Positions 1 to 64,000 of a stretch of 64,000 bases of DNA are shown here, in pieces. The stretch is from positions 434,001 to 498,000 of the forward strand of contig NZ_JACJSA010000002.1 in the NCBI RefSeq assembly GCF_014697545.1. The letters run 5' to 3'. Under the pieces are notes generated by a model. It saw nothing but the letters and a program-made list of their open reading frames with translations. It was not told where the DNA came from and ran no database searches. Numbering within the stretch: position 1 is the stretch's first letter; each line of letters opens with the position of its first letter. The position numbers and the translations under genes were made by a program. This DNA is from Oscillatoria sp. FACHB-1407. GTDB lineage: Bacteria > Cyanobacteriota > Cyanobacteriia > Elainellales > Elainellaceae.

Positions 1-497
1 AACAGATAAAACTGGTTGATCGTGTCACGGGTGATCGTCGTCTCCACTGACGCACGCGGATAGCAGTCTGTCACTTGCCCGATCGCTCTCAGTCGTACTG
101 GCTTTCCCGCGATCAAATCAGCGATTACGTGCCCACCGCCCCGCTCTCGGATGGGGTTCCGCAGGGCAGACTCATCCGCATCAACGCTCTCTCCGGCGGC
201 TCCATAGTCAGCCACTTGAGTCGCTCCCAGGTATAAATCTACTGCCCCAAAACCAGAGTAGGCAGGCACTCCATCCAGCCAACACTGCCGAATCTTGATA
301 GGAGGGTCAGTATGCCCCAGGTTGATAATCGCTCCAGAAGATTCCATCGGCTCAAATGTGCCTGTTGTGATCACATCAACCTTCTGTGCTGCTTGCGTTA
401 CGCCAATTTCTTGAACTCTGGCTTTTAACTCTTCGACTGTCCAGACAACTGCACGGTGGGCTTGAATTTTTTCGTTAATCTCTGCAATTGTTTTCAT
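1..497 (-). CDS. HcyA-like homocysteine biosynthesis protein (DUF39/COG1900), 5' part only
   Basis: The reverse strand from an ATG at 497 stays open to the window edge, giving the first 165 residues; the C-terminus lies outside. The sequence matches the DUF39 family, members of which are implicated in inserting sulfide into aspartate semialdehyde to make homocysteine. Family landmarks are visible: start MKTIAEINEKI, TTGTFEP near residue 44, SSGA near 53, GHTDPPIK near 61, GAVDLYLGATQ near 84 and TDCYPR near 143. In the archaeal proteins, as I recall them, a conserved Cys precedes SSG; here that position is Glu (about residue 52), while the Cys in TDCYPR is kept. Assignment to the family is firm. 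Whether it makes homocysteine is uncertain because of the Cys change. Confidence 0.85.
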   Translation of the reverse strand, partial: MKTIAEINEKIQAHRAVVWTVEELKARVQEIGVTQAAQKVDVITTGTFEPMESSGAIINLGHTDPPIKIRQCWLDGVPAYSGFGAVDLYLGATQVADYGAAGESVDADESALRNPIRERGGGHVIADLIAGKPVRLRAIGQVTDCYPRASVETTITRDTINQFYL

Positions 498-544
498 GGT
501 CAGCAGTTAAACAGCGGCATCACTGATCATTGATTATGCGGTAT

Positions 545-670
545 TAAGTTAAAAGGCAGGAGGCAGAGGGTAGAGGGGTAGAGGGGTACCTACTCTTTTA
601 CCGTACTCCCCCACTCCTTTACTCCCTTACTCCCCCACCCTCGACTCTCCTACTTCCCCACTCCCCCACT
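545..670. repeat. Pyrimidine-rich heptamer-like tract upstream of the ribokinase gene
   Basis: An irregular run of AGAGGGGT units followed by CTCCCCCA, CTCCTTTA and CTCCCTTA units fills the gap between the HcyA-like gene and the ribokinase start. It resembles the STRR heptamer tracts of filamentous cyanobacteria and recurs in similar form at about 8216-8318. It leaves no recognisable Shine-Dalgarno for the downstream ATG. Confidence 0.6.
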
Positions 671-671
671 T

Positions 672-1598
672 ATGCCCATCATCGTATTTGGCAGCATCAA
701 CATGGATTTGGTCGCAAACACACCCCGTTTGCCCCGTCCTGGAGAAACCCTGACAGGGCATCGTTTTACAACTATTCCGGGTGGTAAGGGAGCCAATCAA
801 GCTGTGGCAGTTGCTCGATTAGGAATACCCACGGAGATGGTGGGGCGAGTCGGGGGCGATCGCTTCGGCGAGGAACTACTGACCAGCTTACGGGCATCGG
901 GGGTGGGGTGCGATCGCGTTCTTCAGGACAACACAACCCACTCTGGAGTGGCGATGATTGCGGTGGATGACTCCGCTGAAAATCAAATCATTGTCATCCC
1001 TGGGGCAAATGGACAGGTTGACCCTACTGATCTGCAACGATTCACCGACGTTTTATCGACTGCCAGTGCGCTGCTCCTGCAACTGGAGATTCCTCTGCCT
1101 GCTGTCGTTGCAGCCGCTCAAGCTGCCAAAGCGGCAGGGGTTCCCGTTATCCTCGACCCGGCTCCGGCTCCGACTCACTTGCCGGATGAGTTGTATCCTC
1201 TCATCGAGATCCTCACTCCCAATCAAATTGAGGCAGGTCAACTGGTGGGGTTTGAAGTCAATACCCTGGATCTGGCAGCCGATGCGGCAACTGTACTCCA
1301 TCAACGAGGTGTATCAACAGTCATCGTCAAATTAGGCAAACAAGGAGCCCTCTGTAGCCCAGCGAACGGAGAACCATTTCAGGTGCCTGCATTTGTGGTA
1401 AAAGCGATCGACACGGTTGCAGCAGGGGATGCTTTTAACGGGGGATTAGCGGCTGCATTGGCAGAAGGGCTGTCCCTACGACAAGCCACCCGATGGGCAG
1501 CCGCCACGGCTGCCCTATCCGTTACTAAAGTCGGAGCACAATCCTCTATGCCCAGCCGAGAGGAGTTGGAGGCGTTTTTAGCAACCCCTGGGGTTTGA
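672..1598 (+). CDS. rbsK: Ribokinase (PfkB family carbohydrate kinase)
   Basis: A 308-residue PfkB-family sugar kinase that most resembles ribokinase, which phosphorylates D-ribose to ribose 5-phosphate with ATP in the cytoplasm. It starts with the N-terminal substrate lid region VFGSINMDLV, carries the PfkB signature 1 GGKGANQAVAVARLG at residues 37-51, and has signature 2 DTVAAGDAFNGG at 247-258, with D253 as the expected catalytic base. Length is typical. The ATG at 672 is preceded by a C-rich repeat tract instead of a normal ribosome-binding site. The gene converges with glmU, and no ribose transporter genes lie next to it. Specificity within the PfkB family is inferred; adenosine- or fructokinase-like activity is less likely given the NMD and GGKGANQ motifs. 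Confidence 0.88.
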   Translation: MPIIVFGSINMDLVANTPRLPRPGETLTGHRFTTIPGGKGANQAVAVARLGIPTEMVGRVGGDRFGEELLTSLRASGVGCDRVLQDNTTHSGVAMIAVDDSAENQIIVIPGANGQVDPTDLQRFTDVLSTASALLLQLEIPLPAVVAAAQAAKAAGVPVILDPAPAPTHLPDELYPLIEILTPNQIEAGQLVGFEVNTLDLAADAATVLHQRGVSTVIVKLGKQGALCSPANGEPFQVPAFVVKAIDTVAAGDAFNGGLAAALAEGLSLRQATRWAAATAALSVTKVGAQSSMPSREELEAFLATPGV

Positions 1599-1693
1599 GG
1601 AATGGGGAGTTGAGGGGTAGGGGAGCCGTGAAAGGGTAAAGGAGTAAAAAGACGCGATGCATCCCGTTTGTACGAGGGTAAGCGTAGAAGCAA

Positions 1694-3067
1694 TTACGCT
1701 TTGTTCTCTGCATCCGAGGCTGACTTCAACCGCCAACCGGGTTTCACCACTTGGCGCGATCGCGCAATGACCAACGCATCATCACCGACGTCTTCCGTAA
1801 CCGTTGAACCAGCGGCGATCGTCACATCTGAGCCAATAGTAATCGGAGCCACTAAAACACTGTTCGACCCGGTTTTTGTGCGATCGCCGATGATCGTGCG
1901 GTGTTTTCTGACCCCGTCATAGTTAGCTGTAATGGTGCCTGCACCGACATTTACCTTTTCACCCAGCGTGGCATCGCCAAGATAAGACAGGTGCGCGACT
2001 CCTGTGCGATCGCCCAAAGTAGAGTTTTTTAGCTCAACGAAATTGCCGATGCGACAGTTATTGCCCACCTGTGCGTGCCCTCTTAAGTGAGCATAGGGAC
2101 CAATCCGAGTATTTGCCTGCACAACACTGTCGCTGACCACTGAATACAAAATGGTCACACTCTCGCCAATGGAACTGTTTTCAATCAGGCTACCAGGACC
2201 AATACGGCTCCCCGTTTGAATCGAGGTCTTGCCCCGCAGATGAGTTTGCGGCTCAATGACCACATCGGGTTCCAGTTGCACGGTGTCGTCGATAGTGATG
2301 CTGTCTGGATCAATCAGGGTCACTCCTGCCCTCATCCAATCTTCTTTAACGCGAGTTTGCAGAATGTCATAAGCCGCTGCCAACTGTTTGCGATCGTTAA
2401 TCCCTAGAATCTCCTCGTAATCCTCAACATCCACCGCCATGACGGGCTTGAGATAGTTAACCGCATCAGTCAGATAGTATTCTTTCTGGTCATTGCTGGA
2501 GGTCAGTTGAGGCAGCACTTGCGCCAGCCGTGACCATTGAAAGCAATAGACCCCTGCATTAATGCGACGGTTTTGCTTTTGAGCAGGGCTGCAATCGCGA
2601 TCCTCGACAATTTGAGTCACGATGTTATTGCCGTTGCAAAAGACCCGACCATATCCTTTAGCATCGGGCAGATGAGCCGTCAAAATCGTAGCGGCATTTT
2701 GTTCTTTCTGATGGGTTTTCAGCAACAGCTCCAGCGTCTCTGGGCGCAGAAGAGGGACATCCCCATTCAACACCAGCAAATCACCCTCAAAGTCTTGTAG
2801 ATAGGGGATGACCTGCTGAACGGCGTGTCCTGTGCCGAGTTGTTCAGTCTGCTCAACAAACTCTAACCCCGGATAATGTGCCAGTGAGTTTTTCACCAAC
2901 TCACTGTTATATCCCACGATCACGAGTTGTCGGGTCGGATTAATTTTAGAGAGGCTTTGCAGAACTCGCTCAACCAGCGATCGCCCGCCCAGGGAATGCA
3001 ATACTTTCGGAAGGTGAGATTTCATGCGTGTCCCACGTCCAGCCGCCAAAATTGCTACCGCTACCAT
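1694..3067 (-). CDS. glmU: Bifunctional GlmU: N-acetylglucosamine-1-phosphate uridyltransferase / glucosamine-1-phosphate acetyltransferase
   Basis: GlmU makes UDP-N-acetylglucosamine, the precursor of peptidoglycan and lipopolysaccharide. The N-terminal half (about 1-230) is a nucleotidyltransferase with LAAGRGTRM, then SHLPKVLH; the C-terminal half (about 250-450) is a left-handed beta helix of hexapeptide repeats ending in the acetyl-CoA region around [11 protein letters not shown]. The ATG at 3067 gives 457 residues beginning [10 protein letters not shown], the usual family start; a GTG two codons upstream (3073) would add only two residues. Length matches the family. It stands alone on the reverse strand, convergent with rbsK, and has a repeat-rich region upstream. 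Confidence 0.96.
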
Positions 3068-3179
3068 GCTCACAGCTCACATAATTCGCTCAATTCATCC
3101 CACGGAGTATAACCTGCTTCTGGCTTAGCGAGTAACCTTATTCCAGCGCAAATTCATTGCGACGTTTGAGCACTCATTT

Positions 3180-3386
3180 AACCTAAGTTTGGGATGAAGA
3201 TTTTGGCGGTTGAAACCGCAGCTGTAGTAAAGGGCTGAGGGGCTGAGGGCTGAGGGCTGAGGACTGAGGCTGAAAGGCAGGCAATACGTCACGTGCAAAG
3301 TGAGAGATGTTCTAATAAACCGTTCAGTTGCCATGTAGGGACAAAATTGACCTGTGTTGGTTTGGCAAACCCTTGATTTTCCTTAG
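3180..3386 (+). repeat. Interrupted copy of the GGCGGTT/AACCGCC dispersed repeat
   Basis: Positions 3180-3233 match the left half of a dispersed repeat (CCTAA..TTTGGGAT.AAGATTTTGGCGGTT..AACCGC), and 3341-3386 match the right half (GACCTG.GTTGGTTTGGCAAAC, CCTTGATTTTC). About 100 bases lie between, starting with GGGCTGA heptamers (3232-3272). Uninterrupted copies are at 13281-13377, 21000-21092 and 24227-24320. With the element at 3423-3519 it occupies most of the glmU to 3579 gap; no gene is seen there. Confidence 0.65.
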
Positions 3387-3422
3387 GAATGGGAATTAAG
3401 GTAATTCGATCGATATTGGGAA

Positions 3423-3519
3423 GGGGCGGGTTTTGTTGTCAAATCCATGGCAGCGTGCAGATGGGTCTGCTAAACCCGCCCGTACAGTTTGCGGATTTAT
3501 CGAATCCATGATCCTTAGC
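3423..3519 (+). repeat. Dispersed GC-rich repeat, also present inverted near 36.5 kb
   Basis: This ~97-base stretch starts GGGGCGGGTTTTGTTG, holds CCATGGCAG and CTGCTAAACCCGCCCG, and ends near TGCGGATTTATCGAATCC. Its reverse complement is clearly similar to 36446-36538. The internal pair GGCGGGTTT / AAACCCGCC can form a hairpin. No coding capacity is evident, so it is read as a miniature repeat of unknown mobility. Confidence 0.65.
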
Positions 3520-3578
3520 CTAAAATTCCCCAAAAATTAGCGTTTAAGAGAGCCGAAACCTTTATTGCTGAGTTACGG

Positions 3579-4616
3579 TCAGGCAGCGGCAGCTCGTGCT
3601 CCAATAAACTCAACAAACAATTTCATCAGCTCAGGGCTGCGCCATCCTTTCGCAGTTTCTTCTGCCATCAGTTGCAACGACTCCTCCGGTGAGAAAGCAC
3701 GCTTATAAGGGCGTTCGCTCGTCAAGGCGTCGTAGATATCAATCAGTTGAAAGATTTGAGCCAAGTAGGGAATTTGATTGCCAACCAGACCATCAGGATA
3801 ACCAGACCCATCCCACCGCTCGTGATGATGGCGAATGATGGGCACAACTCCGCGCATCGTCCGCAACGGCTGGCAAATTTTCTCGCCAATCAGAACATGT
3901 TGGCGCATGATCTCCCACTCTTCAGCGGTGAGTTTACCCGTTTTGAGTAACACCTGATCGGGAATGCCCACCTTACCAATATCGTGCAGATAGCCGCCCC
4001 ACATCAAATCTCGCACCTCAGCGCGGGACAGGTTGAGAAACTCTCCAAAGGCTTTTCCTAATAGAACCAGCCGCTCACAATGATCCCCTGTATTAGGGTC
4101 ACGGCTCTCAACAGCACGAGCGATCGAAAACAGGACTTGACCTGCATGGTCGAGGTCTTCGTTGAGGCGTTTTTGACGCACAAGCGATCGCACCCGTGCA
4201 GATAGCTCAAGCTGGTCAAAGGGTTTGGAGAGGAAGTCATCGCCACCAACCTCAATTCCCCGGAGGCGAGCACGGCGATCGTTTAACGCAGTGACAAAGA
4301 CAATCGGAATCAGACGTGTTTGTTCATCCTGTTTGAGGCGACGGCAGACTTCGTAACCATCCATCCCCGACATCATGACATCCAGCAATATCAAATCAGG
4401 GTTAGACTCTAAAATGCACTCCAGAGCAGTAGAACCGCTATCTGCTTCTAAGACGTCATATCCCTCAATCGACAACAGTGCGACGGCTGTCATACGGCTA
4501 GAGGGATGATCATCAACAACTAGAATTTTAGGCTGTTCAGAGTCGAGACCTTTCGTAGGAGGGGTTTCCACTTGAGCGTCTCCAGAGATACCTAACTTGA
4601 TTGATGTGTAAGCCAT
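3579..4616 (-). CDS. Response regulator with HD-GYP domain (putative cyclic-di-GMP phosphodiesterase)
   Basis: A two-domain signalling protein. Residues ~30-150 are a receiver domain: acidic pair DD at 35-36, phospho-acceptor D79 in DLILLDVMM, Thr in FVTA and Lys131 in LSKP. Residues ~155-345 are an HD-GYP domain with H211-D212 in LHDIGK, the HHHERWDGSGYP segment (GYP at 272-274) and DIYDALTSERPYK. HD-GYP proteins hydrolyse cyclic-di-GMP to pGpG or GMP; the key residues are all present, so activity is plausible. The ATG at 4616 (345 residues) is preferred to a TTG 18 bases upstream. No histidine kinase is adjacent, so its partner is unknown. A 443-base AT-rich spacer with a large inverted repeat lies upstream. 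Confidence 0.93.
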   Translation of the reverse strand: MAYTSIKLGISGDAQVETPPTKGLDSEQPKILVVDDHPSSRMTAVALLSIEGYDVLEADSGSTALECILESNPDLILLDVMMSGMDGYEVCRRLKQDEQTRLIPIVFVTALNDRRARLRGIEVGGDDFLSKPFDQLELSARVRSLVRQKRLNEDLDHAGQVLFSIARAVESRDPNTGDHCERLVLLGKAFGEFLNLSRAEVRDLMWGGYLHDIGKVGIPDQVLLKTGKLTAEEWEIMRQHVLIGEKICQPLRTMRGVVPIIRHHHERWDGSGYPDGLVGNQIPYLAQIFQLIDIYDALTSERPYKRAFSPEESLQLMAEETAKGWRSPELMKLFVEFIGARAAAA

Positions 4617-5059
4617 TACTAATATGTCACGCAACTGGAAAGGCTAATGATCATGCCTTCAGTATGTACAACGGTAGTAGTTGCGAAATCAGGTTTTTCA
4701 CGGAGATCTCCAGGGGGGAGAGCGCGTGAAAGTGGTGCTGTATTAAGATTTTTTTTATTTGATCGGACTAACTGAGCACCCACGATTTCGCTAAATGAAG
4801 GCTTTGATCTGAACTTGAATGAATTGCTAAATGGTAAATACCAGTCTTAACAATTCAGCAAATTCAAGTACCTAGCGTATTTTAAGCATATTTTGAGGGA
4901 AGTAATTTGGAATTTTAAGGATTTTCTGGTCCTCAAATTATTCTGTAATCCAAGCTACGTATAAACATGCTGCGATTTAATGATCTTTCGTGTTGCATTA
5001 GGGTATTTCTATAGTTAACTTTAGTGAACTTTTATAAGAAAAACGATTTGTAAGAAGTT
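4617..5059. other. AT-rich divergent intergenic region with an inverted repeat
   Basis: This gap separates divergently transcribed genes. It contains an imperfect inverted repeat with arms at about 4814-4833 and 4851-4868 (outer bases CTTGAAT and ATTCAAG) that could be a regulator site or a stem-loop. No open frame with gene-like features was found. Promoters for both flanking genes are expected here but were not pinned down. Confidence 0.5.
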
Positions 5060-5914
5060 ATGACAGAACTGACAATTGCCCCGTTGCTTTCACCGCAGTG
5101 GTTAATCGAGCACCTAGATGATCCCCAAGTGGCGATCGCCGACTGTCGCTTTTCTCTGGCTGATCCCAATCTGGGACGACAACAATATCAGACCAACCAC
5201 ATTCCTGGTGCCTATTACTTCGACCTCAACCGGGATCTATCGAGTCCTGTGGGACAGCATGGTGGACGGCATCCATTGCCTGATTCCAGGCGACTGGCTC
5301 AAACATTAGCGGCTTTAGGAATGGATTCTACCGATCCAAACCGCTCTAAATTGGTTGTTGCCTATGACGACTCACGCTTTGCTTTTGCGGCTCGGTTTTG
5401 GTGGCTATTGAAATACTTTGGTTATGACCGAGTGGCAATTTTAGATGGGGGTTTTCAGGCTTGGCAGGCAGCGGGTTATCCGGTGACGCAAGACATTCCC
5501 CAAGCCCAAATGGGTCAGTTTGTGCCTCGCCTGCGCCCTGACCTGATAGTTGATATTAACGTTGTCAAAGCCCGTAAAGATAACCCTGGAGTTATTTTGG
5601 TAGACTCTCGCGAAGAAGAGCGATATCGAGGTGAGCGGGAGCCAATTGACCCGATCGCAGGTCACATTCCCGGTGCGGTCAACTATCCGTGGCAAGCAGT
5701 GACCAATGAGCAAGGCTTTGGGCGATCGCCTGAGGAACAACAACAGCGATGGTCAGAGCTAAAAGATGCAGAGGAGGTCATTGTCTATTGCGGTTCTGGT
5801 GTGACTGCCTGCGTCAATCTGGTATCGATGGCGATCGCGGGGCTTCCTATGGGGAAACTCTATGTCGGTAGTTGGAGTGATTGGTGCTCCTATTGTGAGA
5901 AGGATGAGAAATGA
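5060..5914 (+). CDS. sseA: Thiosulfate / 3-mercaptopyruvate sulfurtransferase (two rhodanese domains)
   Basis: A 284-residue tandem-rhodanese protein that transfers sulfane sulfur from 3-mercaptopyruvate or thiosulfate to a thiol or cyanide acceptor. The N-terminal rhodanese domain (~10-145) contains HIPGAYYFDLNRDLS and is the inactive copy. The C-terminal domain (~165-275) contains VDSREEERYRGE, HIPGAVN and the active-site loop YCGSGVTAC with C244. A CGSGVTA loop is typical of the mercaptopyruvate type, though the substrate cannot be settled from the loop alone. The ATG at 5060 follows a weak AAGAAG. It is flanked by unrelated signalling genes and seems monocistronic. Confidence 0.92.
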   Translation: MTELTIAPLLSPQWLIEHLDDPQVAIADCRFSLADPNLGRQQYQTNHIPGAYYFDLNRDLSSPVGQHGGRHPLPDSRRLAQTLAALGMDSTDPNRSKLVVAYDDSRFAFAARFWWLLKYFGYDRVAILDGGFQAWQAAGYPVTQDIPQAQMGQFVPRLRPDLIVDINVVKARKDNPGVILVDSREEERYRGEREPIDPIAGHIPGAVNYPWQAVTNEQGFGRSPEEQQQRWSELKDAEEVIVYCGSGVTACVNLVSMAIAGLPMGKLYVGSWSDWCSYCEKDEK

Positions 5915-5992
5915 GGGATGAAGGATCAAGGCTGAAGGATGAAGGCTAAAGGATATAAGGATAAAGGCTGAAGGATAAAAGATACAAGACTG
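5908..5992 (+). repeat. GAAGGAT/GGATGAAG heptamer tract
   Basis: Immediately after sseA lies a run of GGATGAA, GGCTGAA and GGATAAA units. These are the reverse complements of the TTCATCC-type heptamers at 35040-35225 and of the tract inside nadE. They belong to the STRR class and are non-coding here. Confidence 0.7.
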
Positions 5993-6119
5993 AGCAATGA
6001 AAGAGCAGCCTGGTTACTGCATCTGCCCACACGGCTATGTAAATAAGGTTTTACACAAAACTCTGGCCACACCCCTGAAACCTTGATTTGTTCTGGGAAT
6101 CTGTTCTTTCCCTTCTGCT

Positions 6120-8135
6120 CTATTCCTTGGTTTCCTTAAAAGTCTTTTGGCTCCGCAGGTGTTCATGGATATAGCGATAGGGAGTTTGGTCCTCACCTTT
6201 CAATCCAATTAAGCTATAGAGCTGCACTAGATCCTGTTCCCGTCCTTTGAGTTGATGTTCCCCTACACAGACGGCATCAACGTGCTCTTTGACTAACTGA
6301 TACAGCGATTCAGTAATAAGAATGTCTGTCCAGAATTTGCGGGTCAACCCCTCAACCCGGCTAGCAACGTTAACTGCATCTCCAATCAGGGCATATTCGC
6401 GGCGTCGTACTGAGCCGATATCCCCTGCCAAAGCCTCGCCAAAGTTAATACCAATGCCGTTAAAGAACAAGACCTTGCCCTGTTGTTTCCATTGTTGATG
6501 CAACTTGACGAGTGCCCGTCTCATCCCTAACGCGGCTCGTACCGCATTTAATGCGTCGTTTTCTTCGCCTTGAGAAATGGGGGAGCCAAACTCTGCCATA
6601 ACCGCATCACCGATAAATTTATCAACCGTCCCCCCGGCATCCAAAATAGCTTCTACCATAGCGTTGAGGTAGTCGTTGAGTTGTTCGACGAGTTGTTCTG
6701 GCTCCAGTTGCAAAGAGAAGGTAGTAAACCCTCGAATATCACAAAACAGCACTGCCGCTCTGACTTTACGCCCCTTCAATAGAGCTTGATAAGCCTCTGA
6801 ATAGTTGGTCAAAATTTCATGAACGATCGGGGCTGCGACATAACGCTCTAGCGTTTGTCTCAACCGTAGTTGTTCTAACCGATTGCTAATCGCTCCGGTG
6901 GTCAAACTGGAGATGCCAGAAAGGGCGATCGCCACAACAGGTATAGCCGTTGGCACAATCAGATTAGCAACGGTGAAGCTGATATAGCCCAATGTGCCCC
7001 ACGCCAGGGCAAACCCCAGAGCAGCAATCATTTGAGAGTCCGGTCGCTTGAGAAAACGGTTAAACCCAATGCCAATGCCTGCTACCCCAATAAACACCAG
7101 CAAACCTCGCAGAGGAGCACTGGGAATCGCCTCACCAATGGCTCGATTTTCTAATAAAGAGGCGATCGCATTGGCGTGTAACTCGACTCCAGGCATCATT
7201 TCCGAAAAGGGAGTCCGAACAAAGTCTTGAAAATAACTTGCTGTTGGACCAACTACAACAATCTTGTCTCGAAAGGTTTGCTCTCGCAGGTGAAACTCCC
7301 AATTTGCAGGGTCAAGCACACTCCAAAACGAAACCCGCTTAAACGTTGCTGGAGGACCGTAGAAGAAAATATGTTCACCCGCAGGACGGACAGTAACCTG
7401 GGGATCGTCGGAGGGGCGACTGAGTTGTACAGTGGCAGCCGCAAACGAATCAATGCCCTCGCCCAAGCCCTGAGGAACAACTACTCGATCGATAAAAACT
7501 TCACCAAATCGGTAAACTCTGCCATCAGGATCAGGAGAAAAGTTAATCAATCCCAGATTTTGAGGGGTGGCTTCAAAATCAGGATTGGGGTTAACGATTT
7601 GCCCCAACTCCCCTTCGGGGGTACCAAAGGTTTCATACAAATTGGCTAAGACAACTCGATCGGGATATCGCTGTATCACGTCGCGCAGAACCAGGTCATC
7701 TTCCAGACCGTAGCTGCTGGGGTCTGCCAGGATGACATCTAGAGAAACCGATCGCGCCCCTGCTGCCAGGAGTTTTTCAATGACAACGGCATAGGCAGCC
7801 CGTCGCCAGGGCCAGGTTTCCAGTGGGGCAAATTCTGGATGACGGTCTGGATCGCGCTGATAGGTTTCCCCTTGAGATAGCGACTCCTGATCCATTGCCA
7901 GAATGACGATGTCATCTGGTGGGGAAACTGTCCCTCGAATCGAGAAAAAGAGAATTTGGGTTTGTCGTTCTAACCCTAGTGCAGGGATGAAATTAATGGC
8001 AGTGGCGATCGCCCCTAGTGATGCCCAAACTCCGACAAGCAAATAACTCATTTGCGTCAGATTAACCCATGCTGTTTTTGACTTTCTGCCTCGGTCGTTG
8101 ACGTGACCCTCTGGCGATCGCCCCATCCTTTGCAT
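6120..8135 (-). CDS. CHASE2 domain adenylate/guanylate cyclase (class III)
   Basis: A 671-residue membrane sensor-cyclase. A first membrane segment lies near residues 28-48. A CHASE2 extracytoplasmic sensor domain follows (~50-335, with DPDRHPEF and VDLIL-type strands), then about three membrane segments (~340-415), then a class III cyclase domain (~455-640). The cyclase has the first metal Asp in FCDIRGFTTFS, the second in DKFIGDAVMAEFGSP (with the purine-selecting Lys), and the transition-state Asn/Arg in NVASRVE. The second purine-selecting position, usually Thr in cyanobacterial YTxIGDAVN, is Ala here (YALIGDAVN), so ATP preference is probable but not proven. It lies upstream of nothing on its strand and downstream of the FecR gene, a common cyanobacterial pairing. 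Confidence 0.94.
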   Translation of the reverse strand: MQRMGRSPEGHVNDRGRKSKTAWVNLTQMSYLLVGVWASLGAIATAINFIPALGLERQTQILFFSIRGTVSPPDDIVILAMDQESLSQGETYQRDPDRHPEFAPLETWPWRRAAYAVVIEKLLAAGARSVSLDVILADPSSYGLEDDLVLRDVIQRYPDRVVLANLYETFGTPEGELGQIVNPNPDFEATPQNLGLINFSPDPDGRVYRFGEVFIDRVVVPQGLGEGIDSFAAATVQLSRPSDDPQVTVRPAGEHIFFYGPPATFKRVSFWSVLDPANWEFHLREQTFRDKIVVVGPTASYFQDFVRTPFSEMMPGVELHANAIASLLENRAIGEAIPSAPLRGLLVFIGVAGIGIGFNRFLKRPDSQMIAALGFALAWGTLGYISFTVANLIVPTAIPVVAIALSGISSLTTGAISNRLEQLRLRQTLERYVAAPIVHEILTNYSEAYQALLKGRKVRAAVLFCDIRGFTTFSLQLEPEQLVEQLNDYLNAMVEAILDAGGTVDKFIGDAVMAEFGSPISQGEENDALNAVRAALGMRRALVKLHQQWKQQGKVLFFNGIGINFGEALAGDIGSVRRREYALIGDAVNVASRVEGLTRKFWTDILITESLYQLVKEHVDAVCVGEHQLKGREQDLVQLYSLIGLKGEDQTPYRYIHEHLRSQKTFKETKE

Positions 8136-8215
8136 ACTATTCCCCTTCAGGTACTACACGATTGACCTGTCCATATACAGGCAGTACATACAGGCAGTAA
8201 AAGGAGTGGAGTCGT

Positions 8216-8318
8216 GAGTGGGAGGATAGAGGAGTAGAGGGGTAGAGGGGTTATTCACTCCTCTACTCCTATCCACTTACCCTCTACCCTTCACTCCAAT
8301 CCCTATCTCCTCACTTAT
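8216..8318. repeat. Purine/pyrimidine heptamer-like tract
   Basis: Units such as GTAGAGGG and CTCCTCTA, CTCCTATC, CTCCAATC run between the FecR and cyclase genes. The two halves are roughly complementary and could fold into a long hairpin between the genes. It is related to the tract at 545-670. Confidence 0.55.
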
Positions 8319-8322
8319 TCCG

Positions 8323-9138
8323 CTAAAACGGAAGCCGAGGTCGAGGAATAGGCAGTCCCGGTGCTTGAACTGGGAATGGCACATCTGGATACAACCGCTG
8401 AAATGCTCCCCGAACTGCTTCTATACCGGGAATTTGCTCAGCAAAGCCCTCGATCAACTCACCGCGTAAAATCTCTAGAAACTCTTCTAGGGTGAGTTGT
8501 TGAACGGGACCCAAGCGGCGATCGCCCCGGTGAGTTGTAACCTTCTGTCCAGCTGTTAACACGACGCGATCGCCATCCTCAGGAGAGCTAGCTGTAGGCT
8601 CATCTGTTACAGGGGCTATTAACGTATCCGGTGAGTCTGTCCCGGCTTCAGCAATAGCCTGACGAGCGACAACAACCTCTCCCTCCAGGACTTTCACCTG
8701 TGCATCGCCATCGTCATTCACTTCCATGACATAGGTAGTACCTCGAACTCCTGCTGTGAATGACGGAGTACAACCATTAACTGCTCCACTGACGAGGACG
8801 ACCCCCCGATCCAGACGAGCACACTCTCCTACCGTTAAGCTCGTATTCGACACCAACCGTAATACTGCACCCGTGTTATACCTCAAATTGGCTCTTGCCC
8901 GTGCTGTTCGCACTCGTTGCCCTCGGTTGGCTACATCATTCACTCGCGCCTGATTCTCCTGGATAAAAACCTGGTTACTATCCAAAATCTCGATTACCGT
9001 CGCCCGGTCAATGGACTGTGCCATTAACGGAGACGACAACGACCCCAGGACTAAACAAAGAAACAACCCAAATGCAAAATAGCGAATTTGTGACCGTTGC
9101 CACATGTTGAACAGGGCTTGCCCCAGTTGACTAAACAC
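8323..9138 (-). CDS. Secreted FecR domain protein
   Basis: A 271-residue exported protein. It has an N-terminal hydrophobic signal (FAFGLFLCLVLGS, residues ~20-32) with a likely cleavage after LMAQ. A FecR domain follows (~45-155: RGQRVRT, GAVLRLVSNTSL, GVRGTTYVM), then a low-complexity Pro-rich tail. In cyanobacteria such proteins sit beside CHASE2 cyclases and are thought to act at the envelope; their ligand is unknown. The GTG start at 9138 is supported by GGAGAGG seven bases upstream; an ATG at residue 12 (9105) is the alternative and would give a more compact signal peptide. The 5' leader and first codons are duplicated just upstream. Confidence 0.87.
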   Translation of the reverse strand: MFSQLGQALFNMWQRSQIRYFAFGLFLCLVLGSLSSPLMAQSIDRATVIEILDSNQVFIQENQARVNDVANRGQRVRTARARANLRYNTGAVLRLVSNTSLTVGECARLDRGVVLVSGAVNGCTPSFTAGVRGTTYVMEVNDDGDAQVKVLEGEVVVARQAIAEAGTDSPDTLIAPVTDEPTASSPEDGDRVVLTAGQKVTTHRGDRRLGPVQQLTLEEFLEILRGELIEGFAEQIPGIEAVRGAFQRLYPDVPFPVQAPGLPIPRPRLPF

Positions 9139-9276
9139 AGAAATACCTCTCCGATGAGTGACGCTAAAACTCCATCACTCATTTCGTGAGAAAGTTTGAA
9201 TCGGGATTGCCCCAGTTGACTGAGCACAGGAATGCCTCCCAGAAATGAGTGACGTTGGAACTCCATCACTCATTTC
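9119..9276 (-). repeat. Direct duplication of the FecR gene leader and first codons
   Basis: Positions 9119-9185 and 9209-9276 are about 68-base direct repeats (both contain GCCCCAGTTGACT and TCCATCACTCATTTC). The downstream copy spans the ribosome-binding site, GTG start and first codons of the FecR gene. The upstream copy keeps GGGAGG and the LSQLGQ codons but is no longer joined to an intact reading frame. Confidence 0.8.
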
Positions 9277-10033
9277 ATCAACAATCCTTCTGATTCCGCA
9301 TAAATACTGGGATAGCTCATCGGGATTTCATAAAGCTTTGTCATTCCTGAGCGATCGCATCTCCCCTAGGGCAACCCAACTCAGAGATGGTAAAGAGTGC
9401 ATCCACACCACTGATTGAAAGATTCAAAAGTAGCATCCAGGTACTTCTTGCATCTATCCATTAGCAGATTGTCAGCCGTTTTTGAGGAACATACAAGCAA
9501 AATCGCCCTAGGAAGTAGCAAATATCAAGTATTAATGAAGTTGCAAGAGTGAAGCGGTGTCAAGCTTTGAAGTAAGAGAACAAAATCTTTATAATAAAGA
9601 GCACCTATGCTTACTTCTGCGGAGTGAGAAAATTCTAGTTTGAATTTTTCGTACTCCTTTTTACAGACCTTATGTGTATTTGTCAGACCAACTATGAGAG
9701 CTATCAGGAAATCTGCCTTAATCCTTAAACAAGCGAGCTTAGGGTGTTTCATCTCTGGGGAAAATTGGTGATCAATCGATTACCAACCTACCCAGTGAGA
9801 TTAGGGTTTCTTGTCTCAAAACAGTCACTCGTAGTTAGGATTAAGAATCAACAGAAATTTTATTCAGACGAAATGCTGCAAGTACCTACAGCACAAAAAC
9901 CTGAATATGTTCAAACTATCATGATTAAGGGTTAATTCCTTAATACAAGCTAAGGCAGCAATGACCAATAGGACATTGCCGCCATGAATTCTCTAGTTAA
10001 AGTCTCTGCTAAAAAATTTAGGCTTAAATTTCT
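9277..10033. other. Gene-free AT-rich region
   Basis: About 750 bases with no open frame showing domain motifs, codon bias or a convincing ribosome-binding site on either strand. No tRNA-like clover-leaf was seen. Promoters for the FecR and NYN genes presumably lie at its two ends. Confidence 0.5.
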
Positions 10034-10555
10034 ATGATTTCTTCTGCAAGCCGTCTTTCGATTTTTGTAGACGGGAACAATATGTTCTACGCCCAACAAA
10101 AGAATGGCTGGTTTTTTGACCCACGAAGAGTACTGGAATATTTCACTCGCGAACCGGATGTACAACTTGTTAATGCATTTTGGTATACGGGTTTGAAAGA
10201 TCCTCAAGATCAACGAGGATTTCGAGATGCTTTGATCAGTTTAGGTTATACCGTTAGAACCAAAATTCTTAAAGAATACTACGACGATAGCTCAGGTCGC
10301 TATTCGCAGAAAGCCAATCTAGATATTGAGATCGTAGTCGATATGTTTAACACCGTTGACCAATATGACCGGGTCATTTTGTTTAGCGGAGATGGAGATT
10401 TTGAACGGGCAATTGAGCTATTACGCTCCAAAAGTACCCATATTACGGTCGTTTCTACGGAAGGCATGATTGCGCGAGAACTCCGTAATGCTACCGATCG
10501 CTATATCGACTTAAATGATGTCCGCGATCACATCGAGAAGGTTGACGGCATGTAA
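10034..10555 (+). CDS. NYN domain protein, LabA/DUF88 family
   Basis: A 173-residue protein made almost entirely of a NYN (PIN-like) domain. Conserved acidic metal-binding positions are visible: D13 in IFVDGNNM, Asp/Glu in NLDIEIVVDMF near residue 95, and SGDGDFERAIELL near residue 118. NYN domains are predicted metal-dependent RNases. The closest well-known cyanobacterial relative is LabA, which affects circadian gene-expression amplitude in Synechococcus elongatus; whether this is the functional LabA is not shown. The ATG at 10034 is preferred, though its ribosome-binding site is weak. It is monocistronic, 211 bases before leuA. The intervening gap holds a small stem-loop (CCGTCG..CGGCGG) but no gene. 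Confidence 0.9.
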   Translation: MISSASRLSIFVDGNNMFYAQQKNGWFFDPRRVLEYFTREPDVQLVNAFWYTGLKDPQDQRGFRDALISLGYTVRTKILKEYYDDSSGRYSQKANLDIEIVVDMFNTVDQYDRVILFSGDGDFERAIELLRSKSTHITVVSTEGMIARELRNATDRYIDLNDVRDHIEKVDGM

Positions 10556-10766
10556 TACGTAGGTAGCATATCTGCTTCTGATGTAATATACCTGCTCCGA
10601 CTACGCCAACCCAGATTTTGCCTTCTCAATCTCTTGCTGAGGATTGTGACGGAAGTCTGTACACGCTGCACTGAAAGGAAAATGAAACAGTAGAATAGTC
10701 ATACCGTCGTTTTACGGCGGTTTTAGGTCGTTGTCAACATCTATCATCATGTCAGCCTGAGTTGCT

Positions 10767-12392
10767 ATGAGCATTTCATCTCAACCCGATCGCATCATTA
10801 TTTTCGATACGACTCTACGTGATGGCGAGCAGTCGCCTGGAGCTACCCTCAACGTGGATGAAAAGCTAACAATTGCCCGTCAACTGGCACGACTAGGGGT
10901 AGATGTGATTGAGGCTGGCTTTCCTTTTGCGAGCCCCGGTGACTTTGAAGCCGTCAACAAGATTGCTCAGCATGTCGGGACAGTAGATGGACCCATCATT
11001 TGCGGTTTAGCCAGAGCCACTCAACAAGATATCAAGACGGCGGCTGAAGCCCTCCAACCTGCTGCCCACCCCCGGATTCACACCTTCATTGCGACCTCCG
11101 ATATCCACCTGGAATACAAGCTCAAAAAAACACGGGCAGAGGTGCTGGAGATCGCCCCGGAAATGGTCGCCTATGCCAAGTCTTTTGTAGATGATGTTGA
11201 GTTTTCTCCAGAGGATGCAGGGCGGTCAGACCCAGAGTTTTTGTACGAAATGCTGGAACGGGTCATCGCTGCCGGAGCAACGACGGTCAATATCCCTGAC
11301 ACGGTGGGTTATCTGACCCCTGGCGAGTTTGGTGCTCTGATTCGTGGCATTAAAGAAAACGTTCGCAACATCGACCAGGCGGTTATCTCAGTCCATGGAC
11401 ACAACGATTTGGGATTGGCGGTCGCTAACTTTCTAGAAGCTGCAAAAAACGGTGCTCGTCAGTTGGAATGCACGATCAATGGCATCGGCGAACGAGCTGG
11501 CAACGCTGCCCTGGAGGAATTGGTGATGGCGTTGCATGTGCGACGACAATATTTCAACCCTTTCTTTGGACGACCCGTTGACTCTGAAGAACCCCTCACC
11601 CGAATTGACACCCGTCAAATCTATAAAACCTCTCGCATGGTGTCTAACCTGACGGGAATGTTGGTGCAACCCAATAAGGCGATTGTCGGTGCTAATGCCT
11701 TTGCCCACGAGTCGGGGATTCATCAAGATGGGGTGTTAAAGCATAAGCTCACCTATGAGATTATGGATGCCCAATCTATCGGGTTAAATGACAATCAGAT
11801 TGTGCTAGGCAAACACTCTGGGCGCAATGCTTTCCGCACTCGATTGAAGGAACTGGGCTTTGAGTTGTCAGACCAGGAAATCAACCGGGCATTCCTGCGG
11901 TTTAAGGAATTGGGTGATAAGAAGAAAGAGATTACCGATTGGGATTTGGAAGCGATCGTTAATGACGAGATTCAACAAACGCCTGAACTATTTCATCTGG
12001 AGCATGTCCAGGTGTCTTGTGGCGACAAAGCTCGCCCAACCGCAACGGTCACCATCTGCACCCCTGACGGCAACGAACTGACTGATGCAGCGATCGGAAC
12101 GGGTCCGGTTGATGCGGTTTATAAAGCGATCAACCGTGTTGTCGATGTGCCCAATCAACTCGTTGAGTTTGCGGTGCAATCAGTTACCGAAGGACTAGAT
12201 GCAATTGGTGAGGTGACGATTCGACTGCGGTATGAAGACCGCATCTTTTCCGGTCACGCTGCAAATACGGATGTGATCGTGGCATCGGCTCAAGCGTATA
12301 TCAATGCATTGAATCGCATCTATGCTGCTTTACAGCGGGGTAAGTCGTTGCACCCTCAACGTGATACTGAGGCAGTATCGGTCGCCCGATGA
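10767..12392 (+). CDS. leuA: 2-isopropylmalate synthase
   Basis: A 541-residue enzyme that condenses acetyl-CoA with 2-oxoisovalerate in the first committed step of leucine synthesis. The catalytic TIM barrel (~8-275) contains [14 protein letters not shown] at 13-26, [13 protein letters not shown] with metal-binding histidines, and [13 protein letters not shown]. The segments [15 protein letters not shown] and GKHSGRNAF lie in the linker. The C-terminal LeuA allosteric domain (~395-525) is intact, so leucine feedback is expected. Length is normal for the bacterial long form. The stop codon overlaps the ATG of the next gene by four bases (ATGA), which suggests translational coupling. Confidence 0.97.
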
Positions 12393-13222
12393 AAGCTACT
12401 CCCTTTTCAGTACGCCACATCTGGCTGTATCTCCTGCTGGGGGCGATCGCCCTGGTGATGTTGTTGCCCTTGATCTGGTTGATCAGTACTGCCTTCAAAG
12501 CCCCCACTGAAGATATTTTTCAGTTTCCTCCCCGGTTCCTGCCAAGTCAGCCAACGTTTGACAATTTCATCCAGGTCTGGCAGACCAATCCCTTTGGGCA
12601 GTATCTCTTTAACAGCACCCTAGTCGCAGGGCTGACCGTTGCCCTCAACCTCCTATTTTGCTCCTTGGCGGCTTATCCTCTGGCGCGTCTAGACTTTCGT
12701 GGGCGAGAGGCGATCTTTACTCTGGTCGTTTCGACTATCTTGATTCCCTTCCAGATCGTCATGATTCCGCTCTACATTTTGGTGGTGCAACTGGGGCTAA
12801 GAAACTCTTATTTGGGGTTAATCTTTCCAGCGATCGCCTCTGCATTTGGCATTTTCTTAATGCGACAGGCGTTTCAGGGGGTTCCCAAAGAGTTAGAAGA
12901 AGCGGCCCGGATGGATGGTTGTTCAGAATTGGGCATCTGGTGGCACGTTATGTTGCCCTCCGTGCGTCCTGCCCTGGTGACTCTCGCCATTTTTGTCTTT
13001 ATCGGCTCCTGGAGCGATTTTCTCTGGCCGTTAATTATTCTGGACCGCCCAGAATACTACACACTACCTCTGGGGGTAGCCAAGTTGGCAGGAGCATTTT
13101 CCCTGGACTGGCGATTGATTGCTGCCGGGTCCGTTATCTCGATCGCCCCGATTCTATTATTTTTCATCGTGATGCAGCGGTACATCGTACCCACGGAGGC
13201 AGGAAGTGGGGTAAAAGGCTAG
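12389..13222 (+). CDS. Carbohydrate ABC transporter permease (MalG family)
   Basis: A 277-residue inner-membrane permease with about six membrane segments. The first is [19 protein letters not shown] (~11-29), and the conserved cytoplasmic EAA loop is [18 protein letters not shown], which docks the ATPase. The N-terminal F.LPS.PTFDNF region and length fit the MalG/LacG branch of sugar ABC permeases. It starts inside the last codons of leuA (ATGA overlap), an unusual context because no partner permease, ATPase or binding protein is adjacent. Substrate cannot be deduced. It probably works with components encoded elsewhere in the genome. Confidence 0.9.
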
Positions 13223-13280
13223 GCATCAGTCTGGTTTAAGAACCTGGCAAATGAATTCGTGGCTACTGGAACCAAGTCTG

Positions 13281-13377
13281 CCCCAAAAATCAAGGGTTAG
13301 ACCAACTGACGCAGGTCGGTTTTACTCCGATAGCGGCGGTTGCAACCGCCAAAATCCTTATCCCGAATTCACGTTAG
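13281..13377 (-). repeat. Intact copy of the GGCGGTT/AACCGCC dispersed repeat
   Basis: Read on the reverse strand this begins CCTAACGTGAATTCGGGATA, holds the palindrome GGCGGTTGCAACCGCC, then AAAACCGACCTGCGTC, and ends near CCCTTGATTTTTGG. It matches 21000-21092 over about 90 bases with few differences. It lies between the permease and S4 genes, which converge. Confidence 0.75.
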
Positions 13378-13378
13378 G

Positions 13379-13600
13379 TTAATTCTGAACCTGGTCAAGT
13401 GTCACTTCAAAGATTTCACCCATAACCGAAACGCGATCGCCCGTGACTAACTGGCGACCTCGTCGCGTCTCTACTGCACCGTTCACCTGCACTTCTCCCG
13501 ACTGAATGAGAAGTTTTGCTTGACCTCCAGTTGGAGCTACCCCAACCCACTTCAAAAATTGGTCGAGCTTAATACTGGTAGTGGATGTAGATATATTCAA
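13379..13600 (-). CDS. S4 domain RNA-binding protein (YbcJ/YaaA type)
   Basis: A single S4 RNA-binding domain of 73 residues. The family core is clear: IKLDQFLKWVG near the N-terminus, GGQAKLLIQSGEVQVNG in the middle and GRQLVTGDRVSV near the end. Such stand-alone S4 proteins bind structured RNA, probably ribosomal, but the target is not defined. There is no ATG in frame upstream of the domain. A TTG at 13600 is chosen because GAGGAGG lies exactly eight bases before it; a TTG at 13621 (80 residues) would place that purine run inside the gene. Convergent with the permease gene. Confidence 0.85.
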   Translation of the reverse strand: MNISTSTTSIKLDQFLKWVGVAPTGGQAKLLIQSGEVQVNGAVETRRGRQLVTGDRVSVMGEIFEVTLDQVQN

Positions 13601-13858
13601 GTGTTTACCCTCCTCATTCAAATTCTAACGCTCCTGATAGCTGTCATCGCTTTGGTAAGCTGCGGGGTGTGGCGATGGAACCGCCCGCAAAGGCAACTCC
13701 CCTTGTACGGAGCCGCCTAGCACACGGCTATAAACAAAACGGTTTAGCAGACTACCAAAAGCAGGGGCATGATCAATCACGCCCCCACCAAAGTTCATGT
13801 ATTACGGCTATGCTTAACGCGAATCCTACGGTTAATTTCGCTTGATTCAGTTCACCTA
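13601..13858. other. Intergenic region with several hairpins, no gene recognised
   Basis: The stretch from about 13640 to 13800 has several short complementary pairs: AGCCGCC..GGCT around 13711-13731 and GGGGC..GCCCC around 13774-13792. It carries GTACGGAGCCGCCTA, which resembles GTACGGGGAACCGCCTA at about 43537-43553. It could be a degraded mobile-element end or an unrecognised RNA. No coding frame is supported. Confidence 0.35.
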
Positions 13859-14170
13859 TTATTCGGGGTTGGAGTCAGGGCGGTGATTCCGAATTTGTTC
13901 TGCTTCCGGGCAATCTTCTGACACGAGGGGTTCAACATCGCCGCGTGGTACGGTTGCTAGCTTCTGCATAACTGATCCAATGCTCTCCAGACGAATCATC
14001 TCTTCCCACGAACAGATTTCGTCATCTTCCTCCGTTTCATAACGGACTGTCACGAGATCACCTTCAATATCTAGTATGCGAGCGCGTTCAATCCAGCGTT
14101 GTTGATCCCGCAAGAAGATCCAGACTTCGCGCCCATCACAACAGAGTTGATAGATCTTGCGGTGTAGCAT
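13859..14170 (-). CDS. Small conserved cyanobacterial protein (DUF6679-like)
   Basis: A 103-residue soluble protein. Its first ~75 residues form a compact, SH3- or Tudor-like looking beta-rich unit with features I associate with a conserved cyanobacterial family (probably DUF6679): MLHRKIYQLCCDGREVW, FLRDQQRWIERA and VTVRYETEEDDEICSWEE. The tail is polar and likely disordered. There are no membrane segments. The biochemical role is unknown. The ATG at 14170 is clear, and a 775-base gene-free region lies upstream. Confidence 0.8.
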   Translation of the reverse strand: MLHRKIYQLCCDGREVWIFLRDQQRWIERARILDIEGDLVTVRYETEEDDEICSWEEMIRLESIGSVMQKLATVPRGDVEPLVSEDCPEAEQIRNHRPDSNPE

Positions 14171-14945
14171 GTATCGCTTCTCCTGAACAGGTAACTCTTA
14201 GAACGGTTAAATGAATTACACTTTCCAAGGTGGAAATGTAATTGGACGTGCCAAATGAAATTGATTGCGAGGGACGACCAGTGTCGATTCACTTGGCTCA
14301 AAAACTGAAATACTTTAAAGCTTGTCTCACACTGTCTGTTCATACTGATTACCAACGGACAGCACCTTAACTATTTGGACAGAATGCCAAATTTGCAATT
14401 GGAAGCAACTAAGTGTGTGAAGAGGAGTCAAGTTGCAGGCAGCCGTTGAGGTCATTGCTTATAGATTAAAGGATTCAAGGACACAACTTGTGGCGATCGC
14501 AAATACGAAGTTAAGCAAATTAAAGCCTGAGTTGGACAAGTTGTGAAGAGGGGCATCCGACGACTGTTTGATTGGAGCATGTTAAAGAGCAGATAATCAG
14601 ACTCGAAGCCGCTTCAGATCGGGATTTTGTGAAATGTAACAGATTGTAACTTAGACCTTCATTGAAAATCTAAATACTATCCCACCATTCTAGCGGTTCT
14701 AGTAGGTGTTGGCTCAAATTGGGGATCAATTCCCTAAGAAACGGCATTCTATTGAGGAAAGCACCCACCTATGCACCCCAGGAAAGCTTCCAACGTTATT
14801 CTGCACAGATGCAGTGCAGACAATGCCTGACATAGTGCATCGGCATTATGCATAGGCAACACACTCACTACGTAATTACACTGTAGTTGCGTAGAAACAT
14901 ATCGCTATTCTACTCATCTCTCTCCCAAAGATATTTAAAGAAATT
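14171..14945. other. Long gene-free divergent region
   Basis: No supported coding frame on either strand. Notable local features are the ATGCAGTGCAGAC / CATAGTGCATCGGCATTATGCAT palindrome-rich patch near 14809-14852 and AT-rich segments before the creatininase start. It separates divergent genes and probably carries both promoters. Confidence 0.5.
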
Positions 14946-15692
14946 ATGTTGTTGCATCTCAGTACATGGATTGAGGTTGAGGATTACTTAACTCGATCTC
15001 AGGGATTGATCATTCCCATCGGCTCTACAGAGCAGCATGGTCCTACTGGGCTAATTGGCACAGACGCCATTTGTGCTGAGGCGATCGCTCGCGGTGTTGG
15101 CGACGTCACCCATGCCCTGGTTGCCCCTACCATCAATGTCGGTATGGCACTCCACCATACTGCGTTTCCCGGCAGCGTTAGCCTCCGCCCCAGTACGCTG
15201 ATTCTGGTCATTTCCGATTACCTGACCTGTTGGGTGCGATCGGGGTTTAGCAAGTTCTTTTTCATCAACGGGCATGGTGGCAATATCTCAACCTTGAAAG
15301 CAGCTTTTGCAGAAACCTATGCCGTACTCGCCGATCGCAACATTGCCAATGCAGATCAGGTGCAATGCCGTTTGGCAAATTGGTTTACCTGTAGCTCCGT
15401 TTATAAATTGGCAAAAGAGCTATATGCCCATGAGGAGGGCTCCCACGCCACTCCCAGTGAGGTAGCCGTGACTCAATATCTTTATCCAGATGCTATTAAA
15501 CAAGCAACTCTCGCTTCTGAAGTCGCTTCTGGGCATCCTACCTATGGGGCGATCGATTTTCGTCGCCGCTACCCGGATGGACGCATGGGGTCAAACCCTG
15601 CATTAGCAACTCCTGAACATGGCAAACAGTTTTATGACCTTGCCGTTCAGGAACTGAGCCATGCCTATTTGGAGTTTTTAAACCAGACATGA
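14946..15692 (+). CDS. Creatininase family protein
   Basis: A 248-residue member of the creatininase/CrnA amidohydrolase family, metal-dependent enzymes acting on cyclic or linear amides. Metal-ligand motifs are present: PIGSTEQHGP near residue 21, GTDAI near 38, LHHTAFPGS near 75, FINGHGGN near 111 and an EEGSHA segment near 161. Substrates in this family vary widely (creatinine, formamides in riboflavin or F420 pathways, mycofactocin peptide), and nothing adjacent points to one. Length fits. It begins at an ATG after an AAAGAAAT sequence. It is followed 198 bases later by a methyltransferase on the same strand; co-transcription is possible. Confidence 0.88.
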   Translation: MLLHLSTWIEVEDYLTRSQGLIIPIGSTEQHGPTGLIGTDAICAEAIARGVGDVTHALVAPTINVGMALHHTAFPGSVSLRPSTLILVISDYLTCWVRSGFSKFFFINGHGGNISTLKAAFAETYAVLADRNIANADQVQCRLANWFTCSSVYKLAKELYAHEEGSHATPSEVAVTQYLYPDAIKQATLASEVASGHPTYGAIDFRRRYPDGRMGSNPALATPEHGKQFYDLAVQELSHAYLEFLNQT

Positions 15693-15889
15693 TGCCTTCA
15701 AATGAGTGAGGTTTTGCAGCGTACTCAGCCCAAACCTGATTCAGGGATGTGTTCAAATCGCGAAAAACACGGAGTTATGAAGAAGGTATGTCGCAATACA
15801 AACACAGTATTTAGTAAATCGGCACAATTAAAGTGGTTAAACAGAGCAGCTTGATTGATCTATCCTCCTCGGCGGGCAAAGCAAACCCT

Positions 15890-16690
15890 ATGAAACCTAT
15901 CTGGAACCCACAACTCGTGTATGACCGCTATTTCAGTAGCGGGACTTATACGGCACGATATCCCGTCTACAACCAACGAAGCCTCGATGTTATTCTCAGC
16001 TACACTCAAAACGTAAACTATGTGCTGGATTTTGGCTGCGGTGAGGGGCGTTATACCCTGCCAATTTTGCAACATACTTCCGCTTCTGTTATTGCCTGCG
16101 ACATTTCCACTCATGCGATCGCCCATCTCAAACAAAAACTGAGTGCTTGCCCTGTGCATTGGAGCGATCGCACCACGTTAATTGAAGGCGAGGTTCATCA
16201 AATTACAGGTCAAGTCCAGTTAGATGTAGTGATTGCCATGTTTGGGGTGCTTTCCCACATTGCCGGACAAAAAAACCGGATTGAGTTGCTACAAACCCTA
16301 CGACACCTGCTCCATGCCAACGGCAAAGGCGTGTTGATCATCAGTGTGCCAAATGCGCGTCGTCGTTTTTTTGGTGAGCAGATGAGACATCGGTTGTTTC
16401 GGGAGTATTATGCCTCTGGCTCAATGGCGAGTGAACCTGGGGATATCGTCTATAGCCGTACGTTTAAGAATCAGGAAACCTATGAGATGTATTACCACCT
16501 GTATACTGTCACTTCTCTCAAGCATGAGCTACAGGAAGCGGGGTTTCAAATTAAAACGACGATGGCTGAAAGCGTGTTTGCAGAGTCAACTGTTACTCGG
16601 AATCCTCTCTTTCACGACCTTGACAAAAATTTAACCGCTGTTGCGCCTGCTTGTTTAGGTTATGGAATTTTGGCGATCGCCACAACCTGA
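15890..16690 (+). CDS. Class I SAM-dependent methyltransferase
   Basis: A methyltransferase with the Rossmann glycine-rich motif I VLDFGCGEGRYTLP, an acidic motif (ACDIS) and the motif IV region VVIAMFGVLSHI. The C-terminal part (RRFFGEQMRHRLFREYY, TYEMYYHLYTV) is a family-specific substrate-binding region and gives no clear target. The ATG at 15890 gives 266 residues and starts just before the conserved WNPQLVYDRYF segment. A GTG at 15833 (285 residues) is possible; neither has a strong ribosome-binding site. Substrate is unknown. Confidence 0.85.
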   Translation: MKPIWNPQLVYDRYFSSGTYTARYPVYNQRSLDVILSYTQNVNYVLDFGCGEGRYTLPILQHTSASVIACDISTHAIAHLKQKLSACPVHWSDRTTLIEGEVHQITGQVQLDVVIAMFGVLSHIAGQKNRIELLQTLRHLLHANGKGVLIISVPNARRRFFGEQMRHRLFREYYASGSMASEPGDIVYSRTFKNQETYEMYYHLYTVTSLKHELQEAGFQIKTTMAESVFAESTVTRNPLFHDLDKNLTAVAPACLGYGILAIATT

Positions 16691-16720
16691 TCACAAAACC
16701 CACCGCTACAAAACCTTGCC

Positions 16721-18937
16721 CTACTCCAATAAGACACGGCTACGCTCATCTGCTTGAGCAACTCGTTCAGCTAAAAGCTTGGCGATGAACTGATGGCAAG
16801 CAGAGGCAAGCTGTGGTTCCTCCTGTTCTAGTTGGGTCAATGCTTCGCGGGACAGACGATATAAGCTACAGGATTCATCAGCGATCGCCGATACTGGGTG
16901 TACTGACCCTTTGTAAAAGCCTACCTCACCAATCACCGTGCCTTCACTCGCGGTTCCTACGCGAACCTCCTCTCCGTTGTCTAACTTCTGCAAGATCGAA
17001 ATTTGTCCCGACTCAACAAAATAAATCGCTTCAGATAAGTCTCCCTGACGGTACAAGCAGTATCCTGGTTGAACCTTGAGCTTTTCCAGACGGTTCAAGA
17101 ATTTAGTGGTTTTGTTAGGGAGGGGGAAAACTTCTTCTAACTGCATTGCCAGAGGAACAAAGCGTTTGCGACGAAAAGTGCCTCGTCTTAAAATCTGGTT
17201 TTCACACCACTCAACCCCGTGATCTAAATCAGGAAAAGTACGAGTGACAGCATCTGGTTTCTCTTCATCACCAACGGCATCAATTACATGGCTTTGCAAG
17301 AGTTTTCCTGCAATGTCAGCCGACAAATCCGTCAAGACAAGCGTAATGCCAGACTGCTTTGCTAACCGCCTCATCTTAATAAAACTGATGACCGACGAGG
17401 AATCTAATCCTCCGGTTAATTGAAAGTCAATGACCAGAAAGCTGATCTTAGGCAGGGTTGCATTATTAATACGGCTTCGCACATGTTCTAACAAGGTGTT
17501 AGCAGTGCCAAAGAAGATGTAACCCTGCAATCGTAGGATATAGAGTTCTTCCCCTTTTTCTCGAAGCAATCTTTTCTGATGGAATGATCGCTCAAAATTA
17601 CTATGGAAGCTAACACCAGAAAGGGCGTTTTTAATGACTCGAAGCTTACTATAGTTCAATACAAATAAAAGACAGGCAATAATAACTCCAAAACCAACTC
17701 CTTCTAAAAACCCAAAATTGGCAACGATGAGAAGGATAATGATCACCAAAATATAATCCAGGCGAGACAAGTCAAACCAGGATTGATATACCCATTCAAT
17801 TAACAGCGATAACCCCACATATAACAGCAATCCTCCAAAGATTACTTTTGGCAAATATGCCAAAAATGATACTCCAAAGATAAGAAATGTTGCACATAAT
17901 GTAGCGGCAAAAACACCTGCAAAACGATTTGTAGCACCCGCTTTATAATTGAGGAGACTACGACTGATTGACAAATAGCCTGCCATTCCACCGAGCAACC
18001 CCGTCATAATATTGGCTACCCCGGCAGTACGGAGTTCTTTATCTAAATCCACATCGGTCTGAGTGGCTAGCTCAATTCCAGATGCACAAAGCAGGATGGT
18101 GATTGCAACCACAGCAATTAGGGTCATCAAACTCCCCAGTTGGTCGCCAATGAACGACAGATTAACTTGCATCAGAGCCATCACATTGGATGGGTGCCAC
18201 AATCCGCCACTCGACAACGCCTCGAATAACAACCCTTGACTTCGAGCCTGGTCGGTAGAGATGCCAACCACTCGCAGCAGTAGATAAAACCCCGCGATCG
18301 CTAACAGGGTGATGCCCGGTAACAAAACAGGATTTTTATAACGACGCAAGATAACTTGTAATGTGAATGCTAGAAATACACCCGGTAGCCAGTGAAGTAA
18401 CAGTGAAGAGTCAAATAAAGCTGGCAAATGGGTCATATCCAGCGATTTACCAGTCATAACGGTAAAGGAGCCTTGAGTCAGTAACCAACCCACTCCAGCT
18501 AAAAACCCACCAATCACTGGATAAGGAATAAAGCGAATGAAGCTACCCAGGCGAAGCCGCCCTAGTGTGAAAAGACACAATCCTGTAATTACTGTGCTAA
18601 GTGCGATCGCAAGCCAGACAGTTGGGAAGACTAGATCTGTGGTGTTAGACGACGAAATCATACTGGTGGCGATCGCCGCTGCCATCAACGATAAAATTGC
18701 GGATGCATTTGAATCAGGTCCCGCGATGGTAAAGGGTAGAGAACTATTGAGAGCTACCCAAAAAGCATTAATCGTGCCACTGATGAGAGCACAACTGATA
18801 CCAAGGGGGAGATACTCTGCCAAATCACCAGAAAATACTAAAGCCGCATAGGAAATGCTATAAATCAACGTGACTAGCCCTGAGATCGCCCCAGCAAACA
18901 TGTTTGGCAAAAGATCATAGAACTTTAAACGATTCAT
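16721..18937 (-). CDS. SulP family anion transporter with STAS and cyclic-nucleotide-binding domains
   Basis: A ~738-residue fusion. The first ~430 residues form the SulP/SLC26 transport domain (GAISGLVTLIYSISYA, AGPDSNASAILS, GLLGGMAGYLSISRS). A STAS domain (~470-590) contains LDSSSVISF. A C-terminal cyclic-nucleotide-binding fold (~610-725) has YCLYRQGDLSEAIYFVESG and GTVIGEVGFY. The classical phosphate-binding cassette Arg is not evident (SVHPVSAIADE), so real cNMP binding is uncertain. SulP proteins carry sulfate, bicarbonate or other anions; the substrate is not deducible. The ATG at 18937 is preferred over a GTG at 19006. It is divergent from the Cache-HAMP gene with less than 150 bases between, suggesting shared control. 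Confidence 0.93.
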   Translation of the reverse strand: MNRLKFYDLLPNMFAGAISGLVTLIYSISYAALVFSGDLAEYLPLGISCALISGTINAFWVALNSSLPFTIAGPDSNASAILSLMAAAIATSMISSSNTTDLVFPTVWLAIALSTVITGLCLFTLGRLRLGSFIRFIPYPVIGGFLAGVGWLLTQGSFTVMTGKSLDMTHLPALFDSSLLLHWLPGVFLAFTLQVILRRYKNPVLLPGITLLAIAGFYLLLRVVGISTDQARSQGLLFEALSSGGLWHPSNVMALMQVNLSFIGDQLGSLMTLIAVVAITILLCASGIELATQTDVDLDKELRTAGVANIMTGLLGGMAGYLSISRSLLNYKAGATNRFAGVFAATLCATFLIFGVSFLAYLPKVIFGGLLLYVGLSLLIEWVYQSWFDLSRLDYILVIIILLIVANFGFLEGVGFGVIIACLLFVLNYSKLRVIKNALSGVSFHSNFERSFHQKRLLREKGEELYILRLQGYIFFGTANTLLEHVRSRINNATLPKISFLVIDFQLTGGLDSSSVISFIKMRRLAKQSGITLVLTDLSADIAGKLLQSHVIDAVGDEEKPDAVTRTFPDLDHGVEWCENQILRRGTFRRKRFVPLAMQLEEVFPLPNKTTKFLNRLEKLKVQPGYCLYRQGDLSEAIYFVESGQISILQKLDNGEEVRVGTASEGTVIGEVGFYKGSVHPVSAIADESCSLYRLSREALTQLEQEEPQLASACHQFIAKLLAERVAQADERSRVLLE

Positions 18938-19085
18938 GGGCAGTTTCTTGAGTGTTTGTACTGTAATTCCCTGAGGATTTTGTAGAACAAAGTATACTAT
19001 CCCCACTTAATAAACCATAATTTCAATCCACCTGAGGTTCACTATCTCTTCAAAATCTTCTTCAAAATTTAGCCATTCCATCCCC

Positions 19086-20588
19086 ATGCAGCTAGACCCT
19101 CCTTCCTACAAACAACGCAGGACGTTAAGCCTTAAAGCAAAATTAGCAGGTGCCATCCTGATAACGGTCAGTGCCACGGCTGCGATCGTCCATTTTCCCT
19201 GGATGTGGGCTTCAAGCAGAAACATTAATAGTATTGTGGATCAACTGAATGAGGCGATTACACGGCAAACGTCTCGCGAGGTGGGCAACATTTTTAGCAA
19301 TGTTCGATCGGCTCAAGTCTTGATCCAATCAACGTTTCTAAGTGGATCGGTTGACTTAAATGATGAAGATGCCCGAGAAGAGTTTTATCTCAATGTTTTA
19401 GAAGCAAATCCAAATTTTACCTGGGTACAGTTTGGCTATCCTAATGGCAATTATTTAGGCTTACAACGTAGGCAAGACGGCAGAATCAACATTATCAATC
19501 GACAATATAACCCCGAAGTAGACCAGGCTACCAAAATTGTTGAATCCTATGAACGGGTGGGTCAGAATCTGCGGTTGATTAGCACTGAAACAACACCAGA
19601 AAAATATTACGCCCCCCAGCGACCCTGGTATCAAGCTGCTATGAGATCCAGAGGGCAGCAAGCCTGGACGGATGTTTATGTATTTGCTACAGGCAGGATT
19701 CCGGGGATTGACTCAGCCACCACCCTGGAAGACCAGGGGGAGCTACTAGGGGTCATTAGCATTGCCTTTGACCTGAAACAGATTGCTACTTTTTTGACGC
19801 ACCTCCAAGGCGATCGCCCCGGTGCTATTTTTATTGTTAACTCCCGTGGAGAGTTAATTGCCTTTACCGATCCAACTGAGTTGGGATATACCCTCACTGG
19901 GCAAGACACCGCAGAATTGACGACTATTTCGGGATCCCAAAATCGCTATTTAAGATTTGCCTACCAGACCCTACAAACCAATCAAGTCCCTCTGAACCAA
20001 CTAACCTCCCGCTTTAGCGACATTTATTATGACCCCGAAACAGGGGAACGATTTTATATTTCGATCGCCCCTCTCGATCATCTAGATTGGTCAGTCGGTA
20101 CAGTTATTCCTGAGTCAAACTATTTAACAGAAATCAATCGCAACAAAAGAGTTTTATTTTTTGTTGTGTCAGGTTTCATTGTGGTGGCAGCAGGTACAGC
20201 GATGTTTTTAACTGACCGCTTTATCGCTCGCCCCGTTATGAATGTTGCTAAGGCAGCCGCCGATATTGAAGCTGAGAAATTTGAAATAGATAGTCTTGAT
20301 CAAGTTGCCAAACAAGATGATGAATTAGGGCAACTTGCTCGAGTGTTTCAGGCCATGGCGCGTGAGGTTTACGCCCGTGAACAACGATTAAAGCAAACCG
20401 TCCAGGAATTACGAATTGAAATTGACGAGGTCAAGCGTAAAAAGCAGGTCAACGAAATTGTTGAATCTGATTTCTTTCAAGATTTACAAGCAAAAGCTCG
20501 GCTAGCTCGCAATCGTTTAGGTAGCTCTTCACGACGCGAAATTGAGGATATTATCAAGCCTGAGTCGCTTGATTCTGACAATCTTTAA
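19086..20588 (+). CDS. Membrane sensor with Cache and HAMP domains, no output domain
   Basis: A 500-residue protein. Membrane segment one lies near residues 20-43. A periplasmic double-Cache-type sensor follows (~50-345: PNFTWVQFGYPNG, RPWYQAAM, GVISIAFDLKQI, YYDPETGERFYISIAP). Membrane segment two is FFVVSGFIVVAAGTAMFL (~357-374), then HAMP (~378-430) and a charged coiled coil to the end. No kinase, cyclase, GGDEF or methyl-accepting signature follows the HAMP. Such sensors usually pass a small-molecule signal to an output domain; here it must act through a partner or by protein contact. It is divergent from the SulP transporter, and an anion-sensing link is conceivable but inferred. Confidence 0.92.
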   Translation: MQLDPPSYKQRRTLSLKAKLAGAILITVSATAAIVHFPWMWASSRNINSIVDQLNEAITRQTSREVGNIFSNVRSAQVLIQSTFLSGSVDLNDEDAREEFYLNVLEANPNFTWVQFGYPNGNYLGLQRRQDGRINIINRQYNPEVDQATKIVESYERVGQNLRLISTETTPEKYYAPQRPWYQAAMRSRGQQAWTDVYVFATGRIPGIDSATTLEDQGELLGVISIAFDLKQIATFLTHLQGDRPGAIFIVNSRGELIAFTDPTELGYTLTGQDTAELTTISGSQNRYLRFAYQTLQTNQVPLNQLTSRFSDIYYDPETGERFYISIAPLDHLDWSVGTVIPESNYLTEINRNKRVLFFVVSGFIVVAAGTAMFLTDRFIARPVMNVAKAAADIEAEKFEIDSLDQVAKQDDELGQLARVFQAMAREVYAREQRLKQTVQELRIEIDEVKRKKQVNEIVESDFFQDLQAKARLARNRLGSSSRREIEDIIKPESLDSDNL

Positions 20589-20702
20589 CCCCTGGTCATG
20601 GGTTAACTCCAGCTAAGTACAACTCGTCGTAAATAAGGGTGGGAGTGCAGGGATGAAACTCCTGCTGGGGACACCGCCCCCACACCCCTGGTTTTATATC
20701 CC

Positions 20703-20796
20703 TAGCCACATTCGATGGGGCGGAGGCGAGTCAGGAAGCTTTCCCAGCATTGGATTTGAGCTATTGCCTTTGCCTTAAGCTTTCTGACCAAAGCTA
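20703..20796 (+). mobile_element. Miniature inverted-repeat element (about 94 bp), copy 1
   Basis: Begins TAGCC and ends AGCTA, with an internal inverted pair AGTCAGGAAGCTT / AAGCTTTCTGACC. It closely matches 53249-53343. It interrupts a repeat that is uninterrupted at 36328-36455; TATA flanks both sides, consistent with insertion at a TA-rich target. It has no coding capacity, so it would need a transposase supplied in trans. Confidence 0.7.
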
Positions 20797-20818
20797 TATT
20801 TCCAAACCCTATCTGTGA

Positions 20819-20913
20819 ATATAGCGATCCTAAATCGTTTGTGAAAGTGCCCGCCCAAAGGGCGGGCACTTTCACAAACAGCTTTTTTCACAAATCAAAT
20901 AGGATTGCTATAG
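20819..20913. repeat. Long inverted repeat with a perfect 19-bp GC-rich hairpin core
   Basis: Positions 20838-20856 and 20860-20878 are perfectly complementary over 19 bases with a 3-base loop (arms start TTTGTGAAAGTGCCC). Outer arms 20819-20837 and 20890-20913 (ATAGCGATCCTAAATCG and ATAGGATTGCTATAG) extend the symmetry. It may be a MITE-like element or a strong RNA structure. It lies well downstream of the Cache-HAMP gene. Confidence 0.8.
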
Positions 20914-20999
20914 CAGTATTAAGCATACTGGTGTGAAGGATAGGAAAAATACCTCTTAAGCAAGTCATGCGATAAAAATACTTCAGATAAGCTCTATTT

Positions 21000-21162
21000 A
21001 ACGTGAATTCGGGATAAGGATTTCGGCGGTTAAAACCGCCGCTATAAGAGCAAAACCGACCTGCGTCGGTTCGTCAAACCTTGATTTTCCGGAGTCCGCG
21101 TCGGCGGACTTCGCTCTAGTAGCCGCGAATTCGTTCGCCGGGCTCTTAAACCGAACTGACGT
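21000..21162 (+). repeat. Two adjacent dispersed repeats
   Basis: 21000-21092 is an intact copy of the GGCGGTT/AACCGCC repeat. It runs straight into 21088-21162, which matches 39146-39222 (TTCCGGAGTCCGCGTCGGCG, then CGAATT.GTTCGCC.GGCTC and CTGACGTT). The second unit contains the hairpin GTCCGCGTCGGCGGAC. Confidence 0.75.
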
Positions 21163-21200
21163 TATTTAGTTTACTGATTTAGTTTACAAAGGAGCTATCT

Positions 21201-21509
21201 ATGGCTGACATAACTAATACAAATACAGATGTAAATCAAACCTATGATGCAAAAGTTTTGGCGGAAGAAGTTGCTACTGGGGAAGAAAAAGTAGTTCCTT
21301 CTGTCAATGTAGAAGCTGATTATGAAGCCTCCAAACATTATAGTGAAGGGTCAGGAGATCCTGCTGAGGTAGAGCCTGCGATCGAGTCTCCGCTCACCTC
21401 ATCTGTAATGTCTCCTGAAGGAGACGAACCTTTTGAAACTGAACCGACTGGTGATCCAGCAGACTTCCGGGCAATGGCTCAAGAGGTCAATCCTCAACTC
21501 AAAGCTTAG
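21201..21509 (+). CDS. Small acidic, probably disordered protein
   Basis: A 102-residue protein very rich in Glu, Asp, Ser, Thr and Pro (for example EEVATGEEKVVPS, SPEGDEPFETEPTGDP) with no Cys, no Trp and no membrane segment; it is predicted to be unstructured and strongly acidic. It is real rather than fortuitous because a good ribosome-binding site (AAAGGAG) sits ten bases before the ATG and a strong terminator follows the stop codon. I do not recognise a family. Its place beside holin-like and YqaE-like genes, both often stress-linked, is suggestive only. Confidence 0.75.
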   Translation: MADITNTNTDVNQTYDAKVLAEEVATGEEKVVPSVNVEADYEASKHYSEGSGDPAEVEPAIESPLTSSVMSPEGDEPFETEPTGDPADFRAMAQEVNPQLKA

Positions 21510-21538
21510 AAAGCTGTGTGGCATTAGTTAACAGCTTC

Positions 21539-21571
21539 AAGCCTGGAACTTTAAAGTTCCAGGCTTATTTG
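21539..21571 (+). terminator. Rho-independent terminator after the acidic protein gene
   Basis: AAGCCTGGAACTTT at 21539 pairs perfectly with AAAGTTCCAGGCTT ending at 21566, followed by ATTTGTT. It lies 30 bases after the stop codon on the same strand. Confidence 0.8.
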
Positions 21572-21686
21572 TTGCACAACTATCGAGATTGACCACTGCT
21601 GTACGGGCGTTTCGTGAAACGCCCCTACGGGATTCATATATTGGATCAGCAATACCCATAATTGAAAATACAGCTTTAAACTTGAG

Positions 21687-21717
21687 AATCCCCGGAACCA
21701 TTAAGATTCCGGGGATT
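21687..21717 (-). terminator. Stem-loop, possible terminator of the holin-like gene
   Basis: AATCCCCGGAA (21687-21697) pairs with TTCCGGGGATT (21707-21717). It lies ~32 bases beyond the stop of the reverse-strand gene at 21749. The following T-run is weak, so termination is likely but unproven. Confidence 0.55.
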
Positions 21718-21748
21718 TGAAGCTTATTAACTATGAAGAAGTAACAAA

Positions 21749-22144
21749 CTAAACTTCAGGTTTGATTTCGGTAGAAGTCGTTCCAGTGTTGAGTTGAGGA
21801 TTCTTCTCAGCAAAGTAGCTATTCAGGAACGTATTTACAAAGGACAGGATGACTGGACCTAAAATGAATGCCAAGAATCCTCTGACACTAAATCCGGGAA
21901 CAAACAGAGAGGCTAACCAGAAGCAAAATCCGTTAACTACCAATGAAAACGCACCAAAGCTGGCAATGTTAAAGGGCAGTGACATCGTAGAGAGAACAGG
22001 GCGGATCGAAGAGTTAAGCAAACCAACTACAATAGCCGCGATAATTGCAGCGGGGAAGTTAGCGATATTGACTCCTGGAACCACTAAATCCACCACTAAT
22101 AAGCTGAGTGCTGTTGCAACTAGCGTCAACAGAGTTCCAACCAT
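21749..22144 (-). CDS. Phage-holin-family-4-like membrane protein (PF04020 type)
   Basis: A 131-residue protein with four predicted membrane segments (TLLTLVATALSLLVVDLVV, then AAIIAAIVVGLLNS, FGAFSLVVNGFCFWLASLF, FLAFILGPVILSFVNTFL). The spacing, the LNSSIRPVL motif and the polar tail fit the chromosomal phage-holin-superfamily IV group widespread in cyanobacteria and actinobacteria, whose function is unknown; this is not a prophage sign. The ATG at 22144 is chosen because TTTGGGGA lies just upstream; a start at 22171 would add nine residues. Confidence 0.87.
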   Translation of the reverse strand: MVGTLLTLVATALSLLVVDLVVPGVNIANFPAAIIAAIVVGLLNSSIRPVLSTMSLPFNIASFGAFSLVVNGFCFWLASLFVPGFSVRGFLAFILGPVILSFVNTFLNSYFAEKNPQLNTGTTSTEIKPEV

Positions 22145-22335
22145 AATTTTTCCCCAAAGTAAGATCAACAAAGTTTTCTAATTGATATTAATCCTCCAAC
22201 AGAAAACGCAATAAAACCTCTCCTCAGAGACAGATTCAACGCTGAGTTAGACGATGAACAGATAATTCCTATGAGGGAGGTTGATAGGCGAGGTTTTTGA
22301 AAGAATTAATATAAGTCTATTTAGGAAGAACAGAT

Positions 22336-22524
22336 ATGAAAATCCTGCGAATTCTTCTGGGCATTTTGGTGCCTCCTTTAGGAGTTTTTCTAACTTACGG
22401 TATCGGAACGCCTCTATTAATCAACATCGTTCTAACTCTTTTAGGTTGGCTTCCCGGCAGCATCCACGCAGTTTGGGCGATCGCCAAGCATTACGAACTG
22501 AACCATCAAGAAGGTCTTTTCTAA
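22336..22524 (+). CDS. YqaE/Pmp3 family membrane protein
   Basis: A 62-residue protein with two membrane hairpins typical of the Pmp3/YqaE/UPF0057 family: MKILRILLGILVPPLGVFL and NIVLTLLGWLPGSIHAVW, with the family's PPLGV and PG.IHA motifs. Family members are small plasma-membrane proteins induced by salt or cold stress and linked to membrane potential. The ATG at 22336 has TAGGAAGAAC upstream. It is followed by a stem-loop terminator at 22569. Confidence 0.9.
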   Translation: MKILRILLGILVPPLGVFLTYGIGTPLLINIVLTLLGWLPGSIHAVWAIAKHYELNHQEGLF

Positions 22525-22568
22525 GACAGGTTCATTCAACAAGTCTTTCTTCGTAGTCGGTGGTGGAT

Positions 22569-22607
22569 TATCAGTAGTCAGGGATTGTCTGGCTACTGAT
22601 ATTTCTT
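22569..22607 (+). terminator. Probable terminator of the YqaE-like gene
   Basis: ATCAGTAG (22570-22577) pairs with CTACTGAT (22593-22600), followed by ATTTCTTT. It lies 45 bases after the stop codon. Confidence 0.65.
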
Positions 22608-22648
22608 TATAGAGGGTGACCCTTTTACAAGAGGCTGAAAACTTTTGT

Positions 22649-23344
22649 TCAGGCGGTTTCCAAACTGTGTTCAATCAACTGACGGCACTCTTCAACGGGA
22701 GTGTTTTCTCGCATAGCCTGCACTAATTTTTCGTAGGTCGGTTGGTGGGATTGAATCAGTGTTTTGGCTTGCAAAATTCCCCACCGTTCCTTAAGTTCAG
22801 CTTCGGTGGGCGATCGCCGCAATTGTGACCACAGGATTCGCAGCGTTTGGCGATCGCCATTCCCGCCTTCAACGTTGCCGTAGGTTAATTGTTCAGCGGC
22901 AATGCCTGCCATCCAGACGGTGCAGTAGCGATCGATCAGTTGGTCAGATAGCCTGCCCTGCTCCAATTCAGCATCAAGTTCTTGAGAATCTACAACCACG
23001 CCACCCTGTCCGGGTTGTCCCTGGCGGAAGGCATCCCACGCGCTGAGGGTGTAGCCCGTAATCGGCAGATTGAGGAGATGGGCGGTGAGGAAGTGTCCTG
23101 CTTCGTGGTGCAGGACGCGATCGCGATGTTCTGGTGAAAAGTTTGCCAACCAATCCAACAGCAACGTTGCCCCTTTTCCCTGCCAACCCAGCGTGTCAAC
23201 CGTTGCCAGACCCAACAACCCAAAAGCGGCGATCGCAGGTACCGTTGGCGACAGATGTACCAGCGGCCCTACCAGGCTTAATAGCACAAAGGAAAAAATA
23301 GTAATCGCCGTCAAATTGAGACTAGTTTGACTCACGTGCAGCAT
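22649..23344 (-). CDS. ATPase-less FtsH-like (M41) zinc metalloprotease-related membrane protein
   Basis: A 231-residue protein with two N-terminal membrane segments (TAITIFSFVLLSLVGPLV, then AIAAFGLLGLATV) followed by an M41-like peptidase region. The zinc motif HHEAGHFLTAHLL is near residue 79, and GNVEGGNGDRQTL near 158 resembles the third-ligand segment of FtsH. There is no AAA+ ATPase. Such truncated relatives are conserved in cyanobacteria and often annotated as ATP-dependent Zn protease, a misleading name here. It overlaps the upstream vanY-like gene by 23 bases, so the two are likely co-transcribed. Substrate unknown. Confidence 0.85.
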   Translation of the reverse strand: MLHVSQTSLNLTAITIFSFVLLSLVGPLVHLSPTVPAIAAFGLLGLATVDTLGWQGKGATLLLDWLANFSPEHRDRVLHHEAGHFLTAHLLNLPITGYTLSAWDAFRQGQPGQGGVVVDSQELDAELEQGRLSDQLIDRYCTVWMAGIAAEQLTYGNVEGGNGDRQTLRILWSQLRRSPTEAELKERWGILQAKTLIQSHQPTYEKLVQAMRENTPVEECRQLIEHSLETA

Positions 23345-24143
23345 CTCCCGGAGATGGAAACAGGGTTCTCGCTTTGTAAAAGGTTTCTAGACTGGTGCGA
23401 TCGCCCACAAATCGCCAATGCCAGGGTTCATAACTTAACCCCTGAGGATTATTTTGAGGAAAAGACAGCTCAAAGTCAAAGCGTGCGGCATTTTGCTCTA
23501 GCCAACGAAACGCTGGAGTGGTTTCAAAGCTGACTTCTAAGTCGGTTTCAGAGCGGGTGCCATCGACAATATCAATGGCATAACCCGTGTGATGTTCACT
23601 GTAACCTGGAGGAGCACTAACCTCCGCCCGTTCAGTGGGGCGTTCTCCTTGTTGGCGGTGTTCAAAAAACACGCGCTCTTGATCGACCACTGAGCGAAAC
23701 CCAGATAGGGGAACGAGCACCACACCCTCACTACTAGCGGCGGCGGCCATCGCTGTAAACTGCTCTGCGGCTAGGCGGCGCAATCTTACCCGACCATCGG
23801 CAGTGATCGCCTCCAGCGTGTCAGGGGGAGCCTCTTCGTAGGGCAGGTGCCCTAATAAGGATGGAGTCGTCAGGGGAATGCCTGCCTTGATCAACGCGGG
23901 TTGTAAACCTGACTCATTGGCGGTTGCCACCGTGGCAGACGGGGCAGAGGTCAGCCAGGTTCTTACAAGGAAGCTCAAGAGCAGGGCGATCGCCAACCCC
24001 ACCATTGCCCAAAGCCAAAACCGTTGTCGTCTCGACGGGAGAGGAGGTTTGGGGTTAGCTGTCTCGCGGAGTGCCTCCGGAATGTCATCCAGAGGGGGAG
24101 TTGACAGTTTCGGTGTTTCTCCAGAAAGATCGGCGTTGCTCAC
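23322..24143 (-). CDS. D-alanyl-D-alanine carboxypeptidase, VanY/M15B family, membrane-anchored
   Basis: A 273-residue peptidoglycan peptidase. A Pro-rich cytoplasmic N-terminus is followed by one membrane anchor (LWAMVGLAIALLLSFLV, ~44-60), and the M15B domain (~115-265) sits in the periplasm. Zinc and catalytic motifs are visible: SGFRSVVDQ, YSEHHTGYAIDI and EPWHWRF. It should trim D-Ala from peptidoglycan stem peptides. It starts at GTG 24143 and overlaps the downstream protease gene by 23 bases. The start is reasonable because the membrane anchor needs this frame, although the ribosome-binding site is weak. Confidence 0.92.
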   Translation of the reverse strand: MSNADLSGETPKLSTPPLDDIPEALRETANPKPPLPSRRQRFWLWAMVGLAIALLLSFLVRTWLTSAPSATVATANESGLQPALIKAGIPLTTPSLLGHLPYEEAPPDTLEAITADGRVRLRRLAAEQFTAMAAAASSEGVVLVPLSGFRSVVDQERVFFEHRQQGERPTERAEVSAPPGYSEHHTGYAIDIVDGTRSETDLEVSFETTPAFRWLEQNAARFDFELSFPQNNPQGLSYEPWHWRFVGDRTSLETFYKARTLFPSPGDAARESN

Positions 24144-24226
24144 AACGGACTCCCTACTGCTATAGATCTCTTACAAGTTAGATTTTTGGATTGATTGAGT
24201 GCGATGCACCCACTTCAATCGAGAAG

Positions 24227-24320
24227 AACCTGAGTTCGGGATCAGGATTTTGGCGGTCGGAACCGCCGCTATCCAAACAAAACCAACTTGCGTTGGGGCT
24301 TAACCCAAATTGGCGTTAAA
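24227..24320 (+). repeat. Copy of the GGCGGTT/AACCGCC dispersed repeat
   Basis: Begins ACCTGAGTTCGGGATCAGGA, holds GGCGGTCGGAACCGCC and continues AAAACCAACTTGCGTTGG. It is more diverged than the copies at 13281 and 21000. The rest of the gap to 24568 contains short repeats (GGTGCAGGGTGCAG, GGACTTTATGCGTAG) but no gene. Confidence 0.7.
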
Positions 24321-24568
24321 AGAGGTCTTATGAACTCATGACATTAGTGATTGTAGTCTGGCGCAGACCATCTATGCCGCTACTGAGGGTCTACAAAATA
24401 GGTAGAGATACCGTATAGCAGGACTCCCAAACGTTAGGACGGGGTGCAGGGTGCAGCCCTTACATCCCTTGTCGTGGACTTTATGCGTAGCACTATACCC
24501 CTATTCCTAATGTCTATTCCTACAAATGGGTGTTGGAGCAAACAGGTTAGTTTTAAGGCTGAAGATCC

Positions 24569-25600
24569 ATGTCTACTTTAGGATTTAATCTCATCAAGCT
24601 ATATGTGCCCCTGGTGACATGGGTTGGTTTGGGAATTTTATTAGGGCGCGCGTTGCCTCAGACCGTTCCCCTCTATCTGGGTAAGTTTTTATTTTGGATT
24701 GGCGTTCCTATCAGCATTGTCACGTTTTTGCGGCAAGCGGATTTGTCTGGCTCTGTTTGGGTTGCTCCCGCCGTTGCCTGGACTGCCATGCTCACCTGCG
24801 CGACTTTAGCCTGGGGGTGGATTCAACTGCAACGTTATTTCAAACGACGACATCAACAACGTCCCCGACTGGGCAGTGCAGAGCCGATTTCCCAAAAGAA
24901 CCAGCCATCTGGCTGGCTCAATCAGCTCACTCCATGGCTGCAAGCCGATTGGAGTAGACCTGCTCAGGGTAGCTTTTTATTAGCCGCGATGGTAGGCAAC
25001 ACAGGCTACCTGGGCTATCCGGTCACACTTGCTTTGGTGGGACCACAATATTTCGCCTGGGCATTATTTTATGACACCTTAGGTAGCACGCTGGGAGCGT
25101 ATGGGTTAGGGGTGGCGATCGCCGCACGATTTGGGATGAGCACTCAAAACCACTGGCGATTGTTGCAGGCAATGATTAGCAACCCCGGCTTGTGGAGTTT
25201 CTTTGTAGGGTTGGGGTTCCGCTCGGTCGCGTTGCCCTCTGCCGTAGAACAAGGGCTGAGAGTCGCCGCCTGGGGAGTGATTGCCCTATCGTTGCTGTTG
25301 TTAGGGATGCGGCTGAGCCAGTTGACCTCCTGGCGCAATGTGCAACGTGCCTCCCTGAGCCTGGGCATCAAGATGTTGATCGTGCCCCTGTTGCTGGGAA
25401 TTGGCTTGTCCTATCTGGGCATTACAGGCGCACCACAGCTTGTGATCGTGCTGCAAATGGCAATGCCACCCGCCTTTGCGACACTGGTAATTGCAGAGGC
25501 ATACGACCTTGATCGGGATCTCACCGTCACCGCGCTAGCGATTGGGTCACTGGGTTTATTGACCTTGCTGCCTCTTTGGTTGTGGCTCTTTGCAACTTAA
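24569..25600 (+). CDS. AEC family transporter (auxin-efflux-carrier-like permease)
   Basis: A 343-residue integral membrane protein with about ten hydrophobic segments in two halves joined by a polar loop (~90-130). Its N-terminal pattern (LYVPLVTWVGLGILLGR, then FLFWIGVPISIVTFL) and the NTGYLGYP and QMAMPPAFATLVIAEAY motifs fit the AEC/MdcF permease family, which carries organic acids or related anions. Substrate is not predictable. The ATG at 24569 is preceded by TTAAGGCTGAAG. It is monocistronic. Confidence 0.88.
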   Translation: MSTLGFNLIKLYVPLVTWVGLGILLGRALPQTVPLYLGKFLFWIGVPISIVTFLRQADLSGSVWVAPAVAWTAMLTCATLAWGWIQLQRYFKRRHQQRPRLGSAEPISQKNQPSGWLNQLTPWLQADWSRPAQGSFLLAAMVGNTGYLGYPVTLALVGPQYFAWALFYDTLGSTLGAYGLGVAIAARFGMSTQNHWRLLQAMISNPGLWSFFVGLGFRSVALPSAVEQGLRVAAWGVIALSLLLLGMRLSQLTSWRNVQRASLSLGIKMLIVPLLLGIGLSYLGITGAPQLVIVLQMAMPPAFATLVIAEAYDLDRDLTVTALAIGSLGLLTLLPLWLWLFAT

Positions 25601-25720
25601 AGAATTTTGCTTTGAGGATGTGTTCTGTCTTGTGCAGAGGGGATGTAAGGAAATCGAACAATCATCTACAAATCAGCTTTTCAGCAGCCGTTTAAGCTCT
25701 ATTCTTTATTTCTCAATGCT

Positions 25721-26206
25721 CTAGCCAACCCAGTTCACGGCGTCATCTGAGGAATTAACGGGTGGTAAGGGCTTAGCAATGGGCACATCTCGACGGTTAT
25801 TTTGAGCAGCCGAATTAGCACCGTTTCCTTGAATCGAGGTTTGCTCAGATGCTCTAGCCGAGTCAGGGCGACGTTGAGTGACCTGACGCTGTTGTCTTAC
25901 TGTTTCCTGACCCTGATGCACGGTTTCTTGATAACGGCGTTCGTAAGCCCGACGCTCTGGAATCACGACCTTTTGCATCAGAAACTCGATCGTCTGCTCT
26001 TTGACCCAACCGCGGGCTGCAATGATTTCTCCCAATTGCATCCGAGTGCCTGTCATTTGCTCGGTCATTTTCTGGTCGTTCAGAGCCACATCTAACTGGG
26101 CGGTCGTTAGCAAACCTGCTTCAACCAGGTAGCTCCCCAACCGCTTCTTAATGCCAGTCAAGGTTGACACTGTTTGAACTCGATAGCGATCGCTCCTATC
26201 TCGCAT
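25721..26206 (-). CDS. Stand-alone MshEN-like protein (possible cyclic-di-GMP binder)
   Basis: A 161-residue protein whose first ~85 residues resemble the N-terminal domain of type II/IV secretion ATPases (GspE/PilB/MshE). Two tandem half-motifs are visible: RLGSYLVEAGLLTTAQL with an ALNDQ ending (~22-45), and a second QLGEIIAARGWVKEQ with an EFLMQK ending (~57-80). In MshE this arrangement binds cyclic-di-GMP; the first copy fits the consensus fully, and the second has Gln for the leading Arg. The remainder is a Gln/Arg-rich, probably disordered tail. No ATPase domain is present. A free-standing regulator of pili or motility is an inference. Confidence 0.75.
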   Translation of the reverse strand: MRDRSDRYRVQTVSTLTGIKKRLGSYLVEAGLLTTAQLDVALNDQKMTEQMTGTRMQLGEIIAARGWVKEQTIEFLMQKVVIPERRAYERRYQETVHQGQETVRQQRQVTQRRPDSARASEQTSIQGNGANSAAQNNRRDVPIAKPLPPVNSSDDAVNWVG

Positions 26207-26410
26207 GTTTCACTCCGCGAAGTCGTTTTCAGATAAGTTGAGGTAGATGAACAGGCATCGGAAGAAACGGTTATGACAGCCTGCTGATCTGCTCAGAGAC
26301 AGATTGACTGCAAGCAACAGTGAACGGTTGCACTGAACTCTATATCTCTACCGCTGGGCATAAATTAGTAAACAGTTGTAGAGATTTCACATAGTATAGC
26401 AACTGATTTA

Positions 26411-26438
26411 TAAAAACTTCACCGCTCCTTCTGGTGAA
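26411..26438 (-). terminator. Rho-independent terminator after the HAD gene
   Basis: On the reverse strand TTCACC pairs with GGTGAA, followed by GTTTTT. It lies ~75 bases after the stop at 26513 and would end the cobM-HAD transcript. Confidence 0.65.
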
Positions 26439-26512
26439 ACTTCGTAGAACCTCCTACATTACGTTGTCAGTCGATTCCTGAAATCCGCATAATCTGGGTT
26501 GCGGCTTGCCCC

Positions 26513-27289
26513 TTACCAGTGGGTAAAATCTTGTGAAAATTGCTCTAGCGAGAGTAATTTAATGCGATCATCCTGGCTGGCAACCTCGCGATCGCCCCTT
26601 GTGTTGTAACCCCAATCTGCTAAAAACAACTGGACAGGGGTTAGATCCGGTTGCGGTTTGATCGATTGCAATGTTTTGAGTCGATCTTCGATAAACCAGA
26701 TATGAGCGTTAGGCTCGGCTTGCAACAAATGGCGCAAGGTTTCAGCTTTGGGCTGTTTTTGCTCCTTGCCAAAGATGTGAGACTCCGGCAGGTCAATCTG
26801 TTCTAGCTGCAAAAGTTGGCGGACAAAGCGACCTTCTTTGGTGGTGATGATGACGACCTGAACGGCTGAGGTAAGGAAGTTTCGCAGGCGATCGCCCATC
26901 CCCGGATAAAAGCGATGTTGACTCAACCAATTTTCCAGGTCTGCCGCGATCCACTCATCTCGGTAACCATCCACCGCTGCACTAAGTTGGGCAGGAGTCA
27001 GGTGATCTGCGGCAATTTGTGCCTGCGCGATCGCCCCCCAATTCTCTAAAATCTCTGCCTCAGAAACTCCCAACAGAAGCGATCGCAACACCACAGGCAT
27101 CTCCCACCCCGTCTCGACCACTGGACGCAAGCGATAGAACTGCTCGGCTAACCCCTCTGGCGGTGTAGGGTTGGCTGGTTGCCAGATACGACAATAGGCT
27201 TGCCACGCCGTTTGGAAGTATTCGATCAGACCATCACAAATCACCCCGTCAAAATCGAGGGCTAACAGACTGGGGATTGCTTGCACCAT
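26513..27289 (-). CDS. HAD family hydrolase
   Basis: A 258-residue haloacid-dehalogenase-type phosphatase. Motif I is DFDGVICD near residue 12 (nucleophile and acid Asp), the Thr of motif II is in VVIITTKEG, and the Lys and acidic motifs III/IV are in FGKEQKQPKAETL and WFIEDRLKT. A helical cap domain lies between motif I and II. The substrate is unknown; the fold resembles sugar-phosphate or phosphoglycolate-type phosphatases. The gene begins five bases after the cobM stop codon, so the two form an operon. Confidence 0.88.
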   Translation of the reverse strand: MVQAIPSLLALDFDGVICDGLIEYFQTAWQAYCRIWQPANPTPPEGLAEQFYRLRPVVETGWEMPVVLRSLLLGVSEAEILENWGAIAQAQIAADHLTPAQLSAAVDGYRDEWIAADLENWLSQHRFYPGMGDRLRNFLTSAVQVVIITTKEGRFVRQLLQLEQIDLPESHIFGKEQKQPKAETLRHLLQAEPNAHIWFIEDRLKTLQSIKPQPDLTPVQLFLADWGYNTRGDREVASQDDRIKLLSLEQFSQDFTHW

Positions 27290-27294
27290 GAGGG

Positions 27295-28098
27295 TTATCC
27301 TTGCGATCGCCGAAACAGATGGGAATGTTCGGGATTATAGAGGCGCGATCGGGCTTTTGCAGCGGTTAGGGCAGGACTAATTACATATAATGTCGTCCGA
27401 ATCAAGTTTTCTCGCTCGGTCACGGTTGCCATCTCACTCAGTGGCACAACCCAAATTTTCTCGTCTGACCAGCCAATGCGAAAACAAACTGCAACGGGGG
27501 TATCCGGGTCATAGTGCTCCATCAAGGCTGCTTGCGCCGACTCTACATGACGAGCACTGAGATAGAGACACAGACTGGCACGATGCGCCGCTAACGAGGC
27601 TAACTCCTCACTTGGAGGGACTTGAGTCCGACCGCTAATGCGCGTCAGGATAATCGTTTGCACCAACTCTGGCACGGTTAACTCGACCTGGAGCCGCGCC
27701 GCTGCCGCCTGAAAGGCACTGATGCCGGGAATCACCTCAAAGGGAATCTCAGCACTCGCCAATGCTTGAATCTGTTCATGAATGGCACTGTAGAGGCTGG
27801 GGTCACCCGAATGAAGCCGCACGACCGACTGGTGCGATCGCACCCGCTCAATCATCAACGGCAAAATCTCCTCTAGCGTTTTGTTAGCAGTACCGATCAC
27901 CTCCGCATCTGGGCGCACCATCTGCAACAAGGGTTTGGGCACCAGCGAATCGGCAAACAAAATCACATCCGCCTGAGCCAACAGCTTTTGCGCTTTGATC
28001 GTCAACAGATCCGGATCACCCGGTCCTGCTCCGACAATGTAAACTGCCGGAGCGAGCGCAGCAGATGCCTGCTGTTGAGTTTCAGCCAGTGTTTTCAT
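27295..28098 (-). CDS. cobM: Precorrin-4 C(11)-methyltransferase
   Basis: A 267-residue tetrapyrrole methylase of the CobM/CbiF type that methylates C-11 of the corrin ring from S-adenosylmethionine in cobalamin synthesis. Signatures seen: VYIVGAGPGDPDLLTIKA at ~19-36, ADVILFADSLV, VRLHSGDPSLYSAI and the EVIPGISAFQAAAA segment. Length fits. No other cob/cbi gene lies in the window, so the pathway is scattered, as is common in cyanobacteria. No cobalamin riboswitch was seen upstream; instead a small-RNA-like unit is divergently placed at 28198. Confidence 0.93.
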   Translation of the reverse strand: MKTLAETQQQASAALAPAVYIVGAGPGDPDLLTIKAQKLLAQADVILFADSLVPKPLLQMVRPDAEVIGTANKTLEEILPLMIERVRSHQSVVRLHSGDPSLYSAIHEQIQALASAEIPFEVIPGISAFQAAAARLQVELTVPELVQTIILTRISGRTQVPPSEELASLAAHRASLCLYLSARHVESAQAALMEHYDPDTPVAVCFRIGWSDEKIWVVPLSEMATVTERENLIRTTLYVISPALTAAKARSRLYNPEHSHLFRRSQG

Positions 28099-28197
28099 GA
28101 GTTAGATGTAACTTTAAGAAGTTGCCAATTTTGTGAAGAATGGGTAAACCATTCTCGTTATTCCGGAAACAATAACCATCCCTAGTAAGAGGGAATG

Positions 28198-28244
28198 GTA
28201 GATGCACCCTGATTCAAACCCCGGAGGAAACTTCGGGGTTTTTC
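28198..28244 (+). ncRNA. Putative small RNA A: 16-nt conserved 5' segment plus terminator
   Basis: GTAGATGCACCCTGAT (28198-28213) is followed at once by a Rho-independent terminator: AAACCCCG (28216-28223) pairs with CGGGGTTT (28234-28241), then TTTC. TAAGAG six bases before the G at 28198 could be a -10 box. An identical 16-mer in the same position relative to a terminator occurs at 55905. Two further hairpins (GTTATT..AATAAC and CCATCCCT..AGGGAATGG) lie just upstream, so the RNA may be longer. No coding frame is present. Confidence 0.6.
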
Positions 28245-28386
28245 TTTGCAATGATGCAGTCTTGCAAAAGACAAGTGTATCAAGATTGCCAGGATTAACA
28301 ACCCCAAAAATTGAGATCACTAAGAAGTCGGAGTTTTCTGAAAACTCCGACTTCTCTAACCCATGCTCAGACTTTTAAGCTCGTCT

Positions 28387-30288
28387 CTAGGTACGAGCAC
28401 TCAGCCCAATCAGGTTAAGCGGTGCAGGGGTAGTGCCGGGAGTTGTGCCCGTACCTGTGGTTGGTGTGGTGCTAACCGTCACCGTTCCCAAACTGGTTGC
28501 AACTCCGGTGGTCAAGTTGATGCTATACAGCGTGGAACCAGAGGTGGCGTATGCCGTGTTCACGCCACTAGCATCTGTAAAGATGTCAAAGCCACTGTTT
28601 GGTCCGAAATCAACACCCAGAGCACCTACGCTGAACAAGCTACCCGTGTTGGGAGACACAGGTGTTCCATCTGCGCTGCCTTGGCGCACCAAAACATCGA
28701 GGCTGGTGTCAATGCCAAACAGCGTTGTTGTGGCAGTGCCTGCAAAGTTATTGGTGTAGGCAACAGCCGTAACATTTGGATTGGTGCCAAACCGGGTGTC
28801 ATCTGTGGCGTATGCCAGAGCTGTGTCGGTTTGGGTGCCTGTGGTTGCCGTGTCGAAGTCTACGATCGCCCCTGTAATCGGATTCAACCGTGCATTTTCG
28901 TCGAGGTCACTGACAACCCGAATGCGATCGACGGTGGGGTTGAAGTCAATTCCCAAACTCGTGCCCGTTAGAGCCGGAGTGAAAGCAGTATTGCTCACTG
29001 CCGTCGCCGCTCCACTGGCCAGGTTGATGGTATAGAGCTTGTTGGCACTGCTGATTCCAAACAGTTCACCCGTTGCCGGACGAAAATCAATGCCGCGTAA
29101 GGTTTCTCCACTGGCTAACCCCGTGACGTTGATATTAACGGCTTTATCCAGTTTGTCGGGGTTAAAGGCAACTACAGCGTTGTTATCTGTTAAGCCAAAC
29201 AACCGCAGCGGAGCCGACGCAAAGTTGAGTGTGTACTCCACGGAGGTGTTAGTTGCGGCAGGGAAGACGCGCACAAAGTAAGTGCCTGCGGTGAGGCTCT
29301 GATTAATCAGGTCTTCGGTCGTGCCCGTGTTGCTCGACCTGCCGATTACCGTGCCTGTGCTGTTGAGTAGCTCCAGGTTGGCATCCGCAGACAATCCATT
29401 AAGTGCCAGATTGAGGTTGGTAGGAGAGTTGAGATTCACCCGGTAAAAGTCTTCTGGATCGCCAACTCCTACAAAGTCATCAAAATCATCGGTGCTGGGG
29501 GTAATGTTGATGGGACGTGCCGTTGTCGTGTCGTCATCATCAGTGCTGATCAGCAACGATTGGAAATTGATCCGGAGTCGATAACGAGTACCGCCGCCAC
29601 CACCACCGCCACGACCGAAGTCAATGCGAATGAAGTAGGTTCCGGCTTCCAGAATCTGGTTGATCTGCTCGGATAAATTGCCCCCTCTCGCGGAAAAGGC
29701 GATGCGCTGACGACGACTGTTAAAGATCGTGATGTTGGCGTTGCTACTCAACCCTTGCAGCAGTGTGGTGCAATTGCTGCGCGAGGTGAGGTCAAACCGA
29801 TAAAAATCGAAGCGATCGCCCCCGTTATCATCATCCCCATCATCATCGTCATCGCCAAAGCTGCCGATGGAGTCATTAAAGACAAAGCTGCCTTTGAGCT
29901 TGTTTTTGCCAGTGCGGATGCGGAATGCCCGCGAAAAGCTATTCCCTGCATCCTGGCTGACAGAACAGACAAATCTGTAATTGGTATCACCCTCAATTCG
30001 ATTCACCCGAACAAAGTAAGTCCCTGCGGCGAGTTGCCGACTAATCGACTCGTTATCGTCATCATCCTCTTCGGAGGAAACGATTTCACGTCCTCGGCTA
30101 TCATACAGAGCCAAATCTGCATTGCCTTCTAGCCCACTGATCAAGCAAGTGAAATTGCTGCGGGCTGTGAGTCTGATTCGATAAAAGTCGAGCTTGTCAA
30201 ATTCAGCGAGGGATTCTCGAACAACAAACCGACCGTTTCTAAAACGAATATCGGAGGCATCCGAAAACCGATTACCTGCATCTGTCAT
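28387..30288 (-). CDS. DUF4394 protein with N-terminal PPC-like beta domains
   Basis: A 633-residue protein. About three bacterial pre-peptidase C-terminal (PPC)-like beta-sandwich domains fill residues ~1-350; each ends in AGTYFVR or AGTYFIRI and has an FYRIRL or FYRFDL strand, separated by Asp-rich loops. A DUF4394 beta-propeller-like domain occupies ~360-620 (LFGLTDNNAVVAF, GIDFRPATGELFG, DRIRVVSDLDENARLN). No signal peptide is visible at the N-terminus, so export would be by a non-Sec route or not occur. The function of DUF4394 is unknown; extracellular or surface localisation is inferred from domain company. Confidence 0.87.
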   Translation of the reverse strand: MTDAGNRFSDASDIRFRNGRFVVRESLAEFDKLDFYRIRLTARSNFTCLISGLEGNADLALYDSRGREIVSSEEDDDDNESISRQLAAGTYFVRVNRIEGDTNYRFVCSVSQDAGNSFSRAFRIRTGKNKLKGSFVFNDSIGSFGDDDDDGDDDNGGDRFDFYRFDLTSRSNCTTLLQGLSSNANITIFNSRRQRIAFSARGGNLSEQINQILEAGTYFIRIDFGRGGGGGGGTRYRLRINFQSLLISTDDDDTTTARPINITPSTDDFDDFVGVGDPEDFYRVNLNSPTNLNLALNGLSADANLELLNSTGTVIGRSSNTGTTEDLINQSLTAGTYFVRVFPAATNTSVEYTLNFASAPLRLFGLTDNNAVVAFNPDKLDKAVNINVTGLASGETLRGIDFRPATGELFGISSANKLYTINLASGAATAVSNTAFTPALTGTSLGIDFNPTVDRIRVVSDLDENARLNPITGAIVDFDTATTGTQTDTALAYATDDTRFGTNPNVTAVAYTNNFAGTATTTLFGIDTSLDVLVRQGSADGTPVSPNTGSLFSVGALGVDFGPNSGFDIFTDASGVNTAYATSGSTLYSINLTTGVATSLGTVTVSTTPTTGTGTTPGTTPAPLNLIGLSART

Positions 30289-31133
30289 ACAATGTCACTC
30301 CTCCCGGATATTGACGGATATGGTGATTGAATACTGGTTTAGTCAGCGCGACCTGACACATGTTTCATGTGTCAAAAACATGCCGAACTCAAAATTGCAA
30401 AAGACGTTGAACTGTTGAAGGGAGTGTGAGGGCTTACGCCTCCCGCCAAGGGTTGCACCACCAGAAAGGCATCTCGCTAACGCTGCGCGGAGATGCTTAC
30501 AACACTCTAGCTATGAGGACTTTACGCAAAAACTTGACATACGGTCTTATGGCTAAAGATGCGATCGCGATCGCCATAACAGTTTAGTGATGGGGTGCAG
30601 GGCTTAAATCTATGAGGTAGTGCGCCCCTAAAACCTCAAAATTCTCGGCTGCTGAGCAGCCCCTCAACACAGGAAAAATACACTAGCAGTCACTTAGACT
30701 GAAAGTACCTTTTCCGGTTCCTGTTATTGCCAAATAAAATAAATTTGTAACCATTCCAATTGATACCAATTTGAATTGAAGAGGCAACGGGTAGTGTTCT
30801 GGAGGGAAGGATGGTGAGAGGGTGTGAGTGTGTGAAATGCCCACGCTCAACCCTCTCACTCTCGCTCTCTTAGTCCCTATCCTTTCCTATTGCGCGAACT
30901 AAGGAAAATCCAGGTTTGCCGAACCGAAGTGGGTTAGTTTGGCTCTTGTATAGCGATCGCTAAAACCATTAAGACATTAAATTTGAGTCCTGCCGAGAGA
31001 AACGCAATGAATCGCGTCTGTCCTGTTGAGTACCCTGTCTTAACTGAGGTGACTACGGCTATAGCTACGGGTTTAACCGCCACGATTCGGATCTCGAACT
31101 CAGGTTAGTTAAGTGCATTCAAGTTAAACGAAT
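30289..31133. other. Gene-free repeat-containing region
   Basis: No supported gene in 845 bases. It contains a hairpin GCATCTCGC..GCGCGGAGATGC near 30467-30495 and a TACCAATTTGAATTG palindrome near 30764 (also at 36226). A diverged, interrupted reverse copy of the GGCGGTT/AACCGCC repeat lies between 30901 (AAGGAAAATCCAGGTTTGCC) and 31107 (CGAACTCAGG). Confidence 0.5.
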
Positions 31134-32042
31134 TTAGTTCAGCGCAAGTTCATGTGCTTGTGCCGCCAACATCTCAGCATAAGGGGTGTCGTGCAGATGA
31201 GCCTTGCCAACCGAGCCAAACAAGACTAGTTTTTCTTGAATGACAGCTTCCATTGCGGCGATCGCCCCTTCTGCTAGATCCAACAAATCACTGACTTTGC
31301 CACCACAAACATCGTCCTTGATGGATCGCATGTATGCCTGCCGCACTTCCGTATTGACGTTAAACTTGCATACTCCCAACTGAATCGATTGGTGAATCAT
31401 GGACGCAGGCAACCCTGAGGCTCCATGTAACACTAGCGGGATATTGAGCCGCTCTCTAATTTTCTCCAGGCGGGAGAAATCAAGCCGGGGTGGGCTTTTG
31501 TACTCACCATGCACATTGCCAATCGTGACTGCCAACGCATCGACCTGAGTCAGTTGTACAAAGTCCAAAGCCTGGTCAGGGTCGGTCATCTTGGCTTCTT
31601 TTTCTGCCACAGTTAGACCATCTTCGGTGCCGCTAATGCGACCGATCTCAGCCTCAACCACTGCCCCATGCTGATGCGCCAGTTGGGTCATTTTTTGGGT
31701 AAACGCCAGGTTTTGCTCGTAGGGATGAATTGACCCGTCCGCCATGATAGAACGGACTCCCGCCTTGAGTGCCAACTGGATGTCTGCTTCAGAACTGCTG
31801 TGATCGAGATGCACCGCTACAGGCACCGCAGCCGAGTGAGCCGCTTCTAAACACAACGCCACCAACGGCAACTGCCCGTACTTCAAAGCACTGGGGTGAA
31901 GTTGCAACATGGTTGGGCTGTGGCTCGCCTCGGCAGCGTTAATTACAGCTTTAACCCCCTCCAGGTTGTAGATGTTGAAGGCACCAATGGCATAGGCATT
32001 GCGGCGAGCAGTTTCTAACAATTCCTGGGTTGAACTCAGCAT
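31134..32042 (-). CDS. Class II aldolase (fructose-/tagatose-bisphosphate aldolase family)
   Basis: A 302-residue zinc-dependent aldolase of the FbaA/GatY/KbaY family, which cleaves ketose 1,6-bisphosphates to dihydroxyacetone phosphate and an aldehyde. Visible features: VHLDHSSSEADI with catalytic Asp and metal His near residue 78, MADGSIHPYEQN, EAEIGRISGTEDG, VLHGASGLP and KFNVNTEVR. The short length and MADGS-H variant place it nearer the GatY/KbaY-like group than the ~360-residue cyanobacterial housekeeping aldolase, so exact substrate is open. The ATG at 32042 is preferred to a TTG at 32063. Confidence 0.85.
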   Translation of the reverse strand: MLSSTQELLETARRNAYAIGAFNIYNLEGVKAVINAAEASHSPTMLQLHPSALKYGQLPLVALCLEAAHSAAVPVAVHLDHSSSEADIQLALKAGVRSIMADGSIHPYEQNLAFTQKMTQLAHQHGAVVEAEIGRISGTEDGLTVAEKEAKMTDPDQALDFVQLTQVDALAVTIGNVHGEYKSPPRLDFSRLEKIRERLNIPLVLHGASGLPASMIHQSIQLGVCKFNVNTEVRQAYMRSIKDDVCGGKVSDLLDLAEGAIAAMEAVIQEKLVLFGSVGKAHLHDTPYAEMLAAQAHELALN

Positions 32043-32202
32043 AGCGAAGAAGTTTAAAAGCAAAAGACAGAGGAGAGATGAGGCAGGATGGCATCTGCCT
32101 TAGGAGATTTCTGAGAAAGAATCTACCAGTCGGTTTCTGGTAGGGGCGTTTCGCGAAATGCCCTTACAGGTATTTTGTTTCCTGGAAATCTCCTTCAAGC
32201 TT

Positions 32203-32457
32203 TCAAACCTCTGGCAACACTCCGATTGGCGGTGGGATAACAGAGTCTACTGGACGAGAGCCAATCGGTGGTGGAATGTTGAGCTTAACGGGAGTTGACC
32301 CAATTGGAGGGGTCACAGTATAGGTTTGATAAATTTCAACGGTCACGCCACCAATCGGCGGTGGAATGGGCTGATCGACTGGATTCACGGGAGGTGCCCA
32401 GCCAATTGGAGGCGGAATGGGGCGATAGTGATCAATGCTCATAGTGTCAGGTGGCAT
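32203..32457 (-). CDS. Short protein with five spaced (P)PPIG motifs, unknown function
   Basis: An 84-residue protein starting MPPDTMSIDHY (or, from the second ATG at 32442, MSIDHY). It consists of repeated IPPPIG blocks: the Gly residues are at 19, 36, 53, 66 and 79, giving spacings of 17, 17, 13 and 13. The third copy is TPPIG. There is no Cys, no signal peptide and no membrane segment; the rest is rich in Val, Pro and Thr. I do not recognise a family. The regular design suggests a structural or binding repeat (polyproline) or a precursor peptide, but no modifying enzyme is adjacent. Neither start has a strong ribosome-binding site. Confidence 0.6.
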   Translation of the reverse strand: MPPDTMSIDHYRPIPPPIGWAPPVNPVDQPIPPPIGGVTVEIYQTYTVTPPIGSTPVKLNIPPPIGSRPVDSVIPPPIGVLPEV

Positions 32458-32619
32458 GTAGCGTGAACAGAACGCTTGATGTAGAACAGTAATGAAGCTG
32501 AAAGTCTTCTACAGCAAGACATTCTCAATCTAAAATCGCAAACCTAAAATCCAAAATTGGTCAGGTTGCCCCTACTATACCTGGCTTTTATCTCTCCTGC
32601 TAATTAAAATCTGTAAACT

Positions 32620-34776
32620 CTAGTTTGGAGATGTAAGTTGTTGTTGCCATTCCTGAATTTGTAGTTGGGCTGCGGCATAGGCTTCCGTTCGCGCCGGAAT
32701 GGATTGAGCAGTGGCGATCGCCCGTTCCAGGTCATACGCGGCTTCAGATTCGGCAATTCGTAAAATTTCCTGACTCCAGACATTGATCATCTGATCCGCT
32801 TCGGCGCGGGCTGGGCTACCCTCCGGAACCTGATTTGCCGTGCGAATGGCATTCAGCAACATCGAAGCCGTTCCTATACTGGCATTGTCATAGGCACGTT
32901 GCATCAACGACTGCCCCTGCGATTGGTTGCGCCAACGGTTGATGGCTGATTGAGCGTCGTCATACAATGCTCGACCAGAGGCAATTTGCTGAGCAGTGGC
33001 GATCGCCTGGTCAATGTTGCCCATTTCCGCCAGTTGTCGGGCGCGATCGAGATAGGGCTGGTCTTGCATGGTCTGCACCTGAGCTGTCCAATCTCGAATG
33101 CGTTCCCGTGCTTCTCCATAGAGGGCGCGACCCTCTTGAATCCGACTGGCTTGATTGATTGCTGTCTGAAGGGAAAGCACATCACCGCCACTGGCAATGC
33201 GGTCTGCCTCCGCCAATAGTGGATTGTCTTCGATCGTCTGAATCTGAGCTGTCCAACGGGCAATCTCTTCTCGCGCTTCATCTCCACGCGGATTGTTGCG
33301 GGGCACCAATTGCGCCTCGGCGATCGCCGCTGTCAGATCCTCCAGAGTGCCCGATTGAGCGATTTGCCGTGCCCGATCAAGATAGGTAAGGTCTTGAATC
33401 TCCAGTTGCCACTGGCTAATCAGGCGTTGTGCTCGGCTGTAGAGGGGGCGATCGCGCTCTAGCCGCTGCGCCTCAATGATGGCGGATTCCAAATCGGCAA
33501 CGGTGCCACCCCAAGAGGCTTGATAGGCAGATGCCAGATAGGTGAAGTCCTGCACTTCTTCCTGCAAGCCTGCTCGCTCTGGAATCTGGCGCAAAATCGA
33601 CAGTGCCTCTTCTGCATCCTGGCGATCGAGTTGGGCTTCTGCCAGGTCTATCATCTTCTCGCCAATCTGCACCATCAACGGTTGGGTTTGAGCATGGCCA
33701 GGGCTGCTGGGTTTAATCTCCTCCAGAATCTTGATTGCCGCCAATAAATTTGACAATCTGCCCCGTCGAATCAGGGATCGCACCCGCGCTAGCTTACTGC
33801 CTTCAACACGTGCCGTCTCAATAATTGTGTTGAGTTCCTGATACTTTGTTGTTTCCCAATAGGTGTTGCCCACGTAAAGCAATCGCACTGCTGCCGCAAA
33901 CGCCGCTCGCAAGTCCTGCTTTTCGATCGCCGCTTCGGCTTCTTTGTAAATCGCTTCGGCTTCTGCCCAGATGGAACGCCACTGTTTGATGCGGTCTTCT
34001 ATGAGGGCATGGGCTGAGGTGTCTGCGGGAATCTTGTTGGCGATCGCAATGGCTTCGTCCAGGTTGCCACTCTGAAACGCCTCCTCCGCTAAATCGAGAA
34101 TTGCTGTTGACCACTGTTCAATTAAGCTGTTGACCTCTGGGCGCAGGGGGTGATCTTGCGGCAACCCATTTACCAGGGCGATCGCCTCTAACAAATCATC
34201 AACCGTTTGCTTGTTAGCGGCTAACTGAGCACAATACATCCGCAGCGAACCGGAGGCGGTGGGCCAAAAAATGGCAGGGCAATTGGGCAGGGCAGGTAAC
34301 TTGAGCAACAACGCTGCCGCTAATCCCCCTGCTCCACTAATGGTAATGACGGAGACAATCACCCAAAACTGCCAGGTTTTCAGGAACCGAAACCGGAGTG
34401 AGCGTGGCTCTCTGCGTCGGCGCATCGTCGGAGTCACAACTTCATCGATTGGTTCACTCCTGTGAAAGGAGGAGGGCGATCGTGGTGGCACACCCACAGG
34501 AGGCGGTTCAACTGGCCGAGCGTGCGATCGCGGAACTTGAACTGGGGGAGAGGGGGGTTGTAAGCGGGAGGTTTGCCCCATTGAACGAGACACCTGTGGC
34601 GGAACGGGCACCCGTGGCGACCCCGGTCGGTAGGGCGACACTGGAGGCATCTCTGAACCTGGTACTCGCTGCGACCCCTGTCGGGTATCCCGCTGCGACC
34701 CCTGTCGGGTATCCCGCTGCGATCGCCCTCCCTGACGCTGAGAACGACGTTCTGGCGTTTCGCGTTCCTCGGTCAT
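32620..34776 (-). CDS. Membrane-anchored helical-repeat protein with disordered N-terminus
   Basis: A 718-residue protein. Residues ~1-125 are Arg/Pro/Ser-rich and disordered, with a small tandem repeat (RDTRQGSQ units). One membrane segment (FWVIVSVITISGAGGLAAALL) lies near 135-155. The remainder is alpha-helical, with a degenerate ~55-60-residue repeat whose landmarks are A..IA..G, AI..A..I, G.ALY.EA and I..W. It resembles TPR/SEL-like solenoids and is probably a scaffold facing one side of the membrane. The function is unknown. The ATG at 34776 is preferred; a TTG at 34800 adds eight residues. Confidence 0.8.
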   Translation of the reverse strand: MTEERETPERRSQRQGGRSQRDTRQGSQRDTRQGSQRVPGSEMPPVSPYRPGSPRVPVPPQVSRSMGQTSRLQPPSPPVQVPRSHARPVEPPPVGVPPRSPSSFHRSEPIDEVVTPTMRRRREPRSLRFRFLKTWQFWVIVSVITISGAGGLAAALLLKLPALPNCPAIFWPTASGSLRMYCAQLAANKQTVDDLLEAIALVNGLPQDHPLRPEVNSLIEQWSTAILDLAEEAFQSGNLDEAIAIANKIPADTSAHALIEDRIKQWRSIWAEAEAIYKEAEAAIEKQDLRAAFAAAVRLLYVGNTYWETTKYQELNTIIETARVEGSKLARVRSLIRRGRLSNLLAAIKILEEIKPSSPGHAQTQPLMVQIGEKMIDLAEAQLDRQDAEEALSILRQIPERAGLQEEVQDFTYLASAYQASWGGTVADLESAIIEAQRLERDRPLYSRAQRLISQWQLEIQDLTYLDRARQIAQSGTLEDLTAAIAEAQLVPRNNPRGDEAREEIARWTAQIQTIEDNPLLAEADRIASGGDVLSLQTAINQASRIQEGRALYGEARERIRDWTAQVQTMQDQPYLDRARQLAEMGNIDQAIATAQQIASGRALYDDAQSAINRWRNQSQGQSLMQRAYDNASIGTASMLLNAIRTANQVPEGSPARAEADQMINVWSQEILRIAESEAAYDLERAIATAQSIPARTEAYAAAQLQIQEWQQQLTSPN

Positions 34777-34863
34777 ATTTACCCCACGCCCACACGACAA
34801 CTTTCAGATGAAATCTAACCAGTTGCCATCCTATCCTTCAATCTCTGAGAAAGCCACTCTTGG

Positions 34864-35230
34864 AAAAAAGAAGACAGAAAAATGAAAGGATGAAGGCTCA
34901 GGAAGCATGAAAGGGTGGAGGCTAAACTCTCTTTAATCACTTTGGATCTAGTCAGGAATGCCCACATCGAGGCTCAGCCTCCATCCATTGCTTCACAGGG
35001 CAGAGCCGAAGGATATACCAGAAACATAGGGAATTGATTTTCTCTTCATCCTTCATCCTTTATCCTTCAGCCTTTATCCTTCATCCTTCATCCTTCATCC
35101 TTTATCCTTTATCCTTCATCCTTCAGCCTTCAGCCTTTATCCTTCAGCCTTTATCCTTCATCCTTCATCCTTCAGCCTTCATCCTTCAGCCTTTATCCTT
35201 CATCCTTCAGCCTTTATCCTTACCTTTTCC
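34864..35230. repeat. Large heptamer repeat tract (TCCTTCA / TCCTTTA / GCCTTCA)
   Basis: From about 35040 to 35225 the sequence is an almost unbroken array of seven-base units TCCTTCA, TCCTTTA, GCCTTCA and GCCTTTA, more than twenty in all. Shorter inverse units (GGATGAAG) lie at 34885-34915. It is an STRR-class tract between hslO and the helical-repeat gene. An open frame runs through it because 7-base units cycle all three frames, but it is not a gene. Confidence 0.9.
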
Positions 35231-35237
35231 CCCCTGC

Positions 35238-36134
35238 CTATACCTCGGCTTGCAAGTCCAAAATCAGTTGTTGTAGCTCATCGCTATTTGCCCGATAGAC
35301 CTCACCACAAAAATGGCACACGGCCTCGGCTCCTTCGTCTTTCTCAATCATGTCTTGCAGTTCATCCTGCCCCAACATCTTCAACGCCCCTAAGACGCGA
35401 TCGAAGGAGCAACCACAATGAAACCGCAGCATTTGCGTTTCTGGGAAAACTTCCAACCCCATGTCGCCCAATAATTCTTCAAACATCTGGGGAAGGGTTT
35501 TGCCTTCCTGCAACAGAGGAGTGAAACCGGATAGTTTGGCAATACGAGACTCTAACTTTTCTACCAATGCTTCATCTCTAGCTGCTTTCGGAAGCACCTG
35601 AATCAGTAAACCTCCAGCAGCGGTCACGCCATCGGGTTCCACGAAAACGCCTAACACCAGCGCAGAGGGAGTTTGCTCAGAACTCACCAAATATTGCGTG
35701 ACATCCTCTCCGATTTCCCCAGAAACCAACTCTACGGTGCTGGAGTAGGGATAGCCATAGCCCACGTCACGCACGACATAGAGATAGCCCTTGTGCCCAA
35801 CGGCTCCACCCACATCTAGCTTGCCGATCGCATTAGGAGGCAACTCCACAGAGGGGTTGTCTACATATCCGCGAACAGTACCGTCTGGTCCCGCATCAAC
35901 CAAAATGCCACCCAACGGACCATCACCCTTAACCCGGATGTTGACCCGCGAATCAATTCTTTTCATGCTGGATGCCAGCAACAGTCCAGCAGCCATCGTG
36001 CGCCCTAATGCAGCACTGGCAACGTAGGAGAGCTTATGGCGTTGTCTGGCTTCCTCAGTGAGGCGGGTCGTGATCACCCCAACTGCCCGAATGCCACCCT
36101 CGGCTGCCGTCGCTCGAACTAATTGATCTGCCAT
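35238..36134 (-). CDS. hslO: Hsp33 redox-regulated chaperone
   Basis: A 298-residue Hsp33, a cytoplasmic holdase chaperone switched on by oxidation of a zinc-bound cysteine cluster. The N-terminal domain starts MADQLVRATAAEGGIR and contains the GPLGGILVDAGPDG strand-loop. The C-terminal redox switch has CGC near residue 241 and CHFCGE near 273, the full C-X-C and C-X2-C pattern. Length is typical. The ATG at 36134 is well placed. The heptamer tract begins eight bases after the stop codon. Confidence 0.97.
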   Translation of the reverse strand: MADQLVRATAAEGGIRAVGVITTRLTEEARQRHKLSYVASAALGRTMAAGLLLASSMKRIDSRVNIRVKGDGPLGGILVDAGPDGTVRGYVDNPSVELPPNAIGKLDVGGAVGHKGYLYVVRDVGYGYPYSSTVELVSGEIGEDVTQYLVSSEQTPSALVLGVFVEPDGVTAAGGLLIQVLPKAARDEALVEKLESRIAKLSGFTPLLQEGKTLPQMFEELLGDMGLEVFPETQMLRFHCGCSFDRVLGALKMLGQDELQDMIEKDEGAEAVCHFCGEVYRANSDELQQLILDLQAEV

Positions 36135-36327
36135 GAAAGTCTAAATACTTCTTTACACTTCTGCTATTTCTATTGTAGGTCGCTCGATTCCTTCCTTGGG
36201 TGATTCCCCTTCTAAAGGACGTTATACCAATTTGAATTGGCTTCGCTGCACAGGATTCCGTAAGGTCATTTCGCAAAACGCCCCTACCCAGTGATCTGCC
36301 ACAATCAAACATTAAATCGGTATTACT

Positions 36328-36538
36328 TGGTACAACTCGTTGTAAATAAAGGTAGGAATTTGGGGTGCAGGGGTGGAACCCCTGGCTGTGGCACAGCCCC
36401 CACACCCCTGGGTCTATTTCCAAACTCTATTTGTGAATAGCAGTGCTTAGGATCGCGGATGTAATGAATCCGCAAACTGTAAGAGCGGGTCTAGCAGAGC
36501 AATCTGTACCCTGCCATGGTGACAGCAAAACCCGCCCC
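36328..36538. repeat. Two adjacent dispersed repeats upstream of hslO
   Basis: 36328-36455 matches the split repeat at 20612-20700 plus 20797-20830, here uninterrupted (GTACAACTCGTTGTAAATAA ... ATTTCCAAACTCTATTTGTG). 36446-36538 is the inverse of 3423-3519 (AATCCGCAAACTGTA ... CCATGG ... AAACCCGCCCC). The palindrome TACCAATTTGAATTG (36226) and a GTCATTTCGCAAAACGCCCC fragment (36257) precede them. No gene lies in 36135-36586. Confidence 0.7.
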
Positions 36539-36586
36539 TGCCAAATATTGAACTTAATTTAATTCCTATTCCTTAGCCTGCCTCGG

Positions 36587-37924
36587 CTACCACACCCTGA
36601 GGACACTGGGAATACTGTGAATGGACGGAAATGCTTTGACTTCTGCTAATGCGGTGCGGAAATTGCCCTCATTGACGGTATGAGTCACCACAACAATCTC
36701 GGCGAGTTGATCACGCATTCCAATCTGCACGACCGACTCTAAACTCACCTCGTGGTCGCCAAAACAGGTGCCCAGTTTGCCAATCACGCCAGGTGAGTCA
36801 TGGGTGAGAAAGCGGACATAAAAGCGGGTTTCGAGTTGCTCAATTGGGGTGATCGTGCAGTAATGCTGATGGGTACATGCCATCAGGGCATGGGGTTCAC
36901 TATCCGCATTTGTTGAAACAACACTGGGAGCAGTGCTGCAAGTTTTGAGAATGGCGACAATATTTTGCACATCCGAGACGACGGCACTGGCAGTCGGCCC
37001 TGACCCTGCACCTCGCCCAAACAGCATGACCTGACCCACTGGGTCGCCCTCTACCAAAATAGCGTTATAGACATCGTTGACGCTGGCGAGAGGGTGGGCT
37101 TTAGGTAATAAAGTAGGATGTACTCGAACTTGCAGATGATCTGTCGTGTCATTGGGATTGTAGGCAGATTCTCGGCGAGCGATCGCCAACAACTTGATGA
37201 CAAACCCCAGGCGATCGGCATAGGCAATATCCGCTGCACTCACCGAGCGGATGCCCTCACAGTAAACCTCTGGCAACTTAATGCGCCCACCAAAGGCAAG
37301 CGACGCGAGAATAGCAATCTTATCAGCGGCATCATACCCATCCACATCTGCGGTGGGGTCAGCCTCGGCATATCCCAGGGCTTGAGCGTCTGCCAAAATA
37401 TCCGCAAAATCGCCACCTTCCTGCTGCATTCGTGTCAGGATGTAGTTGGTCGTGCCATTGACGATGCCCATAATGGTGTGAATTCGGTTGACGCTGAGGG
37501 ATTGTTTCAATGGCTGAATGACTGGGATGCCCCCTGCTACCGCTGCCTCGATCGAGACATACACCCCAGCTTGATTAGCTGCCTCAAAAATCTCCTCGCC
37601 ATAGCGAGCGATCACCGCTTTGTTTGCCGTCACTACATGCTTTCCGTGGGCGATCGCCTGCAAAATCAGCGAGCGAGCGGGTTCCAGTCCTCCAATCACC
37701 TCCACCACAATATCTACAGTGGGGTCAGTGACGATGCTCTCCAGATCCGTGGTCAGCAGGTCTGGGTCTAACTTCACCGCACGCGGCTTGTCAGGCGATC
37801 GCACCCCTACTTTATAAATTGCAATCTCCTGCAACAGCGGATGACGCTGCTCAGGGTTCAGCAAAATCTCAACCGTTCCTGTGCCAACCGTTCCTAGCCC
37901 TAACAATCCAACCTTAAACGCCAC
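36587..37924 (-). CDS. hom: Homoserine dehydrogenase
   Basis: A 445-residue NAD(P)-dependent enzyme reducing aspartate 4-semialdehyde to homoserine for threonine and methionine synthesis. The Rossmann motif GLLGLGTVGTGTVEIL is at the N-terminus; TANKAVIARYG, GGIPVIQPLK, GIVNGTTNYILT and the EADPTADVDGYDAADK signature follow. A C-terminal ACT domain (~350-430, FYVRFLTHDSPGVIGKL) implies amino-acid feedback. The GTG at 37924 gives the family-like start (M/V)AFKVGLLGLG; an ATG at 37948 adds eight residues, and the longer frame upstream is Pro-rich filler. Confidence 0.95.
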   Translation of the reverse strand: MAFKVGLLGLGTVGTGTVEILLNPEQRHPLLQEIAIYKVGVRSPDKPRAVKLDPDLLTTDLESIVTDPTVDIVVEVIGGLEPARSLILQAIAHGKHVVTANKAVIARYGEEIFEAANQAGVYVSIEAAVAGGIPVIQPLKQSLSVNRIHTIMGIVNGTTNYILTRMQQEGGDFADILADAQALGYAEADPTADVDGYDAADKIAILASLAFGGRIKLPEVYCEGIRSVSAADIAYADRLGFVIKLLAIARRESAYNPNDTTDHLQVRVHPTLLPKAHPLASVNDVYNAILVEGDPVGQVMLFGRGAGSGPTASAVVSDVQNIVAILKTCSTAPSVVSTNADSEPHALMACTHQHYCTITPIEQLETRFYVRFLTHDSPGVIGKLGTCFGDHEVSLESVVQIGMRDQLAEIVVVTHTVNEGNFRTALAEVKAFPSIHSIPSVLRVW

Positions 37925-38269
37925 AATCCCAAACCTGTTATTTAACATCTGATCCACATTGTAGGCGGGTGGGGTAGATGGATAGAAGATTTGAATGGGA
38001 ATGGGGGTGTGTGAGGGTGGAGGGGTGTTGGGGCGCAGCATTTGGCTAATGGAATTGTGGGTGAACCGAGAATGATTGCCCAAATGCGTACTCTCAGGGA
38101 ATTCAAGAATCCATGAAATTGACCGCTAATCAACGCCCCATGACGATCGCAAGCATTCTCATTTATGTGATTTGCGTAAAATTAACCGAGAACCATTGCC
38201 CTTCGCCCTGCGAATGTGCCAAGGTTTTGCTGATGACTCCTGCCTACGTTGCAACCTCACAGGTTGAGC

Positions 38270-39118
38270 ATGAACACGTCTCCTTCAACAACCCATCAAA
38301 CCTCCAGTTCTAATCGCTTAGTCGATCGCCTCAGTCAGGTGATTGTCGTTGCTTACAAAGAATCAACCGACCAACTGCAAAACGCGATCGCCCAGGAAGG
38401 CTTGCGGTGCGAGATTCAGCGTCAAGAAGACAAACCAGAATACAAAGAGTATGCCGCTGCCTATCGCTGTATGTTAAACCACTGCCGGGCGTGGGAACGC
38501 GCCGCCCAGGAGACGCGACCCACCATGATTGTGGAAGCGGATTACGTGCCTGTGCTGGGTTTAGGTCAACTGCCGTTGCCCTTTGATCACCAGAATGGCA
38601 AAGTCGGCATCGCCTGGCTCTATACTTGCGCTCCACAGATGTATAGCGTCACCCCTGAAGGTTTTATCGAAGGGTTTTCAACCGCTCTCGTGGCATACAT
38701 TTTGACCCCTCAAGGAGCCGCCTGTTTAACGGGGTTAGTGGATGAGATGACGCAAAAACATGGCACTGGATACAACGTCTTTGACTCCTACATCGATCGC
38801 TATCTGCGCGATCGCGGCTTCAAAAATTACATTCCCTTCCGCAACTATGGCGAACATGGCGGTAAATCCAACCCGGAGCATCGCAAAAATGGGATGAGCG
38901 GCATCCATCGCGCCGATGTGCTCTACAACAAGTTGGCGTTTACCCCTGCCTATGTTGAAGATGAAAGCCTGCTATTGGCACGGCTCAAGGCTCGTTCTAA
39001 AGGGCTGTTTCGTTTGGGAACCGGAAAATTTCTCCGGACGAAAATTGTCAGAACCTCCAGCGTGCCCTGGCGGTTAATGAGAACGGCGATCGCCCGACAG
39101 TTAGTCCCACGGTTGTGA
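38270..39118 (+). CDS. GT25-like (LPS biosynthesis) glycosyltransferase
   Basis: A 282-residue protein resembling glycosyltransferase family 25 proteins involved in lipopolysaccharide or surface glycan synthesis. A start IVVAYKESTDQLQNAI is followed by YRCMLNHCRAWERA, MIVEADYVPVLGL (acidic metal-binding position), and LVAYILTPQGAACL, matching the order of GT25 landmarks. The C-terminal ~50 residues are basic. The ATG at 38270 is chosen; a TTG at 38249 adds seven residues. Acceptor sugar is unknown. It is divergent from hom with a 300-base spacer. Confidence 0.72.
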   Translation: MNTSPSTTHQTSSSNRLVDRLSQVIVVAYKESTDQLQNAIAQEGLRCEIQRQEDKPEYKEYAAAYRCMLNHCRAWERAAQETRPTMIVEADYVPVLGLGQLPLPFDHQNGKVGIAWLYTCAPQMYSVTPEGFIEGFSTALVAYILTPQGAACLTGLVDEMTQKHGTGYNVFDSYIDRYLRDRGFKNYIPFRNYGEHGGKSNPEHRKNGMSGIHRADVLYNKLAFTPAYVEDESLLLARLKARSKGLFRLGTGKFLRTKIVRTSSVPWRLMRTAIARQLVPRL

Positions 39119-39145
39119 CGAAACAATAGAAAGAGGCGTTGCATC

Positions 39146-39222
39146 TTCCGGAGTCCGCGTCGGCGGACTTCGCTCTGATAGCCGCGAATTGATTCGCCAG
39201 GCTCCTAAACCGACCTGACGTT
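39146..39222 (+). repeat. Second copy of the TCCGGAGTCCGCG dispersed repeat
   Basis: Matches 21088-21162 over ~76 bases with about ten differences, beginning TTCCGGAGTCCGCGTCGGCG and ending CCGACCTGACGTT. Here it stands alone, without the GGCGGTT repeat on its left. Confidence 0.75.
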
Positions 39223-39339
39223 GGATTAGCACCACCGAGAAAAGAGAAGCAGCCAACGCAAGAAGGAATTTAGGGATTCGGCTTGATTCATACCCGATTC
39301 CCCATCTGCCGACTCCCTCACTGTTTATGGGAACGTGGT

Positions 39340-42300
39340 TTATGGGAACGTGTTATTGCTACCCGTGAATGGAGTCGAACCAAGAGGTCCAGAGATGGGA
39401 GATGGTGAATTGGGTTCAGGGGTCAGGAAGTTACTATTGTTGACGATAATCGGAGTCGTTGAAGCGTTGTAGATGCCTCCACCTTGCAAGACCGCATCGT
39501 TATTGGAGAACTGACTGCTATCAACTGTAAGAGAGCTATTTAGGGTGTAAATACCTGCTCCCTGGAAGGCAGCCGTGTTATCAAAGAAGCGGCTATTGGT
39601 AACGTTGACCGTACCACTATTGCTGATACCGCCTCCTTGAGCAGTGGCTTGGTTTGCCACAAAGTCAGTGTTCGTAATTGTGAGTGTGCCAGTGCGATTT
39701 GAAATCGCTCCCCCACTACTTGCCTTGTTATTGGCAAAGGTCACATTTTGAACGGTGACATTGCCACCCGAATTTAGCAATCCACCACCATCATTACCAC
39801 TGCTGCCATTGGCATTTCCGTTGGCAATCCTCAAGTCCTGAAGGGTAGCGTTAACACCATTGGCGACACTAAAGATGCGGACAGCATCTCCACCACTGAC
39901 TGTCAGGGTACTGGCTCCAGGACCATCAATTATCATGTCCCGCTCGATAGTGGGTAAGGCTGAAGTCAGGGCGATCGTTCCGGTGAGACTGGGAGCAAAT
40001 TGCACTGTCCAGTTTGCAGGTGATGCTACGTTGTTGGCTGCCAGAATAGCTTGTCGCAATGAGCCTAAGCCGCTGTCGTTGGTGTTGCGAACCAACCCGT
40101 CGTCATTCAAGATCGTGCCCGTTAGCGGAGTAGCCGTACCAACCGTATAGCCGGAGCCTGCTCCTAAGGTGAGAATGACTGTTTCATCCGATTCAATTAC
40201 GACTGGATCAACCAGGGAATTGATAGTGACGGTTGCGGTAGTTTGTCCAGGAGCAAAGGTGACGGTTCCACCAGATGAGGTAAAGGTGGCTGCTCCGACT
40301 TGCTCATAGTCAGGGCTTGTTCCACCAAAGTTTGCCGTTCCCCCTACGCCAAAGTTAACGGTGAGTTCGCGATCGAGATAGCCTGTGCGAGTAAACGTGT
40401 AAACAATGCCAGTGCCACTGTCTTCGTTGACGCTGGCTTGACTAATAGCCGCGGTAATGGTGGCATCATCATTCAGAATATTGGTTGATACGGCTCCCGG
40501 TGTGAGGATGTTATAACCTGCTCCGCTCGCCAGGGTTAACTGTATGTCTTCATTCGCTTCGATCGCACCATCTGCAACAGGGGTCAGCGTCACCGTTGCC
40601 GTCGTCGCACCTGCTGCGAAAGTGACACTCCCGGCTGACGTCGTGAATGCAGATGCCCCAGATTGGGTATAGTCATTGCCTCCAAATGTGGCTGCACCCC
40701 CTACAGTAAAGTTCACCGTCAGCGGATTTGTGGTAAACCCTGTCCGGGTAAAGGTGTAAACCAGACCTGTTCCGCTATCTTCGAGCGCACTGGCTGGTGC
40801 AACAGCGAGGGTTACATCTGCATCATCGTTGAGCAGGGCTCCAGTGGCAGATCCTCCTGTGCTGCCAACGCTGTACCCATTTCCAGGTGTAACCGTCAGC
40901 GTCACTTCTTTGTTGGCTTCTACAACCGAGTCGCCCACCGGGTTGAGCGTCACTGTTGCCGTTGTCGCGTTGGCTGCAAACACCACTTGTCCCCCTGTGC
41001 CATCAAAGTTGTTGGCTCCGGTTTGGGTGTAATCGGCAGTCGGTCCAAAAACTCCTGTGCCGCTAACCGTGAAATCAACGGTGAGAGGGCTGGCGATCGC
41101 TCCGACACGGGTAAAAGTATAAACTAAGCCCGTTCCACCATTTTCTAAAACGCTGCCAGGGCTAACGCTGACTGTCACGTTGGCGTCATCGTTGAGAATG
41201 GTAGTCGTCGCGCTGGATTGAGCACCCAGGCTATAGTTCGTGCCTGCTGTCAGCGTCAGAGTCGCTGCTTCGTCTGGCTCAAAGGTGGAGTCAGCAGTTG
41301 GGTTAAGTGTCACCGTTGCGGTCGAGGCTCCTGCCGCAAACGTGATGGTTCCCCCGGTGCCTGTAAAGGTTGTGGCTCCAGTTTGGGTGTAATCGGTGCC
41401 AAACGTTGCGGCTCCCCCCACTGAGAAATTGGTGGTCAACGAGCCTTCGGTAAAGCCTGTGCGCGTGAAGGTGTAGACCAACCCTGTTCCACTATTTTCA
41501 GCAACGCTGGTCGGGGCTGCTGCTATCGTTACTGTCGCGTCATCGTTGAGAATGGTGCCTGTGGCGGCAGCTGGGGTGCTAATGGTGTATCCCGTTCCGG
41601 CTGCCAGAGTCAGCGTAGCGGTTTTATCTGGCTCTACGATCGCATCGTTGATGGGAGTGAGTCGCACCGTTGCGGTTGAGGCTCCCGCCGTAAAGGTGAC
41701 CGTACCCGTCGTGCCTGTATAGGTAGCGGCTCCGGTTTGGGTGTAATCGTTGCCAACGCCAAAGACGGCGGAGCCAGCAACCGTAAAGTTGACGGTGAGA
41801 GCGTTCGCCAGGGAACCCGCACGGGTAAAGGTGTAGAGCAAGCCAGTCGAGTTGCCCTCTTGAATCACAGCAGGAGCCACAGAGAGATTGACTTCAACAT
41901 CATCGTTAACGATGGTGGATGTGGCGGAGCTGGGAATGCCCGCTATGTAGCCGTTACCTGCTGCGACTGTAAGGGCGATCGTCTCGTCGGGTTCGACGAC
42001 GGTGTCGCCTACAGGAGTCAACCGCACTGTGGTTGTAGAGGCGTTGGGTGCAAAGGTGACCGATCCGGTCGTGCCTGAGAAAGTTAATGCTCCCGTTTGG
42101 GTGTAGTCGTTGCCCCCTGCACCAAAAACAGCCGTGCCCCCCACCGTAAAGTTGACCGTTAAGGCACTGCTGAGGGGCGCATTAACGCTGTTATCGCGAG
42201 TAAAGGTGTAGGTGACTCCCCCGCCACTATTTTCGACAACGCTGAGGGGTGCGGCACTGACCGTAACAGTTGAGTTTAAGGGTGGAGCGTTGACTGTAAA

Positions 42301-43266
42301 CGCTCCTAAGTTAGTCGCCGCTGCAAAGTTGCCAGAGGTATCAAACACCTGTCCTGAAAGCAGGGAAACTTGATAGGTGCCATTGTCTGCACTATCCCAG
42401 ACGTTACCTGGAGCACTAATGCGGTAAGTAGCCGTGCGGACGATGCCATTGCCAGCGGGGGTCGCACTCACTAGGGTAGCCAGTTGGCTAAAGTTATTGG
42501 GTCCTGTGACTCGAATGTTGTTGTTGCCCAGGCTGAGAACGTTGACCGCTACATCGTCAGCAAATTGCACGGTAAAGGTTTGAGTATTGCCGCCTCCTGT
42601 GATGTTGGCAGCTTGTAGATTGCTAGCAATGGGCGATGTGGTTTCTCGTGTAGGCAGCGTAATGCCGAAGAAACTGCGGCGTGTGATGCGATTACGGCTG
42701 ACCCCACGTAGCACCGCTAAATATTCTCCAGAGCGGCGATCGCGAATGATCGTATTTCTGCGATTGCGTCCCGTGCCTTGAGTAATGGTTAAGTCCGTTA
42801 AGCGCAGCCCACCTGCCAACCGCAGCAAATCTCGGCCATTACCAAAATCAGTAATAATGTCGGCCTGACTAAGACGGCGTCCACCACTACGACGAGCGAT
42901 GACAAAGCTATCGTTACCCGCTCCTCCCGTTAGTAAATCGCGTCCGACACCTCCATCCAGAATGTCATTCCCGGCTCCTCCACTGACGATATCGTTGCCC
43001 AAGCCTCCAAAGAGATTGTCGTTGCCCACATCTCCAAGCAAGCTGTCGTTGTCGTCATCTCCATAGACAGTATCATCACCGTCATTGCCGTTGAGGATAT
43101 CGCCGCCCGCCTTGCCTAATATGAAGTCGTTGCCAGCGTTGCCTGAGACATTATCATTTCCGACCTCAGCTACCAGGGTGTCATCCCCTGCATCGCCTAG
43201 GAAGAGATCGGACTCGGATGTACCAACTGCAAAATCTGAACCGGGAGTGCCAAAAATGGACGCCAT
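39340..43266 (-). CDS. Large secreted RTX protein with Calx-beta repeats and a C-terminal beta-helix
   Basis: A 1308-residue modular surface or secreted protein. Residues ~1-130 hold RTX calcium-binding nonapeptide repeats (GNAGNDFIL, GGLGNDIVSGGAGNDIL), unusual at the N-terminus. A linker (~130-200) and an Ig-like/SwmB-like domain (~210-325) follow. Then come six ~100-residue Calx-beta repeats (~330-985), each with a VxENSGTGLVYTFTR-type start and a TILNDDA end. A CSLREA-like segment (GLGSLRQAILAANN) leads into a parallel beta-helix (~1010-1290) with NNSxF-type rungs. No Sec signal is seen; type I secretion is inferred from the RTX repeats. Adhesion or matrix roles are likely but unproven. 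Confidence 0.92.
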   Translation of the reverse strand: MASIFGTPGSDFAVGTSESDLFLGDAGDDTLVAEVGNDNVSGNAGNDFILGKAGGDILNGNDGDDTVYGDDDNDSLLGDVGNDNLFGGLGNDIVSGGAGNDILDGGVGRDLLTGGAGNDSFVIARRSGGRRLSQADIITDFGNGRDLLRLAGGLRLTDLTITQGTGRNRRNTIIRDRRSGEYLAVLRGVSRNRITRRSFFGITLPTRETTSPIASNLQAANITGGGNTQTFTVQFADDVAVNVLSLGNNNIRVTGPNNFSQLATLVSATPAGNGIVRTATYRISAPGNVWDSADNGTYQVSLLSGQVFDTSGNFAAATNLGAFTVNAPPLNSTVTVSAAPLSVVENSGGGVTYTFTRDNSVNAPLSSALTVNFTVGGTAVFGAGGNDYTQTGALTFSGTTGSVTFAPNASTTTVRLTPVGDTVVEPDETIALTVAAGNGYIAGIPSSATSTIVNDDVEVNLSVAPAVIQEGNSTGLLYTFTRAGSLANALTVNFTVAGSAVFGVGNDYTQTGAATYTGTTGTVTFTAGASTATVRLTPINDAIVEPDKTATLTLAAGTGYTISTPAAATGTILNDDATVTIAAAPTSVAENSGTGLVYTFTRTGFTEGSLTTNFSVGGAATFGTDYTQTGATTFTGTGGTITFAAGASTATVTLNPTADSTFEPDEAATLTLTAGTNYSLGAQSSATTTILNDDANVTVSVSPGSVLENGGTGLVYTFTRVGAIASPLTVDFTVSGTGVFGPTADYTQTGANNFDGTGGQVVFAANATTATVTLNPVGDSVVEANKEVTLTVTPGNGYSVGSTGGSATGALLNDDADVTLAVAPASALEDSGTGLVYTFTRTGFTTNPLTVNFTVGGAATFGGNDYTQSGASAFTTSAGSVTFAAGATTATVTLTPVADGAIEANEDIQLTLASGAGYNILTPGAVSTNILNDDATITAAISQASVNEDSGTGIVYTFTRTGYLDRELTVNFGVGGTANFGGTSPDYEQVGAATFTSSGGTVTFAPGQTTATVTINSLVDPVVIESDETVILTLGAGSGYTVGTATPLTGTILNDDGLVRNTNDSGLGSLRQAILAANNVASPANWTVQFAPSLTGTIALTSALPTIERDMIIDGPGASTLTVSGGDAVRIFSVANGVNATLQDLRIANGNANGSSGNDGGGLLNSGGNVTVQNVTFANNKASSGGAISNRTGTLTITNTDFVANQATAQGGGISNSGTVNVTNSRFFDNTAAFQGAGIYTLNSSLTVDSSQFSNNDAVLQGGGIYNASTTPIIVNNSNFLTPEPNSPSPISGPLGSTPFTGSNNTFP

Positions 43267-43469
43267 GACAAAAATCCTTAGGTAGCTGCCGCAAATTAGT
43301 AAAGGTGAACAAATATGAAGATCATCAATGGGTGTTAAAGCACTTTATAAATGAATTGAAATGTTGGCACGAACGGATATTACGTCGCTCCGAACATCCA
43401 AATTAGTCTACTCCACAGTTGGCTTTTTAATACAAGCAACTGGAAATAATTTCTATTTTTGAAGGAAGC

Positions 43470-43665
43470 CGATCTCTCATTGATGAATTGAGGTTTTTAC
43501 AGCAATTAGAACAAGGCGATTGCTCTGCCCGTGTACGGGGAACCGCCTAACCAACTTCTTCAAGCTAAATACAAATTACCCATTTATCGCGCCAAAGCAC
43601 TCACACGAGGCGTAAAAACTTTGGAGAGTTTTAGAGTTGTCTGGCGCGATCGAGGTGGTTGGTAA
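43470..43665 (+). pseudogene. Possible gene remnant, family not recognised
   Basis: Two frame segments read like protein: GSRSLIDELRFLQQLEQGD and then, after a stop and frame change, YKLPIYRAKALTRGVKT ending VVWRDRGGW. Neither has a start codon with a ribosome-binding site. It may be the decayed end of a mobile or toxin-like gene. The GTACGGGGAACCGCC stretch within it resembles 13701-13716. The rest of the 43267-43730 gap shows nothing. Confidence 0.3.
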
Positions 43666-43730
43666 TTAATAATTGATCGAGTTCCAAACTATCTTCTATC
43701 AATTACCCATGAGCCTACTTTTGTCCCCAA

Positions 43731-45320
43731 TCAGATGTTGACCAATTTCCAATAGCGTAGTAGCAAACTGCTGATTACAAAGCCTAAGATCAAACCCAAG
43801 GTATGACCGAGGAAACTAACGCCCGGAGTCGTGAGGTCAAACACGATCTGAATGCCAATTACAAACATGAGAACGAGTAAATTTTTGGCAGCGATTCGCG
43901 ACTTTTCATATCGCCAACCATAGATCATGATCGCCCCGATCGCACCGACTAGTCCCATGATGGCGGCAGAGGCACCCACTAAAGTTTGGTCTGGCGCATT
44001 GGATGCGATCGCCAGCAAAACAATTAGAAACATCGCCCCAATTCCACTGCCGAAATAGGTGATTAAATATCGCCCAATTCCCAACGTTGATTCAACAAAG
44101 CCACCCAAGAAATACAGCCCCAACATATTCATCGTCAGGTGCAACCAGCCCAAGTGTAAAAAATTAGCCATCAACAAACGCCACCACTCCCCCTGCCAGA
44201 CGGCGATTGGGTTCAGTGCCCCCAACTGGGTGAGTGTGTCCACATCCAGGCTACTGCCCCGCACTTCTGTCATGCCGTACATCATCAAGTTGAGGGCAAT
44301 GATCAGATAAGTGGCATAGGCGGTTTTGCTAATAAATGTGAAGGGTCTGCCGTAGCGGGCTTGGTGTTGAGCATCCTGTTCAATTTGGCTGAGGGTCTGG
44401 TGAGACGCTTCCGTGAGAACCGTTCTGGCAACTACCAGGGGAGACTTTAACCGACGAGCGATCGCCCATTGTGTCATCGAGTCGCTTCTGGGTTTTAACG
44501 CCACCAGTCGCTGTTCAGCACGACTGCGTTGATCAGCTGCCATCTCAGCAGTTGCCAACCAAAATTCTCGAAACTGAGGAGAAAAATCAGCAAACGATTG
44601 ACTGAGCAACGGGTGCACCCGTTCCAGATCGCCACAATAGGACAGCACAAACAGCCTGACCAGATTCGACAACTGAGAGTTACCAGTTCGTTCCAGAATC
44701 CGGTTAAAGGTGTGGGCGTGTTCGACCAGATGATTCAAGTCTCCCATTTCACCCAGCGATCGCAGATAGGACACCATTAAACTGGGGTCTTGATTTAACC
44801 TGGCGGTCAACCCATGCTCGTGTATCCATGCCAGCAGATCCTCCCATCGGGCGTTGAGGCGATAGCGATAGGCAGCCGCAAGCCGACCGATCACGGTTGT
44901 AGGCGATTGATAGCGATTGAGAATGGCGATTGCCTGATCCAGGTGTCCCTGTTGTCCCAAAGCGATCGCCCCCAAGATTGCAGGATAATCCCGCCAACCA
45001 TCCATCGGGTGCAACCAGCTTAAAACCTGCGCTAACTGACTCGCCGACTGATAGCGTTCTTGATACGCCAGAGCACTCACCTGCCGAATTCCAAAACTGG
45101 GGATCACAATCAACACGAGCCACAACGCACCTCCAATCAGCCCTGCTTGCTGCGGTATGGCAAATAAGGCAACCGTCATCACTGCCAGGACGAATGCCGA
45201 AATCACCATCCACCCCCGGTTGTAGCTCGATGGCATCCGCAGTGTCCGGATCAGGGTCAAGCTACAGGAAAGACCGACAAGCCAGAGGCAGAGGTGATTG
45301 AGGAATTGATTGATGTCCAT
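43731..45320 (-). CDS. Rhomboid family intramembrane serine protease with N-terminal helical-repeat region
   Basis: A 529-residue membrane protein. Two or three N-terminal membrane segments (~8-95) precede a helical TPR-like region (~100-310). The C-terminal ~200 residues are a rhomboid domain: NFLHLGWLHLTMNMLGLYFLG, the active-site GASAAIMGLVG with the nucleophilic Ser, and the catalytic His in FLGHTLGLILGF. It should cleave transmembrane substrates within the bilayer; the substrate is unknown. The ATG at 45320 (MDINQFLNHL) is chosen; a longer frame to 45632 runs through a 15-bp tandem repeat and a repeat hairpin and encodes only Leu/Pro/Thr filler. Confidence 0.93.
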   Translation of the reverse strand: MDINQFLNHLCLWLVGLSCSLTLIRTLRMPSSYNRGWMVISAFVLAVMTVALFAIPQQAGLIGGALWLVLIVIPSFGIRQVSALAYQERYQSASQLAQVLSWLHPMDGWRDYPAILGAIALGQQGHLDQAIAILNRYQSPTTVIGRLAAAYRYRLNARWEDLLAWIHEHGLTARLNQDPSLMVSYLRSLGEMGDLNHLVEHAHTFNRILERTGNSQLSNLVRLFVLSYCGDLERVHPLLSQSFADFSPQFREFWLATAEMAADQRSRAEQRLVALKPRSDSMTQWAIARRLKSPLVVARTVLTEASHQTLSQIEQDAQHQARYGRPFTFISKTAYATYLIIALNLMMYGMTEVRGSSLDVDTLTQLGALNPIAVWQGEWWRLLMANFLHLGWLHLTMNMLGLYFLGGFVESTLGIGRYLITYFGSGIGAMFLIVLLAIASNAPDQTLVGASAAIMGLVGAIGAIMIYGWRYEKSRIAAKNLLVLMFVIGIQIVFDLTTPGVSFLGHTLGLILGFVISSLLLRYWKLVNI

Positions 45321-45334
45321 TAGAGCCGGAGACA

Positions 45335-45560
45335 GTGGGAGGTAGGGAGAGGGAAGAAGTGATGGGGTAAGAAGGGTTGGGGTAAGAAGGGTTGGGGTAA
45401 GAAGGGTTGGGGAGCAAGGGTGGTGTTCCAAACCTGTTGATAACCTCTGTAAGACCCCCTGTAGTCCCCCTTGGTAAGGGGGACGGCGACAGCCGGGGGT
45501 TAGTAGCAACAGATCTGAAACACTACCGGGAGCAAGGGGGGTGTTGTTAGCGTCAGCGTA
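45335..45560. repeat. 15-bp tandem repeat plus a hairpin repeat upstream of the rhomboid gene
   Basis: GGGTAAGAAGGGTTG is repeated three times in tandem from 45364 to about 45410. A dispersed repeat follows (TTCCAAACCTGTTGATA, then the hairpin TCCCCCTTGGTAAGGGGGA at 45464-45482); its left end recurs at 58119. Both are non-coding. Confidence 0.8.
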
Positions 45561-45636
45561 GCGCACCGTTGGAGGATGAAGTACCGAGAGTGAAGGGGCT
45601 AGGGATGGGTATGGGACGGTTGACTCTGACAACTAA

Positions 45637-47706
45637 TCACTCTTCAACCCTCAATACTTTGACCAAAAACGCCCATTTATCGGCATTTTCTTCAATTAAT
45701 TTAGCGGTTGGCTTACCGGCTCCATGTCCGGCTTTGGTTTCAATGCGAATCAAGACCGGCTTTTCACCCTGATGAACTGCTTGCAACGCTGCCGCAAATT
45801 TAAAGCTGTGGGCAGGCACAACGCGATCGTCGTGATCTGCGGTGGTAATCAGTGTTGCGGGGTAATGAGTACCCGATTTGAGGTTGTGCAACGGCGAGTA
45901 AGCATAGAGAGCCTTAAACTCCTCTGGGTTCTCAGGTGAGCCATAGTCAGAGCACCACGCCCAACCAATGGTGAATTTGTGGAAGCGCAGCATGTCCAAT
46001 ACGCCTACCGCAGGTAAGGCAGCGGCAAACAAGTCAGGTCGTTGGGTCATGCAGGCTCCGACCAGCAAGCCACCGTTGCTACCACCTGCGATCGCCAACT
46101 TCTGGGGTGACGTATAGCCATTGGCAATCAGCCATTCCGCAGCGGCAATGAAATCGTCAAACACATTTTGCTTGTTGAGTTTGGTGCCTGCTTGATGCCA
46201 CTCTTCGCCATACTCACCGCCACCCCGTAGATTAGGAATAGCAAACACACCTCCCATCTCCAGCCAGACGAGACTGCTGGGTGAGAAGGACGGAGTCAGC
46301 GAGATGTTGAAGCCGCCATAGCCATAGAGATAGGTGGGATTGTTGCCATCCAGTGTTAGCCCCCGTTTGTGGGTAATGAACATGGGGACGCGGGTGCCGT
46401 CTTTGCTGTGATAAAAGACTTGCTTCGACTCATAATCGTCGGGATTAAAAGGCACCTGCGGTTGACGAAACAGTGTGCTTTCCCCGGTCTCCAGGTCATA
46501 GCGATAGATGGTAGTGGGGGTGGTGAAACTGGTAAAGCTATAGAAGGTTTCGGTATCTTCAGGCTTGCCGCCAAAACCACCAACGCTTCCCAGTCCGGGT
46601 AGGGCTACCTCCCGGACAAAGCCTCCATTCAAATCAAAAATTTTGACCTGAGCGTGAGCATCCTTGAGGTATTGCGCCACGAGTTGGTGGTTCAGTAGGC
46701 TAATACCCTCTAGCGTTTCCTCCGCCTGGGGAATCACCTCTCGCCAATTGGCGCGATCGGGATTGGCAATGTCGATCGCAATCACTCGTCCTCGTGGGGC
46801 GTCCAGATCCGTGCGGAACCAGAAGGTCGTTCCCTCACTACCAATCAAGCTGTAATCGGCTTCAAACGTATTAATCAGTTCGACAACTGGGGCATCAGGT
46901 TGAGACAGGTCTTTCCAAAACACGAGGTTGCGGGGGTCGGTGCCACGACGGACATCAATAATTAGATACCGACCATCCTCCGTTACACCTGCCCCAAACA
47001 TCCATTCCTTCTCATCGGGACGCTCGTAAACTAACACGTCTTCGCTTTGAGGGGTGCCGAGACGGTGATAGTACAGCTTTTGGAAATAGTTAATATCTTC
47101 CAACTTGGTATCGGCGTTGGGTTCGTCATAACGAGAGTAGAAAAATCCCTGGTGGTCGTGCGTCCAACTCGCTCCCGAAAACTTCACCCATTGAATGTGG
47201 TCGGGCAAATCTGTACCCGTTTCAATCTCACGCACATTCCACTCAACCCAATCGGAACCGGAACGAGAGATGCCGTAGGCTAACAGGTTGCCATTCTCAC
47301 TGATCGCTAAACCGGACAAAGCAACGGTGCCATCTTCAGAAAGCGTGTTGGGGTCGAGCAAAACGGTGGGTTCTGCCTCCAGATTCGGCAGTGTGTAGAG
47401 TACGCTCTGGTTTTGCAACCCATCATTTTTAAAGTAAAAGTAGCGATCGCCCTGCTTAAATGGCGTGCCGTACTTTTCGTAGTCCCACAGTTCCGTCAGG
47501 CGTTGTTTGAGGCGATCGCGACCCGGCAGACTGTTTAAATAGCCAAAGGTGACTTGATTTTGCGCCTCGATCCAGGCTTTGCTCTCATCAGAATCAGGGT
47601 CTTCGAGCCAGCGATAGGGGTCAGCCACCACCGTACCGTGGTAGTCGTCTATTTGTGAACCCGTAGGGCTAGGGGGATAGATCAGAGGGGCATTGGTGTC
47701 AGACAT
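45637..47706 (-). CDS. Prolyl oligopeptidase (S9A family)
   Basis: A 689-residue serine peptidase cutting after proline in short peptides. The N-terminal segment (PPSPTGSQIDDYHG, DPYRWLEDPDS) and a seven-bladed propeller (~75-430) precede the alpha/beta hydrolase domain (~435-689). The catalytic triad is visible: Ser in AGGSNGGLLVGA, Asp in DHDDRVVPAHS and His in KAGHGAGKP. Length is typical. No signal peptide, so cytoplasmic. It converges with nothing close and is followed 317 bases upstream by repeat DNA and nadE on the same strand. Confidence 0.95.
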   Translation of the reverse strand: MSDTNAPLIYPPSPTGSQIDDYHGTVVADPYRWLEDPDSDESKAWIEAQNQVTFGYLNSLPGRDRLKQRLTELWDYEKYGTPFKQGDRYFYFKNDGLQNQSVLYTLPNLEAEPTVLLDPNTLSEDGTVALSGLAISENGNLLAYGISRSGSDWVEWNVREIETGTDLPDHIQWVKFSGASWTHDHQGFFYSRYDEPNADTKLEDINYFQKLYYHRLGTPQSEDVLVYERPDEKEWMFGAGVTEDGRYLIIDVRRGTDPRNLVFWKDLSQPDAPVVELINTFEADYSLIGSEGTTFWFRTDLDAPRGRVIAIDIANPDRANWREVIPQAEETLEGISLLNHQLVAQYLKDAHAQVKIFDLNGGFVREVALPGLGSVGGFGGKPEDTETFYSFTSFTTPTTIYRYDLETGESTLFRQPQVPFNPDDYESKQVFYHSKDGTRVPMFITHKRGLTLDGNNPTYLYGYGGFNISLTPSFSPSSLVWLEMGGVFAIPNLRGGGEYGEEWHQAGTKLNKQNVFDDFIAAAEWLIANGYTSPQKLAIAGGSNGGLLVGACMTQRPDLFAAALPAVGVLDMLRFHKFTIGWAWCSDYGSPENPEEFKALYAYSPLHNLKSGTHYPATLITTADHDDRVVPAHSFKFAAALQAVHQGEKPVLIRIETKAGHGAGKPTAKLIEENADKWAFLVKVLRVEE

Positions 47707-47819
47707 AACTTAAAAACAAGTACCTGAATAAGAATGAATGGAGGCGATCGCAAATCAAACCTATCCCCAATACAAGGCTACTGTTATATACCTATCTCGA
47801 TTCGATGGCTAGAACTATG

Positions 47820-47995
47820 CAGATCCCCTTAAATCCCCCTTCAAAAGGGGGACTTTGAGTCCGGTTCCCTCCTTGTTAAGGAGGGTTAGGGAAGATCAAA
47901 CCCAGCATTAGCAGGATTCAGAGAACTTGTGTATACACCGTGACCAATATGGGGAGGGGCTTCAGAAGCCTCCTTCCCTCTGAGGGAAGGAGGTT
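47820..47995. repeat. Cluster of hairpin-forming repeats downstream of nadE
   Basis: Three hairpins follow each other: CCCCCTTCAAAAGGGGG near 47838-47854, CCCTCCTTGTTAAGGAGGG near 47868-47886 and CCTCCTTCCCTCTGAGGGAAGGAGG at 47969-47993. ACTTGTGTATACACCGT near 47929 matches the inverse of CGGTGTACACACAAGT at 58180. The last hairpin may also end the nadE transcript. Confidence 0.65.
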
Positions 47996-48024
47996 GGGAG
48001 GATAGGTTTTAAGCAGAACTATAG

Positions 48025-49863
48025 TTAAGCAACACCTTCCACTTTAGCCCGACCCAGCGAGGGTGAGGGGGATACAGGCAACGAGTTCTGCAATTCTGGA
48101 GCCAACGAAGTCGGAGACGGATTCCAACGACTGGCGATCGGCATGCGCCACCCTGTTCCAAAGGCGCGATCGGTGACTTTTAACCCCGGTGGAGCTTGCT
48201 TGCGCTTAAACTCGGCGCGAGTCACCAGTTTTACAACCCGCTCAACCGTAGCTGGGTCATGTCCCGCTTGAGTAATCTCCGCCAGCGATTGGTGATGCAA
48301 GATCAGGCGATCGAGAATGTTATCCAGGATTTCGTAGGGTGGTAGCGAATCCTGATCGACCTGCCCCGGTTTCAGTTCCGCACTGGGAGCCTTGGTCAGA
48401 ATGTTGGGGGGAATGACGGGGAAGGATGAAGGACGAAGGATGAAGGATGAAAGGGGTGAACGTGGGTTTTCTGCTTGACCCTTTAATCTTTCATTGAGCC
48501 AGTGACAGATGGAATAAACGCGAGTTTTGGGCACATCGGCGATCGCGGCCAGTCCTCCATTCATATCGCCATAGAGGGTGCAGTAACCCACCGCCATTTC
48601 TGATTTGTTGCCCGTTGAGATCAGCAAATGCCCAAATTTGTTAGAGATTGCCATCAGCAGGTTGCCGCGAATGCGGGATTGGATGTTTTCTTCGGCTAAG
48701 CCAAAGTCCGTTCCCGCAAACAGCGTCTCAAAGGTCTGGTCATAGGTATTCATCAACGTGCCAATGGGCAGAGTTTCTGTGCGAATGCCTAAATTTTGAG
48801 CCAGGGCGATCGCATCATTCACCGAATGGTCAGAACTGTAGGGTGAGGGCATGAGTACACCCAAGACATTCTCGGCTCCAATCGCAGCGGTGGCGATCGC
48901 AGCAACCAATGCCGAATCAATCCCTCCGCTCAACCCTAAGACCACTTTGGAGAAGCCGCACTTGCGGACATAATCGCGCACGCCCAAAACCAGCGCAGAC
49001 CACAACTCAGCCTCCTCCTCCGTGGGAAAAGGAGCAATGCCCCCCTCGATGGATAGGAGATCTCGCGTCTCGGTTGAGAATTCGGCAAACGATAGATCAC
49101 TGGTAAACGCCTGACTGCGGCAGACCAACTGGCCCTGGCGATCGAACCCGACACTGCTGCCATCAAAAATCAGGTCGTCGTTGCCACCGACCTGATTGGC
49201 ATAGAGGATGGGAATCTGGTAGCGCAGTGCCGCATGGCGCAACATCGCCTCCCGCAATTTCTGTTTGTTGAGGCTATAGGGTGAGGCAGACAGGTTCACA
49301 ATTAAATCCACTTTCTCTGCTGCCAGTGCTTCTAACGGATTAATCGGGTACTGGCGTCTGCCCCAAAACTGCTCATCGTTCCATAAATCTTCACAGATGG
49401 TCACACCCACCTTCACGCTGGCACCCGTCTCATCCTGCAACAGGAACCAGTTCGTTTCCTGCCCCGGCTCAAAGTAACGGTTTTCGTCAAACACGTCATA
49501 GGTCGGCAACAGCCGTTTGTGAAAGATCTGCTGCACCTGCCCTCTATCTAGCAGAGCCGTACTGTTAAACAGGGGTTTGCCTCCCTGCTGGGGCGATCGC
49601 TCATTCGGGGTGACGGTGCCCACCAAAACTGCCAATTGTGGTGGTAGATCGTGTGCCAATTGCTCCAGCGTTTGCGCCATCTCGTGAATAAAGCTGGGTT
49701 GCATCACCAGATCACGCGGCGGATAGCCACACAACGACAACTCAGTGGTGAGCAGCAATCGTGCTCCCTGACTGGCAGCCTGTTGAGCCGCCTCCAAAAT
49801 TTGTCGGGCGTTACTAGCCAAATCTCCGACGGTGGGGTTAAGTTGGGCGATCGCAATCTTCAT
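48025..49863 (-). CDS. nadE: Glutamine-dependent NAD+ synthetase with an in-frame heptamer-repeat insertion
   Basis: A 612-residue enzyme converting nicotinate adenine dinucleotide to NAD+ with glutamine as nitrogen donor. The glutaminase (nitrilase) domain (~1-270) has Glu in TTELSLCGYPPRD, Lys in HKRLLPTYDVFDE and the catalytic Cys in VTICEDLWND. The synthetase domain (~290-560) has the PP-loop GLSGGIDSALVAA, SMGGKSEMAV-like TGNKSEMAVGYCTLYG and the ITKAPSAEL-like loop. Between WLNERLKGQAEN and VIPPNILTKAP sits RSPLSSFILRPSSFP, encoded by TCATCCT heptamers. The start ATG overlaps the nrtR stop by four bases (ATGA), so the genes are translationally coupled. Confidence 0.95.
   Translation of the reverse strand: MKIAIAQLNPTVGDLASNARQILEAAQQAASQGARLLLTTELSLCGYPPRDLVMQPSFIHEMAQTLEQLAHDLPPQLAVLVGTVTPNERSPQQGGKPLFNSTALLDRGQVQQIFHKRLLPTYDVFDENRYFEPGQETNWFLLQDETGASVKVGVTICEDLWNDEQFWGRRQYPINPLEALAAEKVDLIVNLSASPYSLNKQKLREAMLRHAALRYQIPILYANQVGGNDDLIFDGSSVGFDRQGQLVCRSQAFTSDLSFAEFSTETRDLLSIEGGIAPFPTEEEAELWSALVLGVRDYVRKCGFSKVVLGLSGGIDSALVAAIATAAIGAENVLGVLMPSPYSSDHSVNDAIALAQNLGIRTETLPIGTLMNTYDQTFETLFAGTDFGLAEENIQSRIRGNLLMAISNKFGHLLISTGNKSEMAVGYCTLYGDMNGGLAAIADVPKTRVYSICHWLNERLKGQAENPRSPLSSFILRPSSFPVIPPNILTKAPSAELKPGQVDQDSLPPYEILDNILDRLILHHQSLAEITQAGHDPATVERVVKLVTRAEFKRKQAPPGLKVTDRAFGTGWRMPIASRWNPSPTSLAPELQNSLPVSPSPSLGRAKVEGVA
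48421..48456 (-). repeat. STRR heptamer tract inside nadE
   Basis: On the coding strand four or more seven-base units of TCATCCT/TCGTCCT run in frame. They are identical in sequence type to the large intergenic tract at 35040-35225. Seven-base units translate in a 7-codon cycle (three units), so frame is kept only for certain lengths. Confidence 0.85.
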
Positions 49864-50603
49864 ATAAATACCAGTGGCTTGTCCTTCAGTGGTGCAAAAG
49901 CGTCTGCATCAAAGCGATATAAACTGGCGGGTCGTCCGGCTCCACGCGACACCTTGATACCCGTGTCTTCTAAAAATCCCAGTTTCAACAAACGAGAGCG
50001 GAAGTTGGAGTAATCGGAAAAATCTTCCCCCAGAACGGTCGTATAAAGCTGATAGAGGTCACTCAACGTAAACAGTTCGGGCAACACATCAAAGGCAACG
50101 GGGCTGTATTCCAACTTATTTCGCAGGCGGCGATAGCCATATTCCAAAATCTTGTTGTGGTCAAACGCCAGTTGGGGCAGTTGTTTGACGGGATACCAGG
50201 CAATCCCGCTGACTCCATCGGCGATTAACTCCGCTTCAGCGAACCGCACCAGGGCAAAATAGCTCACCGATAGATAGCGCACACCATAACTCCCAGGGGC
50301 TTCACGCGGATCACGCAACGGTTCCCCAAAGGTATACAACTGCTCCAGATACAGATTCTCTGCCCGAATCTTCTCAGACAATACCCGATAGGCTGCATCC
50401 TCCAGCGATTCGCCCTGGCGCACCAGGGTTCCTGGCAAACTCCAATGCCCCAAAAAGGGTTCATGATGACGCATGACCAGCAGCACAAGCAGGCGATTTT
50501 GATCTGTATCGACCGAAAAAATCACATTATCGACCCCTACTTTGAAGTCGGCTAGCCGCTGGAGGTGCGTGTTAGCAGGCTTTTTTGGGCTGCGTCCTGA
50601 CAT
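49860..50603 (-). CDS. nrtR: NrtR-type regulator (degenerate Nudix domain plus winged helix)
   Basis: A 247-residue protein with an N-terminal Nudix fold (~20-155) and a C-terminal winged-helix domain (~165-247), the NrtR architecture. NrtR represses NAD-metabolism genes and is released by ADP-ribose. The Nudix box is degenerate: the canonical REUxEE reads RVLSEK and the leading Gly is Thr (LPGTLVRQGES), so hydrolase activity is unlikely. It is embedded between nadD (52-base overlap with its start) and nadE (4-base overlap), exactly the context expected of an NAD regulator. Its DNA site was not identified with confidence. Confidence 0.88.
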   Translation of the reverse strand: MSGRSPKKPANTHLQRLADFKVGVDNVIFSVDTDQNRLLVLLVMRHHEPFLGHWSLPGTLVRQGESLEDAAYRVLSEKIRAENLYLEQLYTFGEPLRDPREAPGSYGVRYLSVSYFALVRFAEAELIADGVSGIAWYPVKQLPQLAFDHNKILEYGYRRLRNKLEYSPVAFDVLPELFTLSDLYQLYTTVLGEDFSDYSNFRSRLLKLGFLEDTGIKVSRGAGRPASLYRFDADAFAPLKDKPLVFI

Positions 50604-51163
50604 GCGTATAAGTGCTCACGATGAATATAGGCTTCAACCGGAGGGGTTAAAACGTCTGAGTCTCCCTCTTCACGATAGGCGGTTGAGGAAATGGGCAGAC
50701 CCGTCAAATCGGCGATCGCCACCTCAGCCCCCATCTCTCGTAATTGCGTCAAAGCACCCTCTACCAAAGCATAGCCAGGACGGGGAACAACCAACAGCTT
50801 TACCTGTTGTAATAATGTCTCACTTCGATACCAACGGGGCAACTGCTCAACCAGATCTGAGCCAATCACCATCGTAAATTCGGCATCCTGCCACTGGTGC
50901 CGTGCCCGCTCTACCGTGATCAACGCTCTGGGGCTGCTCAACTCCGGGTGGTAATGGATGTTGTAGCGGGGAGGATAGATGTCATTGATCAGTAGTCGCA
51001 ACATCGCGGCTCGATGCTCCAGAGCCGTTTGATGTGACTTAAACGGATTATCAGATGCCCATACTGCTACTTCATCAAAACGATGAGACAACCACTTAAG
51101 AATCTCTTGATGGGCAGCTGTTGGGGGGTCAGCACTCGTACCAAAGAGGGCGATGTTAGGCAT
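50552..51163 (-). CDS. nadD: Nicotinate-nucleotide adenylyltransferase
   Basis: A 203-residue nucleotidyltransferase that joins nicotinate mononucleotide and ATP to form nicotinate adenine dinucleotide. The N-terminal ALFGTSADPPTAAHQEIL has the T/H-x-G-H type nucleotide motif (here TAAH), with SDNPFKSHQ following and the C-terminal ISSTAYRE corresponding to the ISST motif. Length is typical. It lies between pncB and nrtR on the same strand; its stop overlaps the start of nrtR, and 316 bases of heptamer repeats separate it from pncB. Confidence 0.93.
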   Translation of the reverse strand: MPNIALFGTSADPPTAAHQEILKWLSHRFDEVAVWASDNPFKSHQTALEHRAAMLRLLINDIYPPRYNIHYHPELSSPRALITVERARHQWQDAEFTMVIGSDLVEQLPRWYRSETLLQQVKLLVVPRPGYALVEGALTQLREMGAEVAIADLTGLPISSTAYREEGDSDVLTPPVEAYIHREHLYACQDAAQKSLLTRTSSG

Positions 51164-51171
51164 AGAAGAAA

Positions 51172-51478
51172 AGAAAGAAGAGGGAAAAAAGAAGAGAGAA
51201 GAAGGATAAAGGCTGAAGGATGAAGGATTAAAGGGAAGAGAGAAAAAAGAAGAAGGAAAAGGATGAATGATGAAGGATAAAAGGAAACCGTGTAGGGTGC
51301 TAGGGGCATGGATGCAAGATTAGACAGGTTGGGTGATAACCACTGACTATTGACCACTGACTATTGACCATTAACCATTGACCATTGACCATTAACCACT
51401 GTCTCCTGATTCCTGGCTCCTGACTCCTGACCACTAACCATTGACCATCAACCACTGACTATTCCCCACTCCCCACTC
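51172..51478. repeat. Heptamer tracts between nadD and pncB
   Basis: 51172-51275 is GAAGAGA/GGATGAAG-rich; 51340-51478 is a run of ACTGACTATTGACC and ATTGACCATTAACC units, i.e. CCATTGA-type heptamers, ending in CTCCCCACTCCC. Two distinct STRR types meet here, inside an otherwise compact NAD operon. No gene lies in the tract. Confidence 0.85.
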
Positions 51479-51479
51479 C

Positions 51480-52856
51480 CTACTTCAGATTTTGCTCAGT
51501 ATAAAACCTGTGAATATTTCGTTGTGTTTGCTCAGTCAACTCTTGCAAGGCTGGGGTGATCTCTGGGGTAAAACTATCGGGGCGATCGATCTGACGAAGG
51601 CTGGAGGGTAAAGTGGCTACAGAAGCAGCGGTGCGGGCAGCGATCGCCTCCAGGGGTTCTGGTTCCTGCAAGCGTTCTCCTTGTTTATAAACCAAGTGCA
51701 ACAGGGAGTCGTCCCCTTGCGGATCATCGGTCAACAGCCCCAGGCGTTCGGAGTGCAGTTGCCCATCGACCACCCGCCGAAAGATCTGCTTGCGACCGGG
51801 ACGAGTGGCTTTCCCGCTCGACTCCTTCATCACTGGAATGCCGTCAATCTCGACGAGTTTATAGACTCCGTTGACGGGTACTCCGGTGACGAGCTTTGTC
51901 CCGATACCGTAGGCATTGATTTCGGCTCCCGCTCGCTTAAAACGCAAAATCTCAACCTCATCCAAGTCCCCACTCGCCACAATTGAGATATTGGGAAGGA
52001 GCGATCGCACCTGTTTCGACAGTTCCACCAAATCGCCAGAGTCTAAACGGACTCCCCGCAAATCTAAATCCTGGGTTTTGACTTGTTCGGCTAACCGTTG
52101 TGCCGCCGCCAACGAATCGTAAGTGTCAATCAACAACACGGCTCCCGGAAAGTAGCGATGAAAGGCAGCGAACGCTTCATCTTCATTGCCCTCCACAGCG
52201 GTTAATGCCATCACAAGCGCGTGTGCCATCGTGCCACTGGGCTGACGGTTTAACCGCAACGCCGCTAACACATTGGAGGTAGCATTCATTCCGCCTGCGA
52301 TCGCCGCTCGTGCTGCCCACAAAGATGCTTGCGGACTAAAGGCGCGACGGGTGCCAAACTCCAGCAAAATCGCCTCATCCCCTGCCACATCCCGCATTCG
52401 GGCTGATTTAGTGGCAATCATGGTCTGGTAATTAATTGTGTTAAGCAGATAGGTTTCCACCAGTTGGGCTTGCCACAGAGGAGCCTCGACTCGTAATAGC
52501 GGCTCATTAGCAAACACAACGGTTCCCTCTGGCACCGCCCACACATCCCCGGTAAACCGAGCACCAGCAAGAGTTTCCCAAAATCGGTCTGGAGCATGAG
52601 CAAAAATCCCCGTCGCTTTTAGTGCCTCAATCTGGTCTGCGCTAAACCGGAAATTTTCTAAATAATTCAACGCTTGTGCCAACCCCATGGCGACTAAATA
52701 GCCAAATCCATCGGGCAAACGGCGGGCAAATAGCTCAAAGCTGGCACGACGCTGGTCTAACCCCTCTCCGACGTAGCATGCTGCCATGGTCAATTGATAG
52801 AGATCGGTCAAAAGACTATAGTCTGCGGGCGCGAGAGTCAATTCCTGGTCTTCCAT
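51480..52856 (-). CDS. pncB: Nicotinate phosphoribosyltransferase
   Basis: A 458-residue enzyme joining nicotinate to PRPP, the entry step of the Preiss-Handler NAD salvage route. The family start DYSLLTDLYQLTMAACY is near residue 13; LLEFGTRRAFSPQ, YDSLAAAQRL, VRLDSGDLVELS and GIGTKLVTG follow in order, covering the catalytic and PRPP-binding regions. Length is typical of the bacterial type. It is the first gene of the pncB-nadD-nrtR-nadE set. A TATAAT-like box lies ~70 bases upstream of the start. Confidence 0.95.
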   Translation of the reverse strand: MEDQELTLAPADYSLLTDLYQLTMAACYVGEGLDQRRASFELFARRLPDGFGYLVAMGLAQALNYLENFRFSADQIEALKATGIFAHAPDRFWETLAGARFTGDVWAVPEGTVVFANEPLLRVEAPLWQAQLVETYLLNTINYQTMIATKSARMRDVAGDEAILLEFGTRRAFSPQASLWAARAAIAGGMNATSNVLAALRLNRQPSGTMAHALVMALTAVEGNEDEAFAAFHRYFPGAVLLIDTYDSLAAAQRLAEQVKTQDLDLRGVRLDSGDLVELSKQVRSLLPNISIVASGDLDEVEILRFKRAGAEINAYGIGTKLVTGVPVNGVYKLVEIDGIPVMKESSGKATRPGRKQIFRRVVDGQLHSERLGLLTDDPQGDDSLLHLVYKQGERLQEPEPLEAIAARTAASVATLPSSLRQIDRPDSFTPEITPALQELTEQTQRNIHRFYTEQNLK

Positions 52857-52925
52857 AGAATTCCTGTGACTACATGGATACCAATTTGCGAGTCAGTAGG
52901 CTGTTAAACCTAAGTTGTTACGACA

Positions 52926-52931
52926 ATTATA
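52926..52931 (-). promoter_or_regulatory. Possible -10 element for pncB
   Basis: TATAAT on the reverse strand, about 70 bases before the pncB ATG, within TTTTGACTATAATTGTC. No clear -35 sits at the right distance. The imperfect palindrome around TTGTTACGACAA next to it could be a regulator site, perhaps for NrtR, but this is a guess. Confidence 0.35.
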
Positions 52932-53248
52932 GTCAAAATAACCAAAATTGATCCTCATTACAACAAAAGCTTACAAAATTCTTATAGAAAGAATAGATGA
53001 GGTTACCGGAATGCGCGATCGCCCAACATCTCTTATGAAGTCTTGCTAAATTCGTGAAATCCTTCTATAGGAGAGCATTTTGGGACTTCTTTATTAGAGC
53101 TAAGACATAAGTTTCTGCGAAGCAACTAATCATGTCGTCTGGCTAAACACTGGATTTAGAGGCTGAGATATTCATTCGTTTACAAATATTTATATTAGTT
53201 TTAACTAAAACTGAGCGATCGCACTCTTGGAAACTGGCACTAGAGCCG

Positions 53249-53343
53249 TAGCTCCATGCGCTGAGGCGGAGGCAAGTCAGAAAGCTTTTCCGACATCCGG
53301 GGGTGAGCTATTGCCGTTGCCTTAAGCTTTCTGACCAAAGCTA
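53249..53343 (+). mobile_element. Miniature inverted-repeat element, copy 2
   Basis: Begins TAGCT and ends AGCTA, a 5-base terminal inverted repeat, with the same internal AGTCAGAAAGCTT / AAGCTTTCTGACC pair as 20703-20796. It has no coding capacity. The rest of 52857-53610 is AT-rich upstream DNA for pncB and the FKBP gene, with no gene recognised. Confidence 0.7.
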
Positions 53344-53610
53344 CATTTTTGAACCTATTAACAACCCGTGGTTAGCGATATCAAACTCTGGCAAACTCTA
53401 TGTTTTCAGTGCAGTCGGCAGTTGGAGCAAGACCTTCGACCAACACAATCCGGCAACGTTAAATTGACATTACGACAGGGCAGATTTAACGGTTCTTTCG
53501 CTAGGGTAGGCGTAGTGAAAGGAAGATTTAAGATGCACCTTGACACAACGTGTATCTAAAACGTGGTTTAAGACCATCATTCCTACAGCATCAAATAAAG
53601 GAAAGAGACA

Positions 53611-54039
53611 ATGGCACAAGCAAAAACTGGCGATACAGTAACCGTTCATTACACCGGAAAGCTAGACGATGGCACGATCTTTGACTCCTCTATCGATCGC
53701 GAACCGCTGCAATTCTCAATCGGCGCAGGTAACATGATCCCCGGTTTTGAACAGGCAGTCATCGGCATGAGTCCTGGAGAGTCTAAAACTCAGACCATCT
53801 CCTCAGAGGATGCCTACGGTGAACATTATCCTGAAATGGTTGTCGTAGTCGATCGCCAGCAGATCCCCCCAGAGTTGCCCATTGGTGTGGGTCAACAACT
53901 GCAAATTCAGCAACCTACCGGACAAGTGATTCCCGTCATCATCACTGATGTCACCGACTCAGAAGTCACCCTCGATGCTAATCATCCCCTCGCAGGTGAA
54001 GATCTGACCTTTGAGATTCAACTCGTCGCGATTTCATAA
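53611..54039 (+). CDS. FKBP-type peptidyl-prolyl cis-trans isomerase, SlyD-like
   Basis: A 142-residue isomerase that speeds proline isomerisation during folding. The FKBP half starts KTGDTVTVHYTGKLDDGTIFDSS; GAGNMIPGFEQAVIGM is the conserved active-site stretch. An inserted IF domain follows (~70-120, EDAYGEHYPEMV to QLQIQQPTG), and the chain ends NHPLAGEDLTFEIQL, as in SlyD. The His/Cys-rich metal tail of E. coli SlyD is absent. The ATG at 53611 has a good AAAGGAAAGAG upstream. A stem-loop follows 26 bases after the stop. Confidence 0.95.
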   Translation: MAQAKTGDTVTVHYTGKLDDGTIFDSSIDREPLQFSIGAGNMIPGFEQAVIGMSPGESKTQTISSEDAYGEHYPEMVVVVDRQQIPPELPIGVGQQLQIQQPTGQVIPVIITDVTDSEVTLDANHPLAGEDLTFEIQLVAIS

Positions 54040-54064
54040 AGCAGTAGGGCACATTCATCATCAG

Positions 54065-54127
54065 TCAGGGCGGATTTTAGTGATGAACTGGTATTTTTGC
54101 CATTGCTTCTAAGCCGATCCGCCCTGA
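54065..54127. other. Long-armed stem-loop downstream of the FKBP gene
   Basis: TCAGGGCGGAT (54065-54075) and ATCCGCCCTGA (54117-54127) are perfect 11-base complements around a 41-base loop. No T-run follows, so it is not a classical terminator; it may stabilise the mRNA end or be a small repeat. Confidence 0.6.
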
Positions 54128-54216
54128 AAGGCATTCGTGCGATCGCCTTCCCTGTTCCCACTCCTTAGCACTCATTCCGCTACAATATAAAGCCAATTGT
54201 CGATGCCTCTGGTTCT

Positions 54217-55704
54217 ATGACTACCGCCGCACCCGTCAAAACTGAGTACGAAGCTATCATCGGGTTAGAAACCCATTGCCAACTCAAAACGGACACCAAA
54301 ATCTTTTGTAATTGCTCCACGTCATTTAACACTCCCCCCAACGAGAACGTTTGCCCAATCTGCATGGGGATGCCGGGAGTGTTGCCCGTTCTCAACCAGA
54401 GCGTGCTGGAATATGCAGTGAAAGCAGGCTTGGCACTGAACTGCACAATCGCCGACCACAGCAAATTTGACCGCAAGCAATACTTTTATCCTGACCTGCC
54501 CAAAAACTACCAAATCTCGCAATACGACCTGCCAATCGCGGAACATGGTTGGCTAGAGATCGAGTTGGTTGACAAGGGCAGCGGCACTGCCACACGTAAA
54601 CGCATTGGCATCACCCGTCTGCATATGGAAGAAGATGCAGGCAAGCTTGTCCACGCTGGCAGTGAGCGGCTCTCAGGCTCAACCTATTCCCTCGTAGACT
54701 TCAACCGCACTGGCGTTCCCCTGGTCGAAATCGTCTCTGAACCCGACATGCGATCGGGTCGTGAAGCGGCAGAATACGCCCAGGAGTTACGCCGCATTTT
54801 GCTGTACCTGGGGGTCAGCGACGGCAACATGCAGGAAGGCTCCCTCCGCTGTGATGTCAACATCTCTGTGCGTCCTGTGGGAACTGAGAAGTTTGGCACG
54901 AAGGTCGAGATCAAAAACATGAACTCGTTCAACGCGATCGAACGGGCAATCAATTACGAGATCGAACGGCAAATCCAGGCGATCGAAGCGGGTGAGCGCA
55001 TTGTTCAAGAGACGCGCCTGTGGGAAGAAGGGGCACAACGCACCATCAGTATGCGCGTCAAGGAAGGCTCCAGCGATTACCGCTACTTTCCGGAGCCAGA
55101 CCTGGGCCCCATCGAAGTTTCCCCAGAGCAACTAGAGGCGTGGCGATCGCAACTGCCTGAGTTACCCGCTCAAAAACGGCACCGCTATGAAAATGAATTG
55201 GGCTTGTCTGCCTATGATGCGCGTGTGCTCACCGATGACCGGGCGATCGCGGAATACTTTGAGACAACTGTCACTGCCGGAGCACCCGCCAAACAAGCGG
55301 CTAACTGGATCATGGGGGATATCAGTGGCTATCTCAACAACGAAAAGAAGAGCATTGGCGACATTGCCCTCAAGCCTGAAACCCTGGCAGAAATGATTGG
55401 TTTGATCGAAGACAACACCATCAGCAGCAAGATTGGTAAGGATATCCTGCCAGAGTTGCTGGTGCAGGGTGGCTCTGCCAAAGCTCTGGTCGAAAGCAAA
55501 GGACTGATTCAGATCTCGGATACAGGGGCGATCGAAGCGGCGATCGATGCTGTCATCGCTGCCTTCCCGGATGAGTTGGAGAAGTACCGGGGTGGCAAAA
55601 CGAAACTTTTGGGGTTCTTTGTGGGTCAAGTCATGAAGCAGACGGGTGGACGGGCTGACCCGAAGCTGACAAACCAGCTTTTACTTCAAAAATTGAATGG
55701 TTAA
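54217..55704 (+). CDS. gatB: Asp-tRNA(Asn)/Glu-tRNA(Gln) amidotransferase subunit B
   Basis: The 495-residue GatB subunit of the GatCAB complex, which amidates misacylated Glu-tRNA(Gln) and, where needed, Asp-tRNA(Asn). The start [15 protein letters not shown] is the family landmark; [32 protein letters not shown] and [14 protein letters not shown] follow. The C-terminal YqeY-like tRNA-binding domain (~345-495) ends [17 protein letters not shown]. gatA and gatC are not in the window, as usual for cyanobacteria. TACAATATAA at 54181 may be its promoter -10. A terminator is at 55731. Confidence 0.97.
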
Positions 55705-55730
55705 TTGTTTCAACAAGGGTGTGTTTTGGG

Positions 55731-55769
55731 AGACGGATTATTCAGATCGTCTGCCAATCCGCCTTTTTT
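55731..55769 (+). terminator. gatB terminator
   Basis: CGGATT (55734-55739) pairs with AATCCG (55756-55761), followed by CC and six T residues. It lies about 30 bases after the gatB stop. Confidence 0.7.
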
Positions 55770-55812
55770 GCAGCCTGGTTGCGGCATTTAATCGATCTCA
55801 GAGAGAAAAACT

Positions 55813-55846
55813 CCAGGGAATTTTACAAAAATCCCTGGTTTTTTTT
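55813..55846 (+). terminator. Second strong terminator downstream of gatB
   Basis: CCAGGGA (55813-55819) pairs with TCCCTGG (55832-55838), followed by eight T residues. Because the gatB terminator already lies upstream, this second one may end a separate short transcript. Confidence 0.8.
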
Positions 55847-55904
55847 GAAAAAGTTTCATTTAGGGGGTGACACCCCCCATACCTCCAATGGCATAATGTG
55901 ATAA

Positions 55905-55957
55905 GTAGATGCACCCTGATGGTAGGGAGAGTTAATCAAATGGCTCTCCCTTTTTTT
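55905..55957 (+). ncRNA. Putative small RNA B: same 16-nt 5' segment plus terminator
   Basis: GTAGATGCACCCTGAT (55905-55920) is directly followed by a terminator: AGGGAGAG (55924-55931) pairs with CTCTCCCT (55944-55951) and a run of seven T residues. TAATGT a few bases upstream could be the -10. The hairpin differs completely from that of the unit at 28198 while the 16 bases are identical, the pattern expected of a conserved target-binding seed. No coding frame is present. Confidence 0.65.
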
Positions 55958-55984
55958 ATTGCTTGAGGCTAAGCGCAAGGGATT

Positions 55985-56372
55985 GGGGAGAGTGAGAGGT
56001 CAAGAGTCAGGGGTCAATAGTCAATAGTCAATGGTCAACAGTCAGTGGTCAGTGGTTAGTGGTCAATGGTTAGTGGTCAGTAGTCAGGGGTTAATAGCCG
56101 TAATCAGTGGGTAACGATCGACCCTTGAAGAGCCACCTCAAAGATGAGCCAGCTACACCACAAACCACATACGATTGAGAGTTAACGATTGACCATCAAC
56201 CATCAACGATTGACTATTGACCATCAGCCATTGACTATTGACCATCAGCCATTGACCATTGACCATCAGCCATTGACCATTGACCATCAACCATTGACCA
56301 TCAACCATTGACCATTGACCATCAACCATTGACCATCAACCATTGACCATTGACCATCAGCCATTGACAATC
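55985..56372. repeat. Large CCATTGA/CCATCAA heptamer tract upstream of ffh
   Basis: 55985-56095 holds GTCAATA/GTCAATG/GTCAGTG units in one orientation; 56170-56372 is an almost continuous array of CCATTGA, CCATCAA and CCATCAG units in the other. The two halves are complementary and could form a very long hairpin. It is an STRR-class tract. The remainder up to 56528 is ffh upstream DNA. Confidence 0.9.
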
Positions 56373-56528
56373 CGATTTATCTTATAACAGCCTTAAAAAA
56401 CTGACCTGCGCGAAATGCCGGATTTTTAAGGAAAACTAATTTTATTGATGGAGCGATCGCCCTGTTTAGAACGACTACTTCTAGAATGGATCGAAGATAC
56501 ATAAATCACTGCGTCAGAACCTATCCCC

Positions 56529-58010
56529 ATGTTTGAAGCCCTATCCGATCGCCTTGAATCTGCTTGGAAAAAGCTGCGAGGACAGGACAAGATTTCAGAA
56601 TCCAACATTCAAGAAGCACTGCGCGAAGTACGTCGTGCTCTATTAGAAGCGGATGTTAACCTCCAGGTCGTTAAAGATTTTGTGGCTGACGTGCAAACCA
56701 AAGCTCAGGGAGCAGAGGTTATCGCTGGAGTTCGTCCCGATCAGCAGTTCATCAAAATTGTTCACGATGAGTTGGTTGCGGTCATGGGGGAAACTAACGT
56801 TCCCCTGGCAGAAGCAACCGATGCGCCGACAATCGTCCTGATGGCAGGTCTACAAGGAACTGGAAAAACCACCGCTACGGCTAAACTTGCCCTCCATCTC
56901 CGCAAGCAAAATCGCGAAACCCTGCTGGTTGCCACCGACGTCTATCGACCGGCGGCGATCGACCAGTTGATCACACTCGGCAAACAAATTAATGTGCCTG
57001 TGTTTGAGATGGGATCTGATGCAGATCCTGTGGAGATTGCCCGTCAGGGGGTCGCCAAAGCCAAAGCCGATGGCATTGATACAGTCATCATCGACACCGC
57101 AGGACGCTTGCAGATCGATCAGGACATGATGGCGGAGTTGGCGCGGATTAAAGAGACCGTGCAACCCCACGAAGTGCTGCTGGTGGTAGATGCAATGACG
57201 GGGCAAGAAGCTGCCAACCTGACCCGCACCTTCCATGAACAAATCGGCATTACCGGAGCTATTCTCACCAAGATGGATGGTGATACGCGAGGTGGGGCAG
57301 CATTGTCGGTGCGGCGCATCTCCGGGCAACCCATCAAATTTGTCGGGGTGGGCGAAAAGGTCGAGGCATTGCAACCCTTCTATCCCGATCGCATGGCATC
57401 GCGGATCTTGGGGATGGGGGATGTGCTGACTCTGGTTGAAAAAGCTCAGGAGGAAGTCGATTTTGCAGAGGCGGAGAAGCTGCAAGAAAAGATCATGTCC
57501 GCCAAGTTTGACTTCACCGACTTTTTGAAGCAGACTCGGATGTTGAAATCGATGGGTTCCCTCGGTGGCATCATCAAGATGATCCCCGGCATGAACAAGC
57601 TGTCGAGTGATCAGCTAGAGCAAGGGGAAGCCCAGTTAAAACGGGCAGAGGCGATGATCAACTCGATGACGGTTGAGGAACGCAAAAACCCTGACTTACT
57701 GGCTGGTTCCCCTAGTCGTCGTCGCCGCATCGCCAAAGGCTCTGGCTATGGCTTGGAGGATGTGAGCAAGTTGGTCAGCGATTTCCAGAAGATGCGATCG
57801 CTGATGCAGCAGATGAGTCAGGGACAATTCCCCGGCATGGGTGGGATGCCTGGAATGGGTGGTGGTATGGGCGGATTGTTTGGCGGTGGTGCCCCGGCGA
57901 TGGGCAACCCTCGCGGCAACCCTCCCGGTTGGCGGGGCTATCCCGGTGGTGGTGCACCCCCTAAGAAAAAGAAAAAAGAGAAGAAGAAGAAGGGATTTGG
58001 GACGCTGTAG
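56529..58010 (+). CDS. ffh: Signal recognition particle protein Ffh
   Basis: The 493-residue GTPase of the signal recognition particle, delivering nascent membrane proteins to FtsY and the translocon. The N domain (1-~90) starts MFEALSDRLESAWKKL. The G domain has GLQGTGKTTATAKLA (G1), DVYRPAAIDQL, DTAGRLQ (G3), TKMDGDTRGGA (G4) and GVGEKVEAL (G5). The M domain (~325-440) has IPGMNKL, RRRRIAKGSG and a Met-rich end. A Gly-rich, then Lys-rich tail (~440-493) extends beyond the common core. It heads the ffh-rpsP-KH protein-rpsU-phoH cluster. Confidence 0.97.
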   Translation: MFEALSDRLESAWKKLRGQDKISESNIQEALREVRRALLEADVNLQVVKDFVADVQTKAQGAEVIAGVRPDQQFIKIVHDELVAVMGETNVPLAEATDAPTIVLMAGLQGTGKTTATAKLALHLRKQNRETLLVATDVYRPAAIDQLITLGKQINVPVFEMGSDADPVEIARQGVAKAKADGIDTVIIDTAGRLQIDQDMMAELARIKETVQPHEVLLVVDAMTGQEAANLTRTFHEQIGITGAILTKMDGDTRGGAALSVRRISGQPIKFVGVGEKVEALQPFYPDRMASRILGMGDVLTLVEKAQEEVDFAEAEKLQEKIMSAKFDFTDFLKQTRMLKSMGSLGGIIKMIPGMNKLSSDQLEQGEAQLKRAEAMINSMTVEERKNPDLLAGSPSRRRRIAKGSGYGLEDVSKLVSDFQKMRSLMQQMSQGQFPGMGGMPGMGGGMGGLFGGGAPAMGNPRGNPPGWRGYPGGGAPPKKKKKEKKKKGFGTL

Positions 58011-58567
58011 GTTAATGGTTAATGGTTAATCGTCAATGGTTGATGGTCAGTGGCTAATGGTTAATGGTTAATCGTCAATGGTTGATGGTCAGTGGCTAAT
58101 GGTCAGCTGTTAAATGCTGTTCCAAACCTGTTGATAGCCTTGGTGAGGACCTCCTGTCTTCCCCCTTACCAGGGCTACGGTGTACACACAAGTCTTTTCA
58201 GACCCCTAAATTCCTTACTTTGGAAGACTTTGAGCCTTCGTCGAGGGGCTTGACCCAACCCAAAACACCCGTACTTGGAACCGATGCCAAGCGTCCCTTT
58301 GGGTGAACCGAAACACCTTCTGCTGGGGGGGGTGGGGAAGGCAGTGGCGTCCCCAATGGGGTTTGGGAGAGGCTCCCCCAATGCCTGGTTTTCAAACGTT
58401 TGAACCAACCATGCATCTAATTGACCAGCTAAATCTTTTACCATCGTGGTACGATTGATAGTCCATCGTCTAAAATTGAAAAGTTGTTGGCACGCAAACG
58501 CGATCGCCAATGTTTTGGTTTGAAGATTACAGCTATTTGAAGATTACTAGGAGCACAATTTTCAGGC
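58010..58567. repeat. Heptamer tract and a MITE-like region between ffh and rpsP
   Basis: 58010-58110 is a GGTTAAT/GGTCAGT heptamer tract, including a ~55-base direct repeat. 58119-58200 contains TTCCAAACCTGTTGATA (also at 45427) and CGGTGTACACACAAGT (inverse at 47929). 58200-58420 is GC-rich with a long reverse frame that has no recognisable domain and is judged spurious. Confidence 0.7.
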
Positions 58568-58816
58568 ATGATCAAACTTCGCTTGAAGCGGTACGGCAAA
58601 AAACGGGAAGCGAGCTATCGGATTGTAGCGGCACAGAGCACCACTCGCCGCGATGGTCGTCCCTTAGAAGAGTTAGGGTTCTACAATCCCAGAACCGATG
58701 AAGTAAAACTCAAGGAAGAGGCAATTATTAAACGCTTGAAGGAAGGCGCACAACCCACTGAAACTGTGCTTCGCCTTCTCAAGAAAGCCAATATCCTTGA
58801 ACAAGCCCGTGCCTGA
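58568..58816 (+). CDS. rpsP: 30S ribosomal protein S16
   Basis: The 82-residue small-subunit protein S16, needed for 30S assembly. The family pattern is intact: [20 protein letters not shown] at the start, [15 protein letters not shown] in the middle and TVLRLLKKA near the end. The ATG at 58568 has TAGGAGC upstream. It is followed 23 bases later by the KH-domain gene, so the two are co-transcribed, as in many bacteria. Confidence 0.98.
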
Positions 58817-58839
58817 ATTCACCCGCATCTTACTCAACC

Positions 58840-59220
58840 GTGCCTGACATAGCCCCTACTCAGAACACTACCTCCTCTGCTGCCAGTCCAGACTATGTCG
58901 GGTTGGTCAGATTTTTGATGGAGCCTTTCCTCGAATCTCCCAGTTCACTCAAGGTGGATTGCGAAGTTTCTCCTCGTAAATCGAGGGTGCTGATTCGTGT
59001 TGCCTTTGAAGGAGAAGATAAAGGTCGAGTGTTTGGGCGGGGTGGGCGCAATATCCAGGCGATTCGCTCCGTGTTGCAGGCGATCGCCCAAGCGGCCGGG
59101 TATTCAGCGCACCTGGATATCTACGGCAGTCAGTCGGCGGGTCGTGAGGGTGGTTCCGATGACAAACCCCCATCCTCGCGATCGCAACCTCGCCGTCCTC
59201 CCCGTCCCCATCGAAATTGA
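58840..59220 (+). CDS. khpA: KH domain RNA-binding protein (KhpA/YlqC family)
   Basis: A 126-residue protein with a single KH domain at ~20-95. It contains the GxxG loop in GRVFGRGGRNIQAIR, which binds RNA. The family is encoded next to rpsP in many bacteria and takes part in RNA-mediated regulation and cell-envelope control in Firmicutes. The tail (~100-126) is Ser/Arg/Pro-rich and disordered. It starts at GTG 58840, 23 bases after rpsP; no better ATG exists upstream of the domain. Confidence 0.93.
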   Translation: MPDIAPTQNTTSSAASPDYVGLVRFLMEPFLESPSSLKVDCEVSPRKSRVLIRVAFEGEDKGRVFGRGGRNIQAIRSVLQAIAQAAGYSAHLDIYGSQSAGREGGSDDKPPSSRSQPRRPPRPHRN

Positions 59221-59390
59221 TTGTTTTGCCCACGTCATGGTATGGACTGCTGGCTATGCCCATTCCCAAACCAACGTACTGATCAAAGCTCAACTATTCA
59301 TGATTTGACTCTGTAGCTGTTATAAAAGAGGACAATTCCTACTTTTACAGGCGATGGGAGTCCTGTAGCATGGATATCAAAGTTTTGATG

Positions 59391-59401
59391 TAAGGAGGTG
59401 A
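59391..59401 (+). promoter_or_regulatory. Perfect Shine-Dalgarno of rpsU
   Basis: TAAGGAGGTGA is fully complementary to the 3' end of 16S rRNA and sits nine bases before the GTG of rpsU. It decides the otherwise easily missed start. Such an extended site is much stronger than those of neighbouring genes. Confidence 0.85.
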
Positions 59402-59410
59402 CAATCGCGA

Positions 59411-59584
59411 GTGGCAGAGGTTCGTCTGGGAGAAAATGAATCAATTGAATCGGCGTTGAGACGCTTTAAAAAGAAAATCCAGAAAGCTGGCATCTTATTT
59501 GAAGTGAGACGGCGAGAAAGGTACGAAAAACCTAGTTTGCGTCGCAAAAAGAAAGTTGAAGCTGCCCGCAAACGTCGTGTCTAG
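59411..59584 (+). CDS. rpsU: 30S ribosomal protein S21
   Basis: A 57-residue basic ribosomal protein at the mRNA exit side of the 30S platform, next to the anti-Shine-Dalgarno. It begins GTG GCA GAG ([17 protein letters not shown]), continues [19 protein letters not shown] and ends [11 protein letters not shown], an unmistakable S21. The gene is too short for many gene-size cut-offs. The GTG start is fixed by the perfect Shine-Dalgarno at 59391. Its own terminator lies at 59644, so it is probably transcribed separately from phoH and from khpA (190-base gap with a TATAAA box near 59321). Confidence 0.95.
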
Positions 59585-59643
59585 ATGGTCTAGGCGCGTG
59601 TCAACCCTGAGATAACAGGTTAGACTTAAAAAACTATTGCTAG

Positions 59644-59684
59644 AACGCCTGAAATCCGAAATGAAACAGGAATTCAGGCGTTTT
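59644..59684 (+). terminator. rpsU terminator
   Basis: AACGCCTGAA (59644-59653) pairs with TTCAGGCGTT (59673-59682), followed by TTTTCT. It lies 60 bases after rpsU and just before phoH. Confidence 0.75.
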
Positions 59685-59701
59685 CTGATTCACTACAGTC
59701 G

Positions 59702-60661
59702 ATGGGCACATCACGAACAATTGAATTGCCAAGTCCTGAGAGCGCGATCGCTCTTGCAGGACAACAGGAAGAAAATTTGAAACAACTGGCACAGCAGACC
59801 GGAGCCTCGATTGTGTTGCGGGGGCAGCAGTTGCTGATTTCTGGCAGCGACAAACAGGTCGAGTTGAGTGAACGCCTGGTGCGATCGCTTGAACCCTACT
59901 GGAGCATTGGCAAAAGCATCACGGGTGTAGATATTTTGACGGCTCGCCATGCTTTGGATACACAACGCCCGGAAGATCTGCAAGCCTTGCAGCAAGACGT
60001 TGTAGGGCGTACCCGACGCGGCGAGGAAATTCGAGCCAAGACGTTTCGGCAACGACAATATGTCCAAGCCATACGGACGCACGATCTGACGTTTTGCATC
60101 GGTCCTGCTGGAACGGGCAAAACTTTTTTAGCGGCTGTCTTAGCTGTTCAAGCCTTGTTGTCGGGTCAATATGAGCGGTTAATTTTAACGCGGCCTGCCG
60201 TTGAAGCAGGAGAGAAACTGGGCTTTTTGCCGGGGGACTTGCAGCAAAAGGTCAATCCCTATCTGCGTCCGCTCTATGATGCGCTGTATGAAATGACCGA
60301 CCCCGAAAAAATTTCTGGCTTGATGGAGCGGGGCATTATCGAGGTGGCTCCCATTGCCTATATGCGAGGTCGCACGCTCAATAATTCGTTCATCATTTTA
60401 GATGAGGCACAAAACACCACTCCTGCCCAAATGAAGATGGTATTGACCCGCCTTGGGTTTCGCTCGCGCATGGTCGTGACAGGCGACACAACCCAAACAG
60501 ACTTACCTCCAAATCAAGCATCTGGTTTAGTGGTGGCTCAGCGCATTCTGCAACATGTAGAGGGCATTGCCTTCTGCCATTTGTCGAAAGCTGATGTAGT
60601 GCGACATTCGCTGGTGCAACGCATTGTCACAGCGTATGAAAGCTATGAGCAACATTCTTAG
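59702..60661 (+). CDS. phoH: PhoH family ATPase
   Basis: A 319-residue PhoH-like protein, a P-loop ATPase of uncertain RNA-related function. Residues ~20-100 resemble the N-terminal KH-like/RNA-binding part of this family. The ATPase domain (~110-315) has Walker A GPAGTGKTFLA, the conserved RPAVEAGEKLGFLPGD segment, Walker B FIILDEAQNTT and sensor VTGDTTQTDLP. The ATG at 59702 follows the rpsU terminator closely. Its place downstream of ffh-rpsP-KH-rpsU supports a role in RNA or ribosome metabolism rather than phosphate uptake. Confidence 0.95.
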   Translation: MGTSRTIELPSPESAIALAGQQEENLKQLAQQTGASIVLRGQQLLISGSDKQVELSERLVRSLEPYWSIGKSITGVDILTARHALDTQRPEDLQALQQDVVGRTRRGEEIRAKTFRQRQYVQAIRTHDLTFCIGPAGTGKTFLAAVLAVQALLSGQYERLILTRPAVEAGEKLGFLPGDLQQKVNPYLRPLYDALYEMTDPEKISGLMERGIIEVAPIAYMRGRTLNNSFIILDEAQNTTPAQMKMVLTRLGFRSRMVVTGDTTQTDLPPNQASGLVVAQRILQHVEGIAFCHLSKADVVRHSLVQRIVTAYESYEQHS

Positions 60662-60859
60662 GCAGCATCGTGAAGAAGCATCCGTAAAATCACAGGGGGC
60701 GATCGCACCTACTCCAAAATTGGGCATTCTTTTTACTAGAAATCGTCTGTTCATCCGGAAAATCAGCCAAAATAACCAAGAGTTACTCACAATTGCCCTA
60801 GACCATGTTTAATAGAGGCAATCATCGCTTCTGGTTAGGAGGCATACACACAAAACTGC

Positions 60860-63800
60860 ATGGAACTCAATCGGTGGTCTACAACAGGTGAAGGAGCGTT
60901 AGGACGGAGGTTGTTACGGTGGTTAAATCTCCGACCTGAAGAGAGTGAACGTACCTTCTTAATGTTTGCCTTCTACACGGCCACCTCCATGGGTCTGGTG
61001 TGGTTTGAAGCCAGTACAGTTGCCTTATTTTTGGATCGCTATAACGTTGAGTATTGGCTTCCCTGGATTTATGTTGCCAGTGCAGGGACTGGGTCTTTCC
61101 TGGGTTTTGTCTATTCTCGGCTACAAAAAATCCTGCCACTGCGTTGGGTGATCGTCATCGTTGCATTGTTGATGGCGTTCCCCATTCTGGGCTTTCGGAT
61201 TGGTTTGGGATGGGAAGACAAAGCCCCACTCTTCGCCGGGATCGCGGCGGTCGGTATCACCGTTTTCCTGATGCGGTTGTGGTTAGAAGCGGTTTACGTC
61301 TTGCATGACCTCAACACGTCCATTACTGCCAACCAGCTCTTTAACATTCGAGAAATCAAACGCGCCTACCCTCTCATTAGCAGCGGCATTTTAGTCGCAG
61401 ATGTGTTGAGTGGCTTTTCGCTGCAACTGCTGGTGCGCGTTGTCCAAAACCTGAGCAACGTCATTTTGTTGGCGTTTGGCTTGATGCTGATTGGCGCAGG
61501 GATTCTCCTATATCTGTGCCAGACCTATCAGCAAGCCTTTCCTGATTCGCCACGAAGACTGCAAGAACAGCAACCCGAATTTACCAATCGCCGTCTCCAG
61601 GGTCCGTTGCGCCGCTATGTGCTGTTTTTGTTCGGGTTCTTTATCCTGGCACAGGTACTGTTTTTGCTGGTTGATTTCCAGTTTCTCAGTCAACTGCAAC
61701 AACAGTCAGGTCCAGAGGGAACTGAACTGAGTGCGAGTCAGATTGCTGGATTCCTGGGTTTGTTTAACGGGGTACTGGGTATTTGTGAGTTGCTTATGCA
61801 GTGGTTAGCATCAAGCCGCGTGATTGAACGGCTTGGTGTGTTTGCGTCAGCAATGCTGTTGCCTGGGGCGATCGCCATTCTGGGTACCCTGTCTACAACC
61901 TTACTCTTGACTGGCTTTGGGCAAGCTCCTCTGCTCTTTGGCAGTCTGGTTCTACTGAAGTTTTTGGACGAGCTATTACACTACACGCTATTTGCTAGCG
62001 TCGGTCCTGTACTGTTCCAACCCATTCCAGATACTATGCGGGGTGGGCTGCAAGCGGTAGTGCGTGGGATTGCCGAACCCCTCTCCACGGGAGCAACGGG
62101 GTTAGCCATCCTGGGATTGGTGTGGCTCAGCCAACAGGCTGGGGTGCAGATGCAGGGCAGGCAGGACATTTTACTGGCGATCGTGATTCTGGCGATGCTC
62201 TGGTTTGCTTGCATCTGGTATTTGCGGACGCAATACGTCGGGCTGTTAGTGCTAAGTGCAGAACGGGGTCAACTGAGTGTGTCTGATGTTGACCTGCGAG
62301 AACTCAAACGAGCCGTTGTTGAAGCTCTGGATCAACCGGGCACTGAGGCAGATAAGCGATCGTGTATTGAGTTATTGAGCCATATTGACCCTAAAAATTT
62401 GGGTGAAGTCTTAGCTCCATTGCTGATTAAGTTGCCACCATCATTGCAACGCCAGAGCCTAGAGGAAATGATGGTGTATCCCAATCCGGCTTATCTGGAT
62501 CAGGTGAGAGCCTTGATGAGACAACCGCTGCGCCCTGAGGTGTTGGCGGTGGCATTGCGCTATGTTTGGTTAACAGAAGAAAACGCCGATATTGAAGAGT
62601 TGCGTCACTTCCTTCGTCCGAGTGAAGATCCCGTTGTGCGTGGAACGGCTGCCTCAATTCTGCTACGACGTGGGGATGGGCAACAAAAAGCAGAAGCAAC
62701 CGAAACCCTGCGACGTATGTTGACCCACGAGCGGGAGCGGGAACGGGTGATGGGTTGTCGGGCGTTAGGGGAAGCTGTTTATATGCAATCCCTGCGGCTA
62801 CATATTGACCGATTGTTGCAGGATGAGTCGTTGCGGGTGCGCTGTGCCCTGTTGGAGGCGATCGCCGCAACGCACTTAGAAGAATACTATCCCTCCCTCC
62901 TGAAAGGCTTGCACTATAAGTCAACCCGTGAGGCAGCTATGCAAGCTCTGGTGAGGCTTGAGAATGAGGCAATCCCCATGTTGGTGAAACTGGGTGAAGA
63001 TGTCCGCAAGTCAGAGTTAGTTAGAACAACCGCCTGGAGCACGATTGGGCAAATTGGCACGATTGAGGCACTGGATGCATTAGTCTCTTACCTCATGACC
63101 TCTTGGGGGTCGATGCGCCGTAATATTCTGCGCATCCTCTTACATCTACCCCAGGAAAAAGGTATCGACATCGTTTCAGACACCCTCGGTCGTAGTGGAG
63201 TCGAGAGCTTGATCAACCAGGAACTCCGATGCATGGGACAAATTTATGCCAGCTTGATTGATTTTGACCCCAATCAGGTGTCCGGTATGGAAGCTGAGTT
63301 GTTGTATCGTGCTCTGTTAGACATGCAAGCTGACGCCATTCAACGGTTATTTTTGTTGATGCGCTTTTTGTATCCCTCCAGTGCGATCAGGGCAGCTGAC
63401 TTTAACTTACAGTCTGGCTCCTGGGAAAATGTGGGACGCGGCCTGGAAATCTTAGACAACACTCTGGATATCCCCGGAAAACGAGCCGTTCTGAGTATTC
63501 TCGATCGCCGCAGTGATCAGGAAAAGATGGAGAGCTTATCCGATTATGTCGTTTATACACCGATGACTCCGAGTCAGCGGTTGCGCCAGTTGTTGGAGTT
63601 GCGTCATTTTCTGTCAGATTGGGCATTGGCGTGTTGTTTTCATGTCGCCCGACAGTCTCGTTGGAGTGTGACGACAGAACAGGCGGTATTTGGTTTACAA
63701 CACCCAACGGGGTTTGTGCGCGAGGCAGTGTTGGGATATCTGAGAATTGCTTCACCGCGCGTGTTGCGAGAGCTATTGCCAATGCTCAAGGATGACCCTG

Positions 63801-63961
63801 ATCAGCTCGTTGCCGCTCAGGTGAAAAACCTTTTGGCAGAACCGAAGTTGCGATCTCTTCGAGAGACCCACAAGGGGTCGCCCCATCCCTTACCTCCCAA
63901 AATCATCAAGTCCAATGGTGCTGTTCGCTTCCCCAATGAACCCGGATTTGCCCCTCCGTGA
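60860..63961 (+). CDS. NTT/MFS-like transporter fused to HEAT repeats
   Basis: A 1033-residue protein. The first ~460 residues contain about twelve membrane segments and resemble the ATP/ADP-translocase-like (NTT) branch of the major facilitator superfamily (FLMFAFYTATSMGLVWF, IREIKRAYPLISSGILVADV, FLDELLHYTLFASVGPVLFQP). Residues ~480-1000 are soluble and built of HEAT-like helical repeats (DPVVRGTAASILLRR, DESLRVRCALLEAIAA, AWSTIGQIGTIEALDAL). Substrate and role of the repeats are unknown; a regulatory or docking function is inferred. The ATG at 60860 follows TTAGGAGGC at slightly long spacing. The last 36 bases of the window after its stop show nothing. Confidence 0.88.
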   Translation: MELNRWSTTGEGALGRRLLRWLNLRPEESERTFLMFAFYTATSMGLVWFEASTVALFLDRYNVEYWLPWIYVASAGTGSFLGFVYSRLQKILPLRWVIVIVALLMAFPILGFRIGLGWEDKAPLFAGIAAVGITVFLMRLWLEAVYVLHDLNTSITANQLFNIREIKRAYPLISSGILVADVLSGFSLQLLVRVVQNLSNVILLAFGLMLIGAGILLYLCQTYQQAFPDSPRRLQEQQPEFTNRRLQGPLRRYVLFLFGFFILAQVLFLLVDFQFLSQLQQQSGPEGTELSASQIAGFLGLFNGVLGICELLMQWLASSRVIERLGVFASAMLLPGAIAILGTLSTTLLLTGFGQAPLLFGSLVLLKFLDELLHYTLFASVGPVLFQPIPDTMRGGLQAVVRGIAEPLSTGATGLAILGLVWLSQQAGVQMQGRQDILLAIVILAMLWFACIWYLRTQYVGLLVLSAERGQLSVSDVDLRELKRAVVEALDQPGTEADKRSCIELLSHIDPKNLGEVLAPLLIKLPPSLQRQSLEEMMVYPNPAYLDQVRALMRQPLRPEVLAVALRYVWLTEENADIEELRHFLRPSEDPVVRGTAASILLRRGDGQQKAEATETLRRMLTHERERERVMGCRALGEAVYMQSLRLHIDRLLQDESLRVRCALLEAIAATHLEEYYPSLLKGLHYKSTREAAMQALVRLENEAIPMLVKLGEDVRKSELVRTTAWSTIGQIGTIEALDALVSYLMTSWGSMRRNILRILLHLPQEKGIDIVSDTLGRSGVESLINQELRCMGQIYASLIDFDPNQVSGMEAELLYRALLDMQADAIQRLFLLMRFLYPSSAIRAADFNLQSGSWENVGRGLEILDNTLDIPGKRAVLSILDRRSDQEKMESLSDYVVYTPMTPSQRLRQLLELRHFLSDWALACCFHVARQSRWSVTTEQAVFGLQHPTGFVREAVLGYLRIASPRVLRELLPMLKDDPDQLVAAQVKNLLAEPKLRSLRETHKGSPHPLPPKIIKSNGAVRFPNEPGFAPP

Positions 63962-64000
63962 GTGGGAGTTTTCAGCAAGTGCCCCAGGTGAAGCATTAAA

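Follow-up and report, generated by a model that had tools for sequence, protein, structure and literature searches.

Sibling small RNA genes with one 5' seed and two promoter classes, NsiR1 and a HetR-type class 2, in Oscillatoria sp. FACHB-1407 and other cyanobacteria

In a 64-kb stretch of the Oscillatoria sp. FACHB-1407 genome (the window, that is, the whole of the DNA analysed), the 16-nt sequence GTAGATGCACCCTGAT is found twice on the + strand, at 28198-28213 (copy A) and 55905-55920 (copy B). The question raised by this locus is whether the two sites encode sibling small RNAs that keep one seed while their terminators drift, as the original prediction proposed, or share the 16-mer by chance. 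The repeat is exact, as had been noticed, and the 16-mer is followed in both copies, after a gap of 2-3 nt, by an 11-pair hairpin and a T-run; the two hairpins proved to be unrelated in sequence. No third site was found elsewhere in the window at up to two mismatches. By our estimate, chance alone would yield about one shared pair in a stretch of 64 kb, and sharing of the 16-mer was rejected as stand-alone evidence because the window holds 21 direct repeats of at least 16 nt spaced more than 500 bp apart.

The significance of the pair comes from the whole host genome (8.13 Mb), where six exact copies, dispersed on five contigs, all stand directly before terminators (6/6). The same genome contained no match with one mismatch and five with two mismatches, and the reversed pattern, used as a control, matched once with up to two mismatches allowed. 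A mobile element as the source of the copies is unsupported: the copies differ in their flanks and terminators, and at three of the six positions (those at cobM, gatB and hetF) the arrangement recurs in other genomes. Judged from sequence, both sites of the window are genes for noncoding RNAs, with predicted transcripts of about 47-55 nt carrying the seed at the 5' end and, in the 3' part, little beyond the terminator.

Copy A, the NsiR1 family and the host

Copy A (28196-28246, + strand; predicted transcript of about 47-51 nt) scored 49.8 bits with the Rfam covariance model RF02399, above the gathering score of 39, and by this score it is a new member of the known family NsiR1. The Rfam search that had been proposed gave a family name to copy A only, copy B reaching 32.9 bits, below the gathering score. 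With this model, five host copies were above the cut-off and copy B ranked sixth. The seed of copy A probably lies at the 5' end or within 2 nt of it, a start derived from the spacing to the DIF1 motif TCCGGA (28162-28167, + strand), which begins 36 nt before the seed in the same register as in class-1 copies elsewhere. This promoter belongs to the DIF1 type and has no classical -10. The -10 boxes first suggested, TAAGAG for copy A and TAATGT for copy B, were imprecise; an alignment of class-2 upstream regions, with a consensus TATACT at -13 to -8, puts the element of copy B at CATAAT (55892-55897, + strand). The terminator hairpin of copy A spans 28216-28241 (+ strand), and the fold of 28196-28246 has an energy of -19.4 kcal/mol.

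The cobM gene (precorrin-4 C11-methyltransferase, 27295-28098, - strand; TIGR01465, 333 bits) is divergent from copy A at a distance of about 100 bp, and this layout recurs, among the matches listed, in six other loci, including Roseofilum, Nodosilinea and Spirulina. On the other strand, the region 28387-30288 downstream of copy A encodes a protein with three matches to the pre-peptidase C-terminal domain and one to DUF4394, and a short ORF of PPPIG repeats is present at 32203-32457.

A profile search of the host genome detected HetR (588 bits) and a HetF-like protein (685.6 bits, below the curated cut-off of 1200 bits). A PatX-like short ORF with RGSGR near its end precedes hetR, and TCCTGA lies upstream of this ORF. 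A second HetR-like gene (C5:198779-199645), with a permease-like ORF beside it, reached 382 bits, under the 489-bit cut-off. The nifH gene was found with 468 bits, and in a tree of GatB the sequence from the window fell outside the fully supported clade of the heterocystous Nostocales. From nifH and this placement, the host is most likely a filamentous nitrogen fixer that forms no heterocysts.

The closest known system is NsiR1 of Nostoc PCC 7120. There, developing heterocysts express the RNA under the control of HetR, and one of its copies runs antisense to the leader of hetF. By pairing, the RNA lowers the translation of hetF and of alr3234, an effect shown in Nostoc only (PMC9045159, PMC8406250). 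Copy A resembles this system by its Rfam score, its DIF1 promoter and a short RNA ending in a terminator, and the host resembles it by having multiple copies, one of them divergent from hetF. The arrangement is different: Nostoc, which is heterocystous, has 12 tandem copies upstream of hetF, whereas the host, outside the heterocystous clade, has five class-1 copies on five contigs, with a single copy (on contig C35) divergent from hetF. The tandem array is a feature of Nostoc and is not demanded by the Rfam family. Copy B departs further from Nostoc NsiR1, by its score and by another promoter element. The NsiR1-like RNA162 of Limnospira indica PCC 8005 (57 nt) also comes from a cyanobacterium without heterocysts, but a single gene was reported there and no promoter classes were distinguished (PMC8400943); two surveyed genomes that we guess to be Limnospira-like each have three DIF1-type and two box-type copies.

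Copy B and the two promoter classes

In copy B (55903-55958, + strand; predicted transcript of about 53 nt), no DIF1 promoter was found and a HetR-site-like palindrome, GGGGGTGACACCCCC, takes its place at 55863-55877 (+ strand), centred at -35. This palindrome is the sole exact copy in the genome, and the six host promoters divide into five with TCC[GT]GA and one with the palindrome. Both its position and its sequence are conserved among class-2 copies. It contains the GGGN5CCC core of the HetR operator and is, by sequence, a candidate HetR site. The core is shared with the HetR operators of Anabaena hetP and hetZ (PMC4192349, PMC7377430), and the hetP site GAGGGGTCTAACCCCTC (PMC4192349) resembles the class-2 box, copy B matching it at 11 of 17 positions; the class-2 box differs from these operators in occupying the -35 slot of a small-RNA promoter. 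The terminator hairpin of copy B spans 55924-55951 (+ strand). Upstream lies gatB (54217-55704, + strand; TIGR00133, 640.7 bits), and the gap between them contains a terminator-like hairpin (55811-55848, + strand; -11.7 kcal/mol) followed by eight T, which suggests that copy B has its own promoter. Short-repeat arrays of the TTGACCATCAACCA type, with GTCAGTGGTCAATGG on the other strand, adjoin copy B (55998-56370) and are also found about 5 kb upstream (51373-51460).

An exact scan of bacterial and archaeal genomes with the 16-mer gave at least 189 occurrences in at least 117 stretches. Among the matches listed, 178 of the 189 were followed by a hairpin and a T-run, and this recurrence in many genomes before diverse terminators supports the view that these are sibling small RNAs whose seed is conserved. 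The listed matches are cyanobacterial apart from three, and they come from heterocystous Nostocales and from filamentous forms without heterocysts, the latter including Leptolyngbya, Symploca, Spirulina, Microcoleus, Lyngbya and Roseofilum. The three matches from other phyla (L047, L050 and L059) are without terminators and were taken as chance. In a few genomes the seed varies slightly (ATAGATG..., ...ACCTTGAT).

Two classes of promoter were distinguished by their upstream elements. Class 1 (NsiR1, including copy A) has the DIF1 motif TCC[GT]GA starting at -37/-36 from the seed, and class 2 (including copy B) has the HetR-site-like box GGGGTNNNACCCC centred at -35. With DIF1 called as TCCGGA at no more than one mismatch and the box at no fewer than 8 of 10 positions, the 189 occurrences and the six host copies (n = 195, among the matches listed) gave 125 copies with DIF1, 51 with the box, none with both and 19 with neither. 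The classes were also called from the terminator alone, with duplicates dropped: copies with a GGAGAG...CTCTCC terminator had the box in 40/47 and DIF1 in 0/47, and copies with other terminators had DIF1 in 112/128 and the box in 8 (among the matches listed), background rates in this comparison of box and DIF1 being 0.9% and 5.3%. At least 12 of 17 positions of the hetP HetR site were matched in 62% of the GGAGAG-type upstream regions versus 0.5% of random stretches. DIF1 is located at -35 (PMC6133370, PMC7377430); as both elements fill the -35 slot, a transcription start at the seed or close to it is probable. Baaleninema, genome G279 and others (L057, L115, L139, L239, L243-L245, L281 and L282) have a third terminator subtype, GGCAACGCC...GGGCGTTTT, combined with the common seed and a HetR-like box.

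In the host genome, 229 places match the box core GGGGTNNNACCCC, most of them belonging to a few recurring palindromes, and the core was rejected as a genome-wide marker of HetR; because of this frequency, the case for a HetR site rests on the fixed register across genomes and not on the motif alone. Among the recurring host palindromes are GGGGTGGAACCCC and GGGGTTTCACCCC, for example at C1:87243 and C1:115630. One could thus read copies A and B as plain dispersed NsiR1 paralogues, the class-2 palindrome being fortuitous or structural and the promoter difference without regulatory meaning. Similar palindromes are indeed frequent in the host, the seed is common to both copies and the NsiR1 model scores both, but the palindrome keeps a fixed register and is missing from nearly all DIF1 copies, and class 2 is set apart by a distinct type of terminator and by its recurrence 3' of gatB.

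A model of class 2 (R1) was built from 38 class-2 RNAs with the promoter left out. The terminator helix is paired at 95.6% in these 38 sequences, with compensatory changes at four of nine pairs, and the 5' stem is not conserved between class 1 and class 2. Copy B, which belongs to the training set, scored 72.5 bits with R1, and copy A 22.4 bits. Among the matches listed, 24 class-2 loci, that of copy B included, are situated directly 3' of gatB and 17 are situated 5' of argJ, in each case on the strand of the neighbouring gene, argJ being identified by reading its sequence and not by a family search. Such neighbours would fit a mainly cis-acting RNA, namely a leader, an attenuator or a 3' element of gatB or argJ. 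We regard this as very unlikely: the RNA has its own terminator, copy B comes after the hairpin that follows gatB, the next gene after copy B is ffh (571 bp away) and not argJ, at 18 class-2 loci (among the matches listed) the compared ORFs include neither gatB nor argJ, and the seed is identical to that of the unlinked class-1 RNAs.

Joint distribution with HetR and a seed complement upstream of hetF

We then compared the distribution of these RNAs with that of HetR in 386 cyanobacterial genomes, which are related, so that the counts are not independent. HetR_C was detected in 80 genomes and NsiR1, with the RF02399 model, which is independent of the present analysis, also in 80. NsiR1 was present in 78 of the 80 genomes with HetR versus two of the 306 without; the exceptions are G108 and G133 (HetR without NsiR1) and G279 and G358 (NsiR1 without HetR), and 304 genomes have neither. 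The class-2 model R1 (E <= 1e-4) matched in 87 genomes, G108 and G133 among them. With either class counted, 80/80 HetR genomes and 10/306 HetR-less genomes are positive, figures to be read with the knowledge that some surveyed genomes supplied R1 sequences and that weak R1 matches may be class-1 RNAs.

The box follows the same distribution. It is present in 81 of 91 fetched GGAGAG-type copies from HetR genomes (67 of 73 genomes) and absent in eight of nine genomes without detected HetR, G279 alone having it. Microcystis, Hydrococcus and G055, all three without HetR, retain the seed exactly, together with a terminator resembling that of class 2, but have no box; seven genomes are called Microcystis-like because their copies match Microcystis records. 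HetR was not found in G279 even with the full-length model, although this genome has 13 NsiR1-model matches, many copies with boxes and DIF1-like motifs (L209, L239, L243-L245, L262, L289 and L290), and a missing piece of the assembly is a possible reason. The absence of the box where HetR is missing also speaks against plain paralogues with a meaningless palindrome, a reading that we consider rather unlikely.

Concerning a target, the host copy on C35 is divergent from the HetF homologue, a layout seen in ten loci among the matches listed. As this copy is antisense upstream of hetF, the region complements the seed of all six copies exactly (L030:6441-6456, on the hetF strand). The longest ATG-opened ORF in the hetF frame has its first codon at 6793, and this frame is already open 174 nt before that position, so that the distance from the complement to the start codon downstream of it is about 165 to 336 nt; in Nostoc, transcription of hetF starts at -256 (PMC8406250). 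If the host hetF leader extends to the complement, all six RNAs could pair there, and such pairing would explain the fixed seed despite the drifting terminators. It would not account for retention in Microcystis, which suggests another target. As a reservation, the Nostoc NsiR1 versions differ in target strength, so pairing need not take place through the seed. The target search suggested with the original prediction thus gave an exact complement at hetF, while no extended trans target was called in the host genome, the two-mismatch matches being near the control level.

The 16-mer may instead be a 5' protein-binding or RNA-stability element and not an mRNA-pairing seed. Its near-invariance across the phylum, HetR-less Microcystis included, and the lack of a strong extended complement elsewhere in the host would agree with this. 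We nevertheless judge a purely protein-binding or stabilizing role unlikely in view of the exact complement upstream of hetF, of repression by pairing by Nostoc NsiR1 (PMC9045159) and of the 5' stem, which differs between the classes.

A seed-RNA pool as a candidate output of HetR

The explanation that we favour, with a probability of about 0.7, is that of multicopy sibling RNAs with a common 5' seed, driven both from DIF1 promoters and directly by HetR, which repress their targets by base pairing. DIF1 promoters of Anabaena are HetZ-dependent, and HetZ is itself a HetR target (PMC7377430). Copy A, as NsiR1, would be driven in the same manner from its DIF1 promoter, and copy B, with the HetR-type operator in its -35 slot, would probably have HetR as its direct controller, so that the HetR cascade would supply a single pool of seed RNA through two branches. 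Pairing of the seed with mRNAs would lower their translation, hetF being a likely shared target.

A literature search with the sequence gave no match, and neither class 2, with its locus and HetR-type promoter, nor the joint occurrence with HetR was found in the literature searched, in which the founding NsiR1 papers were not included; class 2 appears to be new, its priority being uncertain. For annotation, it would represent a correction, as the class-2 gene falls under the Rfam cut-off and is missed, yet is about as widespread as NsiR1.

In a wider reading, which we advance tentatively and hold to be somewhat less than an even chance, the seed RNA would not be heterocyst-specific and would be an ancient, near-obligatory output of HetR in multicellular cyanobacteria, reached through two independent promoters (DIF1 and the direct HetR site), with feedback on HetF; the class-2 gene would outlive the HetR site in HetR-less unicellular lineages, implying a further ancestral target. 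Deletions of hetR are available in the non-heterocystous Leptolyngbya BL0902 (PMC11298460). By tracking HetR in 80/80 genomes with DIF1 and HetR-type promoters, the seed RNA is a candidate shared output of HetR, and it bears on the role of HetR in filamentous cyanobacteria that form no heterocysts.
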